Source of the DNA: Nitrospirales bacterium
GTDB taxonomy: Bacteria; Nitrospirota; Nitrospiria; Nitrospirales; UBA8639
Assembly: GCA_029261355.1 (NCBI GenBank)
Contig: JAJDBM010000058.1
Span: 248,001 to 312,000 of the forward strand
Direction: 5' to 3'
DNA length: 64,000 bases
Shown here in pieces: positions 1 to 64,000 of this stretch (positions are counted from its first letter, which is position 1; each line of letters starts with the position of its first letter). A program made the position numbers and the translations under genes. The notes beneath the pieces are model-generated. The model was given only the letters and a program-made list of their open reading frames with translations, made no database searches and was not told the DNA's origin.

Positions 1-206
1 TTACCTTCCTGAGACCAATCTCTGAGGGAGCATATCGTCACAGTCTTTTTATTGTTGAAAATTCCTATTTAAAAAGAATTTAGGAATTTATTGGGAATGA
101 CTATACCGCCAAAAAATATCAAAAACCGCAGGTGTTCCTTCAATAATCAACTACGATTATTGGTCTCTCTTAAATGTTAAACATGCCCTAGGAGTAGCCG
201 TAGTCG

Positions 207-1346
207 ATGCATATTCTTTTTGTTGCTCCTCAGCCATTTTTTGAAGATCGAGGTACCCCGCTAGCCATCCGACAAGTGCTCCAGGCACTGAGTGAAAGTG
301 GATGGAAGGTTGATCTCCTAACATACCCCATGGGCCATGAACTCACATTGCCAGGATTGCTTACTATTCGAGTAGGGAAATTCATCCCTATAGTGCATGT
401 TCCAATTGGGTTCTCTTTTCAGAAAATTTTGCTTGATATCGTTTTAAGCATAAAAATGTGGAGTCTGCTTAAACAAAATACTTACGACTGCATCCATGCT
501 GTCGAAGAGATGGCGTACCCTGCCACAATTCTCGCCAATTGGAGGAAAGTTCCTGTTATTTGCGACATGCATTCTAGCATTCCAGAGCAGATGAAAAAAT
601 ATTTACTCTGTCGAACGATCGTAGTAAACCGCATCTTGCGTTTATGTGAAAAATGGCTCATCCGTAATGCTAATGGCGTGGCTTGCAGTTCTGGGATGGT
701 GCAATTGGTGCACACCATAGCCCCATCTGTTCCGTCGCATGCGTGGCTCTTTGCTGCTGAAGAGGTCAATGTCTCTGATGCAGTCTGCAAAGTATTACGC
801 AGGCAACTTGGTATCTCTGATCGATCACGGGTTGTTTTGTACTGTGGTAACTTTGAATCCTACCAGGGGTTGTCCATGTTGGCAGAGGCTCAGTCTTATG
901 TGTTTCGAAAATTTCCTGATGTGGTGTTTCTTTTTGTTGGGGCCACGAATGCGACTCACGAATTTCAAGATAGTAAGGGTATTATTGTGGTACCTCGACA
1001 ACCACAATCAGAAATTCCTCGTTATCTTGCAATGGCAGATGTGCTCGTCTCTCCGAGGGAAAAATGCAAAAATATTCCTCTTAAAGTTTTCGAATATATG
1101 GCTGCTGGTAAACCCATTGTGGCGACTGACTCCTCATCTCATAGGGCCATCCTTGATGACGATCGGGCAGTGCTTGTACAACCCTCAGCTCATGAACTTT
1201 CAAACGGTATTATTTCAATTCTCAAGAACCCTCATGAAGCTAAGCGCCTGGGGAGTATCGCTCAAAGTTACGCCAGGCAAAATTTCAACTGGATTGAATT
1301 TAAAACGACGGTTTTGAAATTTTATTCTCGCAGTGTAAACGAATGA
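207..1346 (+). CDS. GT4-type glycosyltransferase
   Basis: A 379-residue GT-B fold glycosyltransferase of the GT4/group 1 type, expected to add a sugar from a nucleotide-sugar donor during surface polysaccharide synthesis at the cytoplasmic face. The N-terminus has the acceptor-side loop (QPFFEDRGTPLAIRQ, residues about 9-23) and the C-terminal half has the donor-site motif EYMAAGKPIVATD at about 295-307. The start is ATG 207 with GGAG at 191-194, rather far upstream. It opens a run of polysaccharide genes continuing to 9406 on the same strand, so a role in that glycan is inferred. The sugar cannot be deduced. Donor-site motif and length support the family strongly. Confidence 0.88.
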   Translation: MHILFVAPQPFFEDRGTPLAIRQVLQALSESGWKVDLLTYPMGHELTLPGLLTIRVGKFIPIVHVPIGFSFQKILLDIVLSIKMWSLLKQNTYDCIHAVEEMAYPATILANWRKVPVICDMHSSIPEQMKKYLLCRTIVVNRILRLCEKWLIRNANGVACSSGMVQLVHTIAPSVPSHAWLFAAEEVNVSDAVCKVLRRQLGISDRSRVVLYCGNFESYQGLSMLAEAQSYVFRKFPDVVFLFVGATNATHEFQDSKGIIVVPRQPQSEIPRYLAMADVLVSPREKCKNIPLKVFEYMAAGKPIVATDSSSHRAILDDDRAVLVQPSAHELSNGIISILKNPHEAKRLGSIAQSYARQNFNWIEFKTTVLKFYSRSVNE

Positions 1347-1651
1347 ACTATCGTGGGAAAAATACATGACGCAAACGCTTCGGCGTGGCCATGGTTCTTG
1401 CAACGATAGCTATTTAGTAGGTTCACACCGAGACAGCCTCATTGCCGTTTCGATAGCTCTGAAAGCTAGGAGAAGACTAAGTGTTTGATGATAGACGGTC
1501 ATGTAAATTTGGATGCAAGCCATGATGTCATGTTTTGATCATCTCAATTTGTTTCAGGCCGGGAGTTTGTGGGGGCGGTGATAAGGGAGACTGAAAACAA
1601 CTCGATCGTGAATGTCATTGTATGCTTGAACAATGAAATGGGAATACTATC
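1347..1651. other. intergenic gap, no gene seen
   Basis: The 305 bases between two glycosyltransferase genes hold only a 39-codon frame from ATG 1366 without a ribosome binding site. I see no pseudogene or clear terminator. Confidence 0.5.
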
Positions 1652-2677
1652 ATGATTCAGTCGACAATTCATTCGATGCGCGTAGATGAAAAGCTTTTCG
1701 ATGGAAATTTATTGAATCGTCATGTCACGTCTTCGCCCAAAGTCTCAGTTGTGATTCCAGCATATAACGAAGAACATAATATTGGGCAGGCTGTGAAAGC
1801 CATTTTTAGTCAGCATCGAAATGGGGTGGATATCGAAGTGATTGTCGTAGACGATGGATCGACAGATGATACGGTAGAGAAGGCACGTTCCGCTGGAGCA
1901 AAGGTTCTAGAATTAAATAAAGATGGAGGCCAGGGTAAACCTGGAGCCGTTCGAAATAAAGGTGCAAGAATTTCAACTGGTGATCCGATTATTTTCTTGG
2001 ATGCTGACTGTGTTGTCGATGAAGGCTGGCTTCAAGCGATCCTCGATGGTCATGCGAATGGTGCTACTATTGTGGGAGGGGCTCTCGCGCTTCCTCCAGG
2101 ATTCGAGGTCATGGCGAGATGTGATTATTATTGCAGTGTGTACGTGACTCATCCAGAGCGAAAGGCTGGAGATGTACCTCATCATCCGCCTGCGAACCTT
2201 AGTGTGAGACGTGCTGCATTTTTAAGCACAGTTGGCTTTACTGAAACAGCCCCATTCGAATATACGAATGAAGAACGGGCCTGGCAAGCTGAGTTACATC
2301 GAATGGGGCATCGTATTTATTTTGCACCTAAAGCGATCGCTTACCATTACAGCCGGCCTGGGTTTCCGAACCTGATGCGTCGAAATTATCGATGGGGCTA
2401 CACTGCCATTGAGTGCAAGCATACAACCGGAATGGCGCGGATGGCGTGGCTATATCGTTATCCAGTTCTTCTTATTGTCATTAGCCCACTTTTGGCGATT
2501 GCCCATACATTATATATCCTCACGTGTTGGATACGTGCAGGACGGTTTGAGCCGCTGTTCATGCTGCCGGTCATACTTGTTTCTCGTTTAGCCTATACCA
2601 TGGGAATGTCAATAGGCGGACTCCAATGGCTTCGCTATGGCAGTGCAGGTGAGCGTCCGCCACCACGGTGGTCGTAA
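1652..2677 (+). CDS. GT2 family glycosyltransferase, membrane-anchored
   Basis: A 341-residue family 2 glycosyltransferase. The GT-A fold begins at VSVVIPAYNEEHNIG (about 32-46), followed by VVDDGSTDDT for nucleotide binding, the metal-binding DADC near residue 117, and NEERAWQAELHRMG near 205 as the acceptor/catalytic region. About 60 hydrophobic residues near the C-terminus look like two membrane segments, so it probably acts at the inner membrane face on a lipid-linked acceptor. It lies between the GT4 gene and the ABC exporter, consistent with O-antigen- or exopolysaccharide-type assembly. Substrate unknown. Confidence 0.9.
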   Translation: MIQSTIHSMRVDEKLFDGNLLNRHVTSSPKVSVVIPAYNEEHNIGQAVKAIFSQHRNGVDIEVIVVDDGSTDDTVEKARSAGAKVLELNKDGGQGKPGAVRNKGARISTGDPIIFLDADCVVDEGWLQAILDGHANGATIVGGALALPPGFEVMARCDYYCSVYVTHPERKAGDVPHHPPANLSVRRAAFLSTVGFTETAPFEYTNEERAWQAELHRMGHRIYFAPKAIAYHYSRPGFPNLMRRNYRWGYTAIECKHTTGMARMAWLYRYPVLLIVISPLLAIAHTLYILTCWIRAGRFEPLFMLPVILVSRLAYTMGMSIGGLQWLRYGSAGERPPPRWS

Positions 2678-2747
2678 AGGACGTGTGCGTTGATAAATAC
2701 ATGGCAAGGAATATGTCTTGGACGATTGATCGAAAATTGAGGCACGC

Positions 2748-3578
2748 GTGATGGACCCATCTGAGTACGCACCAACAACCAGTCAGTTCCAGAATGGTCG
2801 GTATCCGATCTTTCGGAAAATCTGGCGGTATCGTGAGTTGTTGCGAAGTTTGGTGATTCGAGACCTAAAGGTCAAGTACCAGCGCTCGTTCCTAGGACTA
2901 ATATGGACATTCTTAAATCCATTATTGACCGTTGCTGTTTTAATAGCTGTTTTTAGTCATATCATTAGAATTCAAATAGAAGAATATTGGGCTTTTCTAA
3001 TCAGCGGTTTCTTTGCCTGGCACTTTATTCAGATGACGCTTTCCCATGCAACGACGATCTTTGCGAATCATGCTTCCCTGAGTCGGAGCGTGTATTTTCC
3101 CAGAGAGATTCTGATTCTGAGTACGGCTGTTTCGAAATTGGTAGAGTTTCTGATTGAGATCATAATCGTTTTGATTGTTCTCTTGGTATTTTATTACCAG
3201 TGGATCCCCTCGAGTCTGAGTCTTTTGCCAGTTCTGATCATGATCCAATTGGTTATGGTTACTGGATTGATGTTTTCGGTGGCAGTCATTTCTGTTCTTT
3301 TTCATGACGTTCAGCATGCGTTGCCAATTGTGATTACGTCTTTTTTCTACCTGACACCAGTGTTTTATCCGGCCAGGATGATTCCGGAATCAGTCCGTCC
3401 ATTTTCTTTCCTGAATCCATTTTCTGGATTATTGGAATTATATCATCAGGTCCTCTATGAGGGGGGTTGGCCCTCGATTCAATTGTTCGGCTCGGTCACT
3501 GTCTATGCCGCTGCAATCTGTTTGCTTGGGTACTGGCTTTTTAAACGTTATGAGGGTATTTGTGTTGAGATCGCATAA
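2748..3578 (+). CDS. ABC-2 type polysaccharide exporter permease (Wzm-like)
   Basis: About 275 residues with six predicted membrane segments. It has the ABC-2 polysaccharide exporter signature near the N-terminus: RELLRSLVIRDLKVKYQRS followed by LGLIWTFLNPLLT. It would form the membrane channel that moves an undecaprenyl-linked glycan across the inner membrane with the ATPase encoded next. GTG 2748 is followed immediately by ATG 2751, so either may be used. The 3' end overlaps the ATPase gene by about 29 bases if that gene starts at 3550, suggesting translational coupling. Confidence 0.9.
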   Translation: MMDPSEYAPTTSQFQNGRYPIFRKIWRYRELLRSLVIRDLKVKYQRSFLGLIWTFLNPLLTVAVLIAVFSHIIRIQIEEYWAFLISGFFAWHFIQMTLSHATTIFANHASLSRSVYFPREILILSTAVSKLVEFLIEIIIVLIVLLVFYYQWIPSSLSLLPVLIMIQLVMVTGLMFSVAVISVLFHDVQHALPIVITSFFYLTPVFYPARMIPESVRPFSFLNPFSGLLELYHQVLYEGGWPSIQLFGSVTVYAAAICLLGYWLFKRYEGICVEIA

Positions 3579-4338
3579 TGACGCACATAATGTTGCGATT
3601 TTATGCAAGCAAGTCACAAAGGAGTTTTATGTTTTCTCCCACCGGACTAACTCTCTGCGAGAATGGTTTATTCGCACTCTCCAACGGAAACCGAAAAAGT
3701 TAGGTTTTTCAAGTTTCTCAATAAAAAAATTTGACCTCTGTGTCGAACAAGGTGATTCCATTGCGTTTATCGGACTTAATGGTTGTGGGAAAAGTACAGC
3801 TTTACGCTTGATCGCAGGGGTGTATGCCCCTACTGATGGAACGGTTCAAACCTTTGGACAAGTTGGTTCCGTGATCGAGTTAGGCGCAGGGTTTAATCAA
3901 GAATTAACAGGTGCAGAAAATATTGCTCTGTATGGAGCAATCATGGGCCTTACCCGAAAACAGCTTGCCAGTAAGTACGACGAGATTGTTGCGTTTTCAG
4001 GAATTGAGGATTTCATTCAGTTACCAATAAAACATTACTCTTCGGGAATGGTCGCGCGACTTGCTTTTTCTGTTGCTGTCAATCTGAACCCGGATGTCCT
4101 ATTGCTCGATGAAGTTTTAGCCGTAGGCGATCAGGCTTTCCAAACAAAATGTATTGAACGGCTTAGAGCATTTCGTTCTGAAGGTGGGACCATGGTCGTT
4201 GTCTCACACAATTTTCAGCTAGTGAGTCAATTGTGTTCCCGTGCAGTCTGGTTGGAAAATGGAGAAATTCGCATGATAGGTGAAATCAGTTTTGTCCTAG
4301 AAGCGTATCAACAATTTTCAAAAAATGATGTGAAGTAG
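3550..4338 (+). CDS. ABC transporter ATPase for polysaccharide export (Wzt-like)
   Basis: A 262-residue ATPase partner of the preceding permease. Walker A GLNGCGKST is near residue 75, the signature YSSGM near 163, and Walker B VLLLDEVLAVGD near 180, with a switch histidine in VVSHN. The long run between Walker A and the signature matches polysaccharide/teichoic acid exporters (Wzt, TagH). The C-terminus stops soon after the ATPase core, so the carbohydrate-binding domain of longer Wzt proteins is absent. I chose ATG 3550 because the upstream part of the frame lies entirely inside the permease gene; GTG 3562 is an alternative. Confidence 0.88.
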   Translation: MRVFVLRSHNDAHNVAILCKQVTKEFYVFSHRTNSLREWFIRTLQRKPKKLGFSSFSIKKFDLCVEQGDSIAFIGLNGCGKSTALRLIAGVYAPTDGTVQTFGQVGSVIELGAGFNQELTGAENIALYGAIMGLTRKQLASKYDEIVAFSGIEDFIQLPIKHYSSGMVARLAFSVAVNLNPDVLLLDEVLAVGDQAFQTKCIERLRAFRSEGGTMVVVSHNFQLVSQLCSRAVWLENGEIRMIGEISFVLEAYQQFSKNDVK

Positions 4339-4347
4339 ACTACTTAG

Positions 4348-6792
4348 TTGGATTGTATATTCGTGATATCTACATTGCTATACAAAATTATCACCTCCAC
4401 TATCAATCGAAGGATACCGGGTAAGGCGAAATGTCGCTGGATCCTGATTTTGTTTGTTGCCATTGTTGTAAGTCAGTCGCCTCTCTATGCTGCTCATTTT
4501 GAGGAACCTCGCCTTGCCATCATCGTCTGCAAAACCAGCTTTGATAAAAATTGGGAGACAGTGCAAATGGCATCCCACGCATGGGCTGCTATCTCAAATC
4601 TAGCAGGCATTCCGTATGACACTCTGACTTTATCAGAGGTCATTAAGAGCGAAAACCTCGAACAATATAGCGCGCTGATTATCGTTCAATGCACTCATAT
4701 TTCTGACATGGAGTATACCAATTTACAGACAACATTTAACAAATACCATTCAGCAGACGGGAATTTCATCATCGACGGCCCATTCGGCATTTACAATGAA
4801 AATGGACTTCGAGGAAAGCGAAAAGAACTGAGTGGAATTCTTGGTTTCGAACATGCGGGATTTCTTGGTGATGTGACACACAAAATTACTGTGACTAACA
4901 ACAAACACTATATCACACGAAATTTTAAAAGGGATCAATTCCTCACATCAACTCTCGCTTCAGGATTAAATACACTCGTGCCCAAATATAACGGGAGGGT
5001 TCTACTCAGTTCCTATGGTGAAAAATATTCATATCCCTTCTTGTCTGTCATCGAATCAAATAATAACCGAATCGTTCTTGTCAGTGAATCAGCAGCCTAC
5101 TCCAGAGTGTCCTCTCTCTTTCGAAATGAACCATCACTTAATTTTTATCCAAATCAAATTTATGAAGTATTGATCCGGTCGATTCATTGGGCAATATATG
5201 GCAACTTGCGCAATCCTTTTCCTGTTGCCCAACTTTCCAACGCTGACATGACGGCAATTGTTCGGCTTGACGCAGACGATAGCGATGTACTGGCTGAACA
5301 ATTGCGCGCAATGGAATATCTCGTAAGATTGGCCGAGGAGACAGGACTCGTTTCTGTGTACGGACTTGTACCTAGCTGGGTGCCTGACGCTGCCTGGGGG
5401 CCGTTATCTTTTCTGGGAGAAAAACTCGAAGAAACGGGTGGACAAATTAGTACACATACCAATTCCCATTTTTTTAGTCGTGATGTAAGCGAGCAGCTTG
5501 CAAAGGAAGAGTTTGATGATTCTATCCAAAGTATTCAGAGTCATATGCATGACTACGGTCGATACGTTGGAGCGGTTGACGTCCTTATTAATCCAAATAT
5601 TACCATCAAAATGGATTCGTACAATCAGATAGCGGAACGCTTCTCATTATTTATGACTCATGGATTTGAGGGCATGATCCCTTTTGGATACGGCAATTTA
5701 ACGTGGTTTACAGAAGGAATAAACAATCTGGCTGTCGTTAATAGTACTCCTGTACCGGATTTTCAATGGTTTTATGATTCGGCGTGGAATTATTCTGTCG
5801 CACAGGTCACGCAATATGAAGAAGCGATCTTTGATCATTTGTATTCTGAGGTTGGACGAGGCGTTGTCTTCAACCAAATGTGGCACGATTATGCGATTAA
5901 CTCGAGATATGACAGACATTTTTTTGATTTTGATCGTATCTTCAACCAGCGGATTATCAATGATGATAATCTGCCGATGTTTGAAGCTATGAAAAAAAAG
6001 TTTTCTTCTCACCCAATATACTTTCCCGATGCTGAGGATTTACCGAATAAAATTCTTGCCATGTCTCAGTGGAATTACAGCTGGAGTTCAAATGAAAAAC
6101 AGATAAATCTTATTATCGATTTGTCGCAAAGAGGATCAAGAAACATTGCCAAATTTACCGGGGGCATGGGTATAAGAGTTGAGAATACAAAAGATGTGAT
6201 ACAAAAGGTTTTTATCAATGAAAAGCCTCATTATGCTTTTCGGGAGCAAGTTGTTATTCTTCCAAATTTATCTCACAAAGAAAATCTCATTTCCGTAATT
6301 CTTGGTCCTGATCAGCCAAGTAAGACGCATTTACGTTTTATATCCAAACGAATGCCGTTGATTGAGAAGACTGCCAATGGTCTCGAACTCACTGTCCTGA
6401 CGAAATCAAAAGCGAAGTTTTCATTTGATTTAAAAAAGAACTCTATACTACTCAATGCCGATTGGCAGCAATTGGACTTGAAGCGCGATGCTGTATTGAA
6501 CGGCTATGTGACATCTGATCGCCGCGTGATCTTGCAAGAGATGAGTCATGGGGAATTTATCCTGAGTAAGTCCACAGTTCCTATTGTGCGCGTTGAAAAA
6601 ACCGAGGACAGTGTCACGATCATTCTCGGTGAGCAGGATCAGGTTGGTGAGAATATTTGGTTTCGATCTTTACGAAAGCCTAGGCATGTGACATTGAACA
6701 GTACCCTATTAATAACAAAGAAGGACTGGGAGGGTTATAAAGTGACACTTCCTGATTTCAGTGAGAATGCGAAAGTAAAGATTACTTTTTAA
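4348..6792 (+). CDS. large exported protein with polysaccharide-deacetylase (NodB)-like core
   Basis: An 814-residue protein starting at TTG 4348 (start uncertain; GTG 4363 is possible). A basic stretch and hydrophobic segment near residues 30-50, ending in YAAHFEEP, looks like a signal peptide or anchor. The middle has features of a NodB-type deacetylase: RLDADD near residue 307 and STHTNSH near 369, giving the acidic pair and the H-x3-H metal site. The C-terminal 200 residues are beta-rich and unassigned. It lies between the ABC exporter and two glycosyltransferases, so trimming or deacetylation of the exported glycan is a reasonable inference. The long N-terminal domain resembles a glutamine-amidotransferase-like fold, but I cannot confirm this. 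Confidence 0.7.
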   Translation: MDCIFVISTLLYKIITSTINRRIPGKAKCRWILILFVAIVVSQSPLYAAHFEEPRLAIIVCKTSFDKNWETVQMASHAWAAISNLAGIPYDTLTLSEVIKSENLEQYSALIIVQCTHISDMEYTNLQTTFNKYHSADGNFIIDGPFGIYNENGLRGKRKELSGILGFEHAGFLGDVTHKITVTNNKHYITRNFKRDQFLTSTLASGLNTLVPKYNGRVLLSSYGEKYSYPFLSVIESNNNRIVLVSESAAYSRVSSLFRNEPSLNFYPNQIYEVLIRSIHWAIYGNLRNPFPVAQLSNADMTAIVRLDADDSDVLAEQLRAMEYLVRLAEETGLVSVYGLVPSWVPDAAWGPLSFLGEKLEETGGQISTHTNSHFFSRDVSEQLAKEEFDDSIQSIQSHMHDYGRYVGAVDVLINPNITIKMDSYNQIAERFSLFMTHGFEGMIPFGYGNLTWFTEGINNLAVVNSTPVPDFQWFYDSAWNYSVAQVTQYEEAIFDHLYSEVGRGVVFNQMWHDYAINSRYDRHFFDFDRIFNQRIINDDNLPMFEAMKKKFSSHPIYFPDAEDLPNKILAMSQWNYSWSSNEKQINLIIDLSQRGSRNIAKFTGGMGIRVENTKDVIQKVFINEKPHYAFREQVVILPNLSHKENLISVILGPDQPSKTHLRFISKRMPLIEKTANGLELTVLTKSKAKFSFDLKKNSILLNADWQQLDLKRDAVLNGYVTSDRRVILQEMSHGEFILSKSTVPIVRVEKTEDSVTIILGEQDQVGENIWFRSLRKPRHVTLNSTLLITKKDWEGYKVTLPDFSENAKVKITF

Positions 6793-6851
6793 ATGAATGA
6801 TAATCGAGATTGCATAGTGGCTATAGCTACTTAAAAGGACTGGTTTGTGAG

Positions 6852-8147
6852 GTGAATAAGGAAATTCACAGGGCACTGTTTTTCATCCCCACTCTGGAAT
6901 CAGGTGGAGCGGAACGTGTCTGTGTGCATTATGTGAATGAACTGAAAACTGTTGAACCCCGGCTTGTAGTGCAAATTCGAAGCGGATCATTATTGTCTGC
7001 ACTGAAGACACATATTCCGCCAGTTGAGGAGCTAACGGACCCTCATTATCAGAGTTCGACACCGTGCCTTTTATCTAAGATTTGCTACAAGACAATAGCA
7101 ATATGTTTTCAGATAGTCAGGCCCTTCAAGATGGCATGTGCCCGCAACATGAAGGCAATATGTCTTCCGATAGTCAGACTCCTCAAGATTGGGGTTATTC
7201 ATAAATATCTGTATCTCATTCGAAATGCACGACAGTTGAAGCGTTTCGCAGCTCAACATCGTTGTCCGGTTATCATTAGTTTCCTTCCCTATACCAATGC
7301 CATTTCGATTTTGGCCAAAGTTATATTTAATCGTCGATTGAAAGTGGTGATCAATGTCCACAGTCTGAAGAGCGATATTTTGGCACAACCTAATCTTGAT
7401 TCTGAAGAGTCCTACTTCATGAAGTTAATGATTCGGCAATGGTATCCAAAGGCAGATATGATCGTAGCGGTTGCTACAGGCGTCAAGTCCGATCTCGTTG
7501 AGAATTTTAGTATTCCAGCTGAAAAAATAACCGTTATTCACAATCCCATTGATATTCAGACTGTTCTTGAGCGATCCCGAGACGAGGTGGAACATCCTTG
7601 GTTTGCGGACAGGGAAATCCCCTTGGTCATAGCCATGGGGCGACTCGTCAAACTTAAGGGGTTTGATATTCTTATACGAGCCTTTGCGCGATTAATTCCT
7701 CAAACGGATGCACGACTGATGATTATTGGAGGAGGTGAAGAGGAGAGGGCGCTTAGCGATTTGATAGAAGAGTTTTTTCTTCATGATCACGTCGTACTCT
7801 TGGGACATCAAGAAAATCCCTGGAAATATATGGCACGGGCTCGTGTGTTCGTATTGCCCTCCCTGACAGAGGCATTTCCCAATGTTATCGGTGAAGCCCT
7901 AGCTCTAGGACTCCCAGTCTTAGCAACGGATTGTTCGCCTGGCGTGCGGGAATACCTTCAGGAAGGTCTGTATGGGCTACTGGTTCCTCCAGGTAATGAG
8001 CGGGTTTTGGCTAGAGAGTTAGAGCGCTTACTGACTGACAAGAATCTTAGAGAAAGTCTGACGAAAGAATCGGATAGGTACATGGAGCATTTTGATTTAT
8101 CCAATATCGTGCAGACCTATGGCGAGTCTTTGCAGCGTATTCTATGA
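6852..8147 (+). CDS. GT4-type glycosyltransferase (first of tandem pair)
   Basis: A GT-B glycosyltransferase of about 431 residues. N-terminal FIPTLESGGAERV is the GT4 acceptor-side motif; ITVIHNPIDI marks the linker, VIAMGRLVKLKGFD starts the donor domain, and LTEAFPNVIGEALALGLPV is the E-x7-E donor motif. Frames open from TTG 6810, but GTG 6852 is preferred because AAGGA at 6835-6839 lies upstream. It overlaps the next gene by four bases (ATGA). About 30 residues around 90-120 contain a short internal duplication (ICFQIVRPFKMACARNMKAI then ICLPIVRLLKI). Confidence 0.88.
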   Translation: MNKEIHRALFFIPTLESGGAERVCVHYVNELKTVEPRLVVQIRSGSLLSALKTHIPPVEELTDPHYQSSTPCLLSKICYKTIAICFQIVRPFKMACARNMKAICLPIVRLLKIGVIHKYLYLIRNARQLKRFAAQHRCPVIISFLPYTNAISILAKVIFNRRLKVVINVHSLKSDILAQPNLDSEESYFMKLMIRQWYPKADMIVAVATGVKSDLVENFSIPAEKITVIHNPIDIQTVLERSRDEVEHPWFADREIPLVIAMGRLVKLKGFDILIRAFARLIPQTDARLMIIGGGEEERALSDLIEEFFLHDHVVLLGHQENPWKYMARARVFVLPSLTEAFPNVIGEALALGLPVLATDCSPGVREYLQEGLYGLLVPPGNERVLARELERLLTDKNLRESLTKESDRYMEHFDLSNIVQTYGESLQRIL

Positions 8148-9406
8148 GCATATTGACCAAGGAACACTACGAGGAGGGCCGTGTGCCTAGAAAAGTCATT
8201 TTTCTAATTCCCAATTTGATGATGGGAGGAGCCGAACGTGTTTTTACAAACTATATAAACCACATGGAAGGGATTGAACCTATTGCCTTACTTCATCGGC
8301 GAGAAATTGTGCCAGCCAATGAATTGCGCGCAGACATTCCATGCTTTGACTTGTCATCCCCTATTGCATACACCAATAATAAGAGTCCACTCTGGTTGCG
8401 GTGCTTTGGGTTTGAGAGAGGGGTAATATCTGATTGCCTTTACAGAGTCTTCGGACACTATCGCTTTATTGCAAGACTCATCGAAGCATATCGAATCAAG
8501 TTTGTGGCAGAGCAATTAGATTGTTTCATCGTTTCAAGTTTTCTGAATCAGAGTAATAAAGTGGCACTCCTTGCCAAAGTGTTGTTCTCTCGGCGATTGC
8601 GAGTCATTATTAATGTCCATGAATTCATGAGCCAGCATATTCAATATGATTTTAGTAGTACCCTAGAGCGTGCTGTACATTATTGGATGACCCGATTGTT
8701 ATTTCCTCAGGCAGAATTAATTGTCGCGGTTGCTGATGGCGTGAAGCAGGACTTAATCACTCACTTTAAAGTTCCATCGAATAAAATTACCGTCATTCAC
8801 AATCCGATTGACATTGCCTTGATTCGACAAAAATCTACTGAACCCATGGATGTTCAGTTGTTTGATGAACCTTCGAAAATGCTCGTTATTACTGTGGGCA
8901 GATTGGTGAAAGCGAAAGGTTTTGATTTGCTGGTCAAGGCTTTTGCCGAATTGCCGGATCACATTGGTGCCAACCTTCTCATTCTTGGTGAAGGTAAGGA
9001 ACGTGCAACAATTGAGCAGCTGATTAAACAGTTTAGGCTGGATCGGAAGGTACTATTATTGGGAGCAACAGATAATCCGTGGGCCTACATGGTAAAGGCT
9101 GATCTGATCGTGCTTTCTTCACGCACTGAGGCATTCCCAAATGTTATTGGAGAAGCTTTCGTTCTTGGTCTGCCTATGCTAGCGACGAATTGCTCTCCGG
9201 GCGTAGCTGAGTATCTTCAAAATGGTCGATTTGGTCACTTGATTCCCTCTGGCGACATCAAGGCTCTTGCTAATGGAATGGAACGATTATTGGTTGATCA
9301 TGTGTTACGATCTGAACTTACAACACATGTGGCAGAACATGTGGAGTCCTTTGATTTACGCACAATCACAAAAAAATATGAAGCAGTGTTGGGGAGTGCA
9401 ATGTAA
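8144..9406 (+). CDS. GT4-type glycosyltransferase (second of tandem pair)
   Basis: A 420-residue paralogue of the preceding gene, starting at ATG 8144 inside its stop codon. It shares the block order and wording (NLMMGGAERV, ITVIHNPIDI, VGRLVKAKGFDLL, RTEAFPNVIGEAFVLGLP, CSPGVAEYLQ). The pair therefore looks like a tandem duplication with divergence, perhaps adding successive similar sugars to the same glycan. It is the last gene of the polysaccharide run; the next genes are on the other strand. Confidence 0.9.
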   Translation: MSILTKEHYEEGRVPRKVIFLIPNLMMGGAERVFTNYINHMEGIEPIALLHRREIVPANELRADIPCFDLSSPIAYTNNKSPLWLRCFGFERGVISDCLYRVFGHYRFIARLIEAYRIKFVAEQLDCFIVSSFLNQSNKVALLAKVLFSRRLRVIINVHEFMSQHIQYDFSSTLERAVHYWMTRLLFPQAELIVAVADGVKQDLITHFKVPSNKITVIHNPIDIALIRQKSTEPMDVQLFDEPSKMLVITVGRLVKAKGFDLLVKAFAELPDHIGANLLILGEGKERATIEQLIKQFRLDRKVLLLGATDNPWAYMVKADLIVLSSRTEAFPNVIGEAFVLGLPMLATNCSPGVAEYLQNGRFGHLIPSGDIKALANGMERLLVDHVLRSELTTHVAEHVESFDLRTITKKYEAVLGSAM

Positions 9407-9785
9407 TCTGAAGCCATGTTTCCTGTTTTTTTAGCCATTCAGCTTATTCCCAGATCGACTACAAAGGAAGCAAAAGTTGTATAGCTAGCGTCAGCCCACG
9501 AAAACGCGTGGATACTCTCATAGGTCTGTCGATAACTTTTCCCACCCAAGCATTATTCTATTCCATATCAAGTTTTCATATTCCCTATGAAGAGCTTGAT
9601 TGCAAGCCGCAAGTGTAATTTCTCCAGTCTCTCTATCTGAGTACGATGACGTAACGATCCTAATCATCTCCCCCTTGGGGCGGTACCCATGAAACATAAT
9701 CAATCTTTAGGTATTGAAGAACGGTTATCTATCGGGCAGGTTCTGCGGGAATGGAGTACCTCTACATACATTTTCCCTGGCACTC
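9407..9785. other. gap between convergent gene blocks
   Basis: A 379-base stretch between the last glycosyltransferase and the 3' end of the DUF4340 gene. A 61-codon minus-strand frame (9518-9703) resembles nothing I know and has no convincing start signal. No clear terminator hairpin is visible. Confidence 0.4.
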
Positions 9786-11147
9786 CTACTCATTAGCCTC
9801 ATCTATGAGTTCTTGTTTGCTAGGAATTTGCGTGAGGATAGTGGAACGGACCTTGTAGATACCGGGGAGGCCAGAGCCGATAGAATTGGCGAGACCACGG
9901 TCAGCTTTTCCGACAAGTAAGCGTCCTCGTTCTTGTCCTCGTTGATCAACCGCCGTGATGGTTAGCGCAGGTGAGTCAAGTCCATAGGTACTGAGTGTTG
10001 TTTCATCTTCAGTGACACGATGTTCAGCGGGTAAGTCAGCCAGGCGGCTGACAAGTAATTTGGCTATTTTCTGGTCAAGAGGCGTTCCTGGGTCTTCTTC
10101 TAGTACCCACATATTATTTTGATTGATTAGACTGTAGGTTCCTTGTGGTGTTTTCACGCGTACGATCGTGAGTTCATCCGTTGGTATTCCTAGTAAACGT
10201 TTATCCCTCAGTCCAAAAAGTTCCTTGGTGACTTCTTTCACGATCTGAGAATTAATGAGGTAGAGAGGTTTATCCGCAGAGGTTTTGGCATACGTCATGT
10301 CTTTGTGTTGATAAAATGAGATGGCATGAGTGTTTCTTGCTGTTTTTATCCTTGCGGATGCAGTCGGTTCGCCAAGTTTTGATAGAAGTGTGACTTTTTC
10401 TTGCTCTGAATCCACAAAGTCTTCTGCCTGAAGATCTTCAAGTGCCATGAGTAAAATGCCAACCGTCGTTTTATCAGCTGGACCTTTGAGAGGTTTCAGG
10501 AAACGCCAATTTGGACTGACCCCATGAACTCCAGGAACACGGTCAAGCTCAATATGTTGGTTTGGTGAAAGGAGTTCAAGGTGTTGGACTTTTGCATGAT
10601 TGAAAAAGAGCACATCTTTTAATCGGTAGGTATGCAGGGTCTTTTTTGCGAAAGTTAGAACGTTTAAGGTGGTCAAAATGACGCGTTTTTCTTTGCCGTG
10701 TCGGACATACAGGGAGGAGGAAAAAGGGCCTGGATTTCCCAAGTCGAGAGACAGTGTCTGTGTGCCATTGGAAAGGGTTACAGTCATACGTGCTGGTCCA
10801 AGTCCATATTGGGCTAAGTCTGTGGCATCTTCTTGAATGACTCTCTCAATCTTCGCGAGAGTGAGGGCTCTGAGGACTTTTCTCACCTCTCGAGAATCAG
10901 CAGGGGCAGCCAGTGGGGTCGTAATGATCCATCGACCTCGTTCATCACGGTCAAAGACAAGGTGCTCGTGGGGAGTTTTTAAGGAAACCTGAGTGAGGCC
11001 TCGGTCGTCAAATGGAATGAGTTTTTGTTCTTCTTTTTTGACGTGAGTCGCTTGCTCCGATGCGGGTACATCGACAAAATAGACATAGCTTCCAATTCCG
11101 AACAGGATGACGGCAAGAATGGCGGTGAGTCGATAGTGTTGAGACAT
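9786..11147 (-). CDS. DUF4340 domain protein of Gld-like ABC operon
   Basis: A 453-residue protein with one N-terminal membrane segment (AILAVILFGIGSYVYF) and an otherwise periplasmic chain carrying two similar halves: LTQVSLKTPHEHLVFDRDERGRW and later LTIVRVKTPQGTYSLINQNNMWVL, each followed by a LAQYGLGPA or LSTYGLDSPA type motif. This is the DUF4340 pattern. I start it at ATG 11147, just after the upstream gene ends at 11152, because the longer frame would overlap that gene heavily. DUF4340 proteins commonly accompany GldF/GldG-type ABC systems; their biochemical role is unknown. Confidence 0.85.
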   Translation of the reverse strand: MSQHYRLTAILAVILFGIGSYVYFVDVPASEQATHVKKEEQKLIPFDDRGLTQVSLKTPHEHLVFDRDERGRWIITTPLAAPADSREVRKVLRALTLAKIERVIQEDATDLAQYGLGPARMTVTLSNGTQTLSLDLGNPGPFSSSLYVRHGKEKRVILTTLNVLTFAKKTLHTYRLKDVLFFNHAKVQHLELLSPNQHIELDRVPGVHGVSPNWRFLKPLKGPADKTTVGILLMALEDLQAEDFVDSEQEKVTLLSKLGEPTASARIKTARNTHAISFYQHKDMTYAKTSADKPLYLINSQIVKEVTKELFGLRDKRLLGIPTDELTIVRVKTPQGTYSLINQNNMWVLEEDPGTPLDQKIAKLLVSRLADLPAEHRVTEDETTLSTYGLDSPALTITAVDQRGQERGRLLVGKADRGLANSIGSGLPGIYKVRSTILTQIPSKQELIDEANE

Positions 11148-11151
11148 AAGG

Positions 11152-12675
11152 TTAGAGTTGCCGCCTTTTTTTCCAAACAGAAAATCCCAAGAATAACGTA
11201 AAGAGGGGTAAGAAGAGAACTTGGAAAAATAGAAGGGCTTGTTCTTGAGATGGATTCGGGACAAATGGGCGGAATGCCGGTTCTTTTGGCGTAATCGACA
11301 CAAGATGCCCTTCATTAGCTAACCAAGCCACCGTTTTTAAAAAGAAATCAGTATTACCTGGGTAGGTGAAATAGCCATTTGTCGCGAATGCTGAATTTCC
11401 AATAATGACTATCTTTGCAGACTCATCTGCTGTTTGGCTTGTGGTGTTTGTTAATGCTGCAGCAATCGTCAGAGGGCCTTTTAAGTCATCTTCGGGATTA
11501 AACTCTGGCGTGGTATTGGATAAATTCATTTCTGCCCAACTACTATTCGACGTTTGTGCTAATGAGACAAAGTCCCAGTCTTTCCCTTTTTCCATGTCAA
11601 AGTCAATGTATCGAGAAACCGGAAGGAGTATCGGTACCGTAAATTCATCGGTAATATCATGCCCTGTGAATGTTCGAATTTGTAAAGCCGTAGGACTTCC
11701 ACGTCCTAGCCGGTGTTCTTCATCTACCACAATTCCCTTTCCTAACGTCACCCCCCAGTGCTCGCTGAGAGTCTGTACGGCATCATGCCCCTGAGGATCA
11801 ATGAGTAAGAGGAGGTGTCCCCCTGTCTCAAGATAATGTTGAAGGTGAGTGACTTCTGTCTCAGGTAATGGACTTTGCGGAGAGGCCAGAACGATGAGAG
11901 CGGTGTCTTTGCCATGCTCTTCTGTCATCTCGGGAATTGCCTCGACAGCATAGCCTTGTTTGGTCAAGGCGTCTCGGGCGCGTGAGAGTCCTGATGACTG
12001 CTGATCCGTGAGACCTTTTTCTCCATGTCCTGTCAAAAAGACTACGCCTTTCCTAGTCGATTGGGTGACCCGGAGAAGGGCATTGGTGACTTCATTTTCC
12101 GATGCTTCATTCAAGGAAATTTGTCGTGTTGGGGTTTCCACAACAGCGGTATCAGGTTGGGAGATGGCATATTTTTTAGCGAGTTCAGGCTGACGTTCAG
12201 GATCGATGAAATCCACAGTGATTTTTTCAGTTTCTTTTGCATAAGTCGTCAGAAGGTCATGAAAGGATGCATAGTTGGGGCTTCGCTCATGCGAAAATAC
12301 TTTGATGGCAACAGGTTGTTCTAGTTTTCTGAGGACTTGGTAGGTTTGCCGTGAGAGCGTGAAATGTTGGGTTTCGGAGAAGTCCCATTCTGGAGCATGT
12401 CGAGCGGCTAAGAAATTCATGATGACGACAATAGCTCCGACTAAGATCACGGCGATGACACTATTCAGTCCGAGACGAGTCGAACGCTGTTGAGAGAAAT
12501 GTTTAATTCTTTGAAAATGGAATACAAACAACGTGATAAAGCAAATGAGTGCTAGGGCTTCACTAACAGTCGTGACCCAATTGAGCTGAGGAAAGAAGAA
12601 CGGAACAATGAGTCCGGCCAATGCTAGGAGAATTCCAGTAATCCCAAGAGCTGAGAGTAGGCGACCTATTTCCAT
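11152..12675 (-). CDS. Gld-type ABC auxiliary protein (GldG-like)
   Basis: A 507-residue membrane protein with two or three N-terminal membrane segments, a large extracytoplasmic region and a C-terminal membrane segment (LFFQVLFLPLFTLFLGFSVW). It contains VVFLTGHGEKG, typical of the GldG/ABC_transp_aux family, and IDPQGHDAVQTL. It overlaps the upstream permease by ten bases and is followed after four bases by the DUF4340 gene, so the four genes form one operon. In Bacteroidota the homologue belongs to the gliding apparatus; outside that phylum the substrate is unknown and gliding should not be assumed. Confidence 0.85.
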   Translation of the reverse strand: MEIGRLLSALGITGILLALAGLIVPFFFPQLNWVTTVSEALALICFITLFVFHFQRIKHFSQQRSTRLGLNSVIAVILVGAIVVIMNFLAARHAPEWDFSETQHFTLSRQTYQVLRKLEQPVAIKVFSHERSPNYASFHDLLTTYAKETEKITVDFIDPERQPELAKKYAISQPDTAVVETPTRQISLNEASENEVTNALLRVTQSTRKGVVFLTGHGEKGLTDQQSSGLSRARDALTKQGYAVEAIPEMTEEHGKDTALIVLASPQSPLPETEVTHLQHYLETGGHLLLLIDPQGHDAVQTLSEHWGVTLGKGIVVDEEHRLGRGSPTALQIRTFTGHDITDEFTVPILLPVSRYIDFDMEKGKDWDFVSLAQTSNSSWAEMNLSNTTPEFNPEDDLKGPLTIAAALTNTTSQTADESAKIVIIGNSAFATNGYFTYPGNTDFFLKTVAWLANEGHLVSITPKEPAFRPFVPNPSQEQALLFFQVLFLPLFTLFLGFSVWKKRRQL

Positions 12676-13436
12676 CGGTGTGCGTCAATCACTTGGTGAG
12701 CGGCGAACCACATAAAGGCCATGCCTGAGAGGTAGTAGACGATGTCCTTTATACTGACCAGTCCACGGACAAGGCGTTCGTAATGTTCGGTGAATGAAAT
12801 GTATGACAGGATATGCCCTAGCGTGCTGTCGCCTAGAACTGTGGCAAACAACCCAAGAAGCCAAATAAGAAGAATGATCCCAAAGCTCAAAAATGCAGCG
12901 ATGATTTGGTTCTCAGTCATCGCTGAGGCGACGACTCCAATTGCCAGCATAAATGCGCCTTGAAGAAGGAGCGCAAGGAACCCTGTCCAGATTGGGTCCC
13001 AATTAAAACTGACATAGGCCGAGAGCGCCAGCGGGATGAGCCCAGTTAGCAAGAGGAGAATGACATAAATGACGACGACGCTCAGGAATTTAGCGGAGAC
13101 AATTTCATTAATGCCAACCGGTGAGGTGAGTAAGAGTTCAAACGTACGCAGCTTCCGTTCCTCTGCAAAGGTTCTCATGGTGAGCAAAGGCAAGACAAAC
13201 ATGAGTACTAGGTTCATGCTAAAAAACATTGGGCGAAAGACTAATTCATTGAGATTGATCTGTGCGTAGGTATTTGAAACTTGCATCATGCGCAAAGCCT
13301 GTCCGCTTGCATTCACGATAGCAAAATAACTCAGTAGTCCCACCAGTCCTAAAAACACGGCTGCGATCACATAGACTATGGGTGATACAAAGTAGCAGCG
13401 TAATTCTTTCGCAAGGATGGTGGTTACTGGTCTCAT
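12666..13436 (-). CDS. ABC-2 type permease (GldF-like)
   Basis: A 256-residue integral membrane protein with about six membrane segments. The conserved RTFAEERKLRTFELLLTSP block (near 88-106) is the coupling-loop signature of GldF/NosY-type ABC-2 permeases. It starts 14 bases downstream of the ATPase gene and overlaps the GldG-like gene, so it forms the transporter with both. Confidence 0.9.
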   Translation of the reverse strand: MRPVTTILAKELRCYFVSPIVYVIAAVFLGLVGLLSYFAIVNASGQALRMMQVSNTYAQINLNELVFRPMFFSMNLVLMFVLPLLTMRTFAEERKLRTFELLLTSPVGINEIVSAKFLSVVVIYVILLLLTGLIPLALSAYVSFNWDPIWTGFLALLLQGAFMLAIGVVASAMTENQIIAAFLSFGIILLIWLLGLFATVLGDSTLGHILSYISFTEHYERLVRGLVSIKDIVYYLSGMAFMWFAAHQVIDAHRWK

Positions 13437-13450
13437 AGAGAATGATGTTT

Positions 13451-14389
13451 CTATCGATTAGGTTGTTCATCTTCATTCGTTAGACGAATGAAGACATCTT
13501 CAAGTGACATTGAGATGACGGATAGCTCCAGTAATCCCAATTGATGCGTCATGACAAATTGAGTTACGGCTTCTCGTATATCATGCCCTAATTCAGCTTC
13601 GATCAAATAGGAATTGGCTGATTCTCCTGTCGACACCGAAACCACGCCGTCAACGGTGCGAAGCTGCTGTTCCATATCAGGAAGAGAGGTTTTCACCGTA
13701 ATGCGCAGTTGTTCAGATCGTCGGAGTCGGGCTGCAAGCTGTTCATGGGTATCGATGGCCACGATATGGCCCTGGTGGATAATAATGACTCGATCGCAGA
13801 GTGCCGTCGCTTCAGGCAGAATATGCGTGCTCAGAATAATGGTATGTGAGCCGGCAAGTCCTTTGATCAGGGCGCGGATTTCTAATATTTGGTTGGGGTC
13901 CAAACCCACTGTGGGTTCATCAAGAATCAGCACTGGCGGATCATGAATAAGGGCTTGGGCTAATCCGACACGTTGACGATATCCTCGAGAAAGGTTCCCT
14001 ATGACCCGCCCCCTGACGTTACCGAGGCCTGTCTTTTCAATAACGTGCTCCATTTGTCGGGGGAGCTGAGAGGTTTCCACTCCTTTCATCCGTCCCACAA
14101 AGATGAGATACTCTTGAACGGTGAGTTCAAGGTACAAGGGAGGATGTTCTGGGAGGTAGCCAATTCGTCGTTTGACTTCCAATGGTGACTCATGACAGTC
14201 AAAGCCGGCGACTTGGACAATACCATCTGTCGCTGGCATATAGCCTGTGAGTATACGCATTGTGGTGGTTTTCCCGGCACCATTTGGACCTAGGAATGCC
14301 ACGATTTCACCCTCTGCCACGGTGAAAGAGATATCTTGCACCGCAGTAATGGGGCCATAGCGTTTAGTGACGTGCTGAACTTCAATCAT
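13451..14389 (-). CDS. ABC transporter ATPase (GldA-like)
   Basis: A 312-residue ATPase heading the four-gene operon. Walker A GPNGAGKTT is at 34-42, followed by the signature NLSRGYRQRVGLAQAL and Walker B VLILDEPTVGLDP, with the switch histidine in ILSTHILPEA. A C-terminal extension of about 80 residues (PDMEQQLRTVDGVVSVS) matches drug/GldA-type ATPases. With the permease and GldG-like subunit it should energise an unknown export or envelope-assembly step. Confidence 0.9.
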   Translation of the reverse strand: MIEVQHVTKRYGPITAVQDISFTVAEGEIVAFLGPNGAGKTTTMRILTGYMPATDGIVQVAGFDCHESPLEVKRRIGYLPEHPPLYLELTVQEYLIFVGRMKGVETSQLPRQMEHVIEKTGLGNVRGRVIGNLSRGYRQRVGLAQALIHDPPVLILDEPTVGLDPNQILEIRALIKGLAGSHTIILSTHILPEATALCDRVIIIHQGHIVAIDTHEQLAARLRRSEQLRITVKTSLPDMEQQLRTVDGVVSVSTGESANSYLIEAELGHDIREAVTQFVMTHQLGLLELSVISMSLEDVFIRLTNEDEQPNR

Positions 14390-14542
14390 CGAATATTGAG
14401 GACCGTAAGTGGATTAAACGTTGAAAGGTCTTATGAGTATATATACATGAAAAGTGGAAGGGAGAACGAGTGGGATCTTACCCGCCTCTTTAAAATATCG
14501 TCAAGTCTCTATTCCACTACTTTAACGTTTGATGTAAGAGGT

Positions 14543-14570
14543 TTGACACGAATTCCCAATCTTGTATGAT
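14543..14570 (+). promoter_or_regulatory. sigma70-type promoter upstream of the Pal-like gene
   Basis: TTGACA at 14543-14548 and TATGAT at 14565-14570 are separated by 16 bases, close to the vegetative consensus. The start codon of the lipoprotein gene is about 124 bases downstream, so a long leader would result. Assigned by sequence match only. Confidence 0.6.
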
Positions 14571-14693
14571 AAAATTTGAGAGTGAGTGGTGCGTAATCTT
14601 TTATGTGTCTAGTAGTTATTCTTAAACTTAAGTACGTGCATCTTGTTCTTAATAACACCTGTGACAGACATTCAACGGAGAAAGGAGGGCGTA

Positions 14694-15443
14694 ATGCTCA
14701 AAAATAGAGAACATATAATAAAATATGATTTTGTCGTTCGTTTAGTATTACTCGTGATTTGCGTCTCTCTTTTGGTCGGCTGTGGGTCACGTCTGAATAC
14801 GAGAGTCAATAGCATAGCTCAGGATACAGAGCCAAAAGTTGCACTACTTGAAGAAACCCCCATGGAGACTCCAGCGACAATCATGGTTCCGCATGCTCTA
14901 GAAAATGAAAATCCATCGATGGCTAACCAAGCGGTCAATTTTGATCCAGATGAATCTTTGTCTAACCAGCCTGCTGAGCCTTTTTCCGTAGGCCCACAGG
15001 GTGACGTGTTTGCTTCTTCTGGGAAAGCCTCGGAACCAATTGCTGTTACGATCCCCAAGTCGACTCCCATCCCTTCATTGGCTAAACCAAGTGATACCCA
15101 GGGTCTTCCTTTTACCTTGTCCGATATTTTCTTTGATTATGATCAATACATGCTGCAAGAAGGGGATAGAAAGACCCTGGAAATGAATGCGCAAGTTCTG
15201 CTTGGTCGATATGCCAAGAAGAAAGTATTGATACAAGGGCATTGTGATGAACGTGGTACGGAAGAATATAACCTGGCACTTGGGGTCCGACGGGCTCAAG
15301 CGGTGAAAGACTATTTGGTAGATCTAGGTGTTCCTCCTGAAAACGTAGGTGTTTTGAGTTATGGAAAAGAAAAACCCTTTTGTACCCAACATTCGTGGAA
15401 CTGCTGGAAACACAATCGCCGCAGCCACTTTGTTTTTCAGTAA
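14694..15443 (+). CDS. OmpA/Pal-like peptidoglycan-associated lipoprotein
   Basis: A 249-residue lipoprotein. ATG 14694 is chosen because AAGGAGG lies at 14683-14689; the frame opens earlier without a ribosome site. The N-terminus has a signal sequence ending in the lipobox LLVGC. A low-complexity linker of about 100 residues leads to an OmpA C-terminal domain: DIFFDYDQYMLQ, then GHCDERGTEEYNLALGVRRAQ, which contacts peptidoglycan. The tail, with two extra cysteines (PFCTQHSWNCWKHNRRSHFVF), matches Pal proteins. It is not beside tolQRAB here, so a strict Pal role is not shown. Confidence 0.88.
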   Translation: MLKNREHIIKYDFVVRLVLLVICVSLLVGCGSRLNTRVNSIAQDTEPKVALLEETPMETPATIMVPHALENENPSMANQAVNFDPDESLSNQPAEPFSVGPQGDVFASSGKASEPIAVTIPKSTPIPSLAKPSDTQGLPFTLSDIFFDYDQYMLQEGDRKTLEMNAQVLLGRYAKKKVLIQGHCDERGTEEYNLALGVRRAQAVKDYLVDLGVPPENVGVLSYGKEKPFCTQHSWNCWKHNRRSHFVFQ

Positions 15444-16026
15444 CAGGGGGGGACTTTGACCCTTTTGCCAAATACCGTATCACGGTCTTTCTGCCGGCAC
15501 AGTTAATCCCTCATTTCGAGGCCTATCGTTTCGTTCCCACTAATCGTCAATTTGTCCTCTATTCTTGGTTGAGATTTTAGAGACCTTGACTTCTATCAGT
15601 CTTGGTCGGCTGATAGTCATCATGATGTCCTTAGGGGACAGATCGACTAGTCAGACCACGATATTTGGCGAATGCAGGAGTTCATTGTTTCTTTTATGTC
15701 GAATTGACTCAAGGGCAGCTTTGAATCCCGTTATATTTTGGCGAATATAGCGTCACCCTCATCCTCAACTCTTCATGTTTGAATCGATATATTGCGGTTT
15801 TGTGCGCATGCATTTCTTACTCTCATGAAAAAAACAGAATTTTTGGAGGTTCCCAAGGTTTTTGGTAGAGCTTCGGCGACCGGAGTCGGTAAGCAGAGAG
15901 TATTATCCCGGGGCTGCTAATGCTTCTACCGTGGGGAGGATTATTATACATTCAATCAAGCATGAAAAAAGGGACTTGGATAAACCAAGTCCCTTTCATC
16001 ACGAAAAATCGAATGAGTCTGTAGAG
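15444..16026. other. gap with a short inverted repeat and the htpX terminator
   Basis: No gene is seen in this stretch. CTATCAG (15593-15599) and CTGATAG (15610-15616) could form a weak hairpin after the lipoprotein gene. The strong hairpin at 15968-15996 is listed separately. Around 15870-15930 there is a GC-richer stretch with a small ACCG/CGGT hairpin that I cannot assign. Confidence 0.4.
15968..15996 (-). terminator. rho-independent terminator of htpX
   Basis: A perfect 12-base stem (AAAGGGACTTGG against CCAAGTCCCTTT) with a five-base loop. Read on the minus strand, the stem ends in a run of six T, the intrinsic-terminator pattern. It lies about 30 bases beyond the htpX stop codon. Confidence 0.9.
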
Positions 16027-16911
16027 TTACAATCGTTGCAATGCCTCGACTCTCGCTTCAATCGGAGGGTGAGTCGCAAACATTTTCATAAGGCCTCTAG
16101 TTTGCCCAGAAATTTTCATCGTGGCTAGTGCGTCTTCAGTCTTATATTGATATTCAACGCCTTTTACCCATCGATCAATAGATTGAAGTGCGGAGATCAT
16201 ATGTTCTTTTCCCACCGTATTGGCGGCGAAGCGATCGGCCACAAACTCTCGTCGGCGCGACCACCAACTAATTGGAATCATGGCCAAGAATGACAGGACA
16301 ATCTGTAAGAAAAAATAGACTCCAAAGCCCAACATTGGATTCCGTTCAGAAACCTGCCGAGAGACCCAGCGGCTAATAAAGTACACAAAGGTGTTCATGA
16401 GTCCGGCTAAAATGGTGGTGGTGAACATGTCCCCGTTGTAGACATGTCCCATTTCATGTGCGAGGACTGCACGAACTTCATTCGCGTTGAGATTATTCAG
16501 CAACCCAGTTGAGACAGCCACCATGGAATTGTTTTTTGATGGTCCTGTCGCAAAAGCGTTTGGATCTTCTCCATCGTACACATAGACCTCTGGCATGGTA
16601 ATTTCCAAACGACTTGAGATTTTTTGCACAGTCTCAAAGACGAGTATTTCCTCTTGTGTGCGTGGTTCGGTTATTTGCTGACAGCTCATCATCATTTTGG
16701 CCATTTGTTTGGAGAAGGCCAAACTAATAAAGGCACCGCCAAATCCCAAAACAAATGCCCACAGCAAATCTTGCTGGGCTATGGACCCACGGAGGTCAAT
16801 GCCAAATGCTGGGAGGATAAATTCTGACAAGACCGTAAATGTAATCGATAGAGTGGCAAAAATGAGAATATTGGCCAGTAGTAACAACCCGATACCCTTG
16901 AGTCTTTTCAT
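16027..16911 (-). CDS. htpX: membrane zinc protease HtpX
   Basis: A 294-residue M48 family inner-membrane metalloprotease for quality control of membrane proteins under stress. Two N-terminal membrane segments are followed by the zinc site HEMGH at 152-156 and the third ligand in the RRREFVADRFA block, near residue 225. Two further hydrophobic stretches follow the zinc site. Length and domain order match HtpX. It is monocistronic with its own strong terminator at 15968-15996. Confidence 0.95.
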   Translation of the reverse strand: MKRLKGIGLLLLANILIFATLSITFTVLSEFILPAFGIDLRGSIAQQDLLWAFVLGFGGAFISLAFSKQMAKMMMSCQQITEPRTQEEILVFETVQKISSRLEITMPEVYVYDGEDPNAFATGPSKNNSMVAVSTGLLNNLNANEVRAVLAHEMGHVYNGDMFTTTILAGLMNTFVYFISRWVSRQVSERNPMLGFGVYFFLQIVLSFLAMIPISWWSRRREFVADRFAANTVGKEHMISALQSIDRWVKGVEYQYKTEDALATMKISGQTRGLMKMFATHPPIEARVEALQRL

Positions 16912-17158
16912 CGAGTTTCCCCCTTTATAAAATGCAGCGTAATATGACTTGGTGTAGTGAACATGAGTACTTTCATGAGTTCATTTAGATGTGACTGATC
17001 TTTGCATTAGCTATCTATATGATAGATAATACTTTTTTTTAATGAGTCAAGATCAATTTTTGGAAAATGGTGAATCTTTAAGTCATTCTCGTTATTATAC
17101 CCTGTTTCTAGATAATTGAATATCCCCGTATATTCTTCCAAATTCCTTTGTATACGTT
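16912..17158. other. divergent intergenic region with AT-rich inverted repeat
   Basis: This region separates htpX from the cupredoxin gene. TATCTA (17013-17018) and TAGATA (17024-17029) form a six-base inverted repeat followed by a run of T on the + strand; it could be an operator or a weak terminator. No clear promoter is assigned. Confidence 0.35.
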
Positions 17159-17584
17159 ATGACGCATTACCGACCGCTTGAAATCCTGTGTATGGTATGT
17201 ATGGTTATCAGTGGATTCTCTTTTGGGCCAGGTTCAGCTTGGTCTCAGGATACTTCCCATTCTACAGTCGAGAAAAGTAGATCTGAAATAACGACGATTA
17301 CGATGGAAAGCTATGCGTTTACGCCACATACTTTGATCGCTGAGATTGGAAAACCTATACACTTCTTACTCAAGAATGAGTCTTTTCTCGTTCCGCATAA
17401 TTTTCTATTAGATTCTCCAGATGGAGTTCGGCTCGTTGAAGCGAACGTGGATAGTGGAGATGAAGTCACTATTCAGTTCACCCCGACTCAAAGTGGAGTC
17501 TATTCCTTTTATTGTGATAAGCAGCTTCTCTTTTTCCCTAACCATCGAGAAGAAGGTATGGAAGGATCCATCACGGTCCATTGA
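17159..17584 (+). CDS. secreted cupredoxin-like copper protein
   Basis: A 141-residue protein with an N-terminal signal peptide ending near AWSQ (residue 30) and a cupredoxin fold. Type 1 copper ligands are visible: His80 (VPHNF), Cys119 (FYCDK), His129 and Met134 (NHREEGM). It could carry electrons in the periplasm. Such small cupredoxins are numerous in nitrite-oxidising Nitrospira, which fits the suggested host, but no partner enzyme is adjacent. The gene ends 11 bases before the squalene/phytoene synthase gene. Confidence 0.85.
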   Translation: MTHYRPLEILCMVCMVISGFSFGPGSAWSQDTSHSTVEKSRSEITTITMESYAFTPHTLIAEIGKPIHFLLKNESFLVPHNFLLDSPDGVRLVEANVDSGDEVTIQFTPTQSGVYSFYCDKQLLFFPNHREEGMEGSITVH

Positions 17585-17595
17585 CCGGATAGACG

Positions 17596-18636
17596 ATGAG
17601 TCAGTCACACACAGATCCGTATCTTCTGCAGACCATTCTCAAGCAAGTCTCTCGTTCCTTTTATCTAACGCTGACGGTCCTTCCCTCTTCGGTTCGCTCC
17701 CAAGTCGGGCTTGCCTACTTGTTTGCCAGAGCAGCCGATACCATTGCAGATACTGGTGAGTTGGATCATGATATCCGGCTGCATTGCCTACGTCGACTGA
17801 AAGCACAGTTTACGGATAGTCAGACTGAAACTGCTGATATGCAGTCTATTCAGTCTCTGGTTGTTCCCTCACAACAAAAACCTAGTGAGCAAGTATTGCT
17901 GAAAGAACTTGGTCGTTGTTTTGCGTTCTATGAGACGATGGATCAAGGTGATCAACAGTTAATTGCCGATTTACTCCCAACGATTATCGAGGGAATGGAA
18001 TTTGATCTTATGCAGTTTCCTCAGCGCGTGGATAGTGGGGTGACGGCACTACCGACGATAAAAGATTTAGATTACTATACGTATGCCGTGGCGGGATGCG
18101 TTGGGGAATTTTGGACCAAAATGATGTGTCGACACCTTTCGCGATTAGCTCACTGGGATCCATCAGTCATGGTGCCAATGGGCATTCAATATGGGAAGGG
18201 GTTGCAGTTGGTGAATATTTTAAAAGATGTGGCTCAGGATCTTCGTCTTGGGCGATGCTACATTCCTGCGAGTCTCTTATCTGAAGTTCAGCTTGTGCCA
18301 TCAGATTTATTGGAGCCACAGAATGCCCAACAGTTTCGACCGATTTTTCGGCGCTTGATGTCCATGGCGTTGGAGCATTTAGATCAGGGATGGCGGTACA
18401 CTATGGCCATACCCAGTCTTGAAATCCGACTACGGTTGGCCTGTATGTGGCCGATTCTCATTGGTCTCCGCACTCTTCAACAGCTTTCACTTGCACCGCA
18501 CCATCTTAATCCTGCCCTACCAGTAAAAGTGCCTCGTGGAGAAGTGTATCGCATTATAGCTGCGACTACGCTAACAGGTGGCTGTGGATTGGTCGGGACT
18601 GCCTATTGGGGGTATCTTCGGAAACGTATGGTGTGA
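17596..18636 (+). CDS. squalene/phytoene synthase family protein
   Basis: A 346-residue trans-prenyl head-to-head synthase. The two aspartate-rich motifs are DTIAD at 48-52 and NILKDVAQDL near 206-215, and the RAADTIAD block fits the family. A hydrophobic tail (GGCGLVGTAYWGYLRKRMV) suggests membrane association, as in squalene synthases. It probably condenses farnesyl diphosphate to squalene or presqualene diphosphate for hopanoids, but no other isoprenoid gene is adjacent, so phytoene synthase cannot be excluded. Confidence 0.88.
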   Translation: MSQSHTDPYLLQTILKQVSRSFYLTLTVLPSSVRSQVGLAYLFARAADTIADTGELDHDIRLHCLRRLKAQFTDSQTETADMQSIQSLVVPSQQKPSEQVLLKELGRCFAFYETMDQGDQQLIADLLPTIIEGMEFDLMQFPQRVDSGVTALPTIKDLDYYTYAVAGCVGEFWTKMMCRHLSRLAHWDPSVMVPMGIQYGKGLQLVNILKDVAQDLRLGRCYIPASLLSEVQLVPSDLLEPQNAQQFRPIFRRLMSMALEHLDQGWRYTMAIPSLEIRLRLACMWPILIGLRTLQQLSLAPHHLNPALPVKVPRGEVYRIIAATTLTGGCGLVGTAYWGYLRKRMV

Positions 18637-18682
18637 GTGGGCGATTAATCCCAAAAAACAACAGATGATGAAGGGGGAACTA

Positions 18683-18868
18683 AGACACGATCGTTGCATG
18701 CACTTACTGCAATGATTGTCGGACCATAGTGTCAAGGGCAGTGGGGGATGGGGTGTTCTGATTCGAGGTGTCGTAGGACACGATAGTGGAATGACTATGT
18801 CACAATGAATGTTGGACTATAGGTTGAGGGGCATTGGGCGACTGGGTGGATTGATTATAGGTGTCCTA
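18683..18868. repeat. diverged tandem repeat, two copies of 93 bp
   Basis: Copy 1 is 18683-18775 and copy 2 is 18776-18868. They align over the full length with a constant offset of 93 bases and roughly 70 percent identity by eye. Shared landmarks are GACACGAT at the start, CAATGA, GGAC-ATAG, and GGTGTC-TA at the end. Copy 2 ends on the stop codon of the minus-strand ferredoxin gene. No open reading frame spans both copies. Confidence 0.75.
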
Positions 18869-19147
18869 CTCCTTTGGTGGCGGAACCAGGATTTTTTCAC
18901 CTTTTTTGAAGACTGAGTAGATGGCTTGAGTCGGGCAGGCATCTAGGCACAAGCGACAGGATTCCATGCATCGAGATGAGTCAAACTTAAAGGGAGGAGT
19001 CGAGAGCCACGACCCAGTAGGGCACACAGGAATACATACAGCACTATGGGTACAGCGGTCTGGATGACGAACGAGGTGATCTCTAGTTACCATCATAGGA
19101 GTGACTCCTTCAAATAAACCTTGGGAAAAAAGTTCGAACATGTTCAT
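18866..19147 (-). CDS. small 4Fe-4S dicluster-type ferredoxin
   Basis: A 93-residue ferredoxin-like protein. Cysteines fall in two groups, C-x5-C-x3-CP (CTHSAVCIPVCPTG) and C-x3-C-x2-C-x3-CP (CMESCRLCLDACP). Two clusters are therefore likely, though the first group departs from the usual C-x2-C-x2-C-x3-CP spacing. It should be a soluble electron carrier. Two genes upstream on the same strand is a thioredoxin-like [2Fe-2S] ferredoxin gene, so a small redox group is possible. Confidence 0.82.
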   Translation of the reverse strand: MNMFELFSQGLFEGVTPMMVTRDHLVRHPDRCTHSAVCIPVCPTGSWLSTPPFKFDSSRCMESCRLCLDACPTQAIYSVFKKGEKILVPPPKE

Positions 19148-19271
19148 AATATGGTACCTGCAATAAATGGATTCTGGACTCCGTATACATTTTGAAGATT
19201 ACTACCGTATCAATGCTACCAAGAATGGGCTATCTCGTGTCATGCCCTGGGAATATCTTTCGCGATGACGA

Positions 19272-19703
19272 CTAATCTTGGGTGGTTTCTTGTTCCCAGT
19301 CCTGAACTAGCATGCGGATATGATCTTTTAATTCTGGAATTTGATCAAGGTTGTTATTGATCGCTCCCATGATATTTTCCATTCTGGCTTTTCGACCAGC
19401 TTCTTGATCCAATGCGGAAAGACGATCGTATTCAGCGAAGGCTTGTGGAAGCTTGGACTCCAATGCAGCACGTCCAACAGAAAGGCCTGCTTTTATATCT
19501 CGAGGTTCAAGGCTAACGGGGGGGGCCACTGCAAATGTCGCGTTGGTAAAAACAATCATAGCTGTGCCATCTGCAGATTGGAAAGGTACGACATGTTCCA
19601 CCGTCTGTCCAATGGATTCTTCCCATGACGCGAGAAGGCCAGGAAACGTTTTGAGAAAGGCGGCTTTGTCTTGATTAGCTTTCCACTTTGCTTCAATTGA
19701 CAT
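19272..19703 (-). CDS. conserved-looking hypothetical protein
   Basis: A 143-residue soluble protein with no signal peptide or membrane segment. It has a mixed N-terminal half (KTFPGLLASWEESIGQTV) and a helical, charged C-terminal half (MENIMGAINNNLDQIPELKDH). I recognise no family. It lies between two ferredoxin-type genes in the same orientation, with gaps of 124 and 73 bases, which hints at redox metabolism but proves nothing. Confidence 0.6.
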   Translation of the reverse strand: MSIEAKWKANQDKAAFLKTFPGLLASWEESIGQTVEHVVPFQSADGTAMIVFTNATFAVAPPVSLEPRDIKAGLSVGRAALESKLPQAFAEYDRLSALDQEAGRKARMENIMGAINNNLDQIPELKDHIRMLVQDWEQETTQD

Positions 19704-19776
19704 AAGGGCCTCTCATTTTATGCTGAGAAAGAATATAGACCAGGTTTGTTTGACGATGCTCGTGGTTGAGAGGTCA

Positions 19777-20130
19777 TTAAGGGTTGATGAGTTGTTTGGG
19801 AGCATCATGTCCAGGCATGCGTAAGCGCTCAACAATTTCTCCTTTCCCGATATGACGTTCCATAATTTCGGTTACATCTGCTTCTGTGCCGACCCAATAC
19901 CAGACGCCTTCGGGGTAGATGACGATGCTTGGCCCATATTCGCAATGATCGAGGCATCCAGCTTTATTCGCCCGAACGATTCCCTTCAATCCCAAGCGTT
20001 CCACTTCCTTTTTGAAAAAGGCATGGAGTTGCACGGATCCATTATCAGCACAACAGCCTCGAGGGTCCCCTTTGGGACGTTGATTGATACAGATAAATAT
20101 GTGGTGTTTAAATGCGCCCATTTCTTTCAA
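19777..20130 (-). CDS. thioredoxin-like [2Fe-2S] ferredoxin
   Basis: A 117-residue protein. It begins with HHIFICINQRP, the typical start of thioredoxin-fold ferredoxins, followed by the cysteine pair GCC near 26-27 and the loop AGCLDHCEYGP, giving a C-x10+-C ... C-x3-C set for one [2Fe-2S] cluster. EGVWYWVGTEADVTEI is the conserved C-terminal beta-helix part. It resembles the NuoE C-terminal domain and the Aquifex-type ferredoxin. It probably transfers electrons in the cytoplasm; partner unknown. Confidence 0.88.
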   Translation of the reverse strand: MKEMGAFKHHIFICINQRPKGDPRGCCADNGSVQLHAFFKKEVERLGLKGIVRANKAGCLDHCEYGPSIVIYPEGVWYWVGTEADVTEIMERHIGKGEIVERLRMPGHDAPKQLINP

Positions 20131-20246
20131 TATCCCAATAAAACAGTATAAAAATAACGTTCATAATGGTCAGCGATCTTACCTGAGGGTTCCGGTGGGT
20201 GTCCAGCTGAGCAATAGGTGTTGACGCTAATGATGGAGGAGTGACT

Positions 20247-21356
20247 ATGGTAATTGGTGTACCAAAGGAAGTGAAAGATCATGAATTTCGAGTCGCGTTA
20301 ACTCCGAGTGCCGTTCGTCATTTGGTGTCTCTCGATCAAGTCGTACTTGTCGAAAGAGCAGCCGGGGAGGGGAGTGGGTTTTTAGATCAAGAATATGAGG
20401 CCGCCGGTGCTCGACTCATGGCAACAAGTCAGCAGGTTTTTGGAGAGGCTGAACTCATTCTCAAGGTGAAGGAGCCTCAATCTGAAGAATATCAATATAT
20501 TCAATCGCATCATACTCTGTTCACCTATCTTCATCTTGCGGCCTCATTACCCTTAACGAAGGCACTCATGGCCTCAGGATGTACAGCCATAGCCTATGAA
20601 ACGACGGAAACGTCTGAAGGTGAACTCTCCATGCTTCGTCCTATGAGTGAAATTGCAGGGCGCATGTCCGTTCAGTTGGGCGCTAATTTCTTAGAACGTC
20701 ATCATGGTGGACGGGGAGTTCTTCTTGGGGGGATTCCTGGTGTGACCCCAGGGCATGTGGTCATCGTTGGTTCAGGAGTCGTCGGAGCTTCTGCGACAAA
20801 GGTTGCTGTCGGGATGGGCGCTCGCGTGACTGTGCTGAGTATCGATATTGGCCAGCTTCGCCATCTTGATGAGTTATACCCAGGACGGGTCACTACTTTA
20901 GTCTCAAGGCCGCAAGTGTTGGAGGAGACGATTGAAGAAGCGGATGTGGTTATTGGAGCTGTTATGATTCCGGGCGCCCGTGCTCCTCGGCTTATTTCTC
21001 AAGAACTAGTTCGGCGCATGAAGCGAGGAGCAGTATTGGTTGATGTGGCCGTGGATCAAGGAGGATGTGCCGAAACAACACGTCCAACAACGCATTCTGA
21101 TCCGGTGTATCTCGTGGATCATGTGGTTCATTATGCGGTTACGAATATTCCCGGGATTGTGCCTCGAACTTCAACGGTGGCCTTGACCAACGCGACGCTA
21201 CCTTTTATAGTCCGACTGGTGAATCAAGGGGTTGAGACAGCCTTACAGACCGACAAGGGTCTTGTTCGAGGAGTAAATGTAAGGCAAGGTGGAGTGACCT
21301 GCGAAGCGGTGGCTGAGTCACATGGGCTCCCGTATACCCCCTGTTTCTCAAAATAG
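20247..21356 (+). CDS. ald: alanine dehydrogenase
   Basis: A 369-residue NAD-dependent alanine dehydrogenase converting L-alanine and pyruvate/ammonium. It starts with VIGVPKEVKDHEFRVALTPS and carries the catalytic K and H (EYQYIQSHHTLFTYLHLAAS), then the Rossmann motif VIVGSGVVGASATKVAVGMGA and the end block VDVAVDQGGCAETTRPTTH. ATG 20247 is preferred to GTG 20241 because GGAGGA at 20235-20240 is well spaced only for the former. The gene is divergent from the ferredoxin gene and followed by a tRNA. Confidence 0.95.
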   Translation: MVIGVPKEVKDHEFRVALTPSAVRHLVSLDQVVLVERAAGEGSGFLDQEYEAAGARLMATSQQVFGEAELILKVKEPQSEEYQYIQSHHTLFTYLHLAASLPLTKALMASGCTAIAYETTETSEGELSMLRPMSEIAGRMSVQLGANFLERHHGGRGVLLGGIPGVTPGHVVIVGSGVVGASATKVAVGMGARVTVLSIDIGQLRHLDELYPGRVTTLVSRPQVLEETIEEADVVIGAVMIPGARAPRLISQELVRRMKRGAVLVDVAVDQGGCAETTRPTTHSDPVYLVDHVVHYAVTNIPGIVPRTSTVALTNATLPFIVRLVNQGVETALQTDKGLVRGVNVRQGGVTCEAVAESHGLPYTPCFSK

Positions 21357-21381
21357 CTAAAGGTAGATACTAGGTATAAGT

Positions 21382-21458
<77 letters not shown>

Positions 21459-21468
21459 GCATCTTGCC

Positions 21469-21491
21469 CAGCGTTACTCATAACGCTGTTT
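21469..21491 (+). terminator. hairpin after tRNA-Pro
   Basis: CAGCGTTA (21469-21476) and TAACGCTG (21481-21488) form a perfect eight-base stem with loop CTCA, followed by TTT. It begins 11 bases after the tRNA, consistent with a weak intrinsic terminator. It also argues that the rhodanese gene starts downstream, at 21533. Confidence 0.65.
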
Positions 21492-21532
21492 CGTCCTTAT
21501 CTAAAATTTTATTTCTTGTTGGTACGTGTGAC

Positions 21533-22156
21533 ATGGACCTATTAATCCTAGCGGGGGGTGTCGTATTCGCTATTGGCGTGGTGCGTTATATCTGGAAATT
21601 GAAGGTGGTTATTTCTCAACTGAAACGTGATACGTTTTTTCTTGAGCAAAAAATCAAGACATTCCCTCAAGAAATGGCCAATATGTTGGTACCCATTCGG
21701 CATCAACTGGCTGCCGTGGCTGCTGGAGGTGTCGTGCCAGGCGATTTGATTCGAGATGGCCGACTGTACCGTGAAATTTCGTCTGAAGACGCTGAACAGG
21801 CGAGAGTCACGGAGGGTACAGAACCTGATAGCGTGGTCTTTCTTGACGTTCGGACGACCCAAGAATACGCACAAGGACATGTGTCTGGAGCCACTCTCCT
21901 CCCGATTGAAGAATTAGACTTACGCTTCAGTGGCGATGTGCCCATGATGGCAAAGAAGGTGATTGTTTATTGTTCGAATGGTGAGCGAAGTCGGTTGGCC
22001 TGTGATTTTTTGAGTCGACAGGGGTATTTCAATCTTTATAACATGCATCAGGGCCTGCAGCGATGGAATGGTCCACGTGACGGAGAACCAGAAGTAAGTT
22101 TGATTCAAATTCAATCAAAGACGAAAAAATCTGAACCCCAAGGAATACATTCATGA
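21533..22156 (+). CDS. membrane-anchored rhodanese-domain protein
   Basis: A 207-residue protein. An N-terminal membrane helix (LLILAGGVVFAIGVVRYIW) is followed by a coiled-coil-like stretch of about 50 residues and a rhodanese domain: VVFLDVRTTQEYAQGHVSGATLLP, then the active loop YCSNGERS with its cysteine near residue 146. It probably handles sulfane sulfur at the cytoplasmic membrane face. I start it at ATG 21533 because the longer frame would include the tRNA hairpin. It overlaps the next gene by four bases, so the two are co-translated. Confidence 0.85.
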   Translation: MDLLILAGGVVFAIGVVRYIWKLKVVISQLKRDTFFLEQKIKTFPQEMANMLVPIRHQLAAVAAGGVVPGDLIRDGRLYREISSEDAEQARVTEGTEPDSVVFLDVRTTQEYAQGHVSGATLLPIEELDLRFSGDVPMMAKKVIVYCSNGERSRLACDFLSRQGYFNLYNMHQGLQRWNGPRDGEPEVSLIQIQSKTKKSEPQGIHS

Positions 22157-22575
22157 GTGATGAAAATTCGTCCTCCACATATACCGTTCTTAATGTGATG
22201 GGCCCTTATCGTGAGCCTCGCGAGCAAGCATTTTCATTTGACTATTCAGTTGGGCGACCTCATTGGGCCACACCACAAGGGGTACGAGTGAAGGTGGCGA
22301 TCACTGAGGAATTAGAATATTTTAAAGTCACGGTGTTGGGTATTAATGGTGGAAGCGTTGGGCAACAACTTCGGGTGAATCAAATGCTTTCTCGTGAAAT
22401 TGCCGATCAGAAACTTGAGCTGGGCAGCCAGGATGGAATGTTCGACGATCGACGTGATGTGATGATTGGTTTTTTCGTTGATGAGCTTGAGCATCTTTCG
22501 CCGTTGCTTCAAAGATGGATGGAGAGTCAAAAAGATCGAGTCCGTGAAGATATTCGCGGCAAAGCTGGAATTTAG
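22153..22575 (+). CDS. hypothetical protein co-translated with rhodanese
   Basis: A 140-residue soluble protein, beginning at ATG 22153 inside the stop of the rhodanese gene. It has a beta-rich N-terminal half (YTVLNVMGPYREPREQAFSF) and a helical C-terminal end (ELEHLSPLLQRWMESQKDRV). I recognise no family and see no cysteines or metal motif. The tight overlap suggests a shared function with the membrane rhodanese. Confidence 0.6.
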   Translation: MSDENSSSTYTVLNVMGPYREPREQAFSFDYSVGRPHWATPQGVRVKVAITEELEYFKVTVLGINGGSVGQQLRVNQMLSREIADQKLELGSQDGMFDDRRDVMIGFFVDELEHLSPLLQRWMESQKDRVREDIRGKAGI

Positions 22576-22718
22576 ATTGACCACCTGATAGCGTTTACCT
22601 CTATTTGTTTTGTTACTGGTGCTTGGTAAGGACTAAGCGAATATTTGCATGTTGGCTTAACATTTCCTTTGCCTAGACAAACCTTCCTTCCTCTGTAGCC
22701 ACGGACTTTTCAACGGTC

Positions 22719-23351
22719 TTAAAAAATCTTTTGATAGCGTTTCGAGTAGACGCCTGTTTCTTCTTCCCCAAAGCCGAGCGAGCCAGTATCTGGATTTGTT
22801 GGGTTATGGAGGTTGATTGAATAATGTCCTCGTACCTGTTCCATCGCGACTTCATAGGGGATCGTCTCTCCATAAATCGTACTGGGCGCATGCGCGCCAC
22901 GACTGAGGACTTGTGTTGTTTGGGCAATACTGTGCTTAGATTCTGAGAAAACATAGATCTCTGCGATCGCAAAATCTCCAAGCTCATCTCCCGGAGTCGT
23001 GGCAGGGATTAAGTTAATGAGGGTGTTTTTCAGTCGAGCGGATTTGAGGTGGGTAAGGAGTGCGCCAACTTGGCTGTTGGTGGTAGCCGGTGGAACGAGG
23101 AGATTGACAATGTTGAGTTCTGGAATCGTGGCACTTGTTGAGAACACTGGAACAACGTCGTCTGAATAGGATGTCTCGGGAAGCGGTTGAACCGGTTGAG
23201 AGGGCATGCCCGCTAGATGTTTGGTGCTTTTTTCTTTGGGGATAATTAAGGTGATAAAAAGCCATAGTCCCGCTATGACTCCGAATAAGACTAAGGCCGG
23301 ATGAAGTCCTACTCGTTTACCTTCGGTTGGTTGGTTATTTGGCTCGTCCAT
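22719..23351 (-). CDS. membrane-anchored hypothetical protein
   Basis: A 210-residue protein with one membrane helix near 17-37 (ALVLFGVIAGLWLFITLII) and an extracytoplasmic domain. Two blocks, TTPGDELGDFAIAEIYVFSESKHS and GHYSINLHNPTNPDTGSLGFGEE, look conserved in character but match no family known to me. It lies 56 bases downstream of mazG on the same strand and converges with the gene at 22153. Function unknown. Confidence 0.6.
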   Translation of the reverse strand: MDEPNNQPTEGKRVGLHPALVLFGVIAGLWLFITLIIPKEKSTKHLAGMPSQPVQPLPETSYSDDVVPVFSTSATIPELNIVNLLVPPATTNSQVGALLTHLKSARLKNTLINLIPATTPGDELGDFAIAEIYVFSESKHSIAQTTQVLSRGAHAPSTIYGETIPYEVAMEQVRGHYSINLHNPTNPDTGSLGFGEEETGVYSKRYQKIF

Positions 23352-23407
23352 GAGGAGAATTCCGGAACTTCTAGGGGTTTGGATGGTAATGTGGCTTGTG
23401 TTTGTTT

Positions 23408-24253
23408 CTACAGGTTTTTTCGTTCGAGAGATTTAGCCTCTTCCCACCATTGATCAAGGGTAGCATCAGAGCATTCGCTTAATACTTGGGATGTCGCTAA
23501 GGCCCGTTCTTCCACGTAACGAAATCGTGTCATAAATCGATTGGTGGCTCGACGCAGTGAGTCTTCTGGGTTGACCTTAAGATACCTGGCCATATTCACA
23601 CATGAAAATAACACATCTCCAAACTCATCTTCGACATCGGATTGTTTCTGCTTCAGCGAGTCTGTGGGGGAGGATGTATTGGTCTCTTCCGTCAGTGCAG
23701 TCATAGCCGAGCAGAGTTCCTGACATTCTTCACGTAACTTTTCTAACACTGGTGCGACCGAGTTCCAGTCAAATCCGGTTTTCGCCGCACGCTTTTGAGC
23801 CTGATAAGCTCGTTGAAGAGCTGGGGCCGTACTCGGAATTCCATCTAAGGCGGATGGATGAATTGTGGAGGTTTCTCGTTCCTGTTGCTTGATTGTCTCC
23901 CATTTACTAGCGACATCGTGAGCTGTCTTCACTTCAGAATGTTTGAGTGGATCAAACACATGAGGATGCCGACGAATGAGTTTTTGACTCAAAGTGGAGG
24001 CGACATCTTCAAGCGTAAACGTTGATTGTTCCTCAGCAATTTGAGCATGAAAGATAACCTGTAATAACACATCGCCCAATTCTTCTTTCAAGGCGGATGG
24101 ATTTTGATTGTCTATGGCTTCAAGCGCCTCATAGGTTTCCTCTAAAAGGTAAGGTTTGAGAGTTTCATGTGTTTGCAGACGGTCCCAGGGACAACCGTCT
24201 GGTCCACGAAGTTGAGCCATGAGTGTGACAAGTTGTGAGAGTTGGGTCTTCAT
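23408..24253 (-). CDS. mazG: nucleoside triphosphate pyrophosphohydrolase MazG
   Basis: A 281-residue protein that hydrolyses NTPs to NMP and pyrophosphate, a house-cleaning role. It has two MazG halves: the N-terminal LRGPDGCPWDRLQTHETLKPYLLEE opening, split here as LRGPDGCPWD and TLKPYLLEETYE, with EELGD at 57-61; and a C-terminal half with VEDEFGDVLFSCVN. Glutamate/aspartate pairs for magnesium are present in both. Length matches full-size MazG. It is divergent from the DUF1844 gene. Confidence 0.93.
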   Translation of the reverse strand: MKTQLSQLVTLMAQLRGPDGCPWDRLQTHETLKPYLLEETYEALEAIDNQNPSALKEELGDVLLQVIFHAQIAEEQSTFTLEDVASTLSQKLIRRHPHVFDPLKHSEVKTAHDVASKWETIKQQERETSTIHPSALDGIPSTAPALQRAYQAQKRAAKTGFDWNSVAPVLEKLREECQELCSAMTALTEETNTSSPTDSLKQKQSDVEDEFGDVLFSCVNMARYLKVNPEDSLRRATNRFMTRFRYVEERALATSQVLSECSDATLDQWWEEAKSLERKNL

Positions 24254-24479
24254 GATCTAGGGAGTAATCTATGGGACCTTTCATTGATATCGGGTAAGCT
24301 GAGCGTCGACCCTTGCCCTTAGACAGGGGAACATCGGCGACAACTGGAAAATCTGAGACTTGTGGGAGTAAGGCGTGTGTATTATACCGGTTTATTCCTC
24401 TGGTGCAATTGCCGCTTTTCTTGCGGCAAGCCATGGTTTAATGGTACCGTTTTGTCAGTTAATTAAAGGAGGATTCGAG

Positions 24480-24884
24480 ATGAGTGAAGAAGAGCAAGCT
24501 TTTGTGGTTCGAGATAAACGTGGGCGAACTTCTGAGGCAGAGCCTACGCCTGCGCCAATACCAGAACCTGCAGCTGACACTGAGGTCAATTTTGGCAGCT
24601 CTGCTCCACCTTCTGAGTCCGAAGACGCAGGACCCCCTATAACTTTTTCCTCATTTGTCTTTTCCCTTGGTACCTCTGCCCTTATGTTAATGGGTGAGTC
24701 CCTAGAACCTGAGCAACCTTCCATGCCGGTTAATTTACCGCAAGCCAAAGAAATTGTAGACATTCTCTCTATGTTGGAAGAGAAATCAAAAGGAAATCTT
24801 TCGGCCGATGAAGCCTCTGTGATTGGTGATATGCTCTATACGCTTCGCATGAAATATGTCGAACGCACCTCTTCCCCGGCGTAG
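24480..24884 (+). CDS. DUF1844 domain protein
   Basis: A 134-residue protein. ATG 24480 is chosen because AAAGGAGG lies at 24465-24472. A proline/glutamate-rich N-terminal 45 residues precede a DUF1844 domain: ITFSSFVFSLGTSALMLMGE, then NLPQAKEIVDILSMLEEKSKGNL and LRMKYVE at the end. DUF1844 has no assigned biochemistry; the hydrophobic first block suggests weak membrane association. Confidence 0.85.
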   Translation: MSEEEQAFVVRDKRGRTSEAEPTPAPIPEPAADTEVNFGSSAPPSESEDAGPPITFSSFVFSLGTSALMLMGESLEPEQPSMPVNLPQAKEIVDILSMLEEKSKGNLSADEASVIGDMLYTLRMKYVERTSSPA

Positions 24885-25243
24885 TCTTTAGCAGATAGCC
24901 CTGTAACGACAATTTCTTCATTTTTTGTACTTCTTTTGATCTTGTCGAAAGAGGAGCGCATTGTATGAGCCCATGCTTTGGTTCGAGCCACTCATCATCC
25001 TTTTGACGTCAACTGATTGTTGAAGCTCCCCACAAGTTTGCTATTGTGTCGAGAGAAGATGCTCTTGATGGTTAAAGAGGAGCTCTCTGAGGTTGTATCA
25101 TCATCAAACGATGGTGAACTTCATCTCCAAAAGGAACCGAGTGTGAAAACGTGAAGAGCTTGTGGATTGTCACAAGCGAGTCAACTCTGAGGTATGTCAT
25201 GCTTTCGTTTCGCTTTTAGGTAAGTTGCTTATCACATCTGAAT
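24885..25243. other. gap upstream of ntrY
   Basis: A 359-base stretch with only a 32-codon frame (ATG near 25060, ending with TGA near 25156) lacking a clear ribosome site. It probably holds the promoter of the ntrYX operon, but I cannot point to a convincing -35/-10 or sigma54 pair. Confidence 0.4.
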
Positions 25244-27559
25244 ATGAATCTGCTCTCAAGTAATTCTTCTCCGTCCAAAAAATTTTCTCGACAGGCTTTG
25301 TCCCCTACCAATCCTCATCGTAGCGAAACTGACGGCGAGTCAGAGGTTCAACGGAAGGCGAATCATTTTAAGCCTGTTTGGATCGTCCTTCTTCTCCTTA
25401 TTCCATGCCTTGCCCTAACAGCTTATTACGCTCGATATGGCATTACGGTAGCGACAAAGCCGGAGTCACTTCTACCGAATCCTAGTTACGCTGTGGTGAT
25501 GTTTTTTGTGTATCTCGATAGTGTGGGACTCGTTGTGCTCACGCTCTTGTTGTCTCGAAATTTAATTCGTGCGTATTTTGAGAAACGACATCGTCTTCTT
25601 GGCTCCGGGTTTCGCGCAAAACTTATTGCGGCGTTTATCGGGTTTTCTCTCATACCGACAGTCATGTTGGCGACGGTGGCGAGTGGGGTCATTAGTGAGG
25701 TCATTGAGGTGTGGTTTAATGATCAAATTATGCAGGTTCTCAGAGATTCTGAAGAATTATCTCAATTGTACCATCAGGATCGCATTGATTTAGCCGTGAA
25801 TAGTGCGAGAGCCATTAGTGAGGAGATTTATCGAGAAGATATCTTAAGCCCTGAACATCGAGAACTATTAATATCTGCGATGGGGCGAAAGCGCACAGAA
25901 TATAATTTGGCCGGTGTTGAAGTCTTTTCTCCGAGAATGGAGACTTTGGTGCGAGTGGTCCATCCTGATCTTTCAGAGGCCGTGCTGAGCCTCCCTGTCG
26001 GGCAATTGGTTCTTCAAGCTTTGGATACACGAGGAGAAGTCAATTCGGTTCAGGAAGCCACGGTTGGGCGACTTGTTCGAGCCGCCACTCCTATTTTCTC
26101 CAATACGATACAGGGGAAAGTGAGTGGGGTGGTCGTGGTTTCGGCCTATGTGCCGGAGTCATTGTTGGTGAAGATGGATGTCATTGCGAATCAATTTCAT
26201 GATTATCGTCAAATCAAAGAAATGAAGGCGCCGATTAAGGGCGGGGCCTATTTATTCGTGGCCGTCGTGACGGTGTTAATTCTGTTTGGAGCCACATGGT
26301 TTGGGTTCTACGTGGCTCGTGGAATTACCGTCCCCATTCAACGTTTGGCAGAAGGGACTGAGGCTGTGGCGAAAGGTGATCTTGATGTGAAAATTGCAGT
26401 GAACGCTACCGATGAGATTGGGACCTTGGTTGATTCATTTAATCGAATGACGGCTGACTTGCGACAGAGTAAAACACGATTGGAAGAGGCCAATTACTCC
26501 TTGGTGCAGTCAAATGCTGAAATTGATCAACGTCGTGCCTATACGGAAACGGTCGTGGATACGATTGCTTCAGGGGTGCTTTCCATTTCGGTGGATGGAA
26601 AGATTACGACATTTAATCCCTCTGCTGAACGTATTTTAGGCATGAGCGGAGAGCAATTTCGGGGAAGGCCAGTGACGGAGGCATTTAAAGATTTCAATTT
26701 AACCTTGTTTCAGACCGCCTATGATCACATATTGCTCGATGGGCAAGAGAGTTTTTCGACGGCGGGACAAATGGAAGCTCATGGACTGTTGTTGACGATT
26801 GGTCTCAACGTCTCACGCATGCGTAACGAAGCTGGCAATGATTTGGGTTTTGTCTTTGTGTTTGAGGATCGAACAGAGTTAATCAAAGCTCAGAAAACCG
26901 CAGCTTGGCAGGAGGTGGCACAGCGAGTTGCACATGAAATTAAGAATCCCCTCACACCAATTCAATTATCTGCGCAACGTCTCCGGAAAAAGTTTTTTGA
27001 AAAATCACCTGATTTTGAAGAGATATTTGATCAATCCACCAATGTGATTGTTAGCGAGGTGAGCAGTTTAAAGCGCATGGTGGATGAATTTTCTAAATTT
27101 GCCCGTCTGCCAGCGCCTCATATGACACGCGAGTCTTTAGGTGACATTATCGAAAAGGTGGTATCTCTCTACGCAGGGGCGCATCGTGAAGTGGAGTTAA
27201 TCGTCAACTTAGATGAGGCACTCTCAGAAATTAATTGTGATGCCGAGCAAATTCGTCGGGTATTTGTGAACCTCTTTGATAATGCCGTGCAAGCGATGAA
27301 TAGTCAGGGCCGTATTTGGGTCTCAACAGAGTGCGATCGACGGCGCCATCGTGTTATTGTAAAGGTTGCTGATGAGGGTGCGGGGATTCAGCCTGACGAC
27401 CAAGATAAATTGTTCGTCCCGTATTTTTCAAGAAAACGAACAGGGACGGGGTTGGGTCTGGCCATCGTTCATCGTATTATTACTGATCATAATGGCTCCA
27501 TCCGCGCAGAAAATAATCATCCCCAAGGTGCCCTTTTTACGTTTGATCTCCCGAGTTAG
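25244..27559 (+). CDS. ntrY: NtrY-type sensor histidine kinase
   Basis: A 771-residue membrane kinase. There are about three N-terminal membrane segments, a periplasmic region, another membrane segment (YLFVAVVTVLILFGATWF), a HAMP domain (ITVPIQRLAEGTEAVAKGDLD), a PAS domain (TVVDTIASGVLSISVDGKI), then the H-box AHEIKNPLTPIQLSAQRLRKK with His near 563, split here only for reading. The ATPase part has VFVNLFDNAVQAM near 673 and DEGAGI ... GTGLGLAIV. Domain order matches NtrY, which senses nitrogen or redox state and phosphorylates NtrX. The regulator is encoded 115 bases downstream. Confidence 0.9.
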   Translation: MNLLSSNSSPSKKFSRQALSPTNPHRSETDGESEVQRKANHFKPVWIVLLLLIPCLALTAYYARYGITVATKPESLLPNPSYAVVMFFVYLDSVGLVVLTLLLSRNLIRAYFEKRHRLLGSGFRAKLIAAFIGFSLIPTVMLATVASGVISEVIEVWFNDQIMQVLRDSEELSQLYHQDRIDLAVNSARAISEEIYREDILSPEHRELLISAMGRKRTEYNLAGVEVFSPRMETLVRVVHPDLSEAVLSLPVGQLVLQALDTRGEVNSVQEATVGRLVRAATPIFSNTIQGKVSGVVVVSAYVPESLLVKMDVIANQFHDYRQIKEMKAPIKGGAYLFVAVVTVLILFGATWFGFYVARGITVPIQRLAEGTEAVAKGDLDVKIAVNATDEIGTLVDSFNRMTADLRQSKTRLEEANYSLVQSNAEIDQRRAYTETVVDTIASGVLSISVDGKITTFNPSAERILGMSGEQFRGRPVTEAFKDFNLTLFQTAYDHILLDGQESFSTAGQMEAHGLLLTIGLNVSRMRNEAGNDLGFVFVFEDRTELIKAQKTAAWQEVAQRVAHEIKNPLTPIQLSAQRLRKKFFEKSPDFEEIFDQSTNVIVSEVSSLKRMVDEFSKFARLPAPHMTRESLGDIIEKVVSLYAGAHREVELIVNLDEALSEINCDAEQIRRVFVNLFDNAVQAMNSQGRIWVSTECDRRRHRVIVKVADEGAGIQPDDQDKLFVPYFSRKRTGTGLGLAIVHRIITDHNGSIRAENNHPQGALFTFDLPS

Positions 27560-27674
27560 TCGGGTAAGCACGTGTGGGCGTAAAGTCGTTGTTCTCTTTT
27601 CATTAGACAGAGAAGCAAGTACGGTACACAAAATGTGCTGTATCGATTAGCGAACCATTTGAAGCGAGGATGTT

Positions 27675-29048
27675 GTGGCAGACAGCATTTGTATTGTCGA
27701 TGACGAACCAGCGATTTTGAATACGCTCAGTCCCATTTTGGAGGATGAAGGGTATCAAGTCTCCGTCGCGAAAAGCGGCATAGATGTGTTGAAAATGGTG
27801 CGTAGCGATCCACCAGATTTAATTATTTTAGACATCTGGATGCCTGACCTTGACGGCTTAGAAACGCTGAAACGATTGCGACAACAATTTCCCGCTTTGC
27901 TTGTGATTATGATGTCGGGTCATGGTTCAATTGAAACGGCTATTAAGGCAACAAAACTTGGGGCGTATGATTATCTTGAAAAACCCCTTGATTTGGAAAA
28001 GGTCACCATTCTTGTCAGAAACGCTCTCCATCAACGGAAACTCGAAGAGGAGAATCTTAACCTTCGAATTCAAGTTGAACGACGTTTTGAGTTAGTGGGG
28101 ACATCCAGTTCCATGAATCGACTACGCGAGTTAATTGATATGGCAGCACCGACGAACAGTCGCGTGTTGATTTCTGGTGCCAATGGGACCGGAAAAGAAT
28201 TAGTGGCACGTGCGATTCATCTGCATAGTCCACGCCACAGTCGTCCCTTTGTTGAAGTGAATTGTGCGGCCATTCCTGAGACCCTCATTGAAAGTGAATT
28301 ATTTGGACATGAACGAGGGTCCTTTAGCGGCGCGACGTCTATGAAGCGAGGGAAGTTTGAATTAGCTGATAGTGGGACCTTATTTCTTGATGAAATTGGG
28401 GATATGAGTTTAGCCACACAGGCCAAGGTGTTACGGGTGTTACAAGAGCAACAATTTACCAGGGTAGGAGGGGCCAAGTTACTCAATATACAAGTCCGAG
28501 TGATTGCGGCGTCAAATAAAGACTTAGGGGAAGAAATTGAAAAGGGCAATTTTCGCGAAGATTTATATTATCGTCTGAACGTGCTCCCAATTGTTGTCCC
28601 CACCCTTCGGCAACGCCGGGATGATATCCCGCAACTCGCTCAGCACTTTTTAAAACTTCATGCAGAAGAACAAGGTGTAAAATTCAAGGAGCTTACAAAA
28701 GAGGCTATGGAAATGTTGCGACAGCATGATTGGCCAGGCAACATTCGTGAGCTGCGAAACCTCATTGAGCGGCTACTGATTATGGTGCCAAGATCGGTCA
28801 TTGAAGGCACGGATGTTGAGTCATTTCTCCAGGTACGAAGTGGAGGAAGCAATCAGGCGTTTTCTTTGGGTAAAGACTTTTCTTCCTTGCGTGAAGCGCG
28901 TAATGCCTTTGAACGAGAATTGATCACGAATAAATTGCGCGAAAATAATTGGAATGTTTCCAAGACTGCGGATGACTTAAAGATTGAACGCAGCCACCTT
29001 CACCGAAAGATAAAATTACTGAATGTCGAGCTCAGGTCTGAAAACTAA
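27675..29048 (+). CDS. ntrX: NtrX-type sigma54-dependent response regulator
   Basis: A 457-residue AAA+ transcription activator starting at GTG 27675. The receiver has acidic residues at the start (VDDEP), phospho-acceptor Asp53 (LDIWMPD) and Lys103 (EKPLD). The central domain has Walker A GANGTGKE near 168-175 and Walker B GTLFLDEIGD near 234-243. The sigma54 loop reads GSFSGA (215-220) instead of GAFTGA, so both the usual Ala and Thr are replaced by Ser. A Fis-type helix-turn-helix ends the protein (NVSKTADDLKIERSHLHRKI). It overlaps the next gene by 26 bases. Confidence 0.92.
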   Translation: MADSICIVDDEPAILNTLSPILEDEGYQVSVAKSGIDVLKMVRSDPPDLIILDIWMPDLDGLETLKRLRQQFPALLVIMMSGHGSIETAIKATKLGAYDYLEKPLDLEKVTILVRNALHQRKLEEENLNLRIQVERRFELVGTSSSMNRLRELIDMAAPTNSRVLISGANGTGKELVARAIHLHSPRHSRPFVEVNCAAIPETLIESELFGHERGSFSGATSMKRGKFELADSGTLFLDEIGDMSLATQAKVLRVLQEQQFTRVGGAKLLNIQVRVIAASNKDLGEEIEKGNFREDLYYRLNVLPIVVPTLRQRRDDIPQLAQHFLKLHAEEQGVKFKELTKEAMEMLRQHDWPGNIRELRNLIERLLIMVPRSVIEGTDVESFLQVRSGGSNQAFSLGKDFSSLREARNAFERELITNKLRENNWNVSKTADDLKIERSHLHRKIKLLNVELRSEN

Positions 29049-30405
29049 GTATCCACGTGGCCATGAAAAGAAGGAGAAGGCCGAGCCTTCCTCTGAACAA
29101 ATAGTTGTCTCAGAGGTGCATATTGAGAAACTCGTGCCAGGAGGAAATGGTCTCGCACGAGTTGGGGCACAAGTTGTGTTCGTCAAAGGGGGCCTCCCAG
29201 GAGAGCAGATACATGTTCAAATTGGCGAGAAGCGTCGGGGTGTTCATTATGGTGACATTCGTCAAATTCTTGAGCCTTCCCAGGAACGGGTGCATCCTCC
29301 CTGTTCCATCTATGGGCAGTGCGGTGGATGTCAATTCCAACATCTGAGCTATCAAGGGCAGCTTGAGCAAAAGAAAGCCATTCTGACTGATGCCCTTCAG
29401 CGGATTGGGAAAATTGAACTTCCCGAGATTGGAGCAGTGGTTCCATCTCCACAGCCCTTTGGCTATCGAAGTACCATTCGCTTTGTCGTGTTCAAGGGGG
29501 AAAAGAATTTTCAATTGGGATTTTATCAGGCAGAGACGAGAAATGCCGTTGAAGCCAAAAGGTGCTTGTTGATTTCAGAACCCATGCAACAGCTAGTCGC
29601 CAAGGTTGCTGAACGTCTGGCGTCCCAATCGACAGTGCCGATGTATCTGGAGCATGTTGAGTTTCGAGCCTCGACGACCTCAACGGACGTGCTGATTGTC
29701 TTTCATGGCTCCTATAAGAAAGCTGAGCGCGTCAAGGAATTTCTTGAGCCATTTCAAAAATTTTCTGGAGTTGTGGGTTGTATTGCCGAGCGATCTGGCC
29801 CAAAGGCCGGTCGCGTGCCTTCCACCCCATTAGTCGTCGGGAAAGATTATGTCACGGAGAAATTTGATGACCTCAAGGTCCAAATAGGGCATCGGTCCTT
29901 TTCGCAAACCAATTGGCCAGTGTATGAATCGATTGGGCGTCAGCTGCGTGAGTGGCTAGGAGAGCTTCAAGGAGTACGAGTACTTGAACTGTACGCAGGG
30001 ACTGGATTGTTAGGCATGACGCTGGCACGAAATGGTGCCTTTGTCACCTTGGTCGAATCCAATGCCTTTGCCCTGGCCGATGCGCGAACCTCTGTGGCCC
30101 TGAGTCGTGTGGCGCGTTGCCGATTCAAGCGAAAAGGTGGCGAATCATTTTTACCATCTGTGAAGCAGGACGAGTTTGATGTCGTGCTTGTTGATCCACC
30201 ACGGACTGGCCTGACACCACAAGTGACGAAAGAATTAGGACGAATTAAGGCTCCTCGGGTGTTGTATATATCCTGTGATGTCGCCACCCTTGCCAGAGAC
30301 CTTGCACGGTTGGGGACTTTTGGCTATCGGGTGGTCCGTATTCAGCCATTTGATATGTTTCCCCAAACGGCCCATATCGAAACGCTTGTTGAGTTAGCGA
30401 TTTAA
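29023..30405 (+). CDS. 23S rRNA (uracil-5-)-methyltransferase, RlmD/TrmA family
   Basis: A 460-residue methyltransferase. A TRAM domain (about 28-85) is followed by the iron-sulfur cysteines Cys94, Cys100 and Cys103 (CSIYGQCGGC) with a fourth in EAKRCLL. The catalytic domain has the SAM motif LELYAGTGLLGMTLAR, the DPPRTGL motif and the nucleophile region YISCDVATLARD (Cys near 417). The Fe-S cluster and TRAM domain favour an RlmD- or RlmC-like rRNA enzyme making m5U; which uridine is not determined. It starts inside the end of ntrX, so the two are probably co-transcribed by position only. Confidence 0.9.
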   Translation: MSSSGLKTKYPRGHEKKEKAEPSSEQIVVSEVHIEKLVPGGNGLARVGAQVVFVKGGLPGEQIHVQIGEKRRGVHYGDIRQILEPSQERVHPPCSIYGQCGGCQFQHLSYQGQLEQKKAILTDALQRIGKIELPEIGAVVPSPQPFGYRSTIRFVVFKGEKNFQLGFYQAETRNAVEAKRCLLISEPMQQLVAKVAERLASQSTVPMYLEHVEFRASTTSTDVLIVFHGSYKKAERVKEFLEPFQKFSGVVGCIAERSGPKAGRVPSTPLVVGKDYVTEKFDDLKVQIGHRSFSQTNWPVYESIGRQLREWLGELQGVRVLELYAGTGLLGMTLARNGAFVTLVESNAFALADARTSVALSRVARCRFKRKGGESFLPSVKQDEFDVVLVDPPRTGLTPQVTKELGRIKAPRVLYISCDVATLARDLARLGTFGYRVVRIQPFDMFPQTAHIETLVELAI

Positions 30406-30440
30406 ATGTCTTTTTACCTATCGATACAGAGTAATTTTCT

Positions 30441-31478
30441 ATGACGACTTATCGTGAAGCTGGGGTTGATATAGATGCGGGCGATGAATTTGTTCGTCGT
30501 ATAAAATCCATGGTGCGAAGCACGCATCGTCCAGAGGTTGTTAGTGACTTAGGAGGGTTTGGTGGTCTATTTCGTTTTCCCTCCACGCAGTACGAGGATC
30601 CGATCCTTGTGTCTGGGACAGATGGCGTTGGAACGAAGTTAAAGGTGGCGGCGCTCATGGATCGCCATGACACCATTGGTATTGACCTCGTGGCAATGTG
30701 CGTGAATGATGTGTTGGTGAGTGGAGCCGAACCGCTCTTTTTTTTAGATTATTTAGCAACGGGAAAACTTGAGATAGCCAAGGCAGAAAGTATCGTCAAA
30801 GGCATTGTTGCTGGTTGTCGAGAGGCCGGGTGTGCGTTGATTGGCGGCGAGACGGCGGAGATGCCATCATGTTATCCCGAACATGAATATGATTTGGCCG
30901 GGTTTGTGGTGGGGGTGGTGGAACGGGCGAAGATTATAGATGGAAACAAAGTGTCATCTGGCGACGTGGCCATTGGATTGAGTGCAACGGGCTTACACAG
31001 CAATGGGTTCACCTTGGCTCGACAAGTCTTATTCGAACAAGAAGGCTGGACCGGCACAACGCAATTATCTGAACTTGATCGACCATTGGGCGACATCCTC
31101 TTAGAACCTACCAAGATCTATGTAAAACAGATACGGGCGCTTCTGACAGATTGTGACATTCATGGGTTAGCCCATATTACGGGCGGGGGACTCACGGGGA
31201 ATGTGCCTCGAGTGTTGCCATCGCATTGCGAAATGCTCATCAAGCGAGGGTCTTGGCCAATTCCAGACATTTTTAACGTGATCCAACAGTCAGGAAAGGT
31301 CGATCAAGACGAAATGTATCGAGTCTTTAATATGGGTATTGGCATGGTGGTGATCGTCCCTCCTCAAGACGTTGATCGAGTCCTTTCACATATGAAGAAC
31401 TTGGGTGAGTTAGCACATGTGATCGGCGAGGTCGGTGGACGGACGTCTTCCGACGCACCGGTACGATATGGGGAGTAA
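30441..31478 (+). CDS. purM: phosphoribosylformylglycinamidine cyclo-ligase PurM
   Basis: A 345-residue enzyme of de novo purine synthesis that closes FGAM to aminoimidazole ribotide using ATP. It has YREAGVDIDAGDEFV at the start, the ATP-binding SGTDGVGTKLKVA (about 54-66), DLVAMCVNDVLVSGAEPLFFLDY and the GGGLTGNVPRVLP block. Length is typical. It is followed after 11 bases by purN, the usual purMN arrangement. Confidence 0.97.
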   Translation: MTTYREAGVDIDAGDEFVRRIKSMVRSTHRPEVVSDLGGFGGLFRFPSTQYEDPILVSGTDGVGTKLKVAALMDRHDTIGIDLVAMCVNDVLVSGAEPLFFLDYLATGKLEIAKAESIVKGIVAGCREAGCALIGGETAEMPSCYPEHEYDLAGFVVGVVERAKIIDGNKVSSGDVAIGLSATGLHSNGFTLARQVLFEQEGWTGTTQLSELDRPLGDILLEPTKIYVKQIRALLTDCDIHGLAHITGGGLTGNVPRVLPSHCEMLIKRGSWPIPDIFNVIQQSGKVDQDEMYRVFNMGIGMVVIVPPQDVDRVLSHMKNLGELAHVIGEVGGRTSSDAPVRYGE

Positions 31479-31489
31479 TAGGTAAGGCG

Positions 31490-32134
31490 ATGGCATCTCT
31501 GGTCTTAGGCGTCCTTGTCTCCGGACGAGGCTCCAACCTTCAGTCAATTATTGACGCCATGGTAGCTGGGACATTGACTGCGAGAATAGCCGTGGTCGTT
31601 AGTAACAAGTCAGACGCATTTGGCCTCGAGCGCGCTCAACAACATGGGATCAAAACTGTGTTTGTGGATCCGAAACCATTCAAGGAGCAAGCAAATCCTC
31701 GAGAAGCCTATGATCATGCGGTGTTGGACGTACTCAAGTCACATGGCGTTGAGCTGGTCATCTTAGCGGGGTATATGAGGATTGTGACCGCGGCATTCAT
31801 TCAGGCCTATGAAGGCAAGATGATGAATATTCATCCATCGCTGCTCCCGTCGTTTCCGGGATTGCACGCGCAAAAGCAAGCATTGGAGTGGGGAGCGAAA
31901 GTGAGTGGGTGTACTGTCCATTTCGTCACAGAAGGCATGGATGAGGGACCGATTATTCTTCAAGCAGCCGTTCCAGTCCTTGAAGACGATACCGATGAAA
32001 CATTATCGGCAAGAATCTTAGAGCAAGAACACCGTATCTATCCTGAAGCCATTCAGTTGTATGGCGAAGGGCGTCTGACCATTGAAGGGCGATGCACACA
32101 AATTGAAGAAAGCGTGAAGCAATCGAATACGTGA
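31490..32134 (+). CDS. purN: phosphoribosylglycinamide formyltransferase PurN
   Basis: A 214-residue enzyme that formylates GAR with 10-formyl-tetrahydrofolate. It has the phosphate loop VSGRGSNLQSII near 9-20, the catalytic AGYMRIV and NIHPSLLPSFPGLHA blocks (with Asn and His), and GCTVHFVTEGMDEGPII carrying the catalytic Asp. ATG 31490 follows purM by 11 bases. This is the last gene of the backbone before the tRNA-Ala junction. Confidence 0.97.
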   Translation: MASLVLGVLVSGRGSNLQSIIDAMVAGTLTARIAVVVSNKSDAFGLERAQQHGIKTVFVDPKPFKEQANPREAYDHAVLDVLKSHGVELVILAGYMRIVTAAFIQAYEGKMMNIHPSLLPSFPGLHAQKQALEWGAKVSGCTVHFVTEGMDEGPIILQAAVPVLEDDTDETLSARILEQEHRIYPEAIQLYGEGRLTIEGRCTQIEESVKQSNT

Positions 32135-32211
32135 CTTTCTTCTACGAGATACGAACGACGAGATATGCTTTACGCGTAAATTGTTGAGTAGCATGTCATC
32201 CAATTCTATTG

Positions 32212-32217
32212 TATAAT
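32212..32217 (+). promoter_or_regulatory. -10 element upstream of tRNA-Ala
   Basis: TATAAT at 32212-32217 (with TG before it) lies 44 bases before the tRNA. I see no good -35 hexamer at the right distance, so this is only a candidate. Confidence 0.4.
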
Positions 32218-32261
32218 TGTTCCGTATTATCCCAACAGTCGTCACCGCAAGCGCAGCACGT

Positions 32262-32337
32262 GGGGGGCTAGCTCAGTTGGGAGAGCGCAACGTTCGCAAC
32301 GTTGAGGTCGGGGGTTCGATTCCCCTGCCCTCCACCA
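32262..32337 (+). tRNA. tRNA-Ala (anticodon CGC)
   Basis: Cloverleaf with acceptor GGGGGGC/GCCCTCC, D stem GCTC/GAGC, anticodon stem CAACG/CGTTG with loop TTCGCAA (anticodon CGC), T stem GGGGG/CCCCT with loop TTCGATT. CCA is encoded at 32335-32337. The 3' end is also the C-terminal coding end of an antisense recombinase remnant, marking it as a probable integration site. Confidence 0.97.
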
Positions 32338-32760
32338 AATCATACTTGCCGCCCCTCATATCGCCTAAAACCCTGAATGGGAGAGCGGTTGAGGTGATTC
32401 TAAACCCCTCATTCCGGTCATAGGGTAACTTCCCCGAAAACGCCAGCCTGAGGACCATTTTTTTGCCCTCAATCCTGTCAGAACTCCATGGAAATCAAAC
32501 GCGGTTCTAAGACTATCGTCGAAGCTTCACAGGGGACGCCCACAATTCCTGATTTTTTCACCTAAGGCGACCTTTGGTTCCTGCAAACCTCTGATCTTTT
32601 TTTCATAAGTTTCAACAAGTATTGGAGTATCTGCTTCCACCACTCGGTCTAGGAATTGTTCTAATTTCTGCCTTATTCGTCGTAATTCCCCCTCCATAAC
32701 AAACAATTCCTGTTTGGCCTTAGACTCACGTTGTCTTAAATATCTCCAAGGCCATATAAA
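32273..32760 (-). pseudogene. serine recombinase C-terminal remnant overlapping tRNA-Ala
   Basis: On the minus strand I read KQELFVMEGELRRIRQKLE, then a coiled-coil DRVVEADTPILVETYEKKI and NCGRPL, then TGA at 32527-32529, then SFDDSLRTAFDF. A shift in the T7 run at 32458-32464 leads to VLRLAFSGKLPYDRNEGFR, LPFRVLGDM and finally RGIEPPTSTLRTLRSPN, whose codons lie inside the tRNA. This is the C-terminus of a large serine recombinase of the kind that ends in its target tRNA. The N-terminal catalytic and zinc-ribbon parts are gone, and the stretch after AFDF is shorter than expected. The gene is dead. Confidence 0.82.
32333..32346. repeat. 14-bp direct repeat at tRNA-Ala 3' end, copy 1
   Basis: CACCAAATCATACT begins with the last five bases of the tRNA. 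The same 14 bases occur at 40807-40820. With the recombinase ghosts on both sides this is a candidate attachment-site core or duplicated element end. Confidence 0.65.
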
Positions 32761-32875
32761 ACAAGTTAGACGAAGGTCAGGTGTTTCTCTATGATTAATC
32801 GGCGCTCTGTGGCGGAACACCGTTCATAGAGGAGACGATTGATTAAGCAAATAACTTAGTGGGAGCTGCCGTGGT

Positions 32876-33274
32876 TTAACTTACTTTTTGATGAATCAGT
32901 CCTAGAAGAACACCGAAGACTGAAAATTGAATGACACTGGCTAGCCCTTCGATCATGAACCATGCAGAGATGGATGGTACGACAAATTTTGATGGCTCAA
33001 CTATCGCGATGTAGGTCGCGAGGAAAAGGCCGAAGGCTAGGGAGACCTTCACTCCATCATGGATAGTGACTCGTTCGGGCGAAAACCTTGAGAGTGCGAG
33101 CGTGAGAATCACTCCTTGGGCAAGCATCACAAGTAAGCCTAACGCAACGATTGGATCGATTCGCATAAAATCTATGCCTGCGTAGTGTTCTTTGTTAATG
33201 ACAAAATGCGATGTGCCCTGAACGCCGAACGAAACAATTATGAAGGCAAAAATTGAAAGCAAATGTTTTGTCAT
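32876..33274 (-). CDS. small membrane protein divergent from HxlR regulator
   Basis: A 132-residue protein with four hydrophobic segments (near 7-25, 42-62, 76-94 and 107-128) and few charged residues between. N-terminal FGVQGTSHFVINKEHYAGIDFMR is extracytoplasmic in a simple model. I recognise no named family. It diverges from an HxlR regulator with two matching palindromes between them, so it is probably the regulated target. Confidence 0.65.
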   Translation of the reverse strand: MTKHLLSIFAFIIVSFGVQGTSHFVINKEHYAGIDFMRIDPIVALGLLVMLAQGVILTLALSRFSPERVTIHDGVKVSLAFGLFLATYIAIVEPSKFVVPSISAWFMIEGLASVIQFSVFGVLLGLIHQKVS

Positions 33275-33306
33275 GGGGACTCCTTGGTCAGCGATATAGA
33301 CGAGTA

Positions 33307-33321
33307 CTTGTTATTTGCAAG
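33307..33321. promoter_or_regulatory. candidate HxlR operator, copy 1
   Basis: CTTGTTATTTGCAAG has CTTG/CAAG arms around seven bases. It matches copy 2 at 13 or more positions and lies 38 bases from it, between the membrane-protein gene and the regulator. Confidence 0.6.
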
Positions 33322-33344
33322 TTTTTTGGAGTGTAGCCATTATG

Positions 33345-33359
33345 CTTGTTATTAGCAAG
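33345..33359. promoter_or_regulatory. candidate HxlR operator, copy 2
   Basis: CTTGTTATTAGCAAG, extendable by one base on each side (G...C), is 21 bases before the HxlR start codon at 33381. Its place close to the start suggests autorepression. Confidence 0.6.
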
Positions 33360-33380
33360 CATAAAGTTTTACAATAAATA

Positions 33381-33803
33381 ATGACTAAACGAACAACAGA
33401 AGATTGGTATGGATGCCCTATTCGCTACGGCGCAACTATTTTTGGTGATAATTGGTGCTTGCTGATTTTGCGCGATCTCATGTTTAAAGGCGCAAAGCAC
33501 TACGCCGATTTTTTAAATGCAGGCGAAGGTATATCAACCAACATTCTCGCTTCCCGGTTAACCACATTGGAAGCAGAGGGAATTGTTGAAAAAACCCAGG
33601 ACCCAGAGCATGGGAAACGATATATTTATGTCCTAACGGATAAGGGTCTCGGCTTGCTCCCAGCCATGCTCGAAATTATTAATTGGGCCGAAATGTGGGA
33701 TGAACAAACAGAAGTCCCGACAGAGTTCGTAGAAGAGTTAAGGAAAGGACGCTCTTCTTTAGTAAAGAAAATTACTAGCCAATTGAAGTCTTCGCGCTTT
33801 TAA
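33381..33803 (+). CDS. HxlR-type winged-helix transcription regulator
   Basis: A 140-residue HxlR family regulator. A cysteine sits at residue 12 (YGCPIRYGATIFGDNWCLLILRD), followed by the winged helix with ISTNILASRLTTLEAEGIVEK and the wing HGKRYIYVLTDKG. Members commonly sense electrophiles or oxidation through cysteine, which is a family statement rather than proven here. It is divergent from a four-helix membrane protein and shares two operator-like palindromes with it. Confidence 0.88.
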   Translation: MTKRTTEDWYGCPIRYGATIFGDNWCLLILRDLMFKGAKHYADFLNAGEGISTNILASRLTTLEAEGIVEKTQDPEHGKRYIYVLTDKGLGLLPAMLEIINWAEMWDEQTEVPTEFVEELRKGRSSLVKKITSQLKSSRF

Positions 33804-33940
33804 CAGCCGTCGTGATCCCTATCGAGGTTCGAATCATGGCCATTGAATATACCGACACCCAACACACAAACCAAAGAGTCAATCTGATCCACTGATGGAA
33901 TTTGCATGGCTGAACTATGTCTGTTTTTGAACAAAGGACA

Positions 33941-34373
33941 CGAAATTTCAGCCAACATGCTCACCTACTAGTCTCGGACGGGACATGCCCCTCGCTTTCC
34001 ATTGGCGATGAGACTACCGGCCTTCATTGAAAATCCCGCGCCTCTTCTGCCGCTCCTCGAGTCTCTCAAGGATGGCTAAGAAGACTATGTCCGTTGTTCG
34101 TGCGCAAACAAACTTAATGATATTGCCAAGGACCATCCTGACCTCGTTGAAGACTTAGCGGGGAAATGGTTGGAAAACACTGATAAAGATCGAGTAAAGA
34201 AGGTGTGCAAAGGGAAACCCATCATACTTGATACGCAAATATCACATATGGCTCAACGCAGACATGGGATTCGCAAGATCACAACACGGTTCTACTACCC
34301 TGGCACACATTACTTGGAAATCCTAGTCAATGGTGCTTCTCTCGGCTGCAAAGATTTCGAACTGGTCATATAG
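33941..34373 (+). pseudogene. DNA alkylation repair protein (AlkC/COG4335 HEAT type), broken
   Basis: Three pieces align in order with the HEAT-repeat alkylation repair family. First FSQHAHLLVSDGTCPSLSIG in one frame; then, shifted, AMRLPAFIENPAPLLPLLESL from 34008; then a TAA at 34077-34079; then DYVRCSCANKLNDIAKDHP continuing to KWLENTDKDRVKK. The last part, RKITTRFYYPGTHYLEILVNG to DFELVI, is the C-terminal domain, joined after loss of an internal segment. The N-terminal part is missing. Identification is by recalled family wording; the frameshift, stop and deletion are read directly. Confidence 0.75.
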
Positions 34374-34632
34374 CGACGACTACGGCCTACGGAGTAGAAA
34401 TGAAAGTACGCTTAATTTGGCAATAATTTAGTGTGCATTTTAGGCGTATAACGTATTGATTTTATTGTAATTTTTTTGTGATTTACGTGTTGATAGTCGT
34501 GAGGGAAAAATAGCTGCACGTCCATGCGGAACTTTGTTTTGGTCGCTCAATGTCGATTTGGATATTTCCATTCGTCATATAGAGGAACGCCCATAAGGGC
34601 ATGTCTCAAACCATCAATAAGGAGGAAGATTC
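34374..34632. other. intergenic, promoter region of ECF42-type operon
   Basis: AT-rich sequence between the repair pseudogene and the YCII gene. AAGGAGGAAG at 34620-34629 is the ribosome site of the YCII gene. I cannot assign promoter hexamers. Confidence 0.4.
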
Positions 34633-34986
34633 ATGCAATATCTATTAATGATCTACGCCGCAGAATCCGCAGGCCCAAAAGCCGGGACCGCTGAGCATGA
34701 CAAAATGATGCAGAGGTATACGGAACTTGGTCAGGAATTGGACGCCAAAGGACTGATGAAGGGAGGCAATGCCCTCGACAGTGTGGCCACGGCTACGACT
34801 GTTCGTGTGCGTAATGGCAAGGCCCAAACGTTAGATGGTCCATTTGCTGAGACTAAGGAACAATTGGGAGGATTTTTTCTTCTGGATTGCAAAGATCTTG
34901 ACGAGGCAATCCAATATGCTGGAAAGATCCCTAGTGCACAGTTTGGTTCAATAGAAATTCGTCCTGTCGTGTCGTGTGCTAGTTAG
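34633..34986 (+). CDS. YCII-related (DGPF) domain protein
   Basis: A 117-residue protein of the YCII/DGPF family: MQYLLMIYAAE, then LDGPFAETKEQLGGFFLLDCKDLDEA and IEIRPV. It is a dimeric alpha-beta barrel family with no proven activity. It lies 10 bases before a sigma factor gene with a C-terminal helical domain. That pair is the standard arrangement of ECF42-type sigma factors, where the DGPF protein is typically both partner and regulon member. Confidence 0.92.
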   Translation: MQYLLMIYAAESAGPKAGTAEHDKMMQRYTELGQELDAKGLMKGGNALDSVATATTVRVRNGKAQTLDGPFAETKEQLGGFFLLDCKDLDEAIQYAGKIPSAQFGSIEIRPVVSCAS

Positions 34987-34996
34987 GAAGGAGTGA

Positions 34997-36262
34997 TTGA
35001 CTTTGGCATCATTGGAGCAGACGCGAGCGGCGGTTGAGCACATCGTCCGCGAAGAATGGGGGCAAGTGTTGGCAGCTTTAATGGGATACGTGCGCGATTT
35101 CGATCTTGCTGAAGACATGCTTCAAGATGCCTGTGTCGCTGCACTTCACCATTGGCCTCTTGATGGGACTCCCTTGAAACCTGGCGCATGGCTCTTACAG
35201 ACAGCCCGACGAAAGGCGATCGATCGATTTCGTCGGGCCGCGAATTTTGAGTCAAAACGTGCTGAATTTGAGATGATGATCGAACTTGAGCAGCAAGTCC
35301 AGCAGGAAGAGGAGGACACGATGGACGAGAGTATCCCAGATGAGCGACTTCGTCTCATCTTCACGTGTTGTCATCCAGCGTTGGAAGAGCATGCTCGCGT
35401 GGCCTTGACTCTCCGAACCTTGGGAGGGCTGACGACTCCAGAAATTGCGCGAGCTTTCTTGGTGTCGGAGACCACTCTCGCGCAGCGACTTGTGCGCGCC
35501 AAGCGTAAGATTAAAGCCGCCAATATTCCATATGTTGTGCCAGCTCCTCACCTATGGCCAGAGCGTCTGGATTCTGTGTTCTCAGTCATTTATCTCATCT
35601 TTAATGAAGGTTACGCGGTCACTTCCGGTCAAAAGCTCTCTCGTGCCGATTTGTGTCACGAAGCCATTCGTCTTGGCCAAATTCTCTGCCGTCTCGCTCC
35701 TCAGGAATCTGAGGCTGCTGGCTTGTTGGCCTTGATGCTCCTTCACAACTCACGACAGGAATCGCGCATTGACAACGCAGGCAATCTGGTGACGCTGGAA
35801 TGCCAAAATCGTCATTTGTGGAATCGAGAACAAATCGACGCTGGGGTGCGACTTTTACGAGGAGCCCTCGCGCTGGGCCGGCTTGGACCATTTCAAATCC
35901 AGGCAGCCATTAGTGCTGTTCATGCGAATGCGAAACGTTATGATGCCACCGACTGGAATGAGATCACCTTACTGTATGGCAAGCTTTATGAGTTGCAGCC
36001 TACGCCTGTCATTCAGTTGAATCAGGTGGTAGCTCTGTCCTTTGCCCAAGGGGCTGATGTCGGGCTAGTCGCTCTAGCCGAATTAGATGAGCAGGGAACC
36101 TTGGCTCAATATCAACCCTATCATGCCGCTCGAGCGGACTTGTTTCGCCGTGCAGGACGTATGAAAGACTCGGCTGCAGCCTATCAACGAGCCCTGGAGT
36201 TGACGGATAACAAGGCGGAGCAGTGTTTTCTAGAACAGCGTCTTTTGGAAGTATCGAAATAA
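34997..36262 (+). CDS. ECF42-type RNA polymerase sigma factor with C-terminal extension
   Basis: A 421-residue sigma factor much longer than ordinary ECF proteins. Region 2 (VLAALMGYVRDFDLAEDMLQDA, ARRKAIDRFRR) and region 4 (LTLRTLGGLTTPEIARAFL, TLAQRLVRAKRKI) occupy the first 190 residues. The rest is a helical, tetratricopeptide-like domain (LNQVVALSFAQGADVGLVALAELDE) typical of ECF42. It starts at TTG 34997 or TTG 35003; AGGAAGGAG ends at 34993, which slightly favours 35003. It is co-transcribed with the YCII gene and there is no anti-sigma factor gene beside it. Confidence 0.9.
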   Translation: MTLASLEQTRAAVEHIVREEWGQVLAALMGYVRDFDLAEDMLQDACVAALHHWPLDGTPLKPGAWLLQTARRKAIDRFRRAANFESKRAEFEMMIELEQQVQQEEEDTMDESIPDERLRLIFTCCHPALEEHARVALTLRTLGGLTTPEIARAFLVSETTLAQRLVRAKRKIKAANIPYVVPAPHLWPERLDSVFSVIYLIFNEGYAVTSGQKLSRADLCHEAIRLGQILCRLAPQESEAAGLLALMLLHNSRQESRIDNAGNLVTLECQNRHLWNREQIDAGVRLLRGALALGRLGPFQIQAAISAVHANAKRYDATDWNEITLLYGKLYELQPTPVIQLNQVVALSFAQGADVGLVALAELDEQGTLAQYQPYHAARADLFRRAGRMKDSAAAYQRALELTDNKAEQCFLEQRLLEVSK

Positions 36263-36469
36263 GAAGTTGCTGGGACGTGTGTGATGTTCATCGTTTGGTG
36301 TGCACGCAACAAAATTGTTGTTCTCAGATGTCGATTAAGATCGTTTCGTTCGTCGACAAGAGTAGACTCAAACTTAAGAACCCATGGGCCTTGAACGATC
36401 ACCTGTAACTATGTTTGGCCTGTGCGATATGGTTTTACTCTCATCTATCTTTAAGTACGGAGAATTCTT

Positions 36470-36838
36470 ATGTCAGTAATGGAAATTGAGAAGGACCTCG
36501 TGACCTTAATTAAACAAGGGAAGAACCAGGAGGTCATTGGTAAGTTGTATAGTCCCAATATTGTCAGTGTTGAGGCGATGGCGATGCCGAACATGGAGCA
36601 AACCTTAAAAGGCATTGAAGCGATTAAAGGCAAGAATACCTGGTGGGGCGAAAATCATGAAGTCCATGGAGGCGAGGTCAAGGGGCCGTATCCAAATGGC
36701 ACCCAGTTCATTGTCCAGTTTACATATGATGTGACGCCCAAGCATACCGGCTCACGCATGACCATGAACGAGATGGGGCTCTTCACCGTCGAAAATGGAA
36801 AGATTACGAAAGAAGAGTTTTTTTACTCGATGGGCTAA
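36470..36838 (+). CDS. SnoaL/NTF2-like protein
   Basis: A 122-residue protein with the cone-shaped NTF2-like pattern: an N-terminal helix (VMEIEKDLVTLIKQGKNQEVI), YSPNIVSVEAM, GIEAIKGKNTWWGENHEVHG and beta strands ending GLFTVENGKITKEEFFY. The fold is used by polyketide cyclases and small isomerases; substrate unknown. CGGAGAA lies a few bases before ATG 36470. It follows the sigma factor by 207 bases and may belong to its regulon. Confidence 0.8.
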   Translation: MSVMEIEKDLVTLIKQGKNQEVIGKLYSPNIVSVEAMAMPNMEQTLKGIEAIKGKNTWWGENHEVHGGEVKGPYPNGTQFIVQFTYDVTPKHTGSRMTMNEMGLFTVENGKITKEEFFYSMG

Positions 36839-37186
36839 GAAGCTTAGAAAAGTTGTTGGCCCTTTTGCCAATGACTATAGCGAATCAAAATACGTTTCAC
36901 TTGAACGATGCAGACTTTCTACGCGGTATCAAACGCTTCATCGGAGGGAAGGTTATACCTGCTTGGCACAACGACGTAGGATTAACACGTGTCATGTCGC
37001 AGGGAGTCTCGGTATTCTGCGTAGGCATGAAGCCGATTCGGTATCACTAATCGGCTATAACAGGGACCGTTGCATTTCTGTTCTATTCATTATGCCGTGA
37101 ATGATAACCTTTGAATTCGAGAGTTGAGTGTTGAATTGTAATAGCCATGTCATCAACCAAAACAAGTAACCTGTAAAGAGGAGGGA
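36839..37186. other. gap, no supported gene
   Basis: A 60-codon frame (ATG 36871 to TAA 37048) reads MTIANQNTFHLNDADFLRG and onward, without ribosome site or known family. It could be a gene fragment. Nothing else seen. Confidence 0.35.
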
Positions 37187-37720
37187 ATGGCCATGAGCCG
37201 ATTTAAACTAATCCTTATTGTTGTCAGTAATCTTTTGATCGTGAGTTCGTTTCAAGCAGCCGCCCAAGAACACAAGCCCTATGTGGGGTCACCAGAATTC
37301 GAGCAAATGAAGCAGCTCATTGGATCGTGGGACGGCATGATCGATATGGGTGAAGGGCCAAAGAAGGTTACCACTACGTACAAGCTCACATCTGGTGGCA
37401 GTACAATCGTAGAGACGGCTTTTGCCGGGGCTCCGAATGAGATGATGACCGTGTTTCATGATGATTCACAAAAGCATATAACGATGACTCACTATTGTAT
37501 GCTTGGCAACCAACCAAAAATGACGCTGGAAAAAGCAGAAGGGAATTCTTTGTTTTTTGATTTATCGAAGGATTCTGACATTGATGTCTCGCATGATCAC
37601 CATATGCATGGGGCCAAGATAACATTCGACAGCAAAGATCAGATGACCCAACAATGGTCAAAATTTGAAACCGGTAAAGAGCAACAAATGGTAAAGGTTA
37701 TTTATAATCGTATCAGGTGA
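37187..37720 (+). CDS. secreted hypothetical protein (lipocalin-like length and pattern)
   Basis: A 177-residue protein with a signal peptide (LILIVVSNLLIVSSFQAAAQ). The mature part starts FEQMKQLIGSWDGMIDMGEGP and continues with GSTIVETAFAGAPNEMMTVFHDD and MTHYCMLGNQPKM. This wording suggests a DUF1579-like or beta-barrel family, but I cannot name it firmly. ATG 37187 and ATG 37193 are both possible after the GAGGAGG site near 37177-37183. Function unknown. Confidence 0.7.
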   Translation: MAMSRFKLILIVVSNLLIVSSFQAAAQEHKPYVGSPEFEQMKQLIGSWDGMIDMGEGPKKVTTTYKLTSGGSTIVETAFAGAPNEMMTVFHDDSQKHITMTHYCMLGNQPKMTLEKAEGNSLFFDLSKDSDIDVSHDHHMHGAKITFDSKDQMTQQWSKFETGKEQQMVKVIYNRIR

Positions 37721-38122
37721 CAATCCATTCGAAACGGATGTGTTTTTCTTCGATACTTATATGTCATCACGAGCGGCCTGTGAGTATTATGCTTGCCGTT
37801 CGTGATTCATTTTGTTTGGTGTTCGACGACTGAATTGTAGGTCGGGGCAGGTCGGAATTTATGGTTAAGGTGTCTCGCATGTAAAGTGCTTTGAAACGGC
37901 AGCAGTCAAGGTAAGTTCATCCAGCCCGATTGACAAGGGAATGCTTTATTTCAGGGAAATGAATCTGAATGCTGCATTAGATGACCTGGGTTTAGCTACT
38001 CGCCACATTTAATCAAGGAATTGATGCTGTCTGTACTTCCTTGAGAACAGAATACCTGGCAAGAGATGTGTCTTGAGGAATTGAGAGATACCGTTAACGG
38101 ACCTCGAGTGCTCTAAGCCAAG
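37721..38122. other. gap with one imperfect inverted repeat
   Basis: CACGAGCGGC (37768-37777) and GCCGTTCGTG (37795-37804) pair at nine of ten positions around a 17-base loop; no T run follows. No gene or pseudogene recognised in the rest. Confidence 0.4.
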
Positions 38123-38800
38123 ATGAAATTCAATTTCTCAGCCTTACTTGCTGAAAAAAGGAGATTGTCAGTGAATACAAAGGTCCTGAAAGATGCGGAA
38201 CGGAAATTTTTAAAACGATATCCAGGTGGATTTACTCACCCTGACATGATTGCCATTGGGAAAAAGCATAAGATGGAGCAGCTGGAAGCGATGGCCCAGG
38301 ACAGTTTTGCCAAGCAAAAGTTTAATGACCCTAACGACATCATTGCTGAATTGGTCAAACTGGTTAGTCGATCAAGCATGATTTCCATGTTTGAAAAGCC
38401 GAAGTTTCGAGATATGACGAAAGCCCTGAATAAGAAGGACAAGGAGAGATTTGCTGAAGGGCTGTATGAACTCTTGCATGGCAAAGAAAATGTCGGCTTT
38501 GACCAGGTTGTCTCTGAACTCCAGAAGAGAAAACTGGCTAAGTGGACCTTAGCAACAGCCGTTCAAGCCTACTATTGCCCACAGAAAGACCTTCTCATTA
38601 AGCCTACTACGACGAAACTTATTATTGGAAAATTGGAATTGAATCTTGAATACGACTCAACCCCGAGCTGGACATTCTATCGTCAGTACAGAAAAACTAT
38701 TAATGACATAAAGTCCAAGGTGAATAATAATCTTTCACCGAATAACCCCGCCTTCTGTGGCTTTCTCATGATGGCCCTAGAAGAAAAGCTATCATGCTAA
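38123..38800 (+). CDS. hypothetical protein
   Basis: A 225-residue soluble, lysine-rich protein. It reads RKFLKRYPGGFTHPDMIAIGKKHKMEQ near the start, helical throughout, ending with FCGFLMMALEEKLSC. No family recognised and no membrane segment. The shape (hydrophobic ends on many helices) is that of an intact protein rather than random frame. No neighbour gives a functional clue. Confidence 0.6.
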   Translation: MKFNFSALLAEKRRLSVNTKVLKDAERKFLKRYPGGFTHPDMIAIGKKHKMEQLEAMAQDSFAKQKFNDPNDIIAELVKLVSRSSMISMFEKPKFRDMTKALNKKDKERFAEGLYELLHGKENVGFDQVVSELQKRKLAKWTLATAVQAYYCPQKDLLIKPTTTKLIIGKLELNLEYDSTPSWTFYRQYRKTINDIKSKVNNNLSPNNPAFCGFLMMALEEKLSC

Positions 38801-39015
38801 AATAACGGGGAACGTTGTTGAGATCAACCTCGTGGCCACGGCCTTTCTCTCTCTAAAATGTAATTAGATGCGGTACCGAGTTGTTTCGACCTGCTGGACA
38901 CGAAATTCTTGAATGATGGTGTTATTCGTTCAATCATTTAAGCTCAGGAATGTTTAACTCGAAAACAAACTATTCTTCATTCAAGTCAAAAAATGAGTAC
39001 GAAGTGATTGGCTCA

Positions 39016-39174
39016 ATGGATGTTTCTGAAAAGTGTAAAGCCTATGCAGATCAAGTCAGGCCAGCTTTTGAGTATCTTCGGGCTTTGATTGTTGAAATGG
39101 CTCAGGGAAATGGCATTGATGATTTGGAAGAAACCTTGAAATGGAACAATCCCAGGTATCTCACAAAAAATTGA
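39016..39174 (+). pseudogene. DUF1801 protein, N-terminal half only
   Basis: The reading frame (ATG 39016, or 38950 further up) gives a clear DUF1801 start: FEYLRALIVEMAQ and LEETLKWNNPRYLTKN. DUF1801 proteins of this subtype continue for another 70 or so residues after PRYLT; here a stop follows at once and no continuation is visible in the following 200 bases. I infer truncation by deletion. Confidence 0.65.
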
Positions 39175-39371
39175 ATGATCATTCTAAAATACTTCATATG
39201 TGAGGATTGCGGTGAACGTGCCAGTTTTGTTTTTTGTATCCTCTTGCGAATGTAGATAATAAGGCGCAATATTTTTCGTAATTATATATGATCACACCAA
39301 TGGGACATCTTAATTCTAATTTAGTCGTTAGTTAAAACGTTGCTCTTCGTTGGGAGGTGTGAGGGAACTTC

Positions 39372-40052
39372 GTGAAAAAACTGAGTGATCTCAAAAGTTG
39401 CCCTCTGTTAGAAGGTATCCCGTCGGAAGACCTTCGTCGTGATTGTCCAACTGCCAAGGTGTTGACGTATCAGTCTAAGGAAACGATTTTTGGACAGGGA
39501 GAGAATGTTCGAGCAGTCTTTTGTCTACTCGCTGGTCAGATCACCCTCTCTCGGGTTAGCCGTGAAGGCGAGTCATTCACCACTGCTCTGTTTGGACCTG
39601 GAGAGTTTTTCGGGCCGACGTTGAGCGGTAACCTGGAGGCCGATGATACTGCAAGGGCCAAGGAGACTGCCACGGTGTGGCAAGTGCCGATCGAGGAGTT
39701 TCGGTGCCTGCTGCTTAGCCATCCTGTCGTGTCCTGGGAGTTTATCGCCATTCAAGCACGACGCCAACGTCAAATAGAGCGGAGACTCGAGGGCTTGGCA
39801 TTCAAACGAACTGAGGTTCGGTTAGCCGAGACTTTCATTGAACTATCTGGAGACTTTGCAACCCGTTGCGAACACGGATTCGGACAACACCTTCACCTCA
39901 CTCAACAAGAGTTGGCTGACCTCGTGGGAGCGAGCCGGCCAGTCGTGAGCACAATCCTCAATAAGCTCCGGGACAAGGGCATTCTTGGGTATAGCCGAGA
40001 ATATGTCTGCGTGCGAGGTATCGACGAGATCAAGCAGTTAATTAATCCCTGA
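39372..40052 (+). CDS. Crp/Fnr family transcription regulator
   Basis: A 226-residue regulator from GTG 39372. A cyclic-nucleotide-type beta barrel (FGQGENVRAVFCLLAGQITLSRV, FGPGEFFGPTLSG) leads to a winged helix-turn-helix with LTQQELADLVGASRPVVSTILNKLRDKG. Cysteines at residues 10 and 25 (KSCPLL, RDCPT) do not match the FNR cluster spacing. Effector unknown. The 95-residue monooxygenase-like gene starts 122 bases downstream, so it might be a target. Confidence 0.88.
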   Translation: MKKLSDLKSCPLLEGIPSEDLRRDCPTAKVLTYQSKETIFGQGENVRAVFCLLAGQITLSRVSREGESFTTALFGPGEFFGPTLSGNLEADDTARAKETATVWQVPIEEFRCLLLSHPVVSWEFIAIQARRQRQIERRLEGLAFKRTEVRLAETFIELSGDFATRCEHGFGQHLHLTQQELADLVGASRPVVSTILNKLRDKGILGYSREYVCVRGIDEIKQLINP

Positions 40053-40174
40053 TTGCTCACCTGACTGTTATCTAGAGAACAGACGCGTTCTTCTGCATTC
40101 GCTAGGATGTCGTCAATCGCTCGATCCTGAGCGTTTAACTGCGGCATTGTCGCGAAAACAGAAGGGAGCCTATC

Positions 40175-40462
40175 ATGAGCAAAGCGTATCTCGAAATTAC
40201 ACTTCAGGTTTCGGAGCAGAATCGTAGTCAAGCTGGTGAGGTCTATGCCAAGTTCAAGCAGCCGTTTCTTGATACGGTTAGCGGTTCGAAATCAAAAGAA
40301 TTACTCGTGCGCGAAGCAGACGTGCAGGTTCTTCACGGATTTAATACGACTGCATGCGCTGAGAACTATTTGAAGTCTGCTTTGTTTCAGAACGATATCG
40401 TTCGTGCCTTGACGCCCTACCTTATTGCGGAGCCAGAAATTAGAATCTACGAAGCGCAGTAG
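40175..40462 (+). CDS. ABM-like dimeric alpha-beta barrel protein, probable integron cassette gene
   Basis: A 95-residue protein: YLEITLQVSEQNRSQAGEVYAKFK, LLVREADVQVLHGFNT and YLIAEPEIRIYEAQ fit the ferredoxin-like fold of antibiotic-biosynthesis-monooxygenase and related small proteins. AAGGGAG lies just before ATG 40175. The stop codon is 20 bases before a consensus attC site, the exact structure of an integron gene cassette. Function unknown, as for most cassette genes. Confidence 0.75.
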   Translation: MSKAYLEITLQVSEQNRSQAGEVYAKFKQPFLDTVSGSKSKELLVREADVQVLHGFNTTACAENYLKSALFQNDIVRALTPYLIAEPEIRIYEAQ

Positions 40463-40481
40463 AGGCACGTTGTTCACATGC

Positions 40482-40538
40482 CGCCTAACAGCACACGGAG
40501 TTTGATAGTCGTATGAGGCTCACGTGCGCCGTTAGGTG
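40482..40538 (+). other. integron attC recombination site
   Basis: The left simple site GCCTAAC (40483-40489) matches RYYYAAC and the right simple site GTTAGGT (40531-40537) matches GTTRRRY. The inner arms AGCACACGGAG (40490-40500) and CTCACGTGCGCC (40519-40530) pair with two G-U type mismatches and one unpaired T, the extrahelical base expected in attC. An 18-base spacer is in the middle. Total length is about 55 bases. No integrase gene is in the window. Confidence 0.75.
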
Positions 40539-40806
40539 AATTATTTGACTATGGGAAATGGTTAGGGGTTACCCCATTAGGTACATTCCGTGTCGATTAT
40601 CTACCTGAATTCCCAATCGTTTCCATTAACAAGAGTTTGTAGGGTGCGGACGTTAAAACGAGGCGCTCAAGCTGCTCGAAGCGCCCTGAGAATAAGGTTC
40701 CATTTTCCAAAAAACTGGAACCAATGGTTCGAAGTTTTTCCAGTGGTCTCCATCATTTCCCGTAACTGTCTGATCATAAAGTTATTAATCTCCTTTTTTA
40801 TAGACT

Positions 40807-40820
40807 CACCAAATCATACT
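40807..40820. repeat. 14-bp direct repeat, copy 2
   Basis: CACCAAATCATACT, identical to 32333-32346 at the tRNA-Ala end. To its left there is no tRNA-like sequence; to its right is the second recombinase ghost. Confidence 0.65.
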
Positions 40821-40905
40821 ATCCATCTTTTTTTTGATCGCCTAAAAGTCTGCTACCCTGCGCTGTTTGGGCGATTCGAAACCTCATATTTCAGTCATAC
40901 GATAT
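40808..40905 (-). pseudogene. second serine recombinase C-terminal ghost
   Basis: On the minus strand the frame reads ISYD, stop, NMRFRIAQTAQGSRLLGD, QKKDG, stop, YDLV. It aligns with the tRNA-linked copy, PYDRNEGFRITSTALPFRVLGD, MRGGKYDLV, residue for residue. Two in-frame stops and many substitutions show longer decay than copy 1. Upstream parts of the gene are not recognisable. Same orientation as copy 1. Confidence 0.72.
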
Positions 40906-40910
40906 CACGC

Positions 40911-41396
40911 ACGTAATTTTTAAGACTTTCCAAGTGAATTATGCCTTGAAAAGTGTAGGTATTTCTTACTAAACAGAGTGATGAATTCCTAGCCCTGATT
41001 CTACCCTCCGCCATCTCTCGACTACGCCAAGATTGCATCATCCAGTTATTAGGATGATGCCAGCAAGTTGTGTAAAGAGCCTTGTCGCTAATCCTATCCA
41101 GACTTAGAAACTCTGTCTTTCCATAAACATGAGAAATGAGGGCGCGGTAATTAATCACAAGCTCTATTTCATTTTTTTTCCTTCCCGTTCGATTCGAAAC
41201 AGTAAATATTTAAGTTAGGTAATGAATTAGTTAATTAAAACAATGGATTACGAGTGTAAGCAGTTTAATTACCTATTATTGTAATATATGACACTTTAAG
41301 CATGCTAATATGCTATAAGTGTTATGGATCACGGAGACATCACGAATCAATGGGTCTCAAATTTTACTTTTCTCATACTCACAAAGGAGCATTCAC
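40911..41396. other. gap with hairpin and large palindrome
   Basis: GCATCATCC (41035-41043) and GGATGATGC (41052-41060) form a perfect nine-base stem with an eight-base loop. No gene recognised. The palindrome at 41291-41322 is listed separately. The region from 41160 is very AT-rich, fitting a promoter area for the gene at 41397. Confidence 0.45.
41291..41322. promoter_or_regulatory. 32-bp palindrome upstream of DUF4142 lipoprotein gene
   Basis: ACACTT-AGCAT on the left is mirrored by ATGCT-AAGTGT on the right, with a two-base swap between arm parts. It ends 75 bases before the start codon and could be an operator or a spaced activator site. Regulator unknown. Confidence 0.5.
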
Positions 41397-41981
41397 ATGA
41401 TGAACACATTTAAGTCTTTTCTCTATCTGGGATTAGCCGGGAGCATTTTCTTCGGTGGGATGGTTGCGACCGGCTGTGCTACCTCGAACGATCACGCTAT
41501 GAATGGTAACGCTATGGCAAACGACACCCCGGCATTTAATGATTTAGAAATAGCGCATATTGCCTATACCGCGGGCGCCATCGATATTCGCTATGCCCAT
41601 TTGGCTCTTGCTCTGGCCGAAGACCCTGAGGTGTTGAAGTTTGCTGAGTTGATGGTTCGTGACCATACTGCCGTGAATAAGAAGGCCCTGGCGCTCGTCA
41701 AAAAATTACAAATTACCCCACAGGATAATGGCATGAGCCAGCAGTTGCTCAAAGGAGCCGTAACCATTCGCAACGAACTCTCTCGGCTGCATGGGCCTGC
41801 TTTTGCGAAGCGGTATGCGGCGAATGAACTGGGTTACCACAAAGCAGTGAATCAGGCTGTGGAAAAGACCTTAATTCCAACAGCCCAAAATGCGGAATTA
41901 AAGGCTCTGCTGACCGGTGCCCTCCAGACATTTAAAGTACATCAAGAGCATGCCGTCGTGATGAACGAGAAATTGCAATAA
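41397..41981 (+). CDS. DUF4142 lipoprotein
   Basis: A 194-residue lipoprotein. ATG 41397 is chosen for AAAGGAG at 41383-41389; the frame opens earlier. The signal sequence ends at the lipobox ATGC (GGMVATGCATS). The mature DUF4142 domain, a ferritin-like four-helix bundle by family, runs from LEIAHIAYTAGAIDIRYA, through FAELMVRDHTAVNKKALAL, to KVHQEHAVVMNEKL. Members are periplasmic and often linked to stress. It precedes a cupredoxin gene by 25 bases on the same strand, so an operon is likely. Confidence 0.88.
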   Translation: MMNTFKSFLYLGLAGSIFFGGMVATGCATSNDHAMNGNAMANDTPAFNDLEIAHIAYTAGAIDIRYAHLALALAEDPEVLKFAELMVRDHTAVNKKALALVKKLQITPQDNGMSQQLLKGAVTIRNELSRLHGPAFAKRYAANELGYHKAVNQAVEKTLIPTAQNAELKALLTGALQTFKVHQEHAVVMNEKLQ

Positions 41982-42006
41982 TCATAGAGAAGGGGGTGAC
42001 ATAATC

Positions 42007-42354
42007 ATGACCTCCCACAAAATCAATATGCTATTGATCGTGGGTTTGCTCGTGGTTGGTGCCTTTGACAGGGAGGGCTTGGCTCAAACGACCTCCCTGC
42101 CACAGCGCCACGTCGTGCAGATTGATGGCTTTGTGTTTCAGCCACCACAAATTAGGGTTGTCCCAGGCGATACGGTAGTGTGGGTCAACCGAGACTTTGT
42201 TCCACATTTCATCAGTGTAGGTGAAGGGAAATGGCAGTCAGACGTGTTGGAAGAAAACCAATCTTGGGAACTCGTCGTCAACGAGACAGGGAGTTTTAGC
42301 TATGTGTGTGTGTTTCATCCAAAGATGATCGGAATTGTGACGATCCATGATTGA
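42007..42354 (+). CDS. secreted plastocyanin-like cupredoxin
   Basis: A 115-residue protein with signal peptide (LLIVGLLVVGAFDREGLAQ) and a compact type 1 copper domain: the first His in FVPHFIS, then SYVCVFHPKMIG near the C-terminus giving Cys, His and Met. PGDTVVWVNRD is typical of plastocyanin/pseudoazurin-like folds. It probably carries electrons or copper in the periplasm. AAGGGGG before ATG 42007 is a good ribosome site. It is linked to the DUF4142 gene upstream. Confidence 0.88.
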   Translation: MTSHKINMLLIVGLLVVGAFDREGLAQTTSLPQRHVVQIDGFVFQPPQIRVVPGDTVVWVNRDFVPHFISVGEGKWQSDVLEENQSWELVVNETGSFSYVCVFHPKMIGIVTIHD

Positions 42355-42380
42355 GGCAATCCTATTAAAGGAACGAAATC

Positions 42381-42494
42381 ATGACGATGTATGTTTCTAG
42401 TCTCGAGAAGATTCTTCGAGCATGTGTCGTTTGTTCACTGGTGCTCCCCCTGGGCCCAGTGTTGAGTCTTCATATATGTTCCAACCATCATTAG
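42381..42494 (+). CDS. 37-residue hydrophobic leader-like peptide or gene stump
   Basis: ATG 42381 follows AAAGGA at 42367-42372 and encodes a basic start and a hydrophobic segment, RACVVCSLVLPLGPVLS, then stops at 42492. It reads like a signal peptide whose mature protein is missing. It is in line with the cupredoxin operon 26 bases after it. Either a true small membrane peptide or a stump left by deletion. Confidence 0.35.
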   Translation: MTMYVSSLEKILRACVVCSLVLPLGPVLSLHICSNHH

Positions 42495-42755
42495 CCACAA
42501 TTGACTGATGGTCCAAGCACATTGCCCGGCTTTGAGTTATTCCTTATTGAACATGGGCTACACCTTGTATTATTAAAGCTCTTCTTCTGTCCTCTGTAAA
42601 AGAAACGCGATATTAAGAAGTGATTTTAGTAGAGATTCTAGCGATCAGTAGTGCTCCAAAATTCTCAATCCTTTAATCTAGGTTTTTTGATTCTTGATCT
42701 GAGTGTAGCTTTGGCTTTTCCTGAAGACGGTTCCTCAAACTGCAAGGAGAACGTT
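42495..42755. other. gap, nothing assigned
   Basis: No gene, hairpin or promoter I can support. AAGGAGA at 42744-42750 is the ribosome site of the cupin gene. Confidence 0.4.
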
Positions 42756-43268
42756 ATGAATATTACACCACAACAATTTTTTATTTTGTATGGCATGAGA
42801 ACTTCTAAAATTCTCATAATGATCCTGGTTATAGGTATTATCCTGTCACTATTTTCGCAGCCAGCCTGGTCTGACGAGAATTCACGTAGTTTGATCACTG
42901 ATCTATCAGCGATCCAATGGGAACCATTGAACGGTGCTCCAGAAGGGGCAGAAATTTCGATGTTGTGGGGAAATCCAAAAACCGGTCCGTCAGAGGCAAT
43001 GGTAAAATTTCCTGCAGGTTATTTATTTCCACACCACCATCACTCTGTTCGAGAACGAATCATTTGGATGCAAGGAGACTTTATCTACATCGCTGATGAT
43101 GGGACGCGTCTAATGCTAGGGCCAATGGCATATCTTAATGTGGCACCTGGCATCAAACATTCCATTCGTTGTGGAAATGCTGAGCCCTGTATTCTCTACT
43201 TAACATTCAATGAACCGATGGACCTGCATCTTCACCCACAGCCTCAAGAAAAGACCCATCATCCGTAA
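42756..43268 (+). CDS. exported cupin-domain protein
   Basis: A 170-residue protein starting at ATG 42756 behind AAGGAGA. A membrane/signal segment (ILIMILVIGIILSLFSQPAWS) precedes a cupin: GYLFPHHHHSVRERIIWMQGDF gives a His cluster and Glu for a metal, and VAPGIKHSIRC supplies the last His. It resembles ChrR-type or DUF4437-type cupins, many of which react to oxidants, but the substrate is unknown. Confidence 0.82.
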   Translation: MNITPQQFFILYGMRTSKILIMILVIGIILSLFSQPAWSDENSRSLITDLSAIQWEPLNGAPEGAEISMLWGNPKTGPSEAMVKFPAGYLFPHHHHSVRERIIWMQGDFIYIADDGTRLMLGPMAYLNVAPGIKHSIRCGNAEPCILYLTFNEPMDLHLHPQPQEKTHHP

Positions 43269-43511
43269 ATATATAATGTTATGAGACATTAGAGGGATGG
43301 GCTAAGATTGACCGAAGTACCTTGGAGGAGCAGGTTCCATTCTTCTAATATCTTCTTTGTGGGTCAGGTTGTTTGTTTAATGACATAGTGTCCCATCCTC
43401 TTTATCGTCTCAGCGTGAGCGGTCTTTTCTTTGCAACGCGCCTGTATGTGCGTCGTCACACAAATCACAAACCCAATTTCCCAACTTTTATTGACGAAGA
43501 AAGTCCTCAGC

Positions 43512-43754
43512 ATGAATCACAATGCTCTGCCGTTAGTTGAGAAAGTGAAAAGTGAATTTTGAGACATTGAAAGTTTTAGCGAGCCCATTGTATTCTATGA
43601 AATATTGAAATTCGAAGGTCTGGTCAGCAGTGGAGGAGAAGCGACGACGATACTCGCTGCGAGGTAAATCTTACTCAATGGGCAAGTCGAAAAGGGAAAT
43701 CGCAAGAAGATTATGATCGGTGATACCATAGAATTCAATGAATGAAAAATTTGA
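43512..43754 (+). pseudogene. S4-domain RNA-binding protein (YbcJ-like), decayed
   Basis: In one frame from ATG 43512 the sequence reads to a TGA at 43560, then IESFSEPIVFYEILKFEGL, VSSGGEATTILAAR, a TAA, ILLNGQVEKGNRKKIMIGDT, IEFNE, then two TGA codons. This is the S4 fold of the small YbcJ/YaaA-type RNA-binding proteins (LKFEGLVSSGGEA and NGQVE..RRKKI..GD are the core). No indel is needed, only point stops, so decay is fairly recent. Between 43269 and 43511 I see nothing. Confidence 0.75.
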
Positions 43755-43810
43755 GTCCTCCTTCCAACACAAAGTGGCCATGAGCAATATGGCGTCACAG
43801 GAACATCGAC

Positions 43811-44326
43811 ATGACAAATAATGATTGCCTCCGCCGAATTCGCTACATCTTGGATTTGAGTGATTCCAGAATGATGAATATCTTTGCTCAGGCCAATATG
43901 AACGTGACACGAGCAGAGGTGAGTGCGTGGTTGAAAAAGGATGATGATACAGATTTCGTGAAATGTCGTGACATTATATTTGCGACGTTTCTCAATGGTT
44001 TGATTAACGATCTGCGTGGAAAAAAAGAGGGCGCACAGGCTGAACCGGAAGAACGGCTCAATAACAATATCATTTTCATGAAACTGAAAATCGCATTCAA
44101 TTTACAAGCCGAGGGAATAGTGTCGATATTGGCCCTGGCTGATTTACGTGTGAGCAAGTCTGAGCTGAGTGCTTTTTTTCGTAGACCTAACCACAAACAT
44201 TTTCGCAAATGCCAAGACCAAATTTTGCGGAATTTCTTGAAAGGCCTTCAACTGCAGTATCGTAAGGAACTTGATCCTGATGACTTCTTAGAAGAGGAAC
44301 CTCTCTTGAATTCAAGTGGGCCTTGA
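43811..44326 (+). CDS. DUF1456 protein (YehS-like)
   Basis: A 171-residue protein made of two DUF1456 repeats: NDCLRRIRYILDLSDSRMMNIF with ARAEVSAWLKKDDD-type ending, then NNIIFMKLKIAFNLQAEGIV with SKSELSAFFRRPNHKHFRKC. This tandem pattern is diagnostic of YehS-like proteins. Function unknown. It starts 57 bases after the dead S4 gene. Confidence 0.92.
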   Translation: MTNNDCLRRIRYILDLSDSRMMNIFAQANMNVTRAEVSAWLKKDDDTDFVKCRDIIFATFLNGLINDLRGKKEGAQAEPEERLNNNIIFMKLKIAFNLQAEGIVSILALADLRVSKSELSAFFRRPNHKHFRKCQDQILRNFLKGLQLQYRKELDPDDFLEEEPLLNSSGP

Positions 44327-44335
44327 AGTTGAGAC

Positions 44336-44476
44336 CTAAAAGAAATCCAGATCGACAAGAAAGACCTTGATGACGCGAACTGCGCTGTTTTCGGTAAGAT
44401 AATCATTCAACCGTTCAAAGAATAAGGTCGCTTGGTGGTGACCTTTGCCTTCAATCAATCCGCTCATCACAGACAT
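44336..44476 (-). pseudogene. IS1182-type transposase N-terminal fragment
   Basis: The minus strand encodes GLIEGKGHHQATLFFERLN followed by DYLTENSAVRVIKVFLVDLD and a stop. This is the start of IS1182-family transposases (typically ..GxDRxQxxLFPexLdDyixeDNpVRviDaFVdxLD). Only 46 residues remain. No inverted repeat or catalytic part is visible in the rest of the gap (44477-44661). Confidence 0.65.
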
Positions 44477-44661
44477 CTTTGTTGGAAAGGTGTCGTATCC
44501 CCTTCTGCCAGGTTTTCATACCCTGGACGCTAGTCGGCTCTTTTCTTTACTTTCAATAGTTGAGGTTCTCGACGTTAACCAATCAAATCTTGTACTCATC
44601 GGATTATAGTCTTGGCGTTCAAATGGGTATCTCGTTATGCTAACTTTCATTCGAGGTAACA

Positions 44662-44952
44662 ATGATTCACATTCTGATCATGATTAACGCGGGCGCTGGG
44701 GGGCCTGACGCGATAAGGCGCTATGAAGCAAAGGTCGTTCCCATAATCCACGAGTACGGCGGAAAAATATTATCTGCATTCAAACCGCTTAACACTCCGC
44801 CAGATGAAATTCATCTTATCGAATTTTCATCAGAAGAGGCTCTCACGCTGTATCAGCAGGATAGTAGAGTGGTTGAACTCAAGGCAGAGCGTGAGAGAGC
44901 CATCACCAAGACCGATCTGTATATATCAAGCGAGATCATAAACTACACGTGA
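44662..44952 (+). CDS. DUF1330-like small protein
   Basis: A 96-residue ferredoxin-like-fold protein: MIHILIMINAGAGGPDAIRRYEA, IIHEYGGKILSAF, and DEIHLIEFSSEEALTLYQQD match the DUF1330 pattern. Members are dimeric barrels with no proven activity. CGAGGTAACA precedes ATG 44662. It stands alone between an IS remnant and the GFA gene. Confidence 0.82.
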   Translation: MIHILIMINAGAGGPDAIRRYEAKVVPIIHEYGGKILSAFKPLNTPPDEIHLIEFSSEEALTLYQQDSRVVELKAERERAITKTDLYISSEIINYT

Positions 44953-45074
44953 CCCACCGCCTAAAAAAGTCGTGGCACTCGCCCGCAATTCTGCTACGTT
45001 TTATAGCCGCTTGTGAGCGTAATCGTTGATGTCTGCCTTTTGGAAAAACAGCAAAAAGCTAAAAGGAGTATCGA

Positions 45075-45518
45075 ATGCACCTCGGTCGCTGTAAATGCGA
45101 ATCTGTCCGTTATCAATTTATGGGAAAGCCATTGACTTGCTATGCCTGCCATTGTAGCGACTGTCAAACGTCCACAGGTTCAGCTTTTGCCATGGTCATG
45201 CTCATTAAGAGTAAAGATATGACGGTTATTGAAGGCGAACCCGATACCAAGGTCGTGGTATACAGCGGTAAACAGGTGCAGGAATTTCATTGTAAGCAAT
45301 GTGGGACTGAATTGTGGGCCACCTCAAAAGAGTATCCAGACTTCACGGCTTTAAAACCCGGTACGTTCGACGAGACATCTTGGGTTAAACCCATAGCGCA
45401 TGTGTGGGTCAGTGATGCTCAGCCGTGGGTTCATCTGGATATCGCGACAGAAAAATATAATAAACAGCCGGACATGTCCATTCTCATTGATTTATGGGCT
45501 AAATCGGAGAGTGAATAA
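45075..45518 (+). CDS. GFA/CENP-V family zinc protein
   Basis: A 147-residue protein of the glutathione-dependent formaldehyde-activating family. Zinc cysteines are Cys6 and Cys8 (CKCES), Cys22, Cys25, Cys27 and Cys30 (CYACHCSDC), and Cys73 and Cys76 (FHCKQCGTE). AAAAGGAG lies before ATG 45075. The family name reflects an early assignment; many members have no shown formaldehyde activity. Its presence fits the detoxification flavour of this region. Confidence 0.92.
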   Translation: MHLGRCKCESVRYQFMGKPLTCYACHCSDCQTSTGSAFAMVMLIKSKDMTVIEGEPDTKVVVYSGKQVQEFHCKQCGTELWATSKEYPDFTALKPGTFDETSWVKPIAHVWVSDAQPWVHLDIATEKYNKQPDMSILIDLWAKSESE

Positions 45519-45941
45519 ATCCTGCACATTTCAACGTGAGAAACGACGGGAAGCTTGGTGTGTAGGCGTCTTGTTCTACAGACGTCAGAATAGACCTGAC
45601 AGGAATAGGTATTCCTCCTTAAATAAGAAAAGGAGGAGGCGTACCATTTGATTAGTGTACGGGGAGAAATGTGGGCTGATTCAGTACAAAAGAGGCAGGC
45701 GAGGGATGATCAAAAGAGAATAGAGACTGGCACCTAGGTAGCTAGGCAACTTTTCGTCCCTTTGTTGGGTTAGACCCTATATTGGAAAAAGCATAGATAA
45801 TACCGCAAGTTTTCCCCGCTTAGCGGTTTTGCGGTTTCTTACGTAAAGGCCAAATCCGTTCAAGTCATGCCCAGGGTTCGGGCTTCATTAATATGGATCC
45901 CACTAAATCTTGGGAGAGCAATTGTTCTTGTTAGTGTAATG
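45519..45941. other. gap with two hairpins
   Basis: CCTCCTT (45614-45620) and AAGGAGG (45630-45636) form a seven-base stem. A larger double stem lies at 45802-45835. No gene recognised. Confidence 0.45.
45802..45840. terminator. two-part hairpin between GFA and tetR
   Basis: Outer arms ACCGCAA (45802-45808) and TTGCGGT (45829-45835) enclose inner arms CCGC/GCGG with loop TTA; TTCTT follows. It lies between convergent genes and may end transcription, though it is 284 bases past the GFA stop. Confidence 0.5.
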
Positions 45942-46544
45942 TTACAGCCCTTGTCGCTTAGTCGATCGTGTGCGACCTGCCGCTTTAATTGCCGCAATGG
46001 TGATGGCTTCTGCGACTTCATCTGCAACTATCCCGCTCTTCATGGCCCGCGAGACGCTTAGGCCACCAATGAGCAGGCTGAGTAGCGCCCAGGCTCGAGT
46101 GTGGCATTCCTCAGAAGTACCTGCTAGCCCACATGCCACAAGGTTTGCGATCAGAATCATTTTTTCCTCAAAGGCTGCATGCACTTTTGTCCCTGCCCGT
46201 ACCACGTCAGATATGAGAGTTGGCATGGCACAACCACAGTCCAGATTATTCCGGTGCTGCCTTCCTAGATAGTAGTGCACAAATGCTTTCACCCAGTGAG
46301 TCCCGTGCTCATGTTGATACTGCGGAACAGCTTCAATAACCTCATCTAGGCCCACTGCTAATGCAATGTTAAAGGCCTCGTCTTTTGAGGCAAAATGTGT
46401 ATAGAACGCGCCAGACGTGGCACCTGCTGCCTTGGCCAGCCCATCGACGCCAGTACCTGCGTATCCATTTTTTCGAAAGCTGCGGCCCGCTGCTTCAATA
46501 ATTTTTTGGCGTGAGGCTTCTTTCTGAACAGCCTTGTAGCGCAT
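45942..46544 (-). CDS. TetR family repressor
   Basis: A 200-residue repressor. The N-terminal helix-turn-helix reads KIIEAAGRSFRKNGYAGTGVDGLAKAAGATSGAFYTHF (shown over the motif) and the C-terminal part is the helical ligand domain (CGLAGTSEECHTRAWALLSLLIGG). It diverges from the tautomerase gene, with three near-identical palindromes between them, which strongly suggests it represses both itself and that gene. Ligand unknown. Confidence 0.92.
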   Translation of the reverse strand: MRYKAVQKEASRQKIIEAAGRSFRKNGYAGTGVDGLAKAAGATSGAFYTHFASKDEAFNIALAVGLDEVIEAVPQYQHEHGTHWVKAFVHYYLGRQHRNNLDCGCAMPTLISDVVRAGTKVHAAFEEKMILIANLVACGLAGTSEECHTRAWALLSLLIGGLSVSRAMKSGIVADEVAEAITIAAIKAAGRTRSTKRQGL

Positions 46545-46562
46545 AAGATACCCTTCCTTATG

Positions 46563-46576
46563 ATAACGACCGTTAT
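46563..46576. promoter_or_regulatory. TetR operator, copy 1
   Basis: ATAACGACCGTTAT, six-base arms ATAACG/CGTTAT. Nearest to tetR, 18 bases upstream of its start. Confidence 0.75.
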
Positions 46577-46583
46577 TTTATGA

Positions 46584-46610
46584 TTGACAAGATAACGGTC
46601 ACTATATCAT
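46584..46610 (+). promoter_or_regulatory. candidate promoter of tautomerase gene
   Basis: TTGACA at 46584-46589 with TATCAT at 46605-46610, 15 bases apart, a short spacer. Other -10 alignments one or two bases on are possible. It overlaps operator copy 2. Confidence 0.5.
46592..46605. promoter_or_regulatory. TetR operator, copy 2
   Basis: ATAACGGTCACTAT, the weakest copy, exactly 29 bases from copy 1 and copy 3. It lies directly after TTGACA (46584-46589), so binding would block the tautomerase promoter. Confidence 0.65.
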
Positions 46611-46620
46611 AGTGCTTAAG

Positions 46621-46634
46621 ATAACGATCGTTAT
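46621..46634. promoter_or_regulatory. TetR operator, copy 3
   Basis: ATAACGATCGTTAT, a perfect 14-base palindrome, 49 bases before the tautomerase start and just downstream of the promoter. Confidence 0.75.
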
Positions 46635-46682
46635 TTATGTTCTGTGTAGTCAATCAATAATCTAACTTGAAGGGAGTTCTTG

Positions 46683-47099
46683 ATGCCTCTTACTCTTACG
46701 CTCACGAAAGGAGTATTACCGGAAGGAACTGAGAAACGAGCGATTTCTCTACTCACCGACTTATTTCTGGAATACCACGGAATGCTCGGAAACAAAGTCA
46801 TGACGCCCAACGTCACGGCGCATGTGAATCTCATTCCCAAAGGGTTGACCTTCTCTGGGGGGAAGGAAGTGGAAGGTGCGTGGATCGAAACTAAAACGCC
46901 ATCCTTTGCTCTTGCCGATAACAAAATTCAGGCGGATTTTTTTGCTGCGGCCACCCAAATCATTTATGACCTATCTGCTGGAAGGTTGCCAAAAGAACGA
47001 ATCTGGACCAATGGTGTGCATGCGGTCGACGGTACCTGGAACATCAATGGCATTCCGATGACTAATGCCGCGATAGGCGAGGCGGTCTCAAAGGGATGA
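46683..47099 (+). CDS. 4-oxalocrotonate tautomerase-like protein
   Basis: A 138-residue tautomerase superfamily protein. ATG 46683 follows AAGGGAG (46670-46676). After Met removal the chain starts with Pro (MPLTLTLTKGVLPEGTE), the catalytic residue of this superfamily. At this length it resembles the fused double-unit type (like MIF or cis-CaaD), and RIWTNGVHAVDGTWNINGI near the end is the second-unit pattern. Substrate unknown; divergent TetR control suggests an inducible response to an organic compound. Confidence 0.82.
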   Translation: MPLTLTLTKGVLPEGTEKRAISLLTDLFLEYHGMLGNKVMTPNVTAHVNLIPKGLTFSGGKEVEGAWIETKTPSFALADNKIQADFFAAATQIIYDLSAGRLPKERIWTNGVHAVDGTWNINGIPMTNAAIGEAVSKG

Positions 47100-47222
47100 T
47101 CGGCTTTCCTCCAATGTGTATCCGCCAGGAACAGATCATATTAGCTTGGGAGTCGTAATAAAACCGAAGGAAATTACTCGCTCTGGGTTTTAGCAACCTA
47201 TGTACTGTAACCGGAGGTAATA

Positions 47223-47687
47223 ATGAAAACGTACATTTATGTGATCGCAACAGCCGTGAGTCTCTTCGCAACATCAATGACCGGAGCGCAGGAGATTGAA
47301 AAGCCGTGCATTTCGATCGGTGGTCAAGCTATGGGGCAATTCTATAACGAGAATGGCGATGTTCTTGCCCCAATGTTTGGAACATTTGCTGCCACTCGTG
47401 CCACCGTCAAAAGTCAGAAGAAGACCCTCACCGGAGTTTTGCTAGAGATGGAGCATGTCTTCACAACTAGCGATGGTGGGGGTGTAAGGACGCGCGACAT
47501 TGCCGAACTTACTGACATTCCCGGCAAGAAAGACTCGCATTTACTCGAAGTGACCTACACGATTGTTGAATCATTCGGTCGCCTCAAGGGCTATCGTGGG
47601 ACGTTCAATAGCTATGGTGCCATCAAGCTGGGGATGGGCGAAGGGCTTCTTCGCTACAGCGGACAAATCTGCCAGTCGCAGGGGTAA
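47223..47687 (+). CDS. secreted hypothetical protein
   Basis: A 154-residue protein with a signal peptide (YVIATAVSLFATSMTGAQE). The mature domain has alternate beta strands (GQAMGQFYNENGDVLAPMFGTF, YRGTFNSYGAIKLGMGEGLLRYSG) and a lone Cys pair near each end, possibly a disulfide. AACCGGAGG before ATG 47223 is a good ribosome site. No family recognised. Confidence 0.65.
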   Translation: MKTYIYVIATAVSLFATSMTGAQEIEKPCISIGGQAMGQFYNENGDVLAPMFGTFAATRATVKSQKKTLTGVLLEMEHVFTTSDGGGVRTRDIAELTDIPGKKDSHLLEVTYTIVESFGRLKGYRGTFNSYGAIKLGMGEGLLRYSGQICQSQG

Positions 47688-47694
47688 CGCAACC

Positions 47695-47727
47695 CAGCCG
47701 GGTAGTGCCGATGGCATTATCCGGCTG
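47695..47727. terminator. hairpin after the secreted protein gene
   Basis: CAGCCGG (47695-47701) and CCGGCTG (47721-47727) enclose an inner TGCC/GGCA pair. Outer bases extend the pairing imperfectly. Only eight bases past the stop, it is likely a terminator although no T run follows. It lacks the simple-site consensus of an attC. Confidence 0.5.
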
Positions 47728-47951
47728 GATTGTCACTATGCCAATCACGACGTTTTTCTATACAAGAATGCATTCCAAGAATCTTACATGGACGTGAAGT
47801 TTGAATGGTTCGAAGCGAGGTGTCTCAACTATTCAGCAGATGAACACATTTCTGGGCTTATTTATGAATAGCAATTTCTTTTCTCTTTAGTTTTTTAAGC
47901 TAAAAGTTTTTGTAGCTTCTGGGTTGCTTGTCGCATTTCAGGGGTAGAGGA

Positions 47952-48785
47952 TCAGATAGGGGAGGCCTGCATGGATTTTACGCCACTGGTAAAGTTGACA
48001 GCAATTTCTAACCACAGACCGTTCTCGTCACATAAAGGTCTTAATTCATTGAGGTGAGCCTGTTTAAATTCGTGGATTTTGTCACCTAACTGTTCGATGA
48101 AGCCTCGATAGCCCGCATTCCATACCACGTCCCACCAACCGTCTAGGTCAATATGATACCCGAGTGAGCGCGTCTCAATATGCATGTTATCAAATCCAGC
48201 TTGAGTGAAAATATTCTGTAATTGCTCTTCCTCCGACATACGCTGCCACCCAATCGGCTGAGGAATTTCCAATCCATACGAACGCAATCGATCGAGGCAG
48301 AGTTTCGCCATGGGTTGAAATGAATCCCCACAAAACCCACTAATGAGGACGCGTCCACCTGGTTTTATCGTTTTGGTGATATGTTTGAGAGCCTCACTCA
48401 TATCGTCCACAAAGAAGAGGCCAAATGCACAGGTGGCATGATCAAAGCTGTGCGAGACAAACGGGAGCTGTGTCATGTCGTGAGTGTGAAAACCCAGATT
48501 ATTGAGTCCCTGCTCTGCTGCTGCCTGACTTGCTTGTTCAAGCATGCCAGATGAGAAATCCACTGCGGTGACTTGCCCCTTGGGCAGTTTTCTAGCCAAG
48601 GGCAGAGCCGTCGCCCCAGTGCCCGATGCGACATCTAGGACAGACTCGTTCCCAGTCAGATCTAATAACTCCGCCATGATCTCGCCGCTTACGTGAAAAA
48701 ACCGACTGGCTCTGCGGCCGTAACCCTGAGCCACGGTATTGAAGGTTTGCTTCATGAACTGTTTTCGCGTCTCTTCATCGTGCAT
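47952..48785 (-). CDS. class I SAM-dependent methyltransferase (UbiE-like)
   Basis: A 277-residue methyltransferase. Motif I is VLDVASGTGATALPLARKL, then VTAVDFSSGMLEQA for the adenosine side, DMTQLPFVSHSFDHATCAFGLFFV and KPGGRVLISGF. The Rossmann core is of the UbiE/Methyltransf_11 kind; the C-terminal 90 residues presumably bind the substrate, which is unknown. It stands alone on the minus strand. Confidence 0.88.
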   Translation of the reverse strand: MHDEETRKQFMKQTFNTVAQGYGRRASRFFHVSGEIMAELLDLTGNESVLDVASGTGATALPLARKLPKGQVTAVDFSSGMLEQASQAAAEQGLNNLGFHTHDMTQLPFVSHSFDHATCAFGLFFVDDMSEALKHITKTIKPGGRVLISGFCGDSFQPMAKLCLDRLRSYGLEIPQPIGWQRMSEEEQLQNIFTQAGFDNMHIETRSLGYHIDLDGWWDVVWNAGYRGFIEQLGDKIHEFKQAHLNELRPLCDENGLWLEIAVNFTSGVKSMQASPI

Positions 48786-49113
48786 AGCGTTGCTAAGACT
48801 GTTGCCTCACTCCTCGGTATAAAAAATTGTTGTTTTGCGGATTTATCGAGCTTATCAGCCTGGTGCTTGTCATGTGCGCTCGCTATGCTTAGTCGTTTCT
48901 ACAAGAAAGTTTTCACCGTTTGAATTTAGGCTCTTCTAGTTCGAGAACTGTTTTGTCGGATTTCTGAAGATCCACGTTTTTCTTTGATCTCGAGAACAAG
49001 GACATGTTCGAACTTTTTGCCTATCCAATGCACCGCACCTCGCAGTACGACACCTTCGTTAGCGAAGAATCAATCACAGAGAAGATTCCGGATAGACGCA
49101 TTGTCTTGCGGGA
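48786..49113. other. gap with two short unassigned frames
   Basis: A 30-codon minus-strand frame (48913-49005) and a 36-codon plus-strand frame (near 49003-49116) both look protein-like but have no ribosome site or known family. They may be stumps. Confidence 0.3.
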
Positions 49114-49503
49114 TTAGCACCCGCAGGTGATCCCTTCCCCTGGGGTAGAATGGTGCCCATGAGTTTCATAGCCATCTCTCCGCCACCAATCGAGGCCGCC
49201 AAGTAATTCTTTAACATTGAAGCCCAATTCAGCTAATTGAAGAGCGCCTTTCGTCGAAGCATTACAACCTATTCCGTCACAGTAGCTCACGTATAACTTG
49301 GTTTTATCAAGATGCGATGTTGAATCTAAAGTCATCGTTCTATGAGGAATATTGACAGCGGTAGGAATATGTTCCTTTTCGTAGGCTTCTGTTGAGCGCA
49401 CATCGATAACGATGACAAGTTCATTTGTTTTGATGGCTTCGCTCAAATCCCATGAATCTATCTCATAGGCTAGTTTAGCTTCATAAAATTCAATTTGGTC
49501 CAT
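49114..49503 (-). CDS. cytoplasmic rhodanese-domain protein with CGC tail
   Basis: A 129-residue single-domain rhodanese. ATG 49503 is chosen because GGAAGGGA lies just upstream; the frame opens at TTG 49521. Core: VIVIDVRSTEAYEKEHIPTAVNIPH, then YVSYCDGIGCNAST with the likely active Cys, and LLGGLDWWRRDGY. It ends GEGITCGC, so a cysteine pair sits at the very C-terminus, which could accept sulfane sulfur. It lies downstream of an AraC-type gene on the same strand. Confidence 0.88.
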   Translation of the reverse strand: MDQIEFYEAKLAYEIDSWDLSEAIKTNELVIVIDVRSTEAYEKEHIPTAVNIPHRTMTLDSTSHLDKTKLYVSYCDGIGCNASTKGALQLAELGFNVKELLGGLDWWRRDGYETHGHHSTPGEGITCGC

Positions 49504-49591
49504 CAGATCATTCCCTTCCAATTATATCGTATACTTCCAGCGATGGTGAATGTGACGTGTCGTGAAAAATGAGTCTGATGAGGAGTTGGAT

Positions 49592-50440
49592 TTACTTCAC
49601 GGGTAAATACACATCAGTGAGCAAATCACATTCATCTACATCAGGGATACGATTGAGGTAATGGAAAAAACATGGATAGTCCCGCAATTCTTCACGACTT
49701 CCTGGTAACCATTCTTTGTAGAGAAAATACACACTCCCTGCAATGTGATCAAGGCTACCTGTATGACGTACCACCGCACATCGTCCGCCAGGAATATAAC
49801 CGGTTTTGATGCCGTAGGTGTTAGCTGGCACATCTTGGTTAATCGAACCGCATAAATCAAATCGAAACTCGTCAGGTGGTGTTGTCTCTGGGTCATCATA
49901 GGCAATGCCAAATGACTGGCTTGTTGTCACAGGAGATAACCCAGTGTGTTTTCGCCATTCGATAAACGTACCTAAGCTGTCGTAAATATGTTTTGGAGTG
50001 CCAAGATGTTCTAACACTGCAACGGTTGTTTTGGTGAAATTCACAATCTTCACTTCCATTTCTTTTTCTCCTTGAGGTAGTGAATAATCAAATTTCGAAT
50101 GCCACAAAGGCCATTCGGGGGCTCTCCTGAACTCAGAAGGTGTTTGTTCAAACGTACGTTTAAAGGCACGTGCAAAGGCTTCTGGACTCTCAAAGTTGGC
50201 ATCAAGGGCAATAGTGATGATTCGCATATTGCTTTGAAAGGCCAGTTGGAACGAAGCCTTTTTGAGTCGAGCCAACTGGATAAATTTACACAGGTTCATG
50301 CCGGTATAGGCGGAAAATACCCGGTGAAAATGAAATTTTGAGAGTGCGGCAATATCGCTTACACGGTCGAGCGTGAGGTCCTTATCAAGATTGTGCGAAA
50401 TGTATTCACAGACTCTGTTTATTCGATCATCATACGACAT
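49592..50440 (-). CDS. AraC family regulator with GyrI-like domain
   Basis: A 282-residue protein. ATG 50440 is chosen (AAGGATC upstream); the frame extends to TTG 50479. The N-terminal AraC DNA-binding domain reads RVCEYISHNLDKDLTLDRVSDIA and FESPEAFARAFKRTFEQTPSEFRR. The C-terminal GyrI-like domain (VKIVNFTKTTVAVLEHLGTPKHIY, GRCAVVRHTGSLDHI) binds small hydrophobic compounds in related regulators. Probably a drug- or solvent-responsive activator; target unknown, possibly the rhodanese gene. Confidence 0.9.
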   Translation of the reverse strand: MSYDDRINRVCEYISHNLDKDLTLDRVSDIAALSKFHFHRVFSAYTGMNLCKFIQLARLKKASFQLAFQSNMRIITIALDANFESPEAFARAFKRTFEQTPSEFRRAPEWPLWHSKFDYSLPQGEKEMEVKIVNFTKTTVAVLEHLGTPKHIYDSLGTFIEWRKHTGLSPVTTSQSFGIAYDDPETTPPDEFRFDLCGSINQDVPANTYGIKTGYIPGGRCAVVRHTGSLDHIAGSVYFLYKEWLPGSREELRDYPCFFHYLNRIPDVDECDLLTDVYLPVK

Positions 50441-51090
50441 TATGTTTGCTGATCCTTCAATATTTCTTTTGCCTTCCAAAACACTTTATACTGATTGTAA
50501 TCATGGATTCCTGACCGGGCTTGCTATTTTTTAAAAAATGGTAAGGCGTGACCAATCTCGAATCAACTTCAGTTGAGCACTATTCAGGAATGAGGGGTGT
50601 ACAGACAGTCAATTCCGGGAGTCCTCAGCTTATCTTCGTGCCATCCAATAGAGCCGGACCATGTAATCTAGAGGCCAGCTTTCTCCTTCAATAGTAATAA
50701 CTAATTCAGAAACCGCCATAAGGTGAGAATAGTAGGTACGGCATGAGTCCTATTTTGATGGGAAATGTCCGAGACCCGGTACGCAATGGTCAATCCCTCG
50801 GACATCCAGACGATCCACGGAGCGTGTGAGGCGTTCCCCATAACAAACTCATGAGAGCGTAATCGAGTCACCAGAGTTCGATCTTTGGAGCATAGGCATG
50901 AGTGGGTACGGGCTAGGCAGGTTGTCTGAACTCTGTGGTGTTAAAAAGATGTACGACAATTGAGAGACGTACTCTGGAGAATGCGATTCAAAGATTCAAA
51001 AATCCGAAACAGCTGATTCGATCTTTTTCTTCCGGGATCCACTATTAGTCCTAACTATCTATACATAGGGAAGCTAAAAAAGTGGTCGAT
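50441..51090. other. 650-base gap with perfect 9-bp inverted repeat
   Basis: ATGTCCGAG (50765-50773) and CTCGGACAT (50797-50805) form a perfect nine-base stem with a 23-base loop. The sequence around 50640-50960 looks structured and non-coding, but I cannot link it to any RNA class. No gene seen. Confidence 0.4.
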
Positions 51091-51645
51091 TTATGATGGA
51101 AATTGATGTTCCCGACAGATGAGTTCTATCTCTCGTTCACTCAACGGTTTCTTGGTCAGTCCGCAGAGGTACTTTTTTTGATGAGGCTCAATGAAGCGGC
51201 ATGTATAACAAGCCGCGAATGTCTTGCGGTTAGTAATATACTGCATCTCGCGCAAGAGCTCGCGCAATATCTCTTCAAGTTTTCCCTCCGGTAGGGATTT
51301 CGTCGTGGCCCGTGCTGACGCAAAACTTTTGGTCGGATAGGATTGCTCAATCAGTTTTCTTCCCATAGTAGTTGGGGCGAGATGGACAATCCGTTTATCC
51401 TGCGTGTCCTGTTGTTTCCTCAAAAAACCTTTCTGTTCGAGAACCTTCAGCGATTGTGAAACCGTCCCTTTTGTTAGTCCCAAATACTCCGTGACGGCCT
51501 GTGGTGTATCAGAATAGCGATTGCATCGTGTCAGGTACGTGAGTGCCTCAATTTGTATGGGCAGCAATCCGTACTTCAGGCCAAAGGACCTCACCTCCAT
51601 GTGTAGGAGGTTATTTAGCCGCTCTAAAAGGTATTGCATGTTCAT
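51091..51645 (-). CDS. MarR-type regulator with C-terminal cysteine cluster
   Basis: A 184-residue regulator. The winged helix reads PIQIEALTYLTRCNRYSDTPQAV (start), YLGLTKGTVSQSLKVLEQKG and RIVHLAPTTMGRKL. After the normal MarR end comes an added tail with four cysteines, C-x2-C-x11-C-x15-C (ACYTCRF ... YLCGL ... ELICREH), probably binding zinc or an iron-sulfur cluster. It diverges from a thioredoxin-fold gene with two identical-arm palindromes between them, suggesting redox-sensing control. Confidence 0.85.
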   Translation of the reverse strand: MNMQYLLERLNNLLHMEVRSFGLKYGLLPIQIEALTYLTRCNRYSDTPQAVTEYLGLTKGTVSQSLKVLEQKGFLRKQQDTQDKRIVHLAPTTMGRKLIEQSYPTKSFASARATTKSLPEGKLEEILRELLREMQYITNRKTFAACYTCRFIEPHQKKYLCGLTKKPLSEREIELICREHQFPS

Positions 51646-51655
51646 CGCATAATTG

Positions 51656-51668
51656 TATCGTCTCGATA
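51656..51668. promoter_or_regulatory. MarR operator candidate, copy 1
   Basis: TATCG-TCT-CGATA, perfect five-base arms. Eleven bases upstream of the marR-type start, suggesting autorepression. Confidence 0.65.
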
Positions 51669-51673
51669 TTTAT

Positions 51674-51679
51674 TTGACA
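51674..51679 (+). promoter_or_regulatory. -35 element of thioredoxin-fold gene
   Basis: Consensus TTGACA between the two operators. A -10 is less clear; TATCGT at 51699-51704 is a poor match at 19 bases. Confidence 0.45.
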
Positions 51680-51708
51680 AGCAGTTGCGTCTCTTTGGTA
51701 TCGTAGGA

Positions 51709-51721
51709 TATCGACTCGATA
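51709..51721. promoter_or_regulatory. MarR operator candidate, copy 2
   Basis: TATCG-ACT-CGATA, same arms as copy 1, 53 bases away (five helical turns), covering the expected transcription start of the thioredoxin-fold gene. Confidence 0.65.
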
Positions 51722-51751
51722 CTAGAATGAGGAAATTAAAGAGTAGACACG

Positions 51752-51994
51752 ATGAGGGAAGCATCTTTTTATCATGAAGGATTTCCCGTCTGCGTTCAAA
51801 CCTTGACGGTGATCTCAGAGGAAATTGATCGCAATCAATACGAGATTAAGATCATTCATTTTTCACAATATCCGGATCGAATGGCCGAAGCTGAAACGGT
51901 AGGAGTGCAATCGGTCCCAGAGTTGCTACTAAACAATCAGGTTTTTCACATTAGTTTTGGAACATCTATGCTTGATGTGAAAGGTGCTGTTTAA
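51752..51994 (+). CDS. small thioredoxin-fold protein with monothiol FPVC site
   Basis: An 80-residue protein. N-terminal SFYHEGFPVCVQTLTVISEE has the place of a C-P-V-C active site but the first Cys is Phe, leaving one thiol. The cis-proline loop VQSVPELLLNNQ is intact. It could be a monothiol reductase, a thiol-binding sensor or a chaperone-like protein. Divergent from the cysteine-rich MarR-type regulator with shared operators, so it is probably its target. Confidence 0.75.
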   Translation: MREASFYHEGFPVCVQTLTVISEEIDRNQYEIKIIHFSQYPDRMAEAETVGVQSVPELLLNNQVFHISFGTSMLDVKGAV

Positions 51995-52439
51995 GGAGTA
52001 AATGGTCGCTATCCACTCTTGGCTCATCAGCCTGCGTAAGGGAATGGGCATTTTTAATGCGATGTCTGCATACAATGATGTCTCTTTAAGCCGTCACTCC
52101 ATTCCGGGAAAAGTGTCCATACATGACTAAGATCTGGAGTCTGTCTTAGATACGATCGAAGTGTTGATCAAGTAATGCCCACAAAATATTTTAGGCTACG
52201 ATTGGCTGTTCTGTGTCAATCTTGCAGAAGAAATGAAGTTTTTTGGGGATTGAATTTCAGTGACTTGTGGCAACGAAGAAGGAGGTCTGAGAGGGACGAA
52301 TGTTGGGAATCCTAAATAATGCTGTAGCATTCACTGCAACGGATAGGCATTCGTTATTTATGATTTGCTGAATGTATGACTCGCCAGTTGGGTCATGGTG
52401 CATTTGTGGCGAAACGTATTTTTAACCAAGGAGGGTATT
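51995..52439. other. gap with possible flavodoxin-fold reductase remnant
   Basis: A frame around 52044-52180 reads GMGIFNAMSAYNDVSLSRH, SIPGKVSIHD, a stop, then DLESVLDTIEVLIK. It resembles the end of an NADPH-dependent FMN reductase-like protein, but the match is weak. Nothing else seen; AAGGAGGG at 52428-52435 belongs to the next gene. Confidence 0.25.
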
Positions 52440-54053
52440 GTGAAACAAAGGACTCGGCAGCAGTGGATGGTATTGGCTGGGCTGATTGTTTGTCTGGCCA
52501 TTCCCGTAGGTGTAAGTGCGATTGAGCAAGATGTGAAAAACCAGCGATTTCGGGATTTAACCACACATACGCAAATCAAAAAAAAGCTGTTGCGTATTCA
52601 ACGGCGAGCGAGGAATACGGTTCACGTTGGTCCCTTGATTGAGAATCAAGACAATGGGGGCCTCATCAATATTGACGTGGATTTAGTGCCAGGGCCGACG
52701 ACGATCCCGAATGTCTGTGGGGCCGACAATGTACAGCCGACTGTACGAGAAGCGGTGATCTGTACGGTTAATGACGGTGGGCGTGGCAATCAAGTGCTAA
52801 ATGAAATTGGATGGTCTACCCAAGGTCGCGAGCTATGGGCCGCCCGGTTAGGCAATCCCGATGGCATGAAAGTCCTCTTTTTTACTCAACAACATGGCAA
52901 TGAACCTCGGGCAACAGAAGCCGCGTTAAAGGTGATTAACTATCTGTCTCGCACGAGGTTTGGGTTACACAAACGCCTGCTTGAAAAACTGGATATTTTG
53001 TTTCTCGTTCGCGCCAACCCAGACGGCGGGGAACCTTCACGCGATTGTTTTATTGGCACCCCGTTGGGCTCTGTGATTGAAGAAGATTGTGCGCTGACTC
53101 GCACCAATATTGATCCCCAAGCCGGAGGGGGGTTTAGCGAGGACACGGAAGCTGGCTTCTCCGGAGTTGTTGGTGTGGGCTATAACCTAAACCGGTATCA
53201 TTTTGTGAACCTGGACACACCGATTCGTCCTCAGGAAGCCCAAGCGATGGTCGCCACTTTTTTAGCCTGGCGCCCAGAAGTCGTCTTTGATCTTCATGGG
53301 GATGTAAGTAAAACTTCCTGTCCCGTCGATCCCGAGAGTATTACCCCAGGGGCTTTGCTTGGCGCATTTCCAAGTGGCCAATGTCAAGCAGGCAGTGATG
53401 ACTCTGAGGTTGTCTTCAGTCCTGTTGTTTCTCTCCTGAATGAAGATGGAGGTGTCCAACAACGGCGTTCACGTACCTTAGCGGCTAGAGTGGCCAAGAA
53501 GGTGAGCCAAAGCGGATTTGGCCTGGTGAATCGATTTGGCCAAATCAATACTGGCGCCGGTGCGATCAATCAAGGAGCCTCATTTTCCTATGGTGGAGCG
53601 GGCGCCATCGTGGGAGGGTGGGAATCCCAAAATTTCACGAAGGCCATCAGTTTAGCCATACAGCGTGTTGAAGGCGGAGTGCCAGTTCCCGGAGTCAATA
53701 CGGAATGGTTTATGGGGGGAGGGCGATTCAGGTTTTTAAATGAATTCATGAATAGCGTGGCCATCATGGAAAGCTTAAACGTGGTCAGTGAATGGACTTC
53801 GGGGGATCCTGTTGATGAGGGAGGGTATTGTGATCTCCCATTAACCACAGCCTTAAATCTGGCATTACCGGAAAAGGTGTTTGGTCCTAGTCCAGGTTAT
53901 GGTCCTTTTATTGTTCCTCTGATTGGTCCGCTGTTACAGACGATCGACAGTTGTCCGAATAATCCTGTGAGTTCAATTGATCAACGCAACACTGTATCTT
54001 ATCTTTTAAAGATGGAGTGTGACGATGAAACACCGAACCCGCATCAATTTTAG
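52440..54053 (+). CDS. secreted M14 zinc carboxypeptidase, 3' end at IS30
   Basis: A 537-residue protein. GTG 52440 is chosen because AAGGAGGG lies at 52428-52435. The signal peptide is WMVLAGLIVCLAIPVGVSAI. The M14 zinc site is H-x2-E in FFTQQHGNEPRATEAAL (His near 152), with LVRANPDGGE after it and the third ligand in VFDLHGDVSK near 285. It should cleave C-terminal residues or amidated peptides outside the cytoplasm. The last 11 or so codons overlap the start of an IS30 transposase, so the natural C-terminus may be lost. Confidence 0.85.
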   Translation: MKQRTRQQWMVLAGLIVCLAIPVGVSAIEQDVKNQRFRDLTTHTQIKKKLLRIQRRARNTVHVGPLIENQDNGGLINIDVDLVPGPTTIPNVCGADNVQPTVREAVICTVNDGGRGNQVLNEIGWSTQGRELWAARLGNPDGMKVLFFTQQHGNEPRATEAALKVINYLSRTRFGLHKRLLEKLDILFLVRANPDGGEPSRDCFIGTPLGSVIEEDCALTRTNIDPQAGGGFSEDTEAGFSGVVGVGYNLNRYHFVNLDTPIRPQEAQAMVATFLAWRPEVVFDLHGDVSKTSCPVDPESITPGALLGAFPSGQCQAGSDDSEVVFSPVVSLLNEDGGVQQRRSRTLAARVAKKVSQSGFGLVNRFGQINTGAGAINQGASFSYGGAGAIVGGWESQNFTKAISLAIQRVEGGVPVPGVNTEWFMGGGRFRFLNEFMNSVAIMESLNVVSEWTSGDPVDEGGYCDLPLTTALNLALPEKVFGPSPGYGPFIVPLIGPLLQTIDSCPNNPVSSIDQRNTVSYLLKMECDDETPNPHQF

Positions 54054-55200
54054 TGCAGCACAACGAGCCGACATTTGGGATCGCTGGCAGCGTGGCGAAT
54101 CCATGCGATCCATTGGCCGCCTCTTTGAGCGAGAGTCCTCCTCGATTTATTGTCTTCTTCAGCCGAGCGGGGGGATTCGCCCTCCCACGAGAACCCGCTC
54201 ACGAGTCGCCTTGAGCCTGTCGGAACGCGAAGAGATTTCCCGTGGGGTCGCCAGTCAACAGTCCCTGCGCGGTATCGCTCGTCGATTGGCGCGCGCGCCC
54301 TCTACAATCAGTCGTGAAATCCATCGCAATGGGGGCTCTGCTGGCTATCGCGCGGCGGCGGCCGACCAAGCGACCTGGGATCGCGCGCACCGGCCCAAAC
54401 GGTGTAAACTGGCTCGTCATCGCGCCTTAGCGAAAGCGGTCGCGGCCAAGCTCAACCAGCAGTGGTCCCCTCAGCAAATCGCCGGCTGGTTGAAGCGAAC
54501 ATATCCTTCTCAAGAGCAAGCCCGCGTGTCCCACGAAACGATCTATCGGAGTCTGTATATTCAGGCCAGAGGCGTCTTGAAAAAGGAGCTGCAGGCTTGC
54601 CTCAGAACCCAACGAGCGATTCGCCGCTCGACGCATGCGAGTCTGAAGGGACAAGGACTGGGGACCATCACGCATGCCGTCTCAATTAGTGAGCGGCCCG
54701 CCTCCGTCAACGATCGTGCCGTCCCGGGACATTGGGAAGGGGACCTCATTGCCGGCACCCACAACAGCTATATTGCGACCTTAGTCGAACGTCAGACGCG
54801 GTATGTGATGTTGGTCAAAATCGAACAGAAGAATGCGGACACCGTCGCGGCAGCGCTCACGAAGCATGCTCAAGAATTACCGACCGAGCTGTACCAATCC
54901 TTGACCTGGGACCGAGGCACCGAGATGGCGAACCATCGTGATTTCACCCTCGCAACCGATATCGCGGTGTACTTTTGTGATCCAAGGAGTCCCTGGCAAC
55001 GTGGATCCAATGAGAACACGAACCGGCTGCTCAGACAGTACTTTCCCAAAGGCACCGATTTATCCATCTATACGCAAGCCCAGCTGAATCGAGTGGCGCG
55101 GCAGTTGAACGAACGCCCAAGAAAAACATTAGGATACGAAACACCAGCAGAGAAATTTCAGGCCTGTGTTGCCGCGACCAGTTGAACTCACACCCTAAAG
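54006..55200 (+). mobile_element. IS30-family insertion sequence (ends approximate)
   Basis: Defined by the IS30-type transposase gene at 54025-55185. Candidate ends share GTGTGA/TCACAC (left GGAGTGTGACG near 54014, right CTCACACCCTAA near 55187), but the inverted repeats are imperfect and the borders are not secured; no target duplication is certain. The element is visibly more GC-rich than its surroundings. Confidence 0.65.
54025..55185 (+). CDS. IS30-family transposase
   Basis: A 386-residue transposase (ATG 54025; GTG 54019 is two codons upstream). N-terminal helix-turn-helix (RADIWDRWQRGESMRSIGRLF), second helix-turn-helix (QQSLRGIARRLARAPSTISREIHRNG) and the DDE catalytic domain: PGHWEGDLIAG, LTWDRGTEMANH and PWQRGSNENTNRLLRQYFPKG, giving D, D and E. 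Length and motifs are those of IS30. It appears intact. Codon use and GC content differ from neighbours, indicating recent arrival. Confidence 0.97.
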   Translation: MKHRTRINFSAAQRADIWDRWQRGESMRSIGRLFERESSSIYCLLQPSGGIRPPTRTRSRVALSLSEREEISRGVASQQSLRGIARRLARAPSTISREIHRNGGSAGYRAAAADQATWDRAHRPKRCKLARHRALAKAVAAKLNQQWSPQQIAGWLKRTYPSQEQARVSHETIYRSLYIQARGVLKKELQACLRTQRAIRRSTHASLKGQGLGTITHAVSISERPASVNDRAVPGHWEGDLIAGTHNSYIATLVERQTRYVMLVKIEQKNADTVAAALTKHAQELPTELYQSLTWDRGTEMANHRDFTLATDIAVYFCDPRSPWQRGSNENTNRLLRQYFPKGTDLSIYTQAQLNRVARQLNERPRKTLGYETPAEKFQACVAATS

Positions 55201-55603
55201 CGAACATTGATAAATTCGAGACGTGTAGTAGGACTACGATTCATTTCGCCCCGCCATTGTGGCGGGGCGTACATGGACCCACTTCACGTATGCATGCAAA
55301 CCTCCTGGGTTTGATGCAATCTTAGCTACTGGTTCCCATGTCTTTGGTAGTTCTGAGCCATCAAAAAAAAGTAAAGGAAATTCTTGGCTTGTGTCTCAGT
55401 TCATTGTTACAACGAAGATGATGGTCCATAAGTGAGGAAATCATGGCCATCTAAAGTTGGGACGATCTCGTCTCTATGGCGATATCCCGGAAATTCGAAG
55501 ATAGGGGAGGAGTTCTTTGTGGCTCATCAATCCGAGCGGGTGGGTCGGTGATCGATCATACGCCATACTCGACAACTCAGATGGGAAAGTCCAACCATCA
55601 AAA
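55186..55603. other. gap downstream of IS30
   Basis: Contains a strong hairpin (listed separately) and otherwise no recognisable gene. A continuation of the carboxypeptidase gene after the element could not be found. Confidence 0.4.
55247..55269. terminator. GC-rich perfect hairpin
   Basis: CGCCCCGCC (55247-55255) and GGCGGGGCG (55261-55269) form a nine-base stem with loop ATTGT. No T run follows, but such a stem should block elongation. It could be the original terminator of the carboxypeptidase gene. Confidence 0.6.
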
Positions 55604-56257
55604 TCAGTGATGAAAAAGCCATTTTTTCAACATTCTAGTCATCAATGGCATAAGCGCATACGTCATGAGTGCTACCAAGATTGCACAGGTCAATAAAACA
55701 GGGATGGGTTTGGGTAGTCCCAATTCCGATAACAAGGGTTCTGTTATCGGGGGTATCAACAAGATTAAAGGAGTCAGGGTTAACCATATGACAAATGCCA
55801 TCTTATGTTTTGGAGGCAGCATTTGTCCTGGCATTTTTGGTAGAGAAAACCAGTAATCTAAGCCGCTTTGATACTCGTATTTCGATTCATCATCTGTGAG
55901 ATTGTGCAATTCTTCTAAATAGTATTTCCGAATATCGGAGGCATTCCAGCCTTTTAAATGTTCATAGCTGTCGAACCGAACGATAATAATGTAATCCCGA
56001 TCAGAGGTGGAATGCGGTTCAATGACTTGCACACCCATATACCCTTGATAATGGCTGGCTTCCTGATTAATCCCCTTTAGCCATGCCTTAAATTCTTTCT
56101 CACATCCTCGTTTGGTTTTATGGGTAATCACCACAGTGACCGGGCCAGTATTTGTGCCCAAGGTTTCCTCACTGGTGTTCTGATTAGACATATCCGTCAT
56201 TTTTTCTGAGACAAGGTCCCCTAGAGTCGTGGCCACCTTACTTGCCAAGTTCGGCAT
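55604..56257 (-). CDS. antibiotic-biosynthesis-monooxygenase-like domain with membrane tail
   Basis: A protein of about 217 residues from ATG 56257 (AGGTGAG just upstream; GTG 56266 possible). An ABM-like domain (VTVVITHKTKRGCEKEFKAWL, YQGYMGVQVIEP, YIIIVRFDSYEHLKGWN) precedes two or three membrane helices (MAFVIWLTLTPLILLIPPI, VLLTCAILVALMTYALMPL). This combination, as in DUF-type ABM-membrane proteins, could oxidise quinone-like molecules at the membrane. It overlaps the isochorismatase-like gene by 20 bases and is in one operon with it and pirin. Confidence 0.8.
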   Translation of the reverse strand: MPNLASKVATTLGDLVSEKMTDMSNQNTSEETLGTNTGPVTVVITHKTKRGCEKEFKAWLKGINQEASHYQGYMGVQVIEPHSTSDRDYIIIVRFDSYEHLKGWNASDIRKYYLEELHNLTDDESKYEYQSGLDYWFSLPKMPGQMLPPKHKMAFVIWLTLTPLILLIPPITEPLLSELGLPKPIPVLLTCAILVALMTYALMPLMTRMLKKWLFHH

Positions 56258-56831
56258 ATAACTCACCTAAAATGGGCATCACCTGGGGCCCGGCGCCTTC
56301 GGCCCAATTACTCACCATCTCTGACATAATTTGAACGGTTGCTACCACTGATCCTCCAGCTTGACGCACGCGGTCTAAGGCTAAGGTATCGCTCAGCGGT
56401 GTGGCTGCTCCCGACGCATCGGCCACGACTTGTACTTGATAGCCATCAGAGAGAGCACTCAGCGCTGGGTAGACCACGCAGACTTCCGTGAGTAGGCCAG
56501 CCATAATCAAATTCTTCTTGCCTGAGGCTTCTACTGCGCGCTTAAAATTTGGGTCGTCGAAGGCATCGACAATCCCTGCACGTTTGACTCGCTGGGCATA
56601 TTCTTGCGGCAGGATGTCTTGAAATTCTGGAAATAATAGACCTTGAGCCTGATCTTCCATACTGCTCGTTAACACGATAGGCATTCCCACGGCCTTTGCC
56701 GCTCGTGCCAGGGCTAGGGTGTAGCGTTGGCATTCTTCGTGGGATGCGGAGTGCATCCAGTTAATCGTGCCAACTTGATGATCTATTAAGAGTAGCGCGG
56801 CATTGTCGGCATTCCATCGTTGATATGGCAT
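56238..56831 (-). CDS. isochorismatase-family hydrolase (YcaC-like)
   Basis: A 197-residue hydrolase from ATG 56831 (AAAGGAG nine bases upstream). Catalytic residues: Asp17 (LLIDHQVGTINW) and Cys118 (GLLTEVCVV), with a Lys between in the usual place. The HxVGT and LTEVC blocks resemble YcaC-type enzymes of unknown substrate. It sits in a pirin / isochorismatase / ABM-membrane operon divergent from an HxlR regulator, an arrangement suggesting response to aromatic or quinone-type compounds. Confidence 0.9.
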   Translation of the reverse strand: MPYQRWNADNAALLLIDHQVGTINWMHSASHEECQRYTLALARAAKAVGMPIVLTSSMEDQAQGLLFPEFQDILPQEYAQRVKRAGIVDAFDDPNFKRAVEASGKKNLIMAGLLTEVCVVYPALSALSDGYQVQVVADASGAATPLSDTLALDRVRQAGGSVVATVQIMSEMVSNWAEGAGPQVMPILGELYAELGK

Positions 56832-56862
56832 GGGAGAAATCTCCTTTAATCGGGATATATTT

Positions 56863-57561
56863 TTATGCGTTTCCTTCATTCACAACGGTCATCACAGATA
56901 TTTGGGTATCGTCTGTGGCCTCAAAATTTAATGACGACCCCCGAAGTAGCTGGCCATCAGTCACTTGTTGACCATTGGCGATTCCAGCACCTTGACTCAG
57001 ATACGCGAGAATCGGTGTGGCCATCGTGACGGTTTCTCCTGCTTTGAGTAACCCCACATCGATCCGCGTTTGACTGGGGAAGGTTTCTTCTTGAGCTGGT
57101 GGTCCCCCATAGATCCGCTGAAGGCCTTTTCCCCATTGCGGCTGGTAGACCTTGTATCCGGCCGGTTGTCCGGGAGTTTCTGGCAGCACCCACAACTGGA
57201 GCATGCGATTCCAGTCAGCGTCGGGATTCACTTCATTATGTTGAAACCCCTCGCCACCAGCTCGTTGTACTTGTACCTCAAACGCCACTAGACCCTTGCC
57301 ATGTTCAAGTGAGCCTTCGTGGGCAATGCGTCCCTTCACCACAATAGAAATGACATCTATCTCGTGGTGGGGATGCAGCCCTGTCTGTCCGTTTGGCATA
57401 AAGGTCGCATCAGCCAGGTACACGAAATTCCCGATCCCAGGCCAAGCTCCGTCATTGCCCTGAGGTCCCCAAGCTTTCGGATCTTTTACAAGTTGATGTT
57501 CTTTCAAGCCAGCAAATCCGCCCCACGGAAGTGTGTCTTTTTCAAGAATGTCGAGTGTCAT
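56863..57561 (-). CDS. pirin-like bicupin protein
   Basis: A 232-residue pirin family protein from ATG 57561 (GGAGG eight bases upstream favours this over ATG 57573). The N-terminal cupin has the metal ligands HPHHEID (His63, His65, His66) and a Glu in the following strand; EGFQHNEVNP adds the fourth ligand region. Pirins of the YhaK/YhhW kind bind iron or oxidise flavonoids such as quercetin. First gene of the operon. Confidence 0.9.
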   Translation of the reverse strand: MTLDILEKDTLPWGGFAGLKEHQLVKDPKAWGPQGNDGAWPGIGNFVYLADATFMPNGQTGLHPHHEIDVISIVVKGRIAHEGSLEHGKGLVAFEVQVQRAGGEGFQHNEVNPDADWNRMLQLWVLPETPGQPAGYKVYQPQWGKGLQRIYGGPPAQEETFPSQTRIDVGLLKAGETVTMATPILAYLSQGAGIANGQQVTDGQLLRGSSLNFEATDDTQISVMTVVNEGNA

Positions 57562-57663
57562 GATTGCCTCCATTTCACTTGTTCATAAGGCCAGTGTCTG
57601 ATGGTTGGACTTTCGCCTAACATCAAAAGAAACTATCGTTCGGAAAATGTGTGTGGCTGGCTG

Positions 57664-57693
57664 TTGAGGTATGATCTATATATTTGGTATAAA
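57664..57693 (+). promoter_or_regulatory. promoter of hxlR-type gene
   Basis: TTGAGG (57664-57669) and TATAAA (57688-57693) are 18 bases apart. The operator-like repeat follows directly. Confidence 0.5.
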
Positions 57694-57702
57694 ATGTCAA
57701 CT

Positions 57703-57720
57703 AGTTACCTTTAAGTAAGT
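57703..57720. promoter_or_regulatory. HxlR-type operator
   Basis: AGTTAC-CTTTAA-GTAAGT has arms that pair at five of six positions. The GTAAGT/ACTTAC half site is typical of HxlR-family operators. It lies between the promoter and ATG 57735, suggesting autorepression and control of the divergent pirin operon. Confidence 0.6.
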
Positions 57721-57734
57721 AAAGGAAAAAGATC

Positions 57735-58100
57735 ATGACCAAGAAAGTTCAGAAAGAGACGGACTGTCCCCTTGCGCCAGTTTTAGCCGTGTTTGCGGGT
57801 CAATGGAAGCCTGAAATTCTCTGGCATGTGGGAACGGGCGGGACGAAGCGTTTTGGGGAAATTCGTCGTTTGATCCCAGCGGTCTCTCCCAAAATGTTAA
57901 CCCAGCAGCTCAAGCAGCTGGAACGAGATGGGTTAGTCACGCGGACGCACTATCAAGAAATACCACCCCGCGTGGAATATGCTGTGACGAACCTTTACCG
58001 CACGCTGGTGCCGGTGTTAACCATGATTCACAAGTGGGGGGAAGCGCATATGCGAAAAGTTAACAAGGCCCGAGTGGTGTTTGATAACATTCAAAGCTGA
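57735..58100 (+). CDS. HxlR-type winged-helix regulator
   Basis: A 121-residue HxlR regulator: Cys11 (KETDCPLAPVLAVFAGQWKPEIL), the recognition helix region FGEIRRLIPAVSPKMLTQQLKQLERDG and the wing PPRVEYAVTN. The single N-terminal Cys is the usual sensing residue in electrophile-responsive members. AAGGAAAA precedes ATG 57735. Divergent from the pirin operon with a shared operator. Confidence 0.92.
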   Translation: MTKKVQKETDCPLAPVLAVFAGQWKPEILWHVGTGGTKRFGEIRRLIPAVSPKMLTQQLKQLERDGLVTRTHYQEIPPRVEYAVTNLYRTLVPVLTMIHKWGEAHMRKVNKARVVFDNIQS

Positions 58101-58225
58101 GAGGTGGCATGTTGGGTCGCAGCGCTTACTCTTGCTAAGAGTCCCGAATCACTGTTTATTGACTATCCTTACATTTATATAGACACATGCTCTTAGTTGA
58201 AAACTTTATGGCGCATGGAGGTTAC

Positions 58226-58814
58226 ATGTGGAATGACCGTTATTCAGGCGACGAATATGTCTATGGAACGGATCCGAATTCGTTCCTTGTAGAACATGTT
58301 GGCATGCTGAGTGATCCCGTTTTTTCATTTGCAGAGGGCGAGGGCCGAAACGCAGTATTTTTTGGCCGCACAGGGATTGAAAGTACACGGCGTCGACGGA
58401 TCGGAAGTGGGGCTGACTAAAGCTCTGGCGTTGGCACAGTCAAAAGGAGTAAAAATCAAAACAGAAGTCGTTGACCTTGGGATTTTTGAGCCAGGAGAGA
58501 ATAGTTCCGGATCAGTTATGTCGATTTTCGCTCATCTTCCAAGTGCAATGAGACAAAGATTGTACCCGTTAGTGGAACGATGCTTGAGGATTGACGGTAT
58601 TCTACTTCTTGAAGCATACACGGAAAGCCAGCTTGCTCGTGATACTGGTGGTCCAAAGGATCCTGATATGTTGATGTCACTTGCTAAGCTCGAACGTGAG
58701 TTTCCGAATTTTGAACCGATTCTTTTTCGAGAACTCGATAGAGAAGTTTCCGAGGGCCACTACCATACGGGCATAGCATCGGTGGTACAGTTCATAGATA
58801 AAAAGAAGGTCTAA
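58226..58814 (+). pseudogene. SAM-dependent methyltransferase (TehB-like), frameshifted
   Basis: GGAGG precedes ATG 58226, which starts MWNDRYSGDEYVYGTDPNSFLVEH and runs to EGEGRNAVF. A run of six T (58358-58363) then shifts the frame: the true continuation is LAAQGLKVHGVDGSEVGLTKAL in the +2 frame, ending at 58814 with an intact C-terminal half. Removing one T restores one open frame of about 195 residues with the motif I/II order of class I methyltransferases. Either recent inactivation, phase variation or a sequencing slip. Confidence 0.82.
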
Positions 58815-59094
58815 CAAATTACTCATCCGGAAGCGCATTCGATGCAGGGTCGTTGATGGAGATATTTCATGACTGCACATAGTCGCACGTTGCCAAACAG
58901 CATAAACGATTGACAACGAGTCGATTGCCAGACGGCGAACTTTCAAGTACGACTCAACCTTGGCTGCCTGGATAATTCTGATCTCGTAACCCGACTTGGC
59001 TTTGAACTGCAAGATAGGTATTTATATTCATGGCAACCGGTGAGTTCGTCCGTTGATGAGGTGCGGACCTAATTCCTTTGTATAATACTCTAGG
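58815..59094. other. gap, no gene
   Basis: GTCTAAC at 58810-58816 fits an attC left site, but no matching GTTRRRY partner with paired arms follows. Nothing else recognised. Confidence 0.4.
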
Positions 59095-59517
59095 TCAATC
59101 TGCATCTTTTTCTACGTTAATTGGACAACTAATTCGTAATACATGGCCGTCAGGATGTCGGATGTGCATCTCTCTGACGTTCCAAGGCATATCAGTAGGA
59201 TTCCATGTGATTTCTATGTCTTGCTCTACACAATGTTGATATATTTCATCGACGTCATCGACCCATACTGACATCCAACTTCCCTTATCTGCAGCTTCTT
59301 CTCCGTTGTTTCCGAATGTGGATTTTTCTTTCCCTTTTCCTCGGCCACCCTGGCCATCTTGACAAAGAAATACTTCACACTCCCCCGAATAAACGCCACC
59401 AAATCTGATTGGTTCCCCCCATTCCCATCCCTTATTCCAGCCGAGCCTCTCAAACCATTGAAACGACTGCTGGATGTCTGAAACATTAAGAATAGGTGTA
59501 ATCGCCTTAGCATGCAT
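59095..59517 (-). CDS. glyoxalase/bleomycin-resistance-type VOC protein
   Basis: A 140-residue vicinal-oxygen-chelate protein from ATG 59517 (GGAGG eight bases upstream). The chain has the two beta-alpha-beta-beta halves: AITPILNVSDIQQSFQWFERLGW with FGGVYSGECEVFLCQD, and WMSVWVDDVDEIYQHCVEQDI with MHIRHPDGHVLRI. Glu/His metal ligands are in the expected strands. Probably binds or modifies a small toxic molecule; substrate unknown. Confidence 0.9.
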   Translation of the reverse strand: MHAKAITPILNVSDIQQSFQWFERLGWNKGWEWGEPIRFGGVYSGECEVFLCQDGQGGRGKGKEKSTFGNNGEEAADKGSWMSVWVDDVDEIYQHCVEQDIEITWNPTDMPWNVREMHIRHPDGHVLRISCPINVEKDAD

Positions 59518-60075
59518 AGTCTCAACCTCCCACACGTGTGCATAATAATCTGCCTCACATCAGCTTCAGTTATTTTTCTGTTTGATCCGCCTTTTCTAAA
59601 GCTTCCCTAATATCCATGCTACGAGAACGAACAGTTCATGTCACTTTGTGAGGGTGTTTACAAGACCAAAAGAAGAAGAGTTGTCTGAGCAATATATATA
59701 GAAATACACCACATAAGATTATTAAGTCAGTCAGCCTGATCCCATTCTGTGGGCGGTATTATGCTGTCTGGCCCGTTTGATAATGTCAGGCTTTTGAATG
59801 AGCAATATTAGGCTCTTGTTTTTACCTCATATTCATCAGCTTTAGGTAATGCAATGCACTCGTGTAGGTTGTTGTCGAGCTCGTTCAGCACTTTGTCCTT
59901 TTAATCAGCGGGTATATTTTAAAAATTCCGCACTTATTCCGATAATATTCTACAGTTGAGCTAAAAACTGTCAAGTTAATAAATCATGGTTGTAGGTTGG
60001 TGTAATAGAATTGTGTCGTCTCGTACTACGCTATAACTTTACACATAACTCATTACATTGACCAAGGAGAACGAC
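59518..60075. other. gap, no supported gene
   Basis: A minus-strand frame near 59740-59910 reads KVLNELDNNLHECIALPKAD and could be a gene fragment, but it has stops on both sides and no known family. AAGGAG before 60076 is the ribosome site of the next gene. Confidence 0.3.
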
Positions 60076-60627
60076 ATGCCTCGAATTCAACCTGTTGATC
60101 CAGCTTTAGCAGAAGGTAAAACCCAGGAATTGTTTCAGGAAGTTCAGAGTCAGTTGGGAATGGTTCCGAATCTGATGAAAACTTTGGGCCGTTCCCCAGT
60201 TGCGTTAGAGGGATATTTGAATTTTACGTCCGCTCTAGGCAAAGGCGTGCTTAGTCCAAAGCTGCAAGAAAATATTGCTGTCGCCGTCGCCGGCCTCAAT
60301 CAATGTGGGTATTGTGCGTCTGCTCATACCGCCATAGGTAAAAAAGTTGAAGTAGAGGCTTCGGAATTACTGAAAAATCTTTTGGGTGAATCAGACGATT
60401 CGCAGACCTCGGCGGTCCTGAGTTTTGTCAAAACCGTGGTCAAAAAACGTGGTCGAATATCCGAAGTTGAACTTGAGAGTATTCGGGCCGCGGGTTTTTC
60501 TGATGCCGAGATTGTGGAAATTATCGGTCATATTGGGATAAATACATTCTCCAACTATTTTAATAATATAGCAGGAACAACCATAGACTTTCCCATGGTT
60601 GATGTGACCCAAACATGTGCTGTTTAA
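60076..60627 (+). CDS. carboxymuconolactone decarboxylase / AhpD-like protein
   Basis: A 183-residue peroxidase-related alpha-helical protein from ATG 60076 (AAGGAG upstream). The active site is Cys77-x2-Cys80-x3-His84 (LNQCGYCASAHTA), the AhpD pattern that reduces alkyl-hydroperoxide reductase or acts as a peroxidase. The N-terminal VDPALAEGKTQELFQEVQ and GMVPNLMKTLGRSPVALEGY blocks are typical. Fits an oxidative-stress role. Confidence 0.92.
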   Translation: MPRIQPVDPALAEGKTQELFQEVQSQLGMVPNLMKTLGRSPVALEGYLNFTSALGKGVLSPKLQENIAVAVAGLNQCGYCASAHTAIGKKVEVEASELLKNLLGESDDSQTSAVLSFVKTVVKKRGRISEVELESIRAAGFSDAEIVEIIGHIGINTFSNYFNNIAGTTIDFPMVDVTQTCAV

Positions 60628-61762
60628 AGGGGTTTTTCTTCCATAAGTCATACAATGGATATAGAGTCTTGACTTTGTCAAAGCCACTGTTCACTAGTGT
60701 TTCACTTATAAGACTCTTTTGCATTAACTCGGCAAGCACAGAACAATCGAAGTGCCTTGGAGGATGTGGTTCTATCCTTCAAGCATTTGCAACAGATGCT
60801 TCGAATTTTCTCCACTACCCTCCACCATTTTTCTGTTGCTTTATCAAATTCCTATTCTTCCCTGCAAGGGTGCATAGTTTAACCGGTTTGGAAAATTTCG
60901 TAGATGAGGTTTGTGGCCAATGAACCCATTGTGTTTTTTGTAAACTCTATCGAATATCGATAGTAAAGCACATGATAATTCGCAAGAATTTCCCAGGTCC
61001 TTCAACGGAAGATTCTGATAGATTTCGAGCTGACCCCTCGTGTAGGAAGGCAAGCTGCGTGGAACTGGAAGTTGAACGAGGAACGACACCGACGGTGAGT
61101 GGAGGACGATCTTTCTTTTTATCACGTAGCCAAAAACGTTTGAAGAAAAAGGAAAACCTTATTACTGCATATTACGAGATGAATAATCTGGTTGTCAGTG
61201 AAGCGAACCAAGAAAAGAAGTCAAGTCTTTAGCTTCATGATGTAGTGCTTTGTTTTCGGAATTTCCCAGCACAGGGATAGTTCTACTCTCATGCGACTCC
61301 ACATTGGAGTTGTGATGAAACTTACTGACCCTCTATAGGCGGTTCCGTTATATCGAATCGAAATAATTTCCAGCCACTGGATTCTGACAATCCCTACGTC
61401 AGCAACCATGTCAATCGTATGCAGTCTTTCCAAGCAGATACGTTCAACGTTTGAAGTGAGTCTTTACGCGATGTTACTTGGATATTTCTAAGGCCGACAT
61501 TAATGAAACAACATGCCAATATAGATGGAGAGTTAGTGCTTATCTCTTAATTGCTTTCTCTGATACATGTACCCAGCTAACTGTTGGGAGTTATTGCTCC
61601 CAATTGCCTCTCCTAGTTGTTCATTCTGAACGCTTGTATTCCCCGTAGGTATTTTTTAAGAATATCGCTTCAAATACCGAAATATCTTTAATATTTCTGT
61701 CTATTGAACTTCTTCATGTTCATGTCTCGGAAAGATGTTCTGAAAAGTCTATTTAGTTAACG
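60628..61762. other. 1.1-kb gap without recognisable gene
   Basis: No family could be recognised on either strand; the longest frames (for example 60972-61232 plus, 61221-61433 minus) have no ribosome site and no protein-like wording. TTGGGAG (61584-61590) and CTCCCAA (61597-61603) form a perfect seven-base hairpin. This may be the right-hand end of the island, but no attachment repeat is convincing. Confidence 0.4.
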
Positions 61763-64000
61763 ATGCCATTACGGCCATCTCAAAGTACTTCCATGTCTGT
61801 CTTCTATTATTGCGGTGGAGTCCTGCTCCTGGGATTAATCTGTGGTCTAGCCGGCTGGTTAGGATTGAGCTTAGCAATACCGCCAGATATTGCCTCGCCC
61901 ATTTGGCCGCCAACAGGCATTGCCCTGGCTACCCTTTTGCTTTGGGGAACACGATTTTGGCCTGGAGTGTGGTTGGGAGCGTTTCTTGTTCATTACAATT
62001 TGACATTCCAATCGACTCCAACTTTTGAAGACCTGCATATGCTTGTTCTTCCGGTCATGATTTCGTTTGGCCCTGTTCTACAAGCGAGCATGGGGGCTTA
62101 CCTAATTCGTCGTTTCGTTGGGTTTCCGACACCTCTCCACAATGAACGCCAAATTGGCCTGTTTTTTGGATTTGGAGGAGGAGTCGGGTGTCTCCTCAGT
62201 GCATCGTGGGGGGTGATATCACTTTGGGCTGCTGGAATATTTACGTGGGATCAAGTTTTGTGGAACGGGTGGAACTGGTGGATCGGGGATATGCTCGGTG
62301 TCATCATCTTCAGCCCTTTGGTCTTGCTGTTGGTTGCCCAACCTCGAGAAGATTGGGTGTATCGGCGGGGGATTGTCGGCGGCGTACTCTTGCTTTCGTT
62401 TACACTCACCGTGTGTGCCTTTTTCATGACACTCCAATGGTCTCAGGAGCGGACGCAGGCAAAGCTTGAAGGATATGCCAAGGCGGTCACTGAATCGTTA
62501 ACGCAAAACCTGGAGCGTTACCAACAGGTCTTGTATGGGATCGAACGTTTCTATGCAAGCTCTCAACATGAGGTGGATCAAAAGAGTTTTCAAAGTTTTG
62601 TACAGTCTACTCTTGTCCAATTTCCTGGACTACAGGCCCTGGAATGGATTCCCCGTGTTGCTGAGAGTCAGCGAGATCTCTATGAACAGCGTATGCAGCA
62701 AGAAGGGTTCCCCAAGTTTGAATTCCGTGAACGCCTCACGGAAGGCAATCTGATTCGAGCCGCATCTCGCCCTGAGTATTTCCCGGTTTACTATGTCGTA
62801 CCCTTAGTTGGCAATGAAAAGGTTCTGGGGTTTGACCTCGCATCTAATCCTTCACGTCGTGTCGCACTTCAAAAAGCCCGAGATAGTGGACAAGCAGTCA
62901 TGACGGACCGAATGACCTTGGTCCAAGAAACGGGCCAACAATTCGGATTCCTCATGGTTGTTCCAATGTATGGGCACGATCCTATCCCATCCACTCAGGA
63001 AGATCGGCGCACCCAGTTATCTGGTTTTAGTCTTGGGGTGTTTCGGATGGGTGATCTTTTTCAAGACTTTCTGCAACACCTCAATACAGAGGGGCTGGAA
63101 CTTTCCTTCTATGATGAGGGGGGTGAGGTCCATGAACAACTCCTTTTTACTACTCGTTCACTAGACTCCGATCAAGCAGTGATTTCAGCAGAGAAGGAGT
63201 TTCAACAAAATAGTTCGTATTGGTCGACTACAACCATTCAAGTTGCTGATCGACCATGGACACTGAGGTTTACTGCCTCTCCAGAATTTTTAGTCAAACA
63301 CCAGGGATGGGAAAATTGGATTGTCTTAGCTGGTGGGCTCGCATTCACAGCCTTACTCGAGTTAATGCTTCTCACGACCACGGGGCGCGCGCGCGTTGTT
63401 CAACAGCAAGTCAACGAACGGACGGCTGCTTTGTCTGAGAGTAATGATCGTCTGAATAAGGAAGTAGCAGAGCGTACATTGATCGAACAAGCCATGCAAG
63501 AAAAGGAAACTACCGTGCGTCGAACGGCAGATGCTCTTGAAACGCAAAATCAAGAATTAGCTATTGCCAGAGATCAAGCTCTTGCTGCTGATCAAGCAAA
63601 GTCCGGTTTCTTGGCTACCATGAGCCATGAAATTCGAACGCCCATGAATGGAGTCATTGGGATGACGGGTTTGTTGTTAGAAACGACATTGACCCAAGAA
63701 CAACGTCAGTATGCAGAAACGGTTCGCTCTTCTGGAGATGCGTTGTTGACGATTATTAACGATATTCTGGATTTCTCGAAAATTGAAGCTGGCAAACTTG
63801 AATTTGAAACTATCGACTTTGATTTGCGAATGGCACTTGAAGAATCCCTTGAGCTATTAGCAGAGAAGGTCGGAGAGAAGCCCATTGAATTGGTCGGTCT
63901 GGTCTTAGCCAATGTGCCGACAGCCCTGCGAGGTGATCCGGGTCGGTTGCGACAAGTCTTCATGAATCTCGTGGGGAATGCTATCAAGTTTACAGAACAA
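61763..64000 (+). CDS. MASE1-CHASE sensor histidine kinase, 3' end outside window
   Basis: An open frame from ATG 61763 (or ATG 61793) to the window edge, at least 746 codons. About eight N-terminal membrane helices carry the MASE1 pattern ([20 protein letters not shown]), then a CHASE-type extracytoplasmic domain ([15 protein letters not shown]), a last membrane helix ([19 protein letters not shown]), a coiled coil and the kinase: H-box [19 protein letters not shown], then [18 protein letters not shown] and [18 protein letters not shown] at the edge. Such kinases are often hybrids with a receiver domain, which would lie outside. Signal unknown. Confidence 0.92.

Follow-up and report, generated by a model that had tools for sequence, protein, structure and literature searches.

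The regulator, the palindrome and the ABM-fold gene

The window, by which we mean the whole 64,000-nucleotide stretch analysed here, comes from a Nitrospirales genome of 4.63 Mb (74 contigs, 99% complete). It contains a gene for a Crp/Fnr-family transcriptional regulator, a palindrome, a small gene for a protein of the dimeric alpha+beta barrel type (hereafter, the barrel gene) and, 20 bases past the barrel-gene stop codon, a hairpin resembling an attC site (59-base element) of integrons (Table 1). The original prediction, made from the letters alone, had described the last two as a solitary integron cassette; the open reading frame and the site are found exactly as it described them.

Table 1. 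Features of the window and attC sites behind related barrel genes
Feature	Coordinates	Strand	Remarks
Crp/Fnr-family transcriptional regulator gene	39372-40052	+	226 aa; Pfam cNMP_binding 1.6e-13, HTH_Crp_2 4e-12
Palindrome CTGTTATCTAGAGAACAG, proposed operator of the regulator	40065-40082	+	Conserved in relatives, again between regulator and barrel gene
ABM-fold (dimeric alpha+beta barrel type) gene	40175-40462	+	95 aa, TAG stop
attC-like hairpin	40483-40537	+	55 bases; R'' = GCCTAAC (40483-40489), R' = GTTAGGT (40531-40537); bottom-strand fold z -4.4
Single extrahelical base	40522	+	A on +, T on -; on R'-L' arm, from folds
attC of L088/G137			34.8 bits
attC of L112 (= G087)/L083			32.2 bits
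attC of L119			29.7 bits
attC of L116 (KSB1 MAG)			26.6 bits
attC of L125 (cyanobacterial MAG; could be misbinned)			19.1 bits
Decayed attC form of L117			10.7 bits

No Pfam or NCBIfam match was found for the barrel protein, the Pfam ABM model included; that model matched one of ten relatives, at 0.0037. The AlphaFold2 model shows, with high confidence (pLDDT 95.4), a ferredoxin-like alpha+beta fold, and the best Foldseek matches (NE2512, YgiN, LsrG, putative ABM monooxygenases) had E-values of about 1e-6 to 1e-5. By both measures the protein has the ferredoxin-like alpha+beta barrel fold of the ABM-fold family; it is like YgiN, LsrG and NE2512 in fold (TM 0.73-0.82), while being only about 9-20% identical to them. 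Relatives are encoded in at least 314 genomic stretches of one-per-species genomes, from Actinomycetota, Bacteroidota, Bacillota, Pseudomonadota, Nitrospirota and other phyla, and in 30 plasmid records; none was found in the viral contigs searched. The gene had been called an orphan; it belongs instead to a widespread family of many phyla and sits in a regulator-linked chromosomal unit. In four betaproteobacterial loci (L138, L149, L153 and L189), the barrel domain apparently follows a signal-peptide-like N-terminus, and in the last three it apparently has another barrel gene beside it as a tandem partner (both read by eye).

In Nitrospirota, the barrel gene usually lies 3' of a Crp/Fnr-family regulator gene, with the palindrome CTGTTATCTAGAGAACAG between the two, and an orthologue of the window regulator is immediately upstream in seven of the nine relatives that possess the barrel gene. 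The palindrome is the sole full match in the whole genome, with 0.05 expected in the window. Regulator, palindrome and barrel gene stay together while the flanking genes vary between genera, and homology of the window with its two nearest relatives spans both genes and ends short of the hairpin, somewhere from 7 nt upstream to 13 nt downstream of the barrel stop codon. The simplest reading is that the two genes form a regulated unit, which is transferred or inherited in one piece. The regulator probably binds the palindrome and would control the ABM-fold gene through it.

Two further features were seen in this part of the window. At about 36870-36967 lies a short dispersed repeat of about 65-95 bp that occurs dozens of times, at 71-91% identity, in the source genome and same-genus relatives; one of its reading frames gives NDADFLRGIKRFIGGKVIPAW, which has no Pfam match. 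A DUF4142 and cupredoxin gene pair at about 41360-42340 is present once more on the same contig, about 25 kb off and at 71% identity (C58:314624-315599).

Sequence, fold and rarity of the hairpin

The R'' and R' boxes of the hairpin fit RYYYAAC and GTTRRRY and are complementary but for one mismatch, as is expected of attC simple sites. Folding of the bottom strand gives one 17-pair stem, in which a T is the only bulged base, and a loop of 18 bases, at -13.5 kcal/mol compared to -5.6 +/- 1.8 for shuffles, none of which equalled it; the fold of the top strand is weaker (-9.9). Thus, consensus simple sites, inner arms paired with one extrahelical T, and a start 20 bases after the stop codon, all of which had been predicted, were borne out by the sequence, by folding of the bottom strand and by the coordinates.

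The bare pattern GCCTAACN{40,70}GTTAGGY occurs twice in the genome, compared to five occurrences for the reversed control, and so the end pattern as such is not enriched. The other GCCTAAC..GTTAGGY site, on contig C31, is located inside a coding ORF and for that reason was regarded as a chance match. End boxes combined with inner-arm pairing gave 0.07 hairpins per 64-kb window in an order-2 Markov simulation, and 1,200 simulated windows contained no such hairpin of the energy seen here. Among 89 other loci, amounting to 2.0 strand-Mb of real DNA, one independent site of this kind was present, in Streptomyces. Therefore, the hairpin exceeds what chance would give for the window, though it was picked after the fact.

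A stem-loop in this position could have nothing to do with integrons: it could be a chance or selected structure at the 3' end of the transcript, mRNA-stabilising or acting as a weak terminator, with ends that match attC boxes by accident. The lack of enrichment of the bare end pattern agrees with this explanation, while the energy unmatched in simulation speaks against it. Nor does the stem look like a terminator, there being no T run after it and no entry for it in an intrinsic-terminator scan. An Rfam scan of the window returned nothing but two tRNAs, and none of the other genomes of the barrel-gene family that were checked has the hairpin of the window.

Comparison with attC sites and the search for an integrase

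To score the hairpin as an attC, we used a covariance model built in this analysis from 19 integron-associated attCs, none of them linked to a barrel gene; they came from class 1 plasmid cassettes, a Gemmatirosa array and sites in IntI-bearing Nitrospirota loci. Its E-values are rough, given the small size of the model and the trimming of its arms. The attCs of arrays, including array members left out of model building, scored about 30-58 bits. The hairpin scored 11.7 bits, with only the outer R boxes aligned, which corresponds to E 0.35 in the full window, and the same score was obtained at an unrelated site at 1735-1787. The hairpin thus has neither L''/L' boxes recognisable by the model nor a score above background, and a background score is what an unrelated stem-loop would give.

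By definition, an attC has two or three extrahelical bases on the R''-L'' arm and an unpaired spacer between R and L, and inversion of the extrahelical bases or pairing of the spacer lowers attC recombination (Bouvier et al. 2009, PMC2727003). The hairpin has one extrahelical base, on the R'-L' arm, and its bottom strand is paired throughout the central spacer, with G-T wobbles. Both features again fit a stem-loop unrelated to integrons. The integron-array attCs that we scored have R''-L'' polarity in the cassette orientation and the opposite polarity when read backwards; the polarity of the hairpin is reversed relative to the barrel gene, while the identity of its bulged base (T, bottom strand) fits the usual attC orientation, and the site is therefore a mixture. 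A cassette in the opposite orientation, as suggested by the bulge polarity, was considered and rejected: the ORFs at 40895-41158 (reverse) and 40590-40916 (forward) have no credible family match. In short, the hairpin is like an attC in its R''/R' simple sites, its stabler bottom strand and its position shortly past a stop codon, and it differs in the L boxes, in the bulge and in the spacer. "Near-ideal", as the site had been called, describes its two outer boxes only.

A search of the source genome for other attCs revealed none at E up to 10. A comparable search of relatives gave matches in 97 of 147, including the site behind the barrel gene of G137, which served as a positive control. IntI was searched for with the TIGR02249 model at its cut-off of 265 bits, and no protein of the source genome was above it. 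The best match (77.6 bits) consisted of two matched pieces separated by far fewer residues than in the model; it would be a Xer-type recombinase without the IntI-specific segment, as its spacing would fit. IntI above the cut-off is encoded in 77 of 346 Nitrospirota genomes and is absent from the source genome and from the listed same-genus genomes. Thus, neither IntI nor two or more clustered attCs, by which an integron or a CALIN is recognised, were found in the assembly, which, at 74 contigs and 99% completeness, may lack a piece. The original prediction had itself named a low covariance score, together with no other attC and no integrase in the genome, as grounds for abandoning it, and this is the combination that emerged: a score at background, no second attC and no IntI above the cut-off.

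Integron annotation is known to yield false positives from lone attC-like sites, and the present case shows that a match of the outer boxes and a stable hairpin are insufficient, and that covariance score and bulge polarity decide. IntegronFinder 2.0 requires at least two attCs by default to call a CALIN (PMC9024848), and singleton attCs were removed by Ghaly et al. 2021 (PMC8352920). The window shares with a CALIN the presence of an attC-like site where the genome has no detectable IntI but differs in having one site, at the background score of the model. In Nitrospirota, IntegronFinder 2.0 reported only 2 CALINs, in N. inopinata (PMC9024848). The view that integron parts are little described in this phylum is a fair one as regards the literature, yet there are the 77 genomes of the phylum with IntI above the cut-off. 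Several Nitrospirota genomes, e.g., G107, G118 and G087, have up to 14 attC-like sites each, spread over several contigs, in a phylum with very few integrons in the literature.

A usable solitary cassette, consisting of the barrel gene or of regulator plus barrel gene and inserted by an integrase at an attG-like site far from integrons, would be no new kind of thing, since cassette insertion at dispersed attG sites is already known (Loot et al. 2024, as cited in PMC11023631). The consensus simple sites with intact AAC/GTT triplets and the occurrence of IntI elsewhere in the phylum would suit such a cassette. Against it are the background score, the lack of IntI and of a second attC in the genome, and the single bulge on the wrong arm with no unpaired spacer, changes of the sort that lower recombination (PMC2727003). 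In addition, no convincing upstream boundary (GTT) was found 5' of the barrel gene, where homology continues through regulator and gene; the homology with the nearest relatives crosses both and stops short of the hairpin. An empty site could not be identified in same-genus genomes, where the region is not conserved. We consider a usable cassette in the window quite improbable.

attC sites behind related barrel genes and the origin of the hairpin

Genuine attCs are present 20-31 nt past the stop codons of several related barrel genes, in Nitrospira, in a KSB1 MAG and in a cyanobacterial MAG. A strict-consensus search past stop codons missed sites with non-consensus ends, which were found by reading the sequence and with the covariance model. 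Across 80 loci of the family, the three strongest model matches are all just past the stop of a barrel gene. The attC starts 21 nt past the stop in L112, L117, L119, L125 and L088, compared to 20 for the hairpin. These copies and L116 encode the same protein family as the window, with the site in the same place, and L112, L117 and L119 share the upstream operator palindrome as well; they differ from the window copy in having canonical L boxes and bulge polarity and scores of 19-35 bits (10.7 for L117). The solitary-cassette proposal is thus not supported for the window copy, while part of it stands for the family, related copies of which do carry genuine attCs. That they are attC-tailed speaks for a cassette in the window, and in L119 the next gene, for a methyltransferase, is also followed by an attC, a weaker one (18.0 bits).

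The sequence common to L119 and L125 begins shortly upstream of the start codon and extends into the attC, a pattern that fits the transfer of a single-gene cassette, if L125 is not misbinned. In L112, AAT/ATT replaces AAC/GTT with pairing kept. This hints that the stem of an attC can persist once its role in recombination is lost, although the cases are too few to prove selection. The protein tree unites five rows with an attC and four with a decayed or partial one (L086, L113, L114 and L123, so labelled from the sequence read by eye, not from the covariance model) in one clade with support 97/96, and the attC-bearing copy of L116 has a separate origin. In related lineages, the family has on at least two occasions become attC-tailed and thereby a cassette gene. 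The closest companions of the window copy in the tree are L081 and L082, which have no attC (support 97/88); together they stand outside the nine-row attC clade, and the inner part of its hairpin aligns with no related attC.

Taken together, the placement of the hairpin and its outer boxes suggest a degenerate attC-like remnant. We put at about 0.5 the probability that the hairpin is a decayed, non-functional remnant of this kind behind a resident regulated gene pair. The resident chromosomal pair of regulator and ABM-fold gene would end in a degenerate hairpin, which retains of an attC only the outer boxes and their usual spacing from the stop codon. L boxes, extrahelical bases in the right place and an unpaired spacer have been lost or were never there. 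Without these, and with no integrase found, the hairpin should not recombine; it may be at most an inert relic or a 3' transcript hairpin. Descent from an attC would account for the complementarity of the boxes, the more stable bottom strand, the 20-nt spacing and the attCs behind related copies. The evidence for descent is circumstantial; simple decay would not lead one to expect the opposite bulge polarity, the window copy falls outside the attC clade, its hairpin shows no inner similarity to related attCs, and the hairpin recurs in no other genome of the family.

Given the score, the polarity and the phylogenetic position, with the nearest relatives free of attCs and an inner part unlike related attCs, a stem-loop unrelated to integrons is almost as likely. 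Its ends would then match by accident, and yet boxes and stop distance both agree with what is seen in the true attCs of other copies of the gene.

With the true attCs of its related copies, this family lends itself to the study of how chromosomal genes gain their first attC and turn into cassettes. A broader scenario, which we regard as unlikely, is that a resident regulated gene family was made a cassette several times independently (in the Nitrospira clade, in the KSB1 MAG and perhaps in the window lineage), with some attCs kept as an RNA or DNA hairpin after loss of the recombination triplets, as in L112. If true, the family would be a natural series for watching a chromosomal gene gain an attC.

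Two observations were made downstream of related barrel genes. In L119, the methyltransferase gene (1043-1855) is UbiE-like and its weak attC is at 1915-1972; relatives of it are found behind the barrel genes of L085 and L088, and a further one is encoded at 47952-48785 of the window. In a Betaproteobacteria MAG contig (L113:7835-7912, + strand), some 1.5 kb beyond the barrel gene, there is an attC-like site of 24.3 bits that points the other way.
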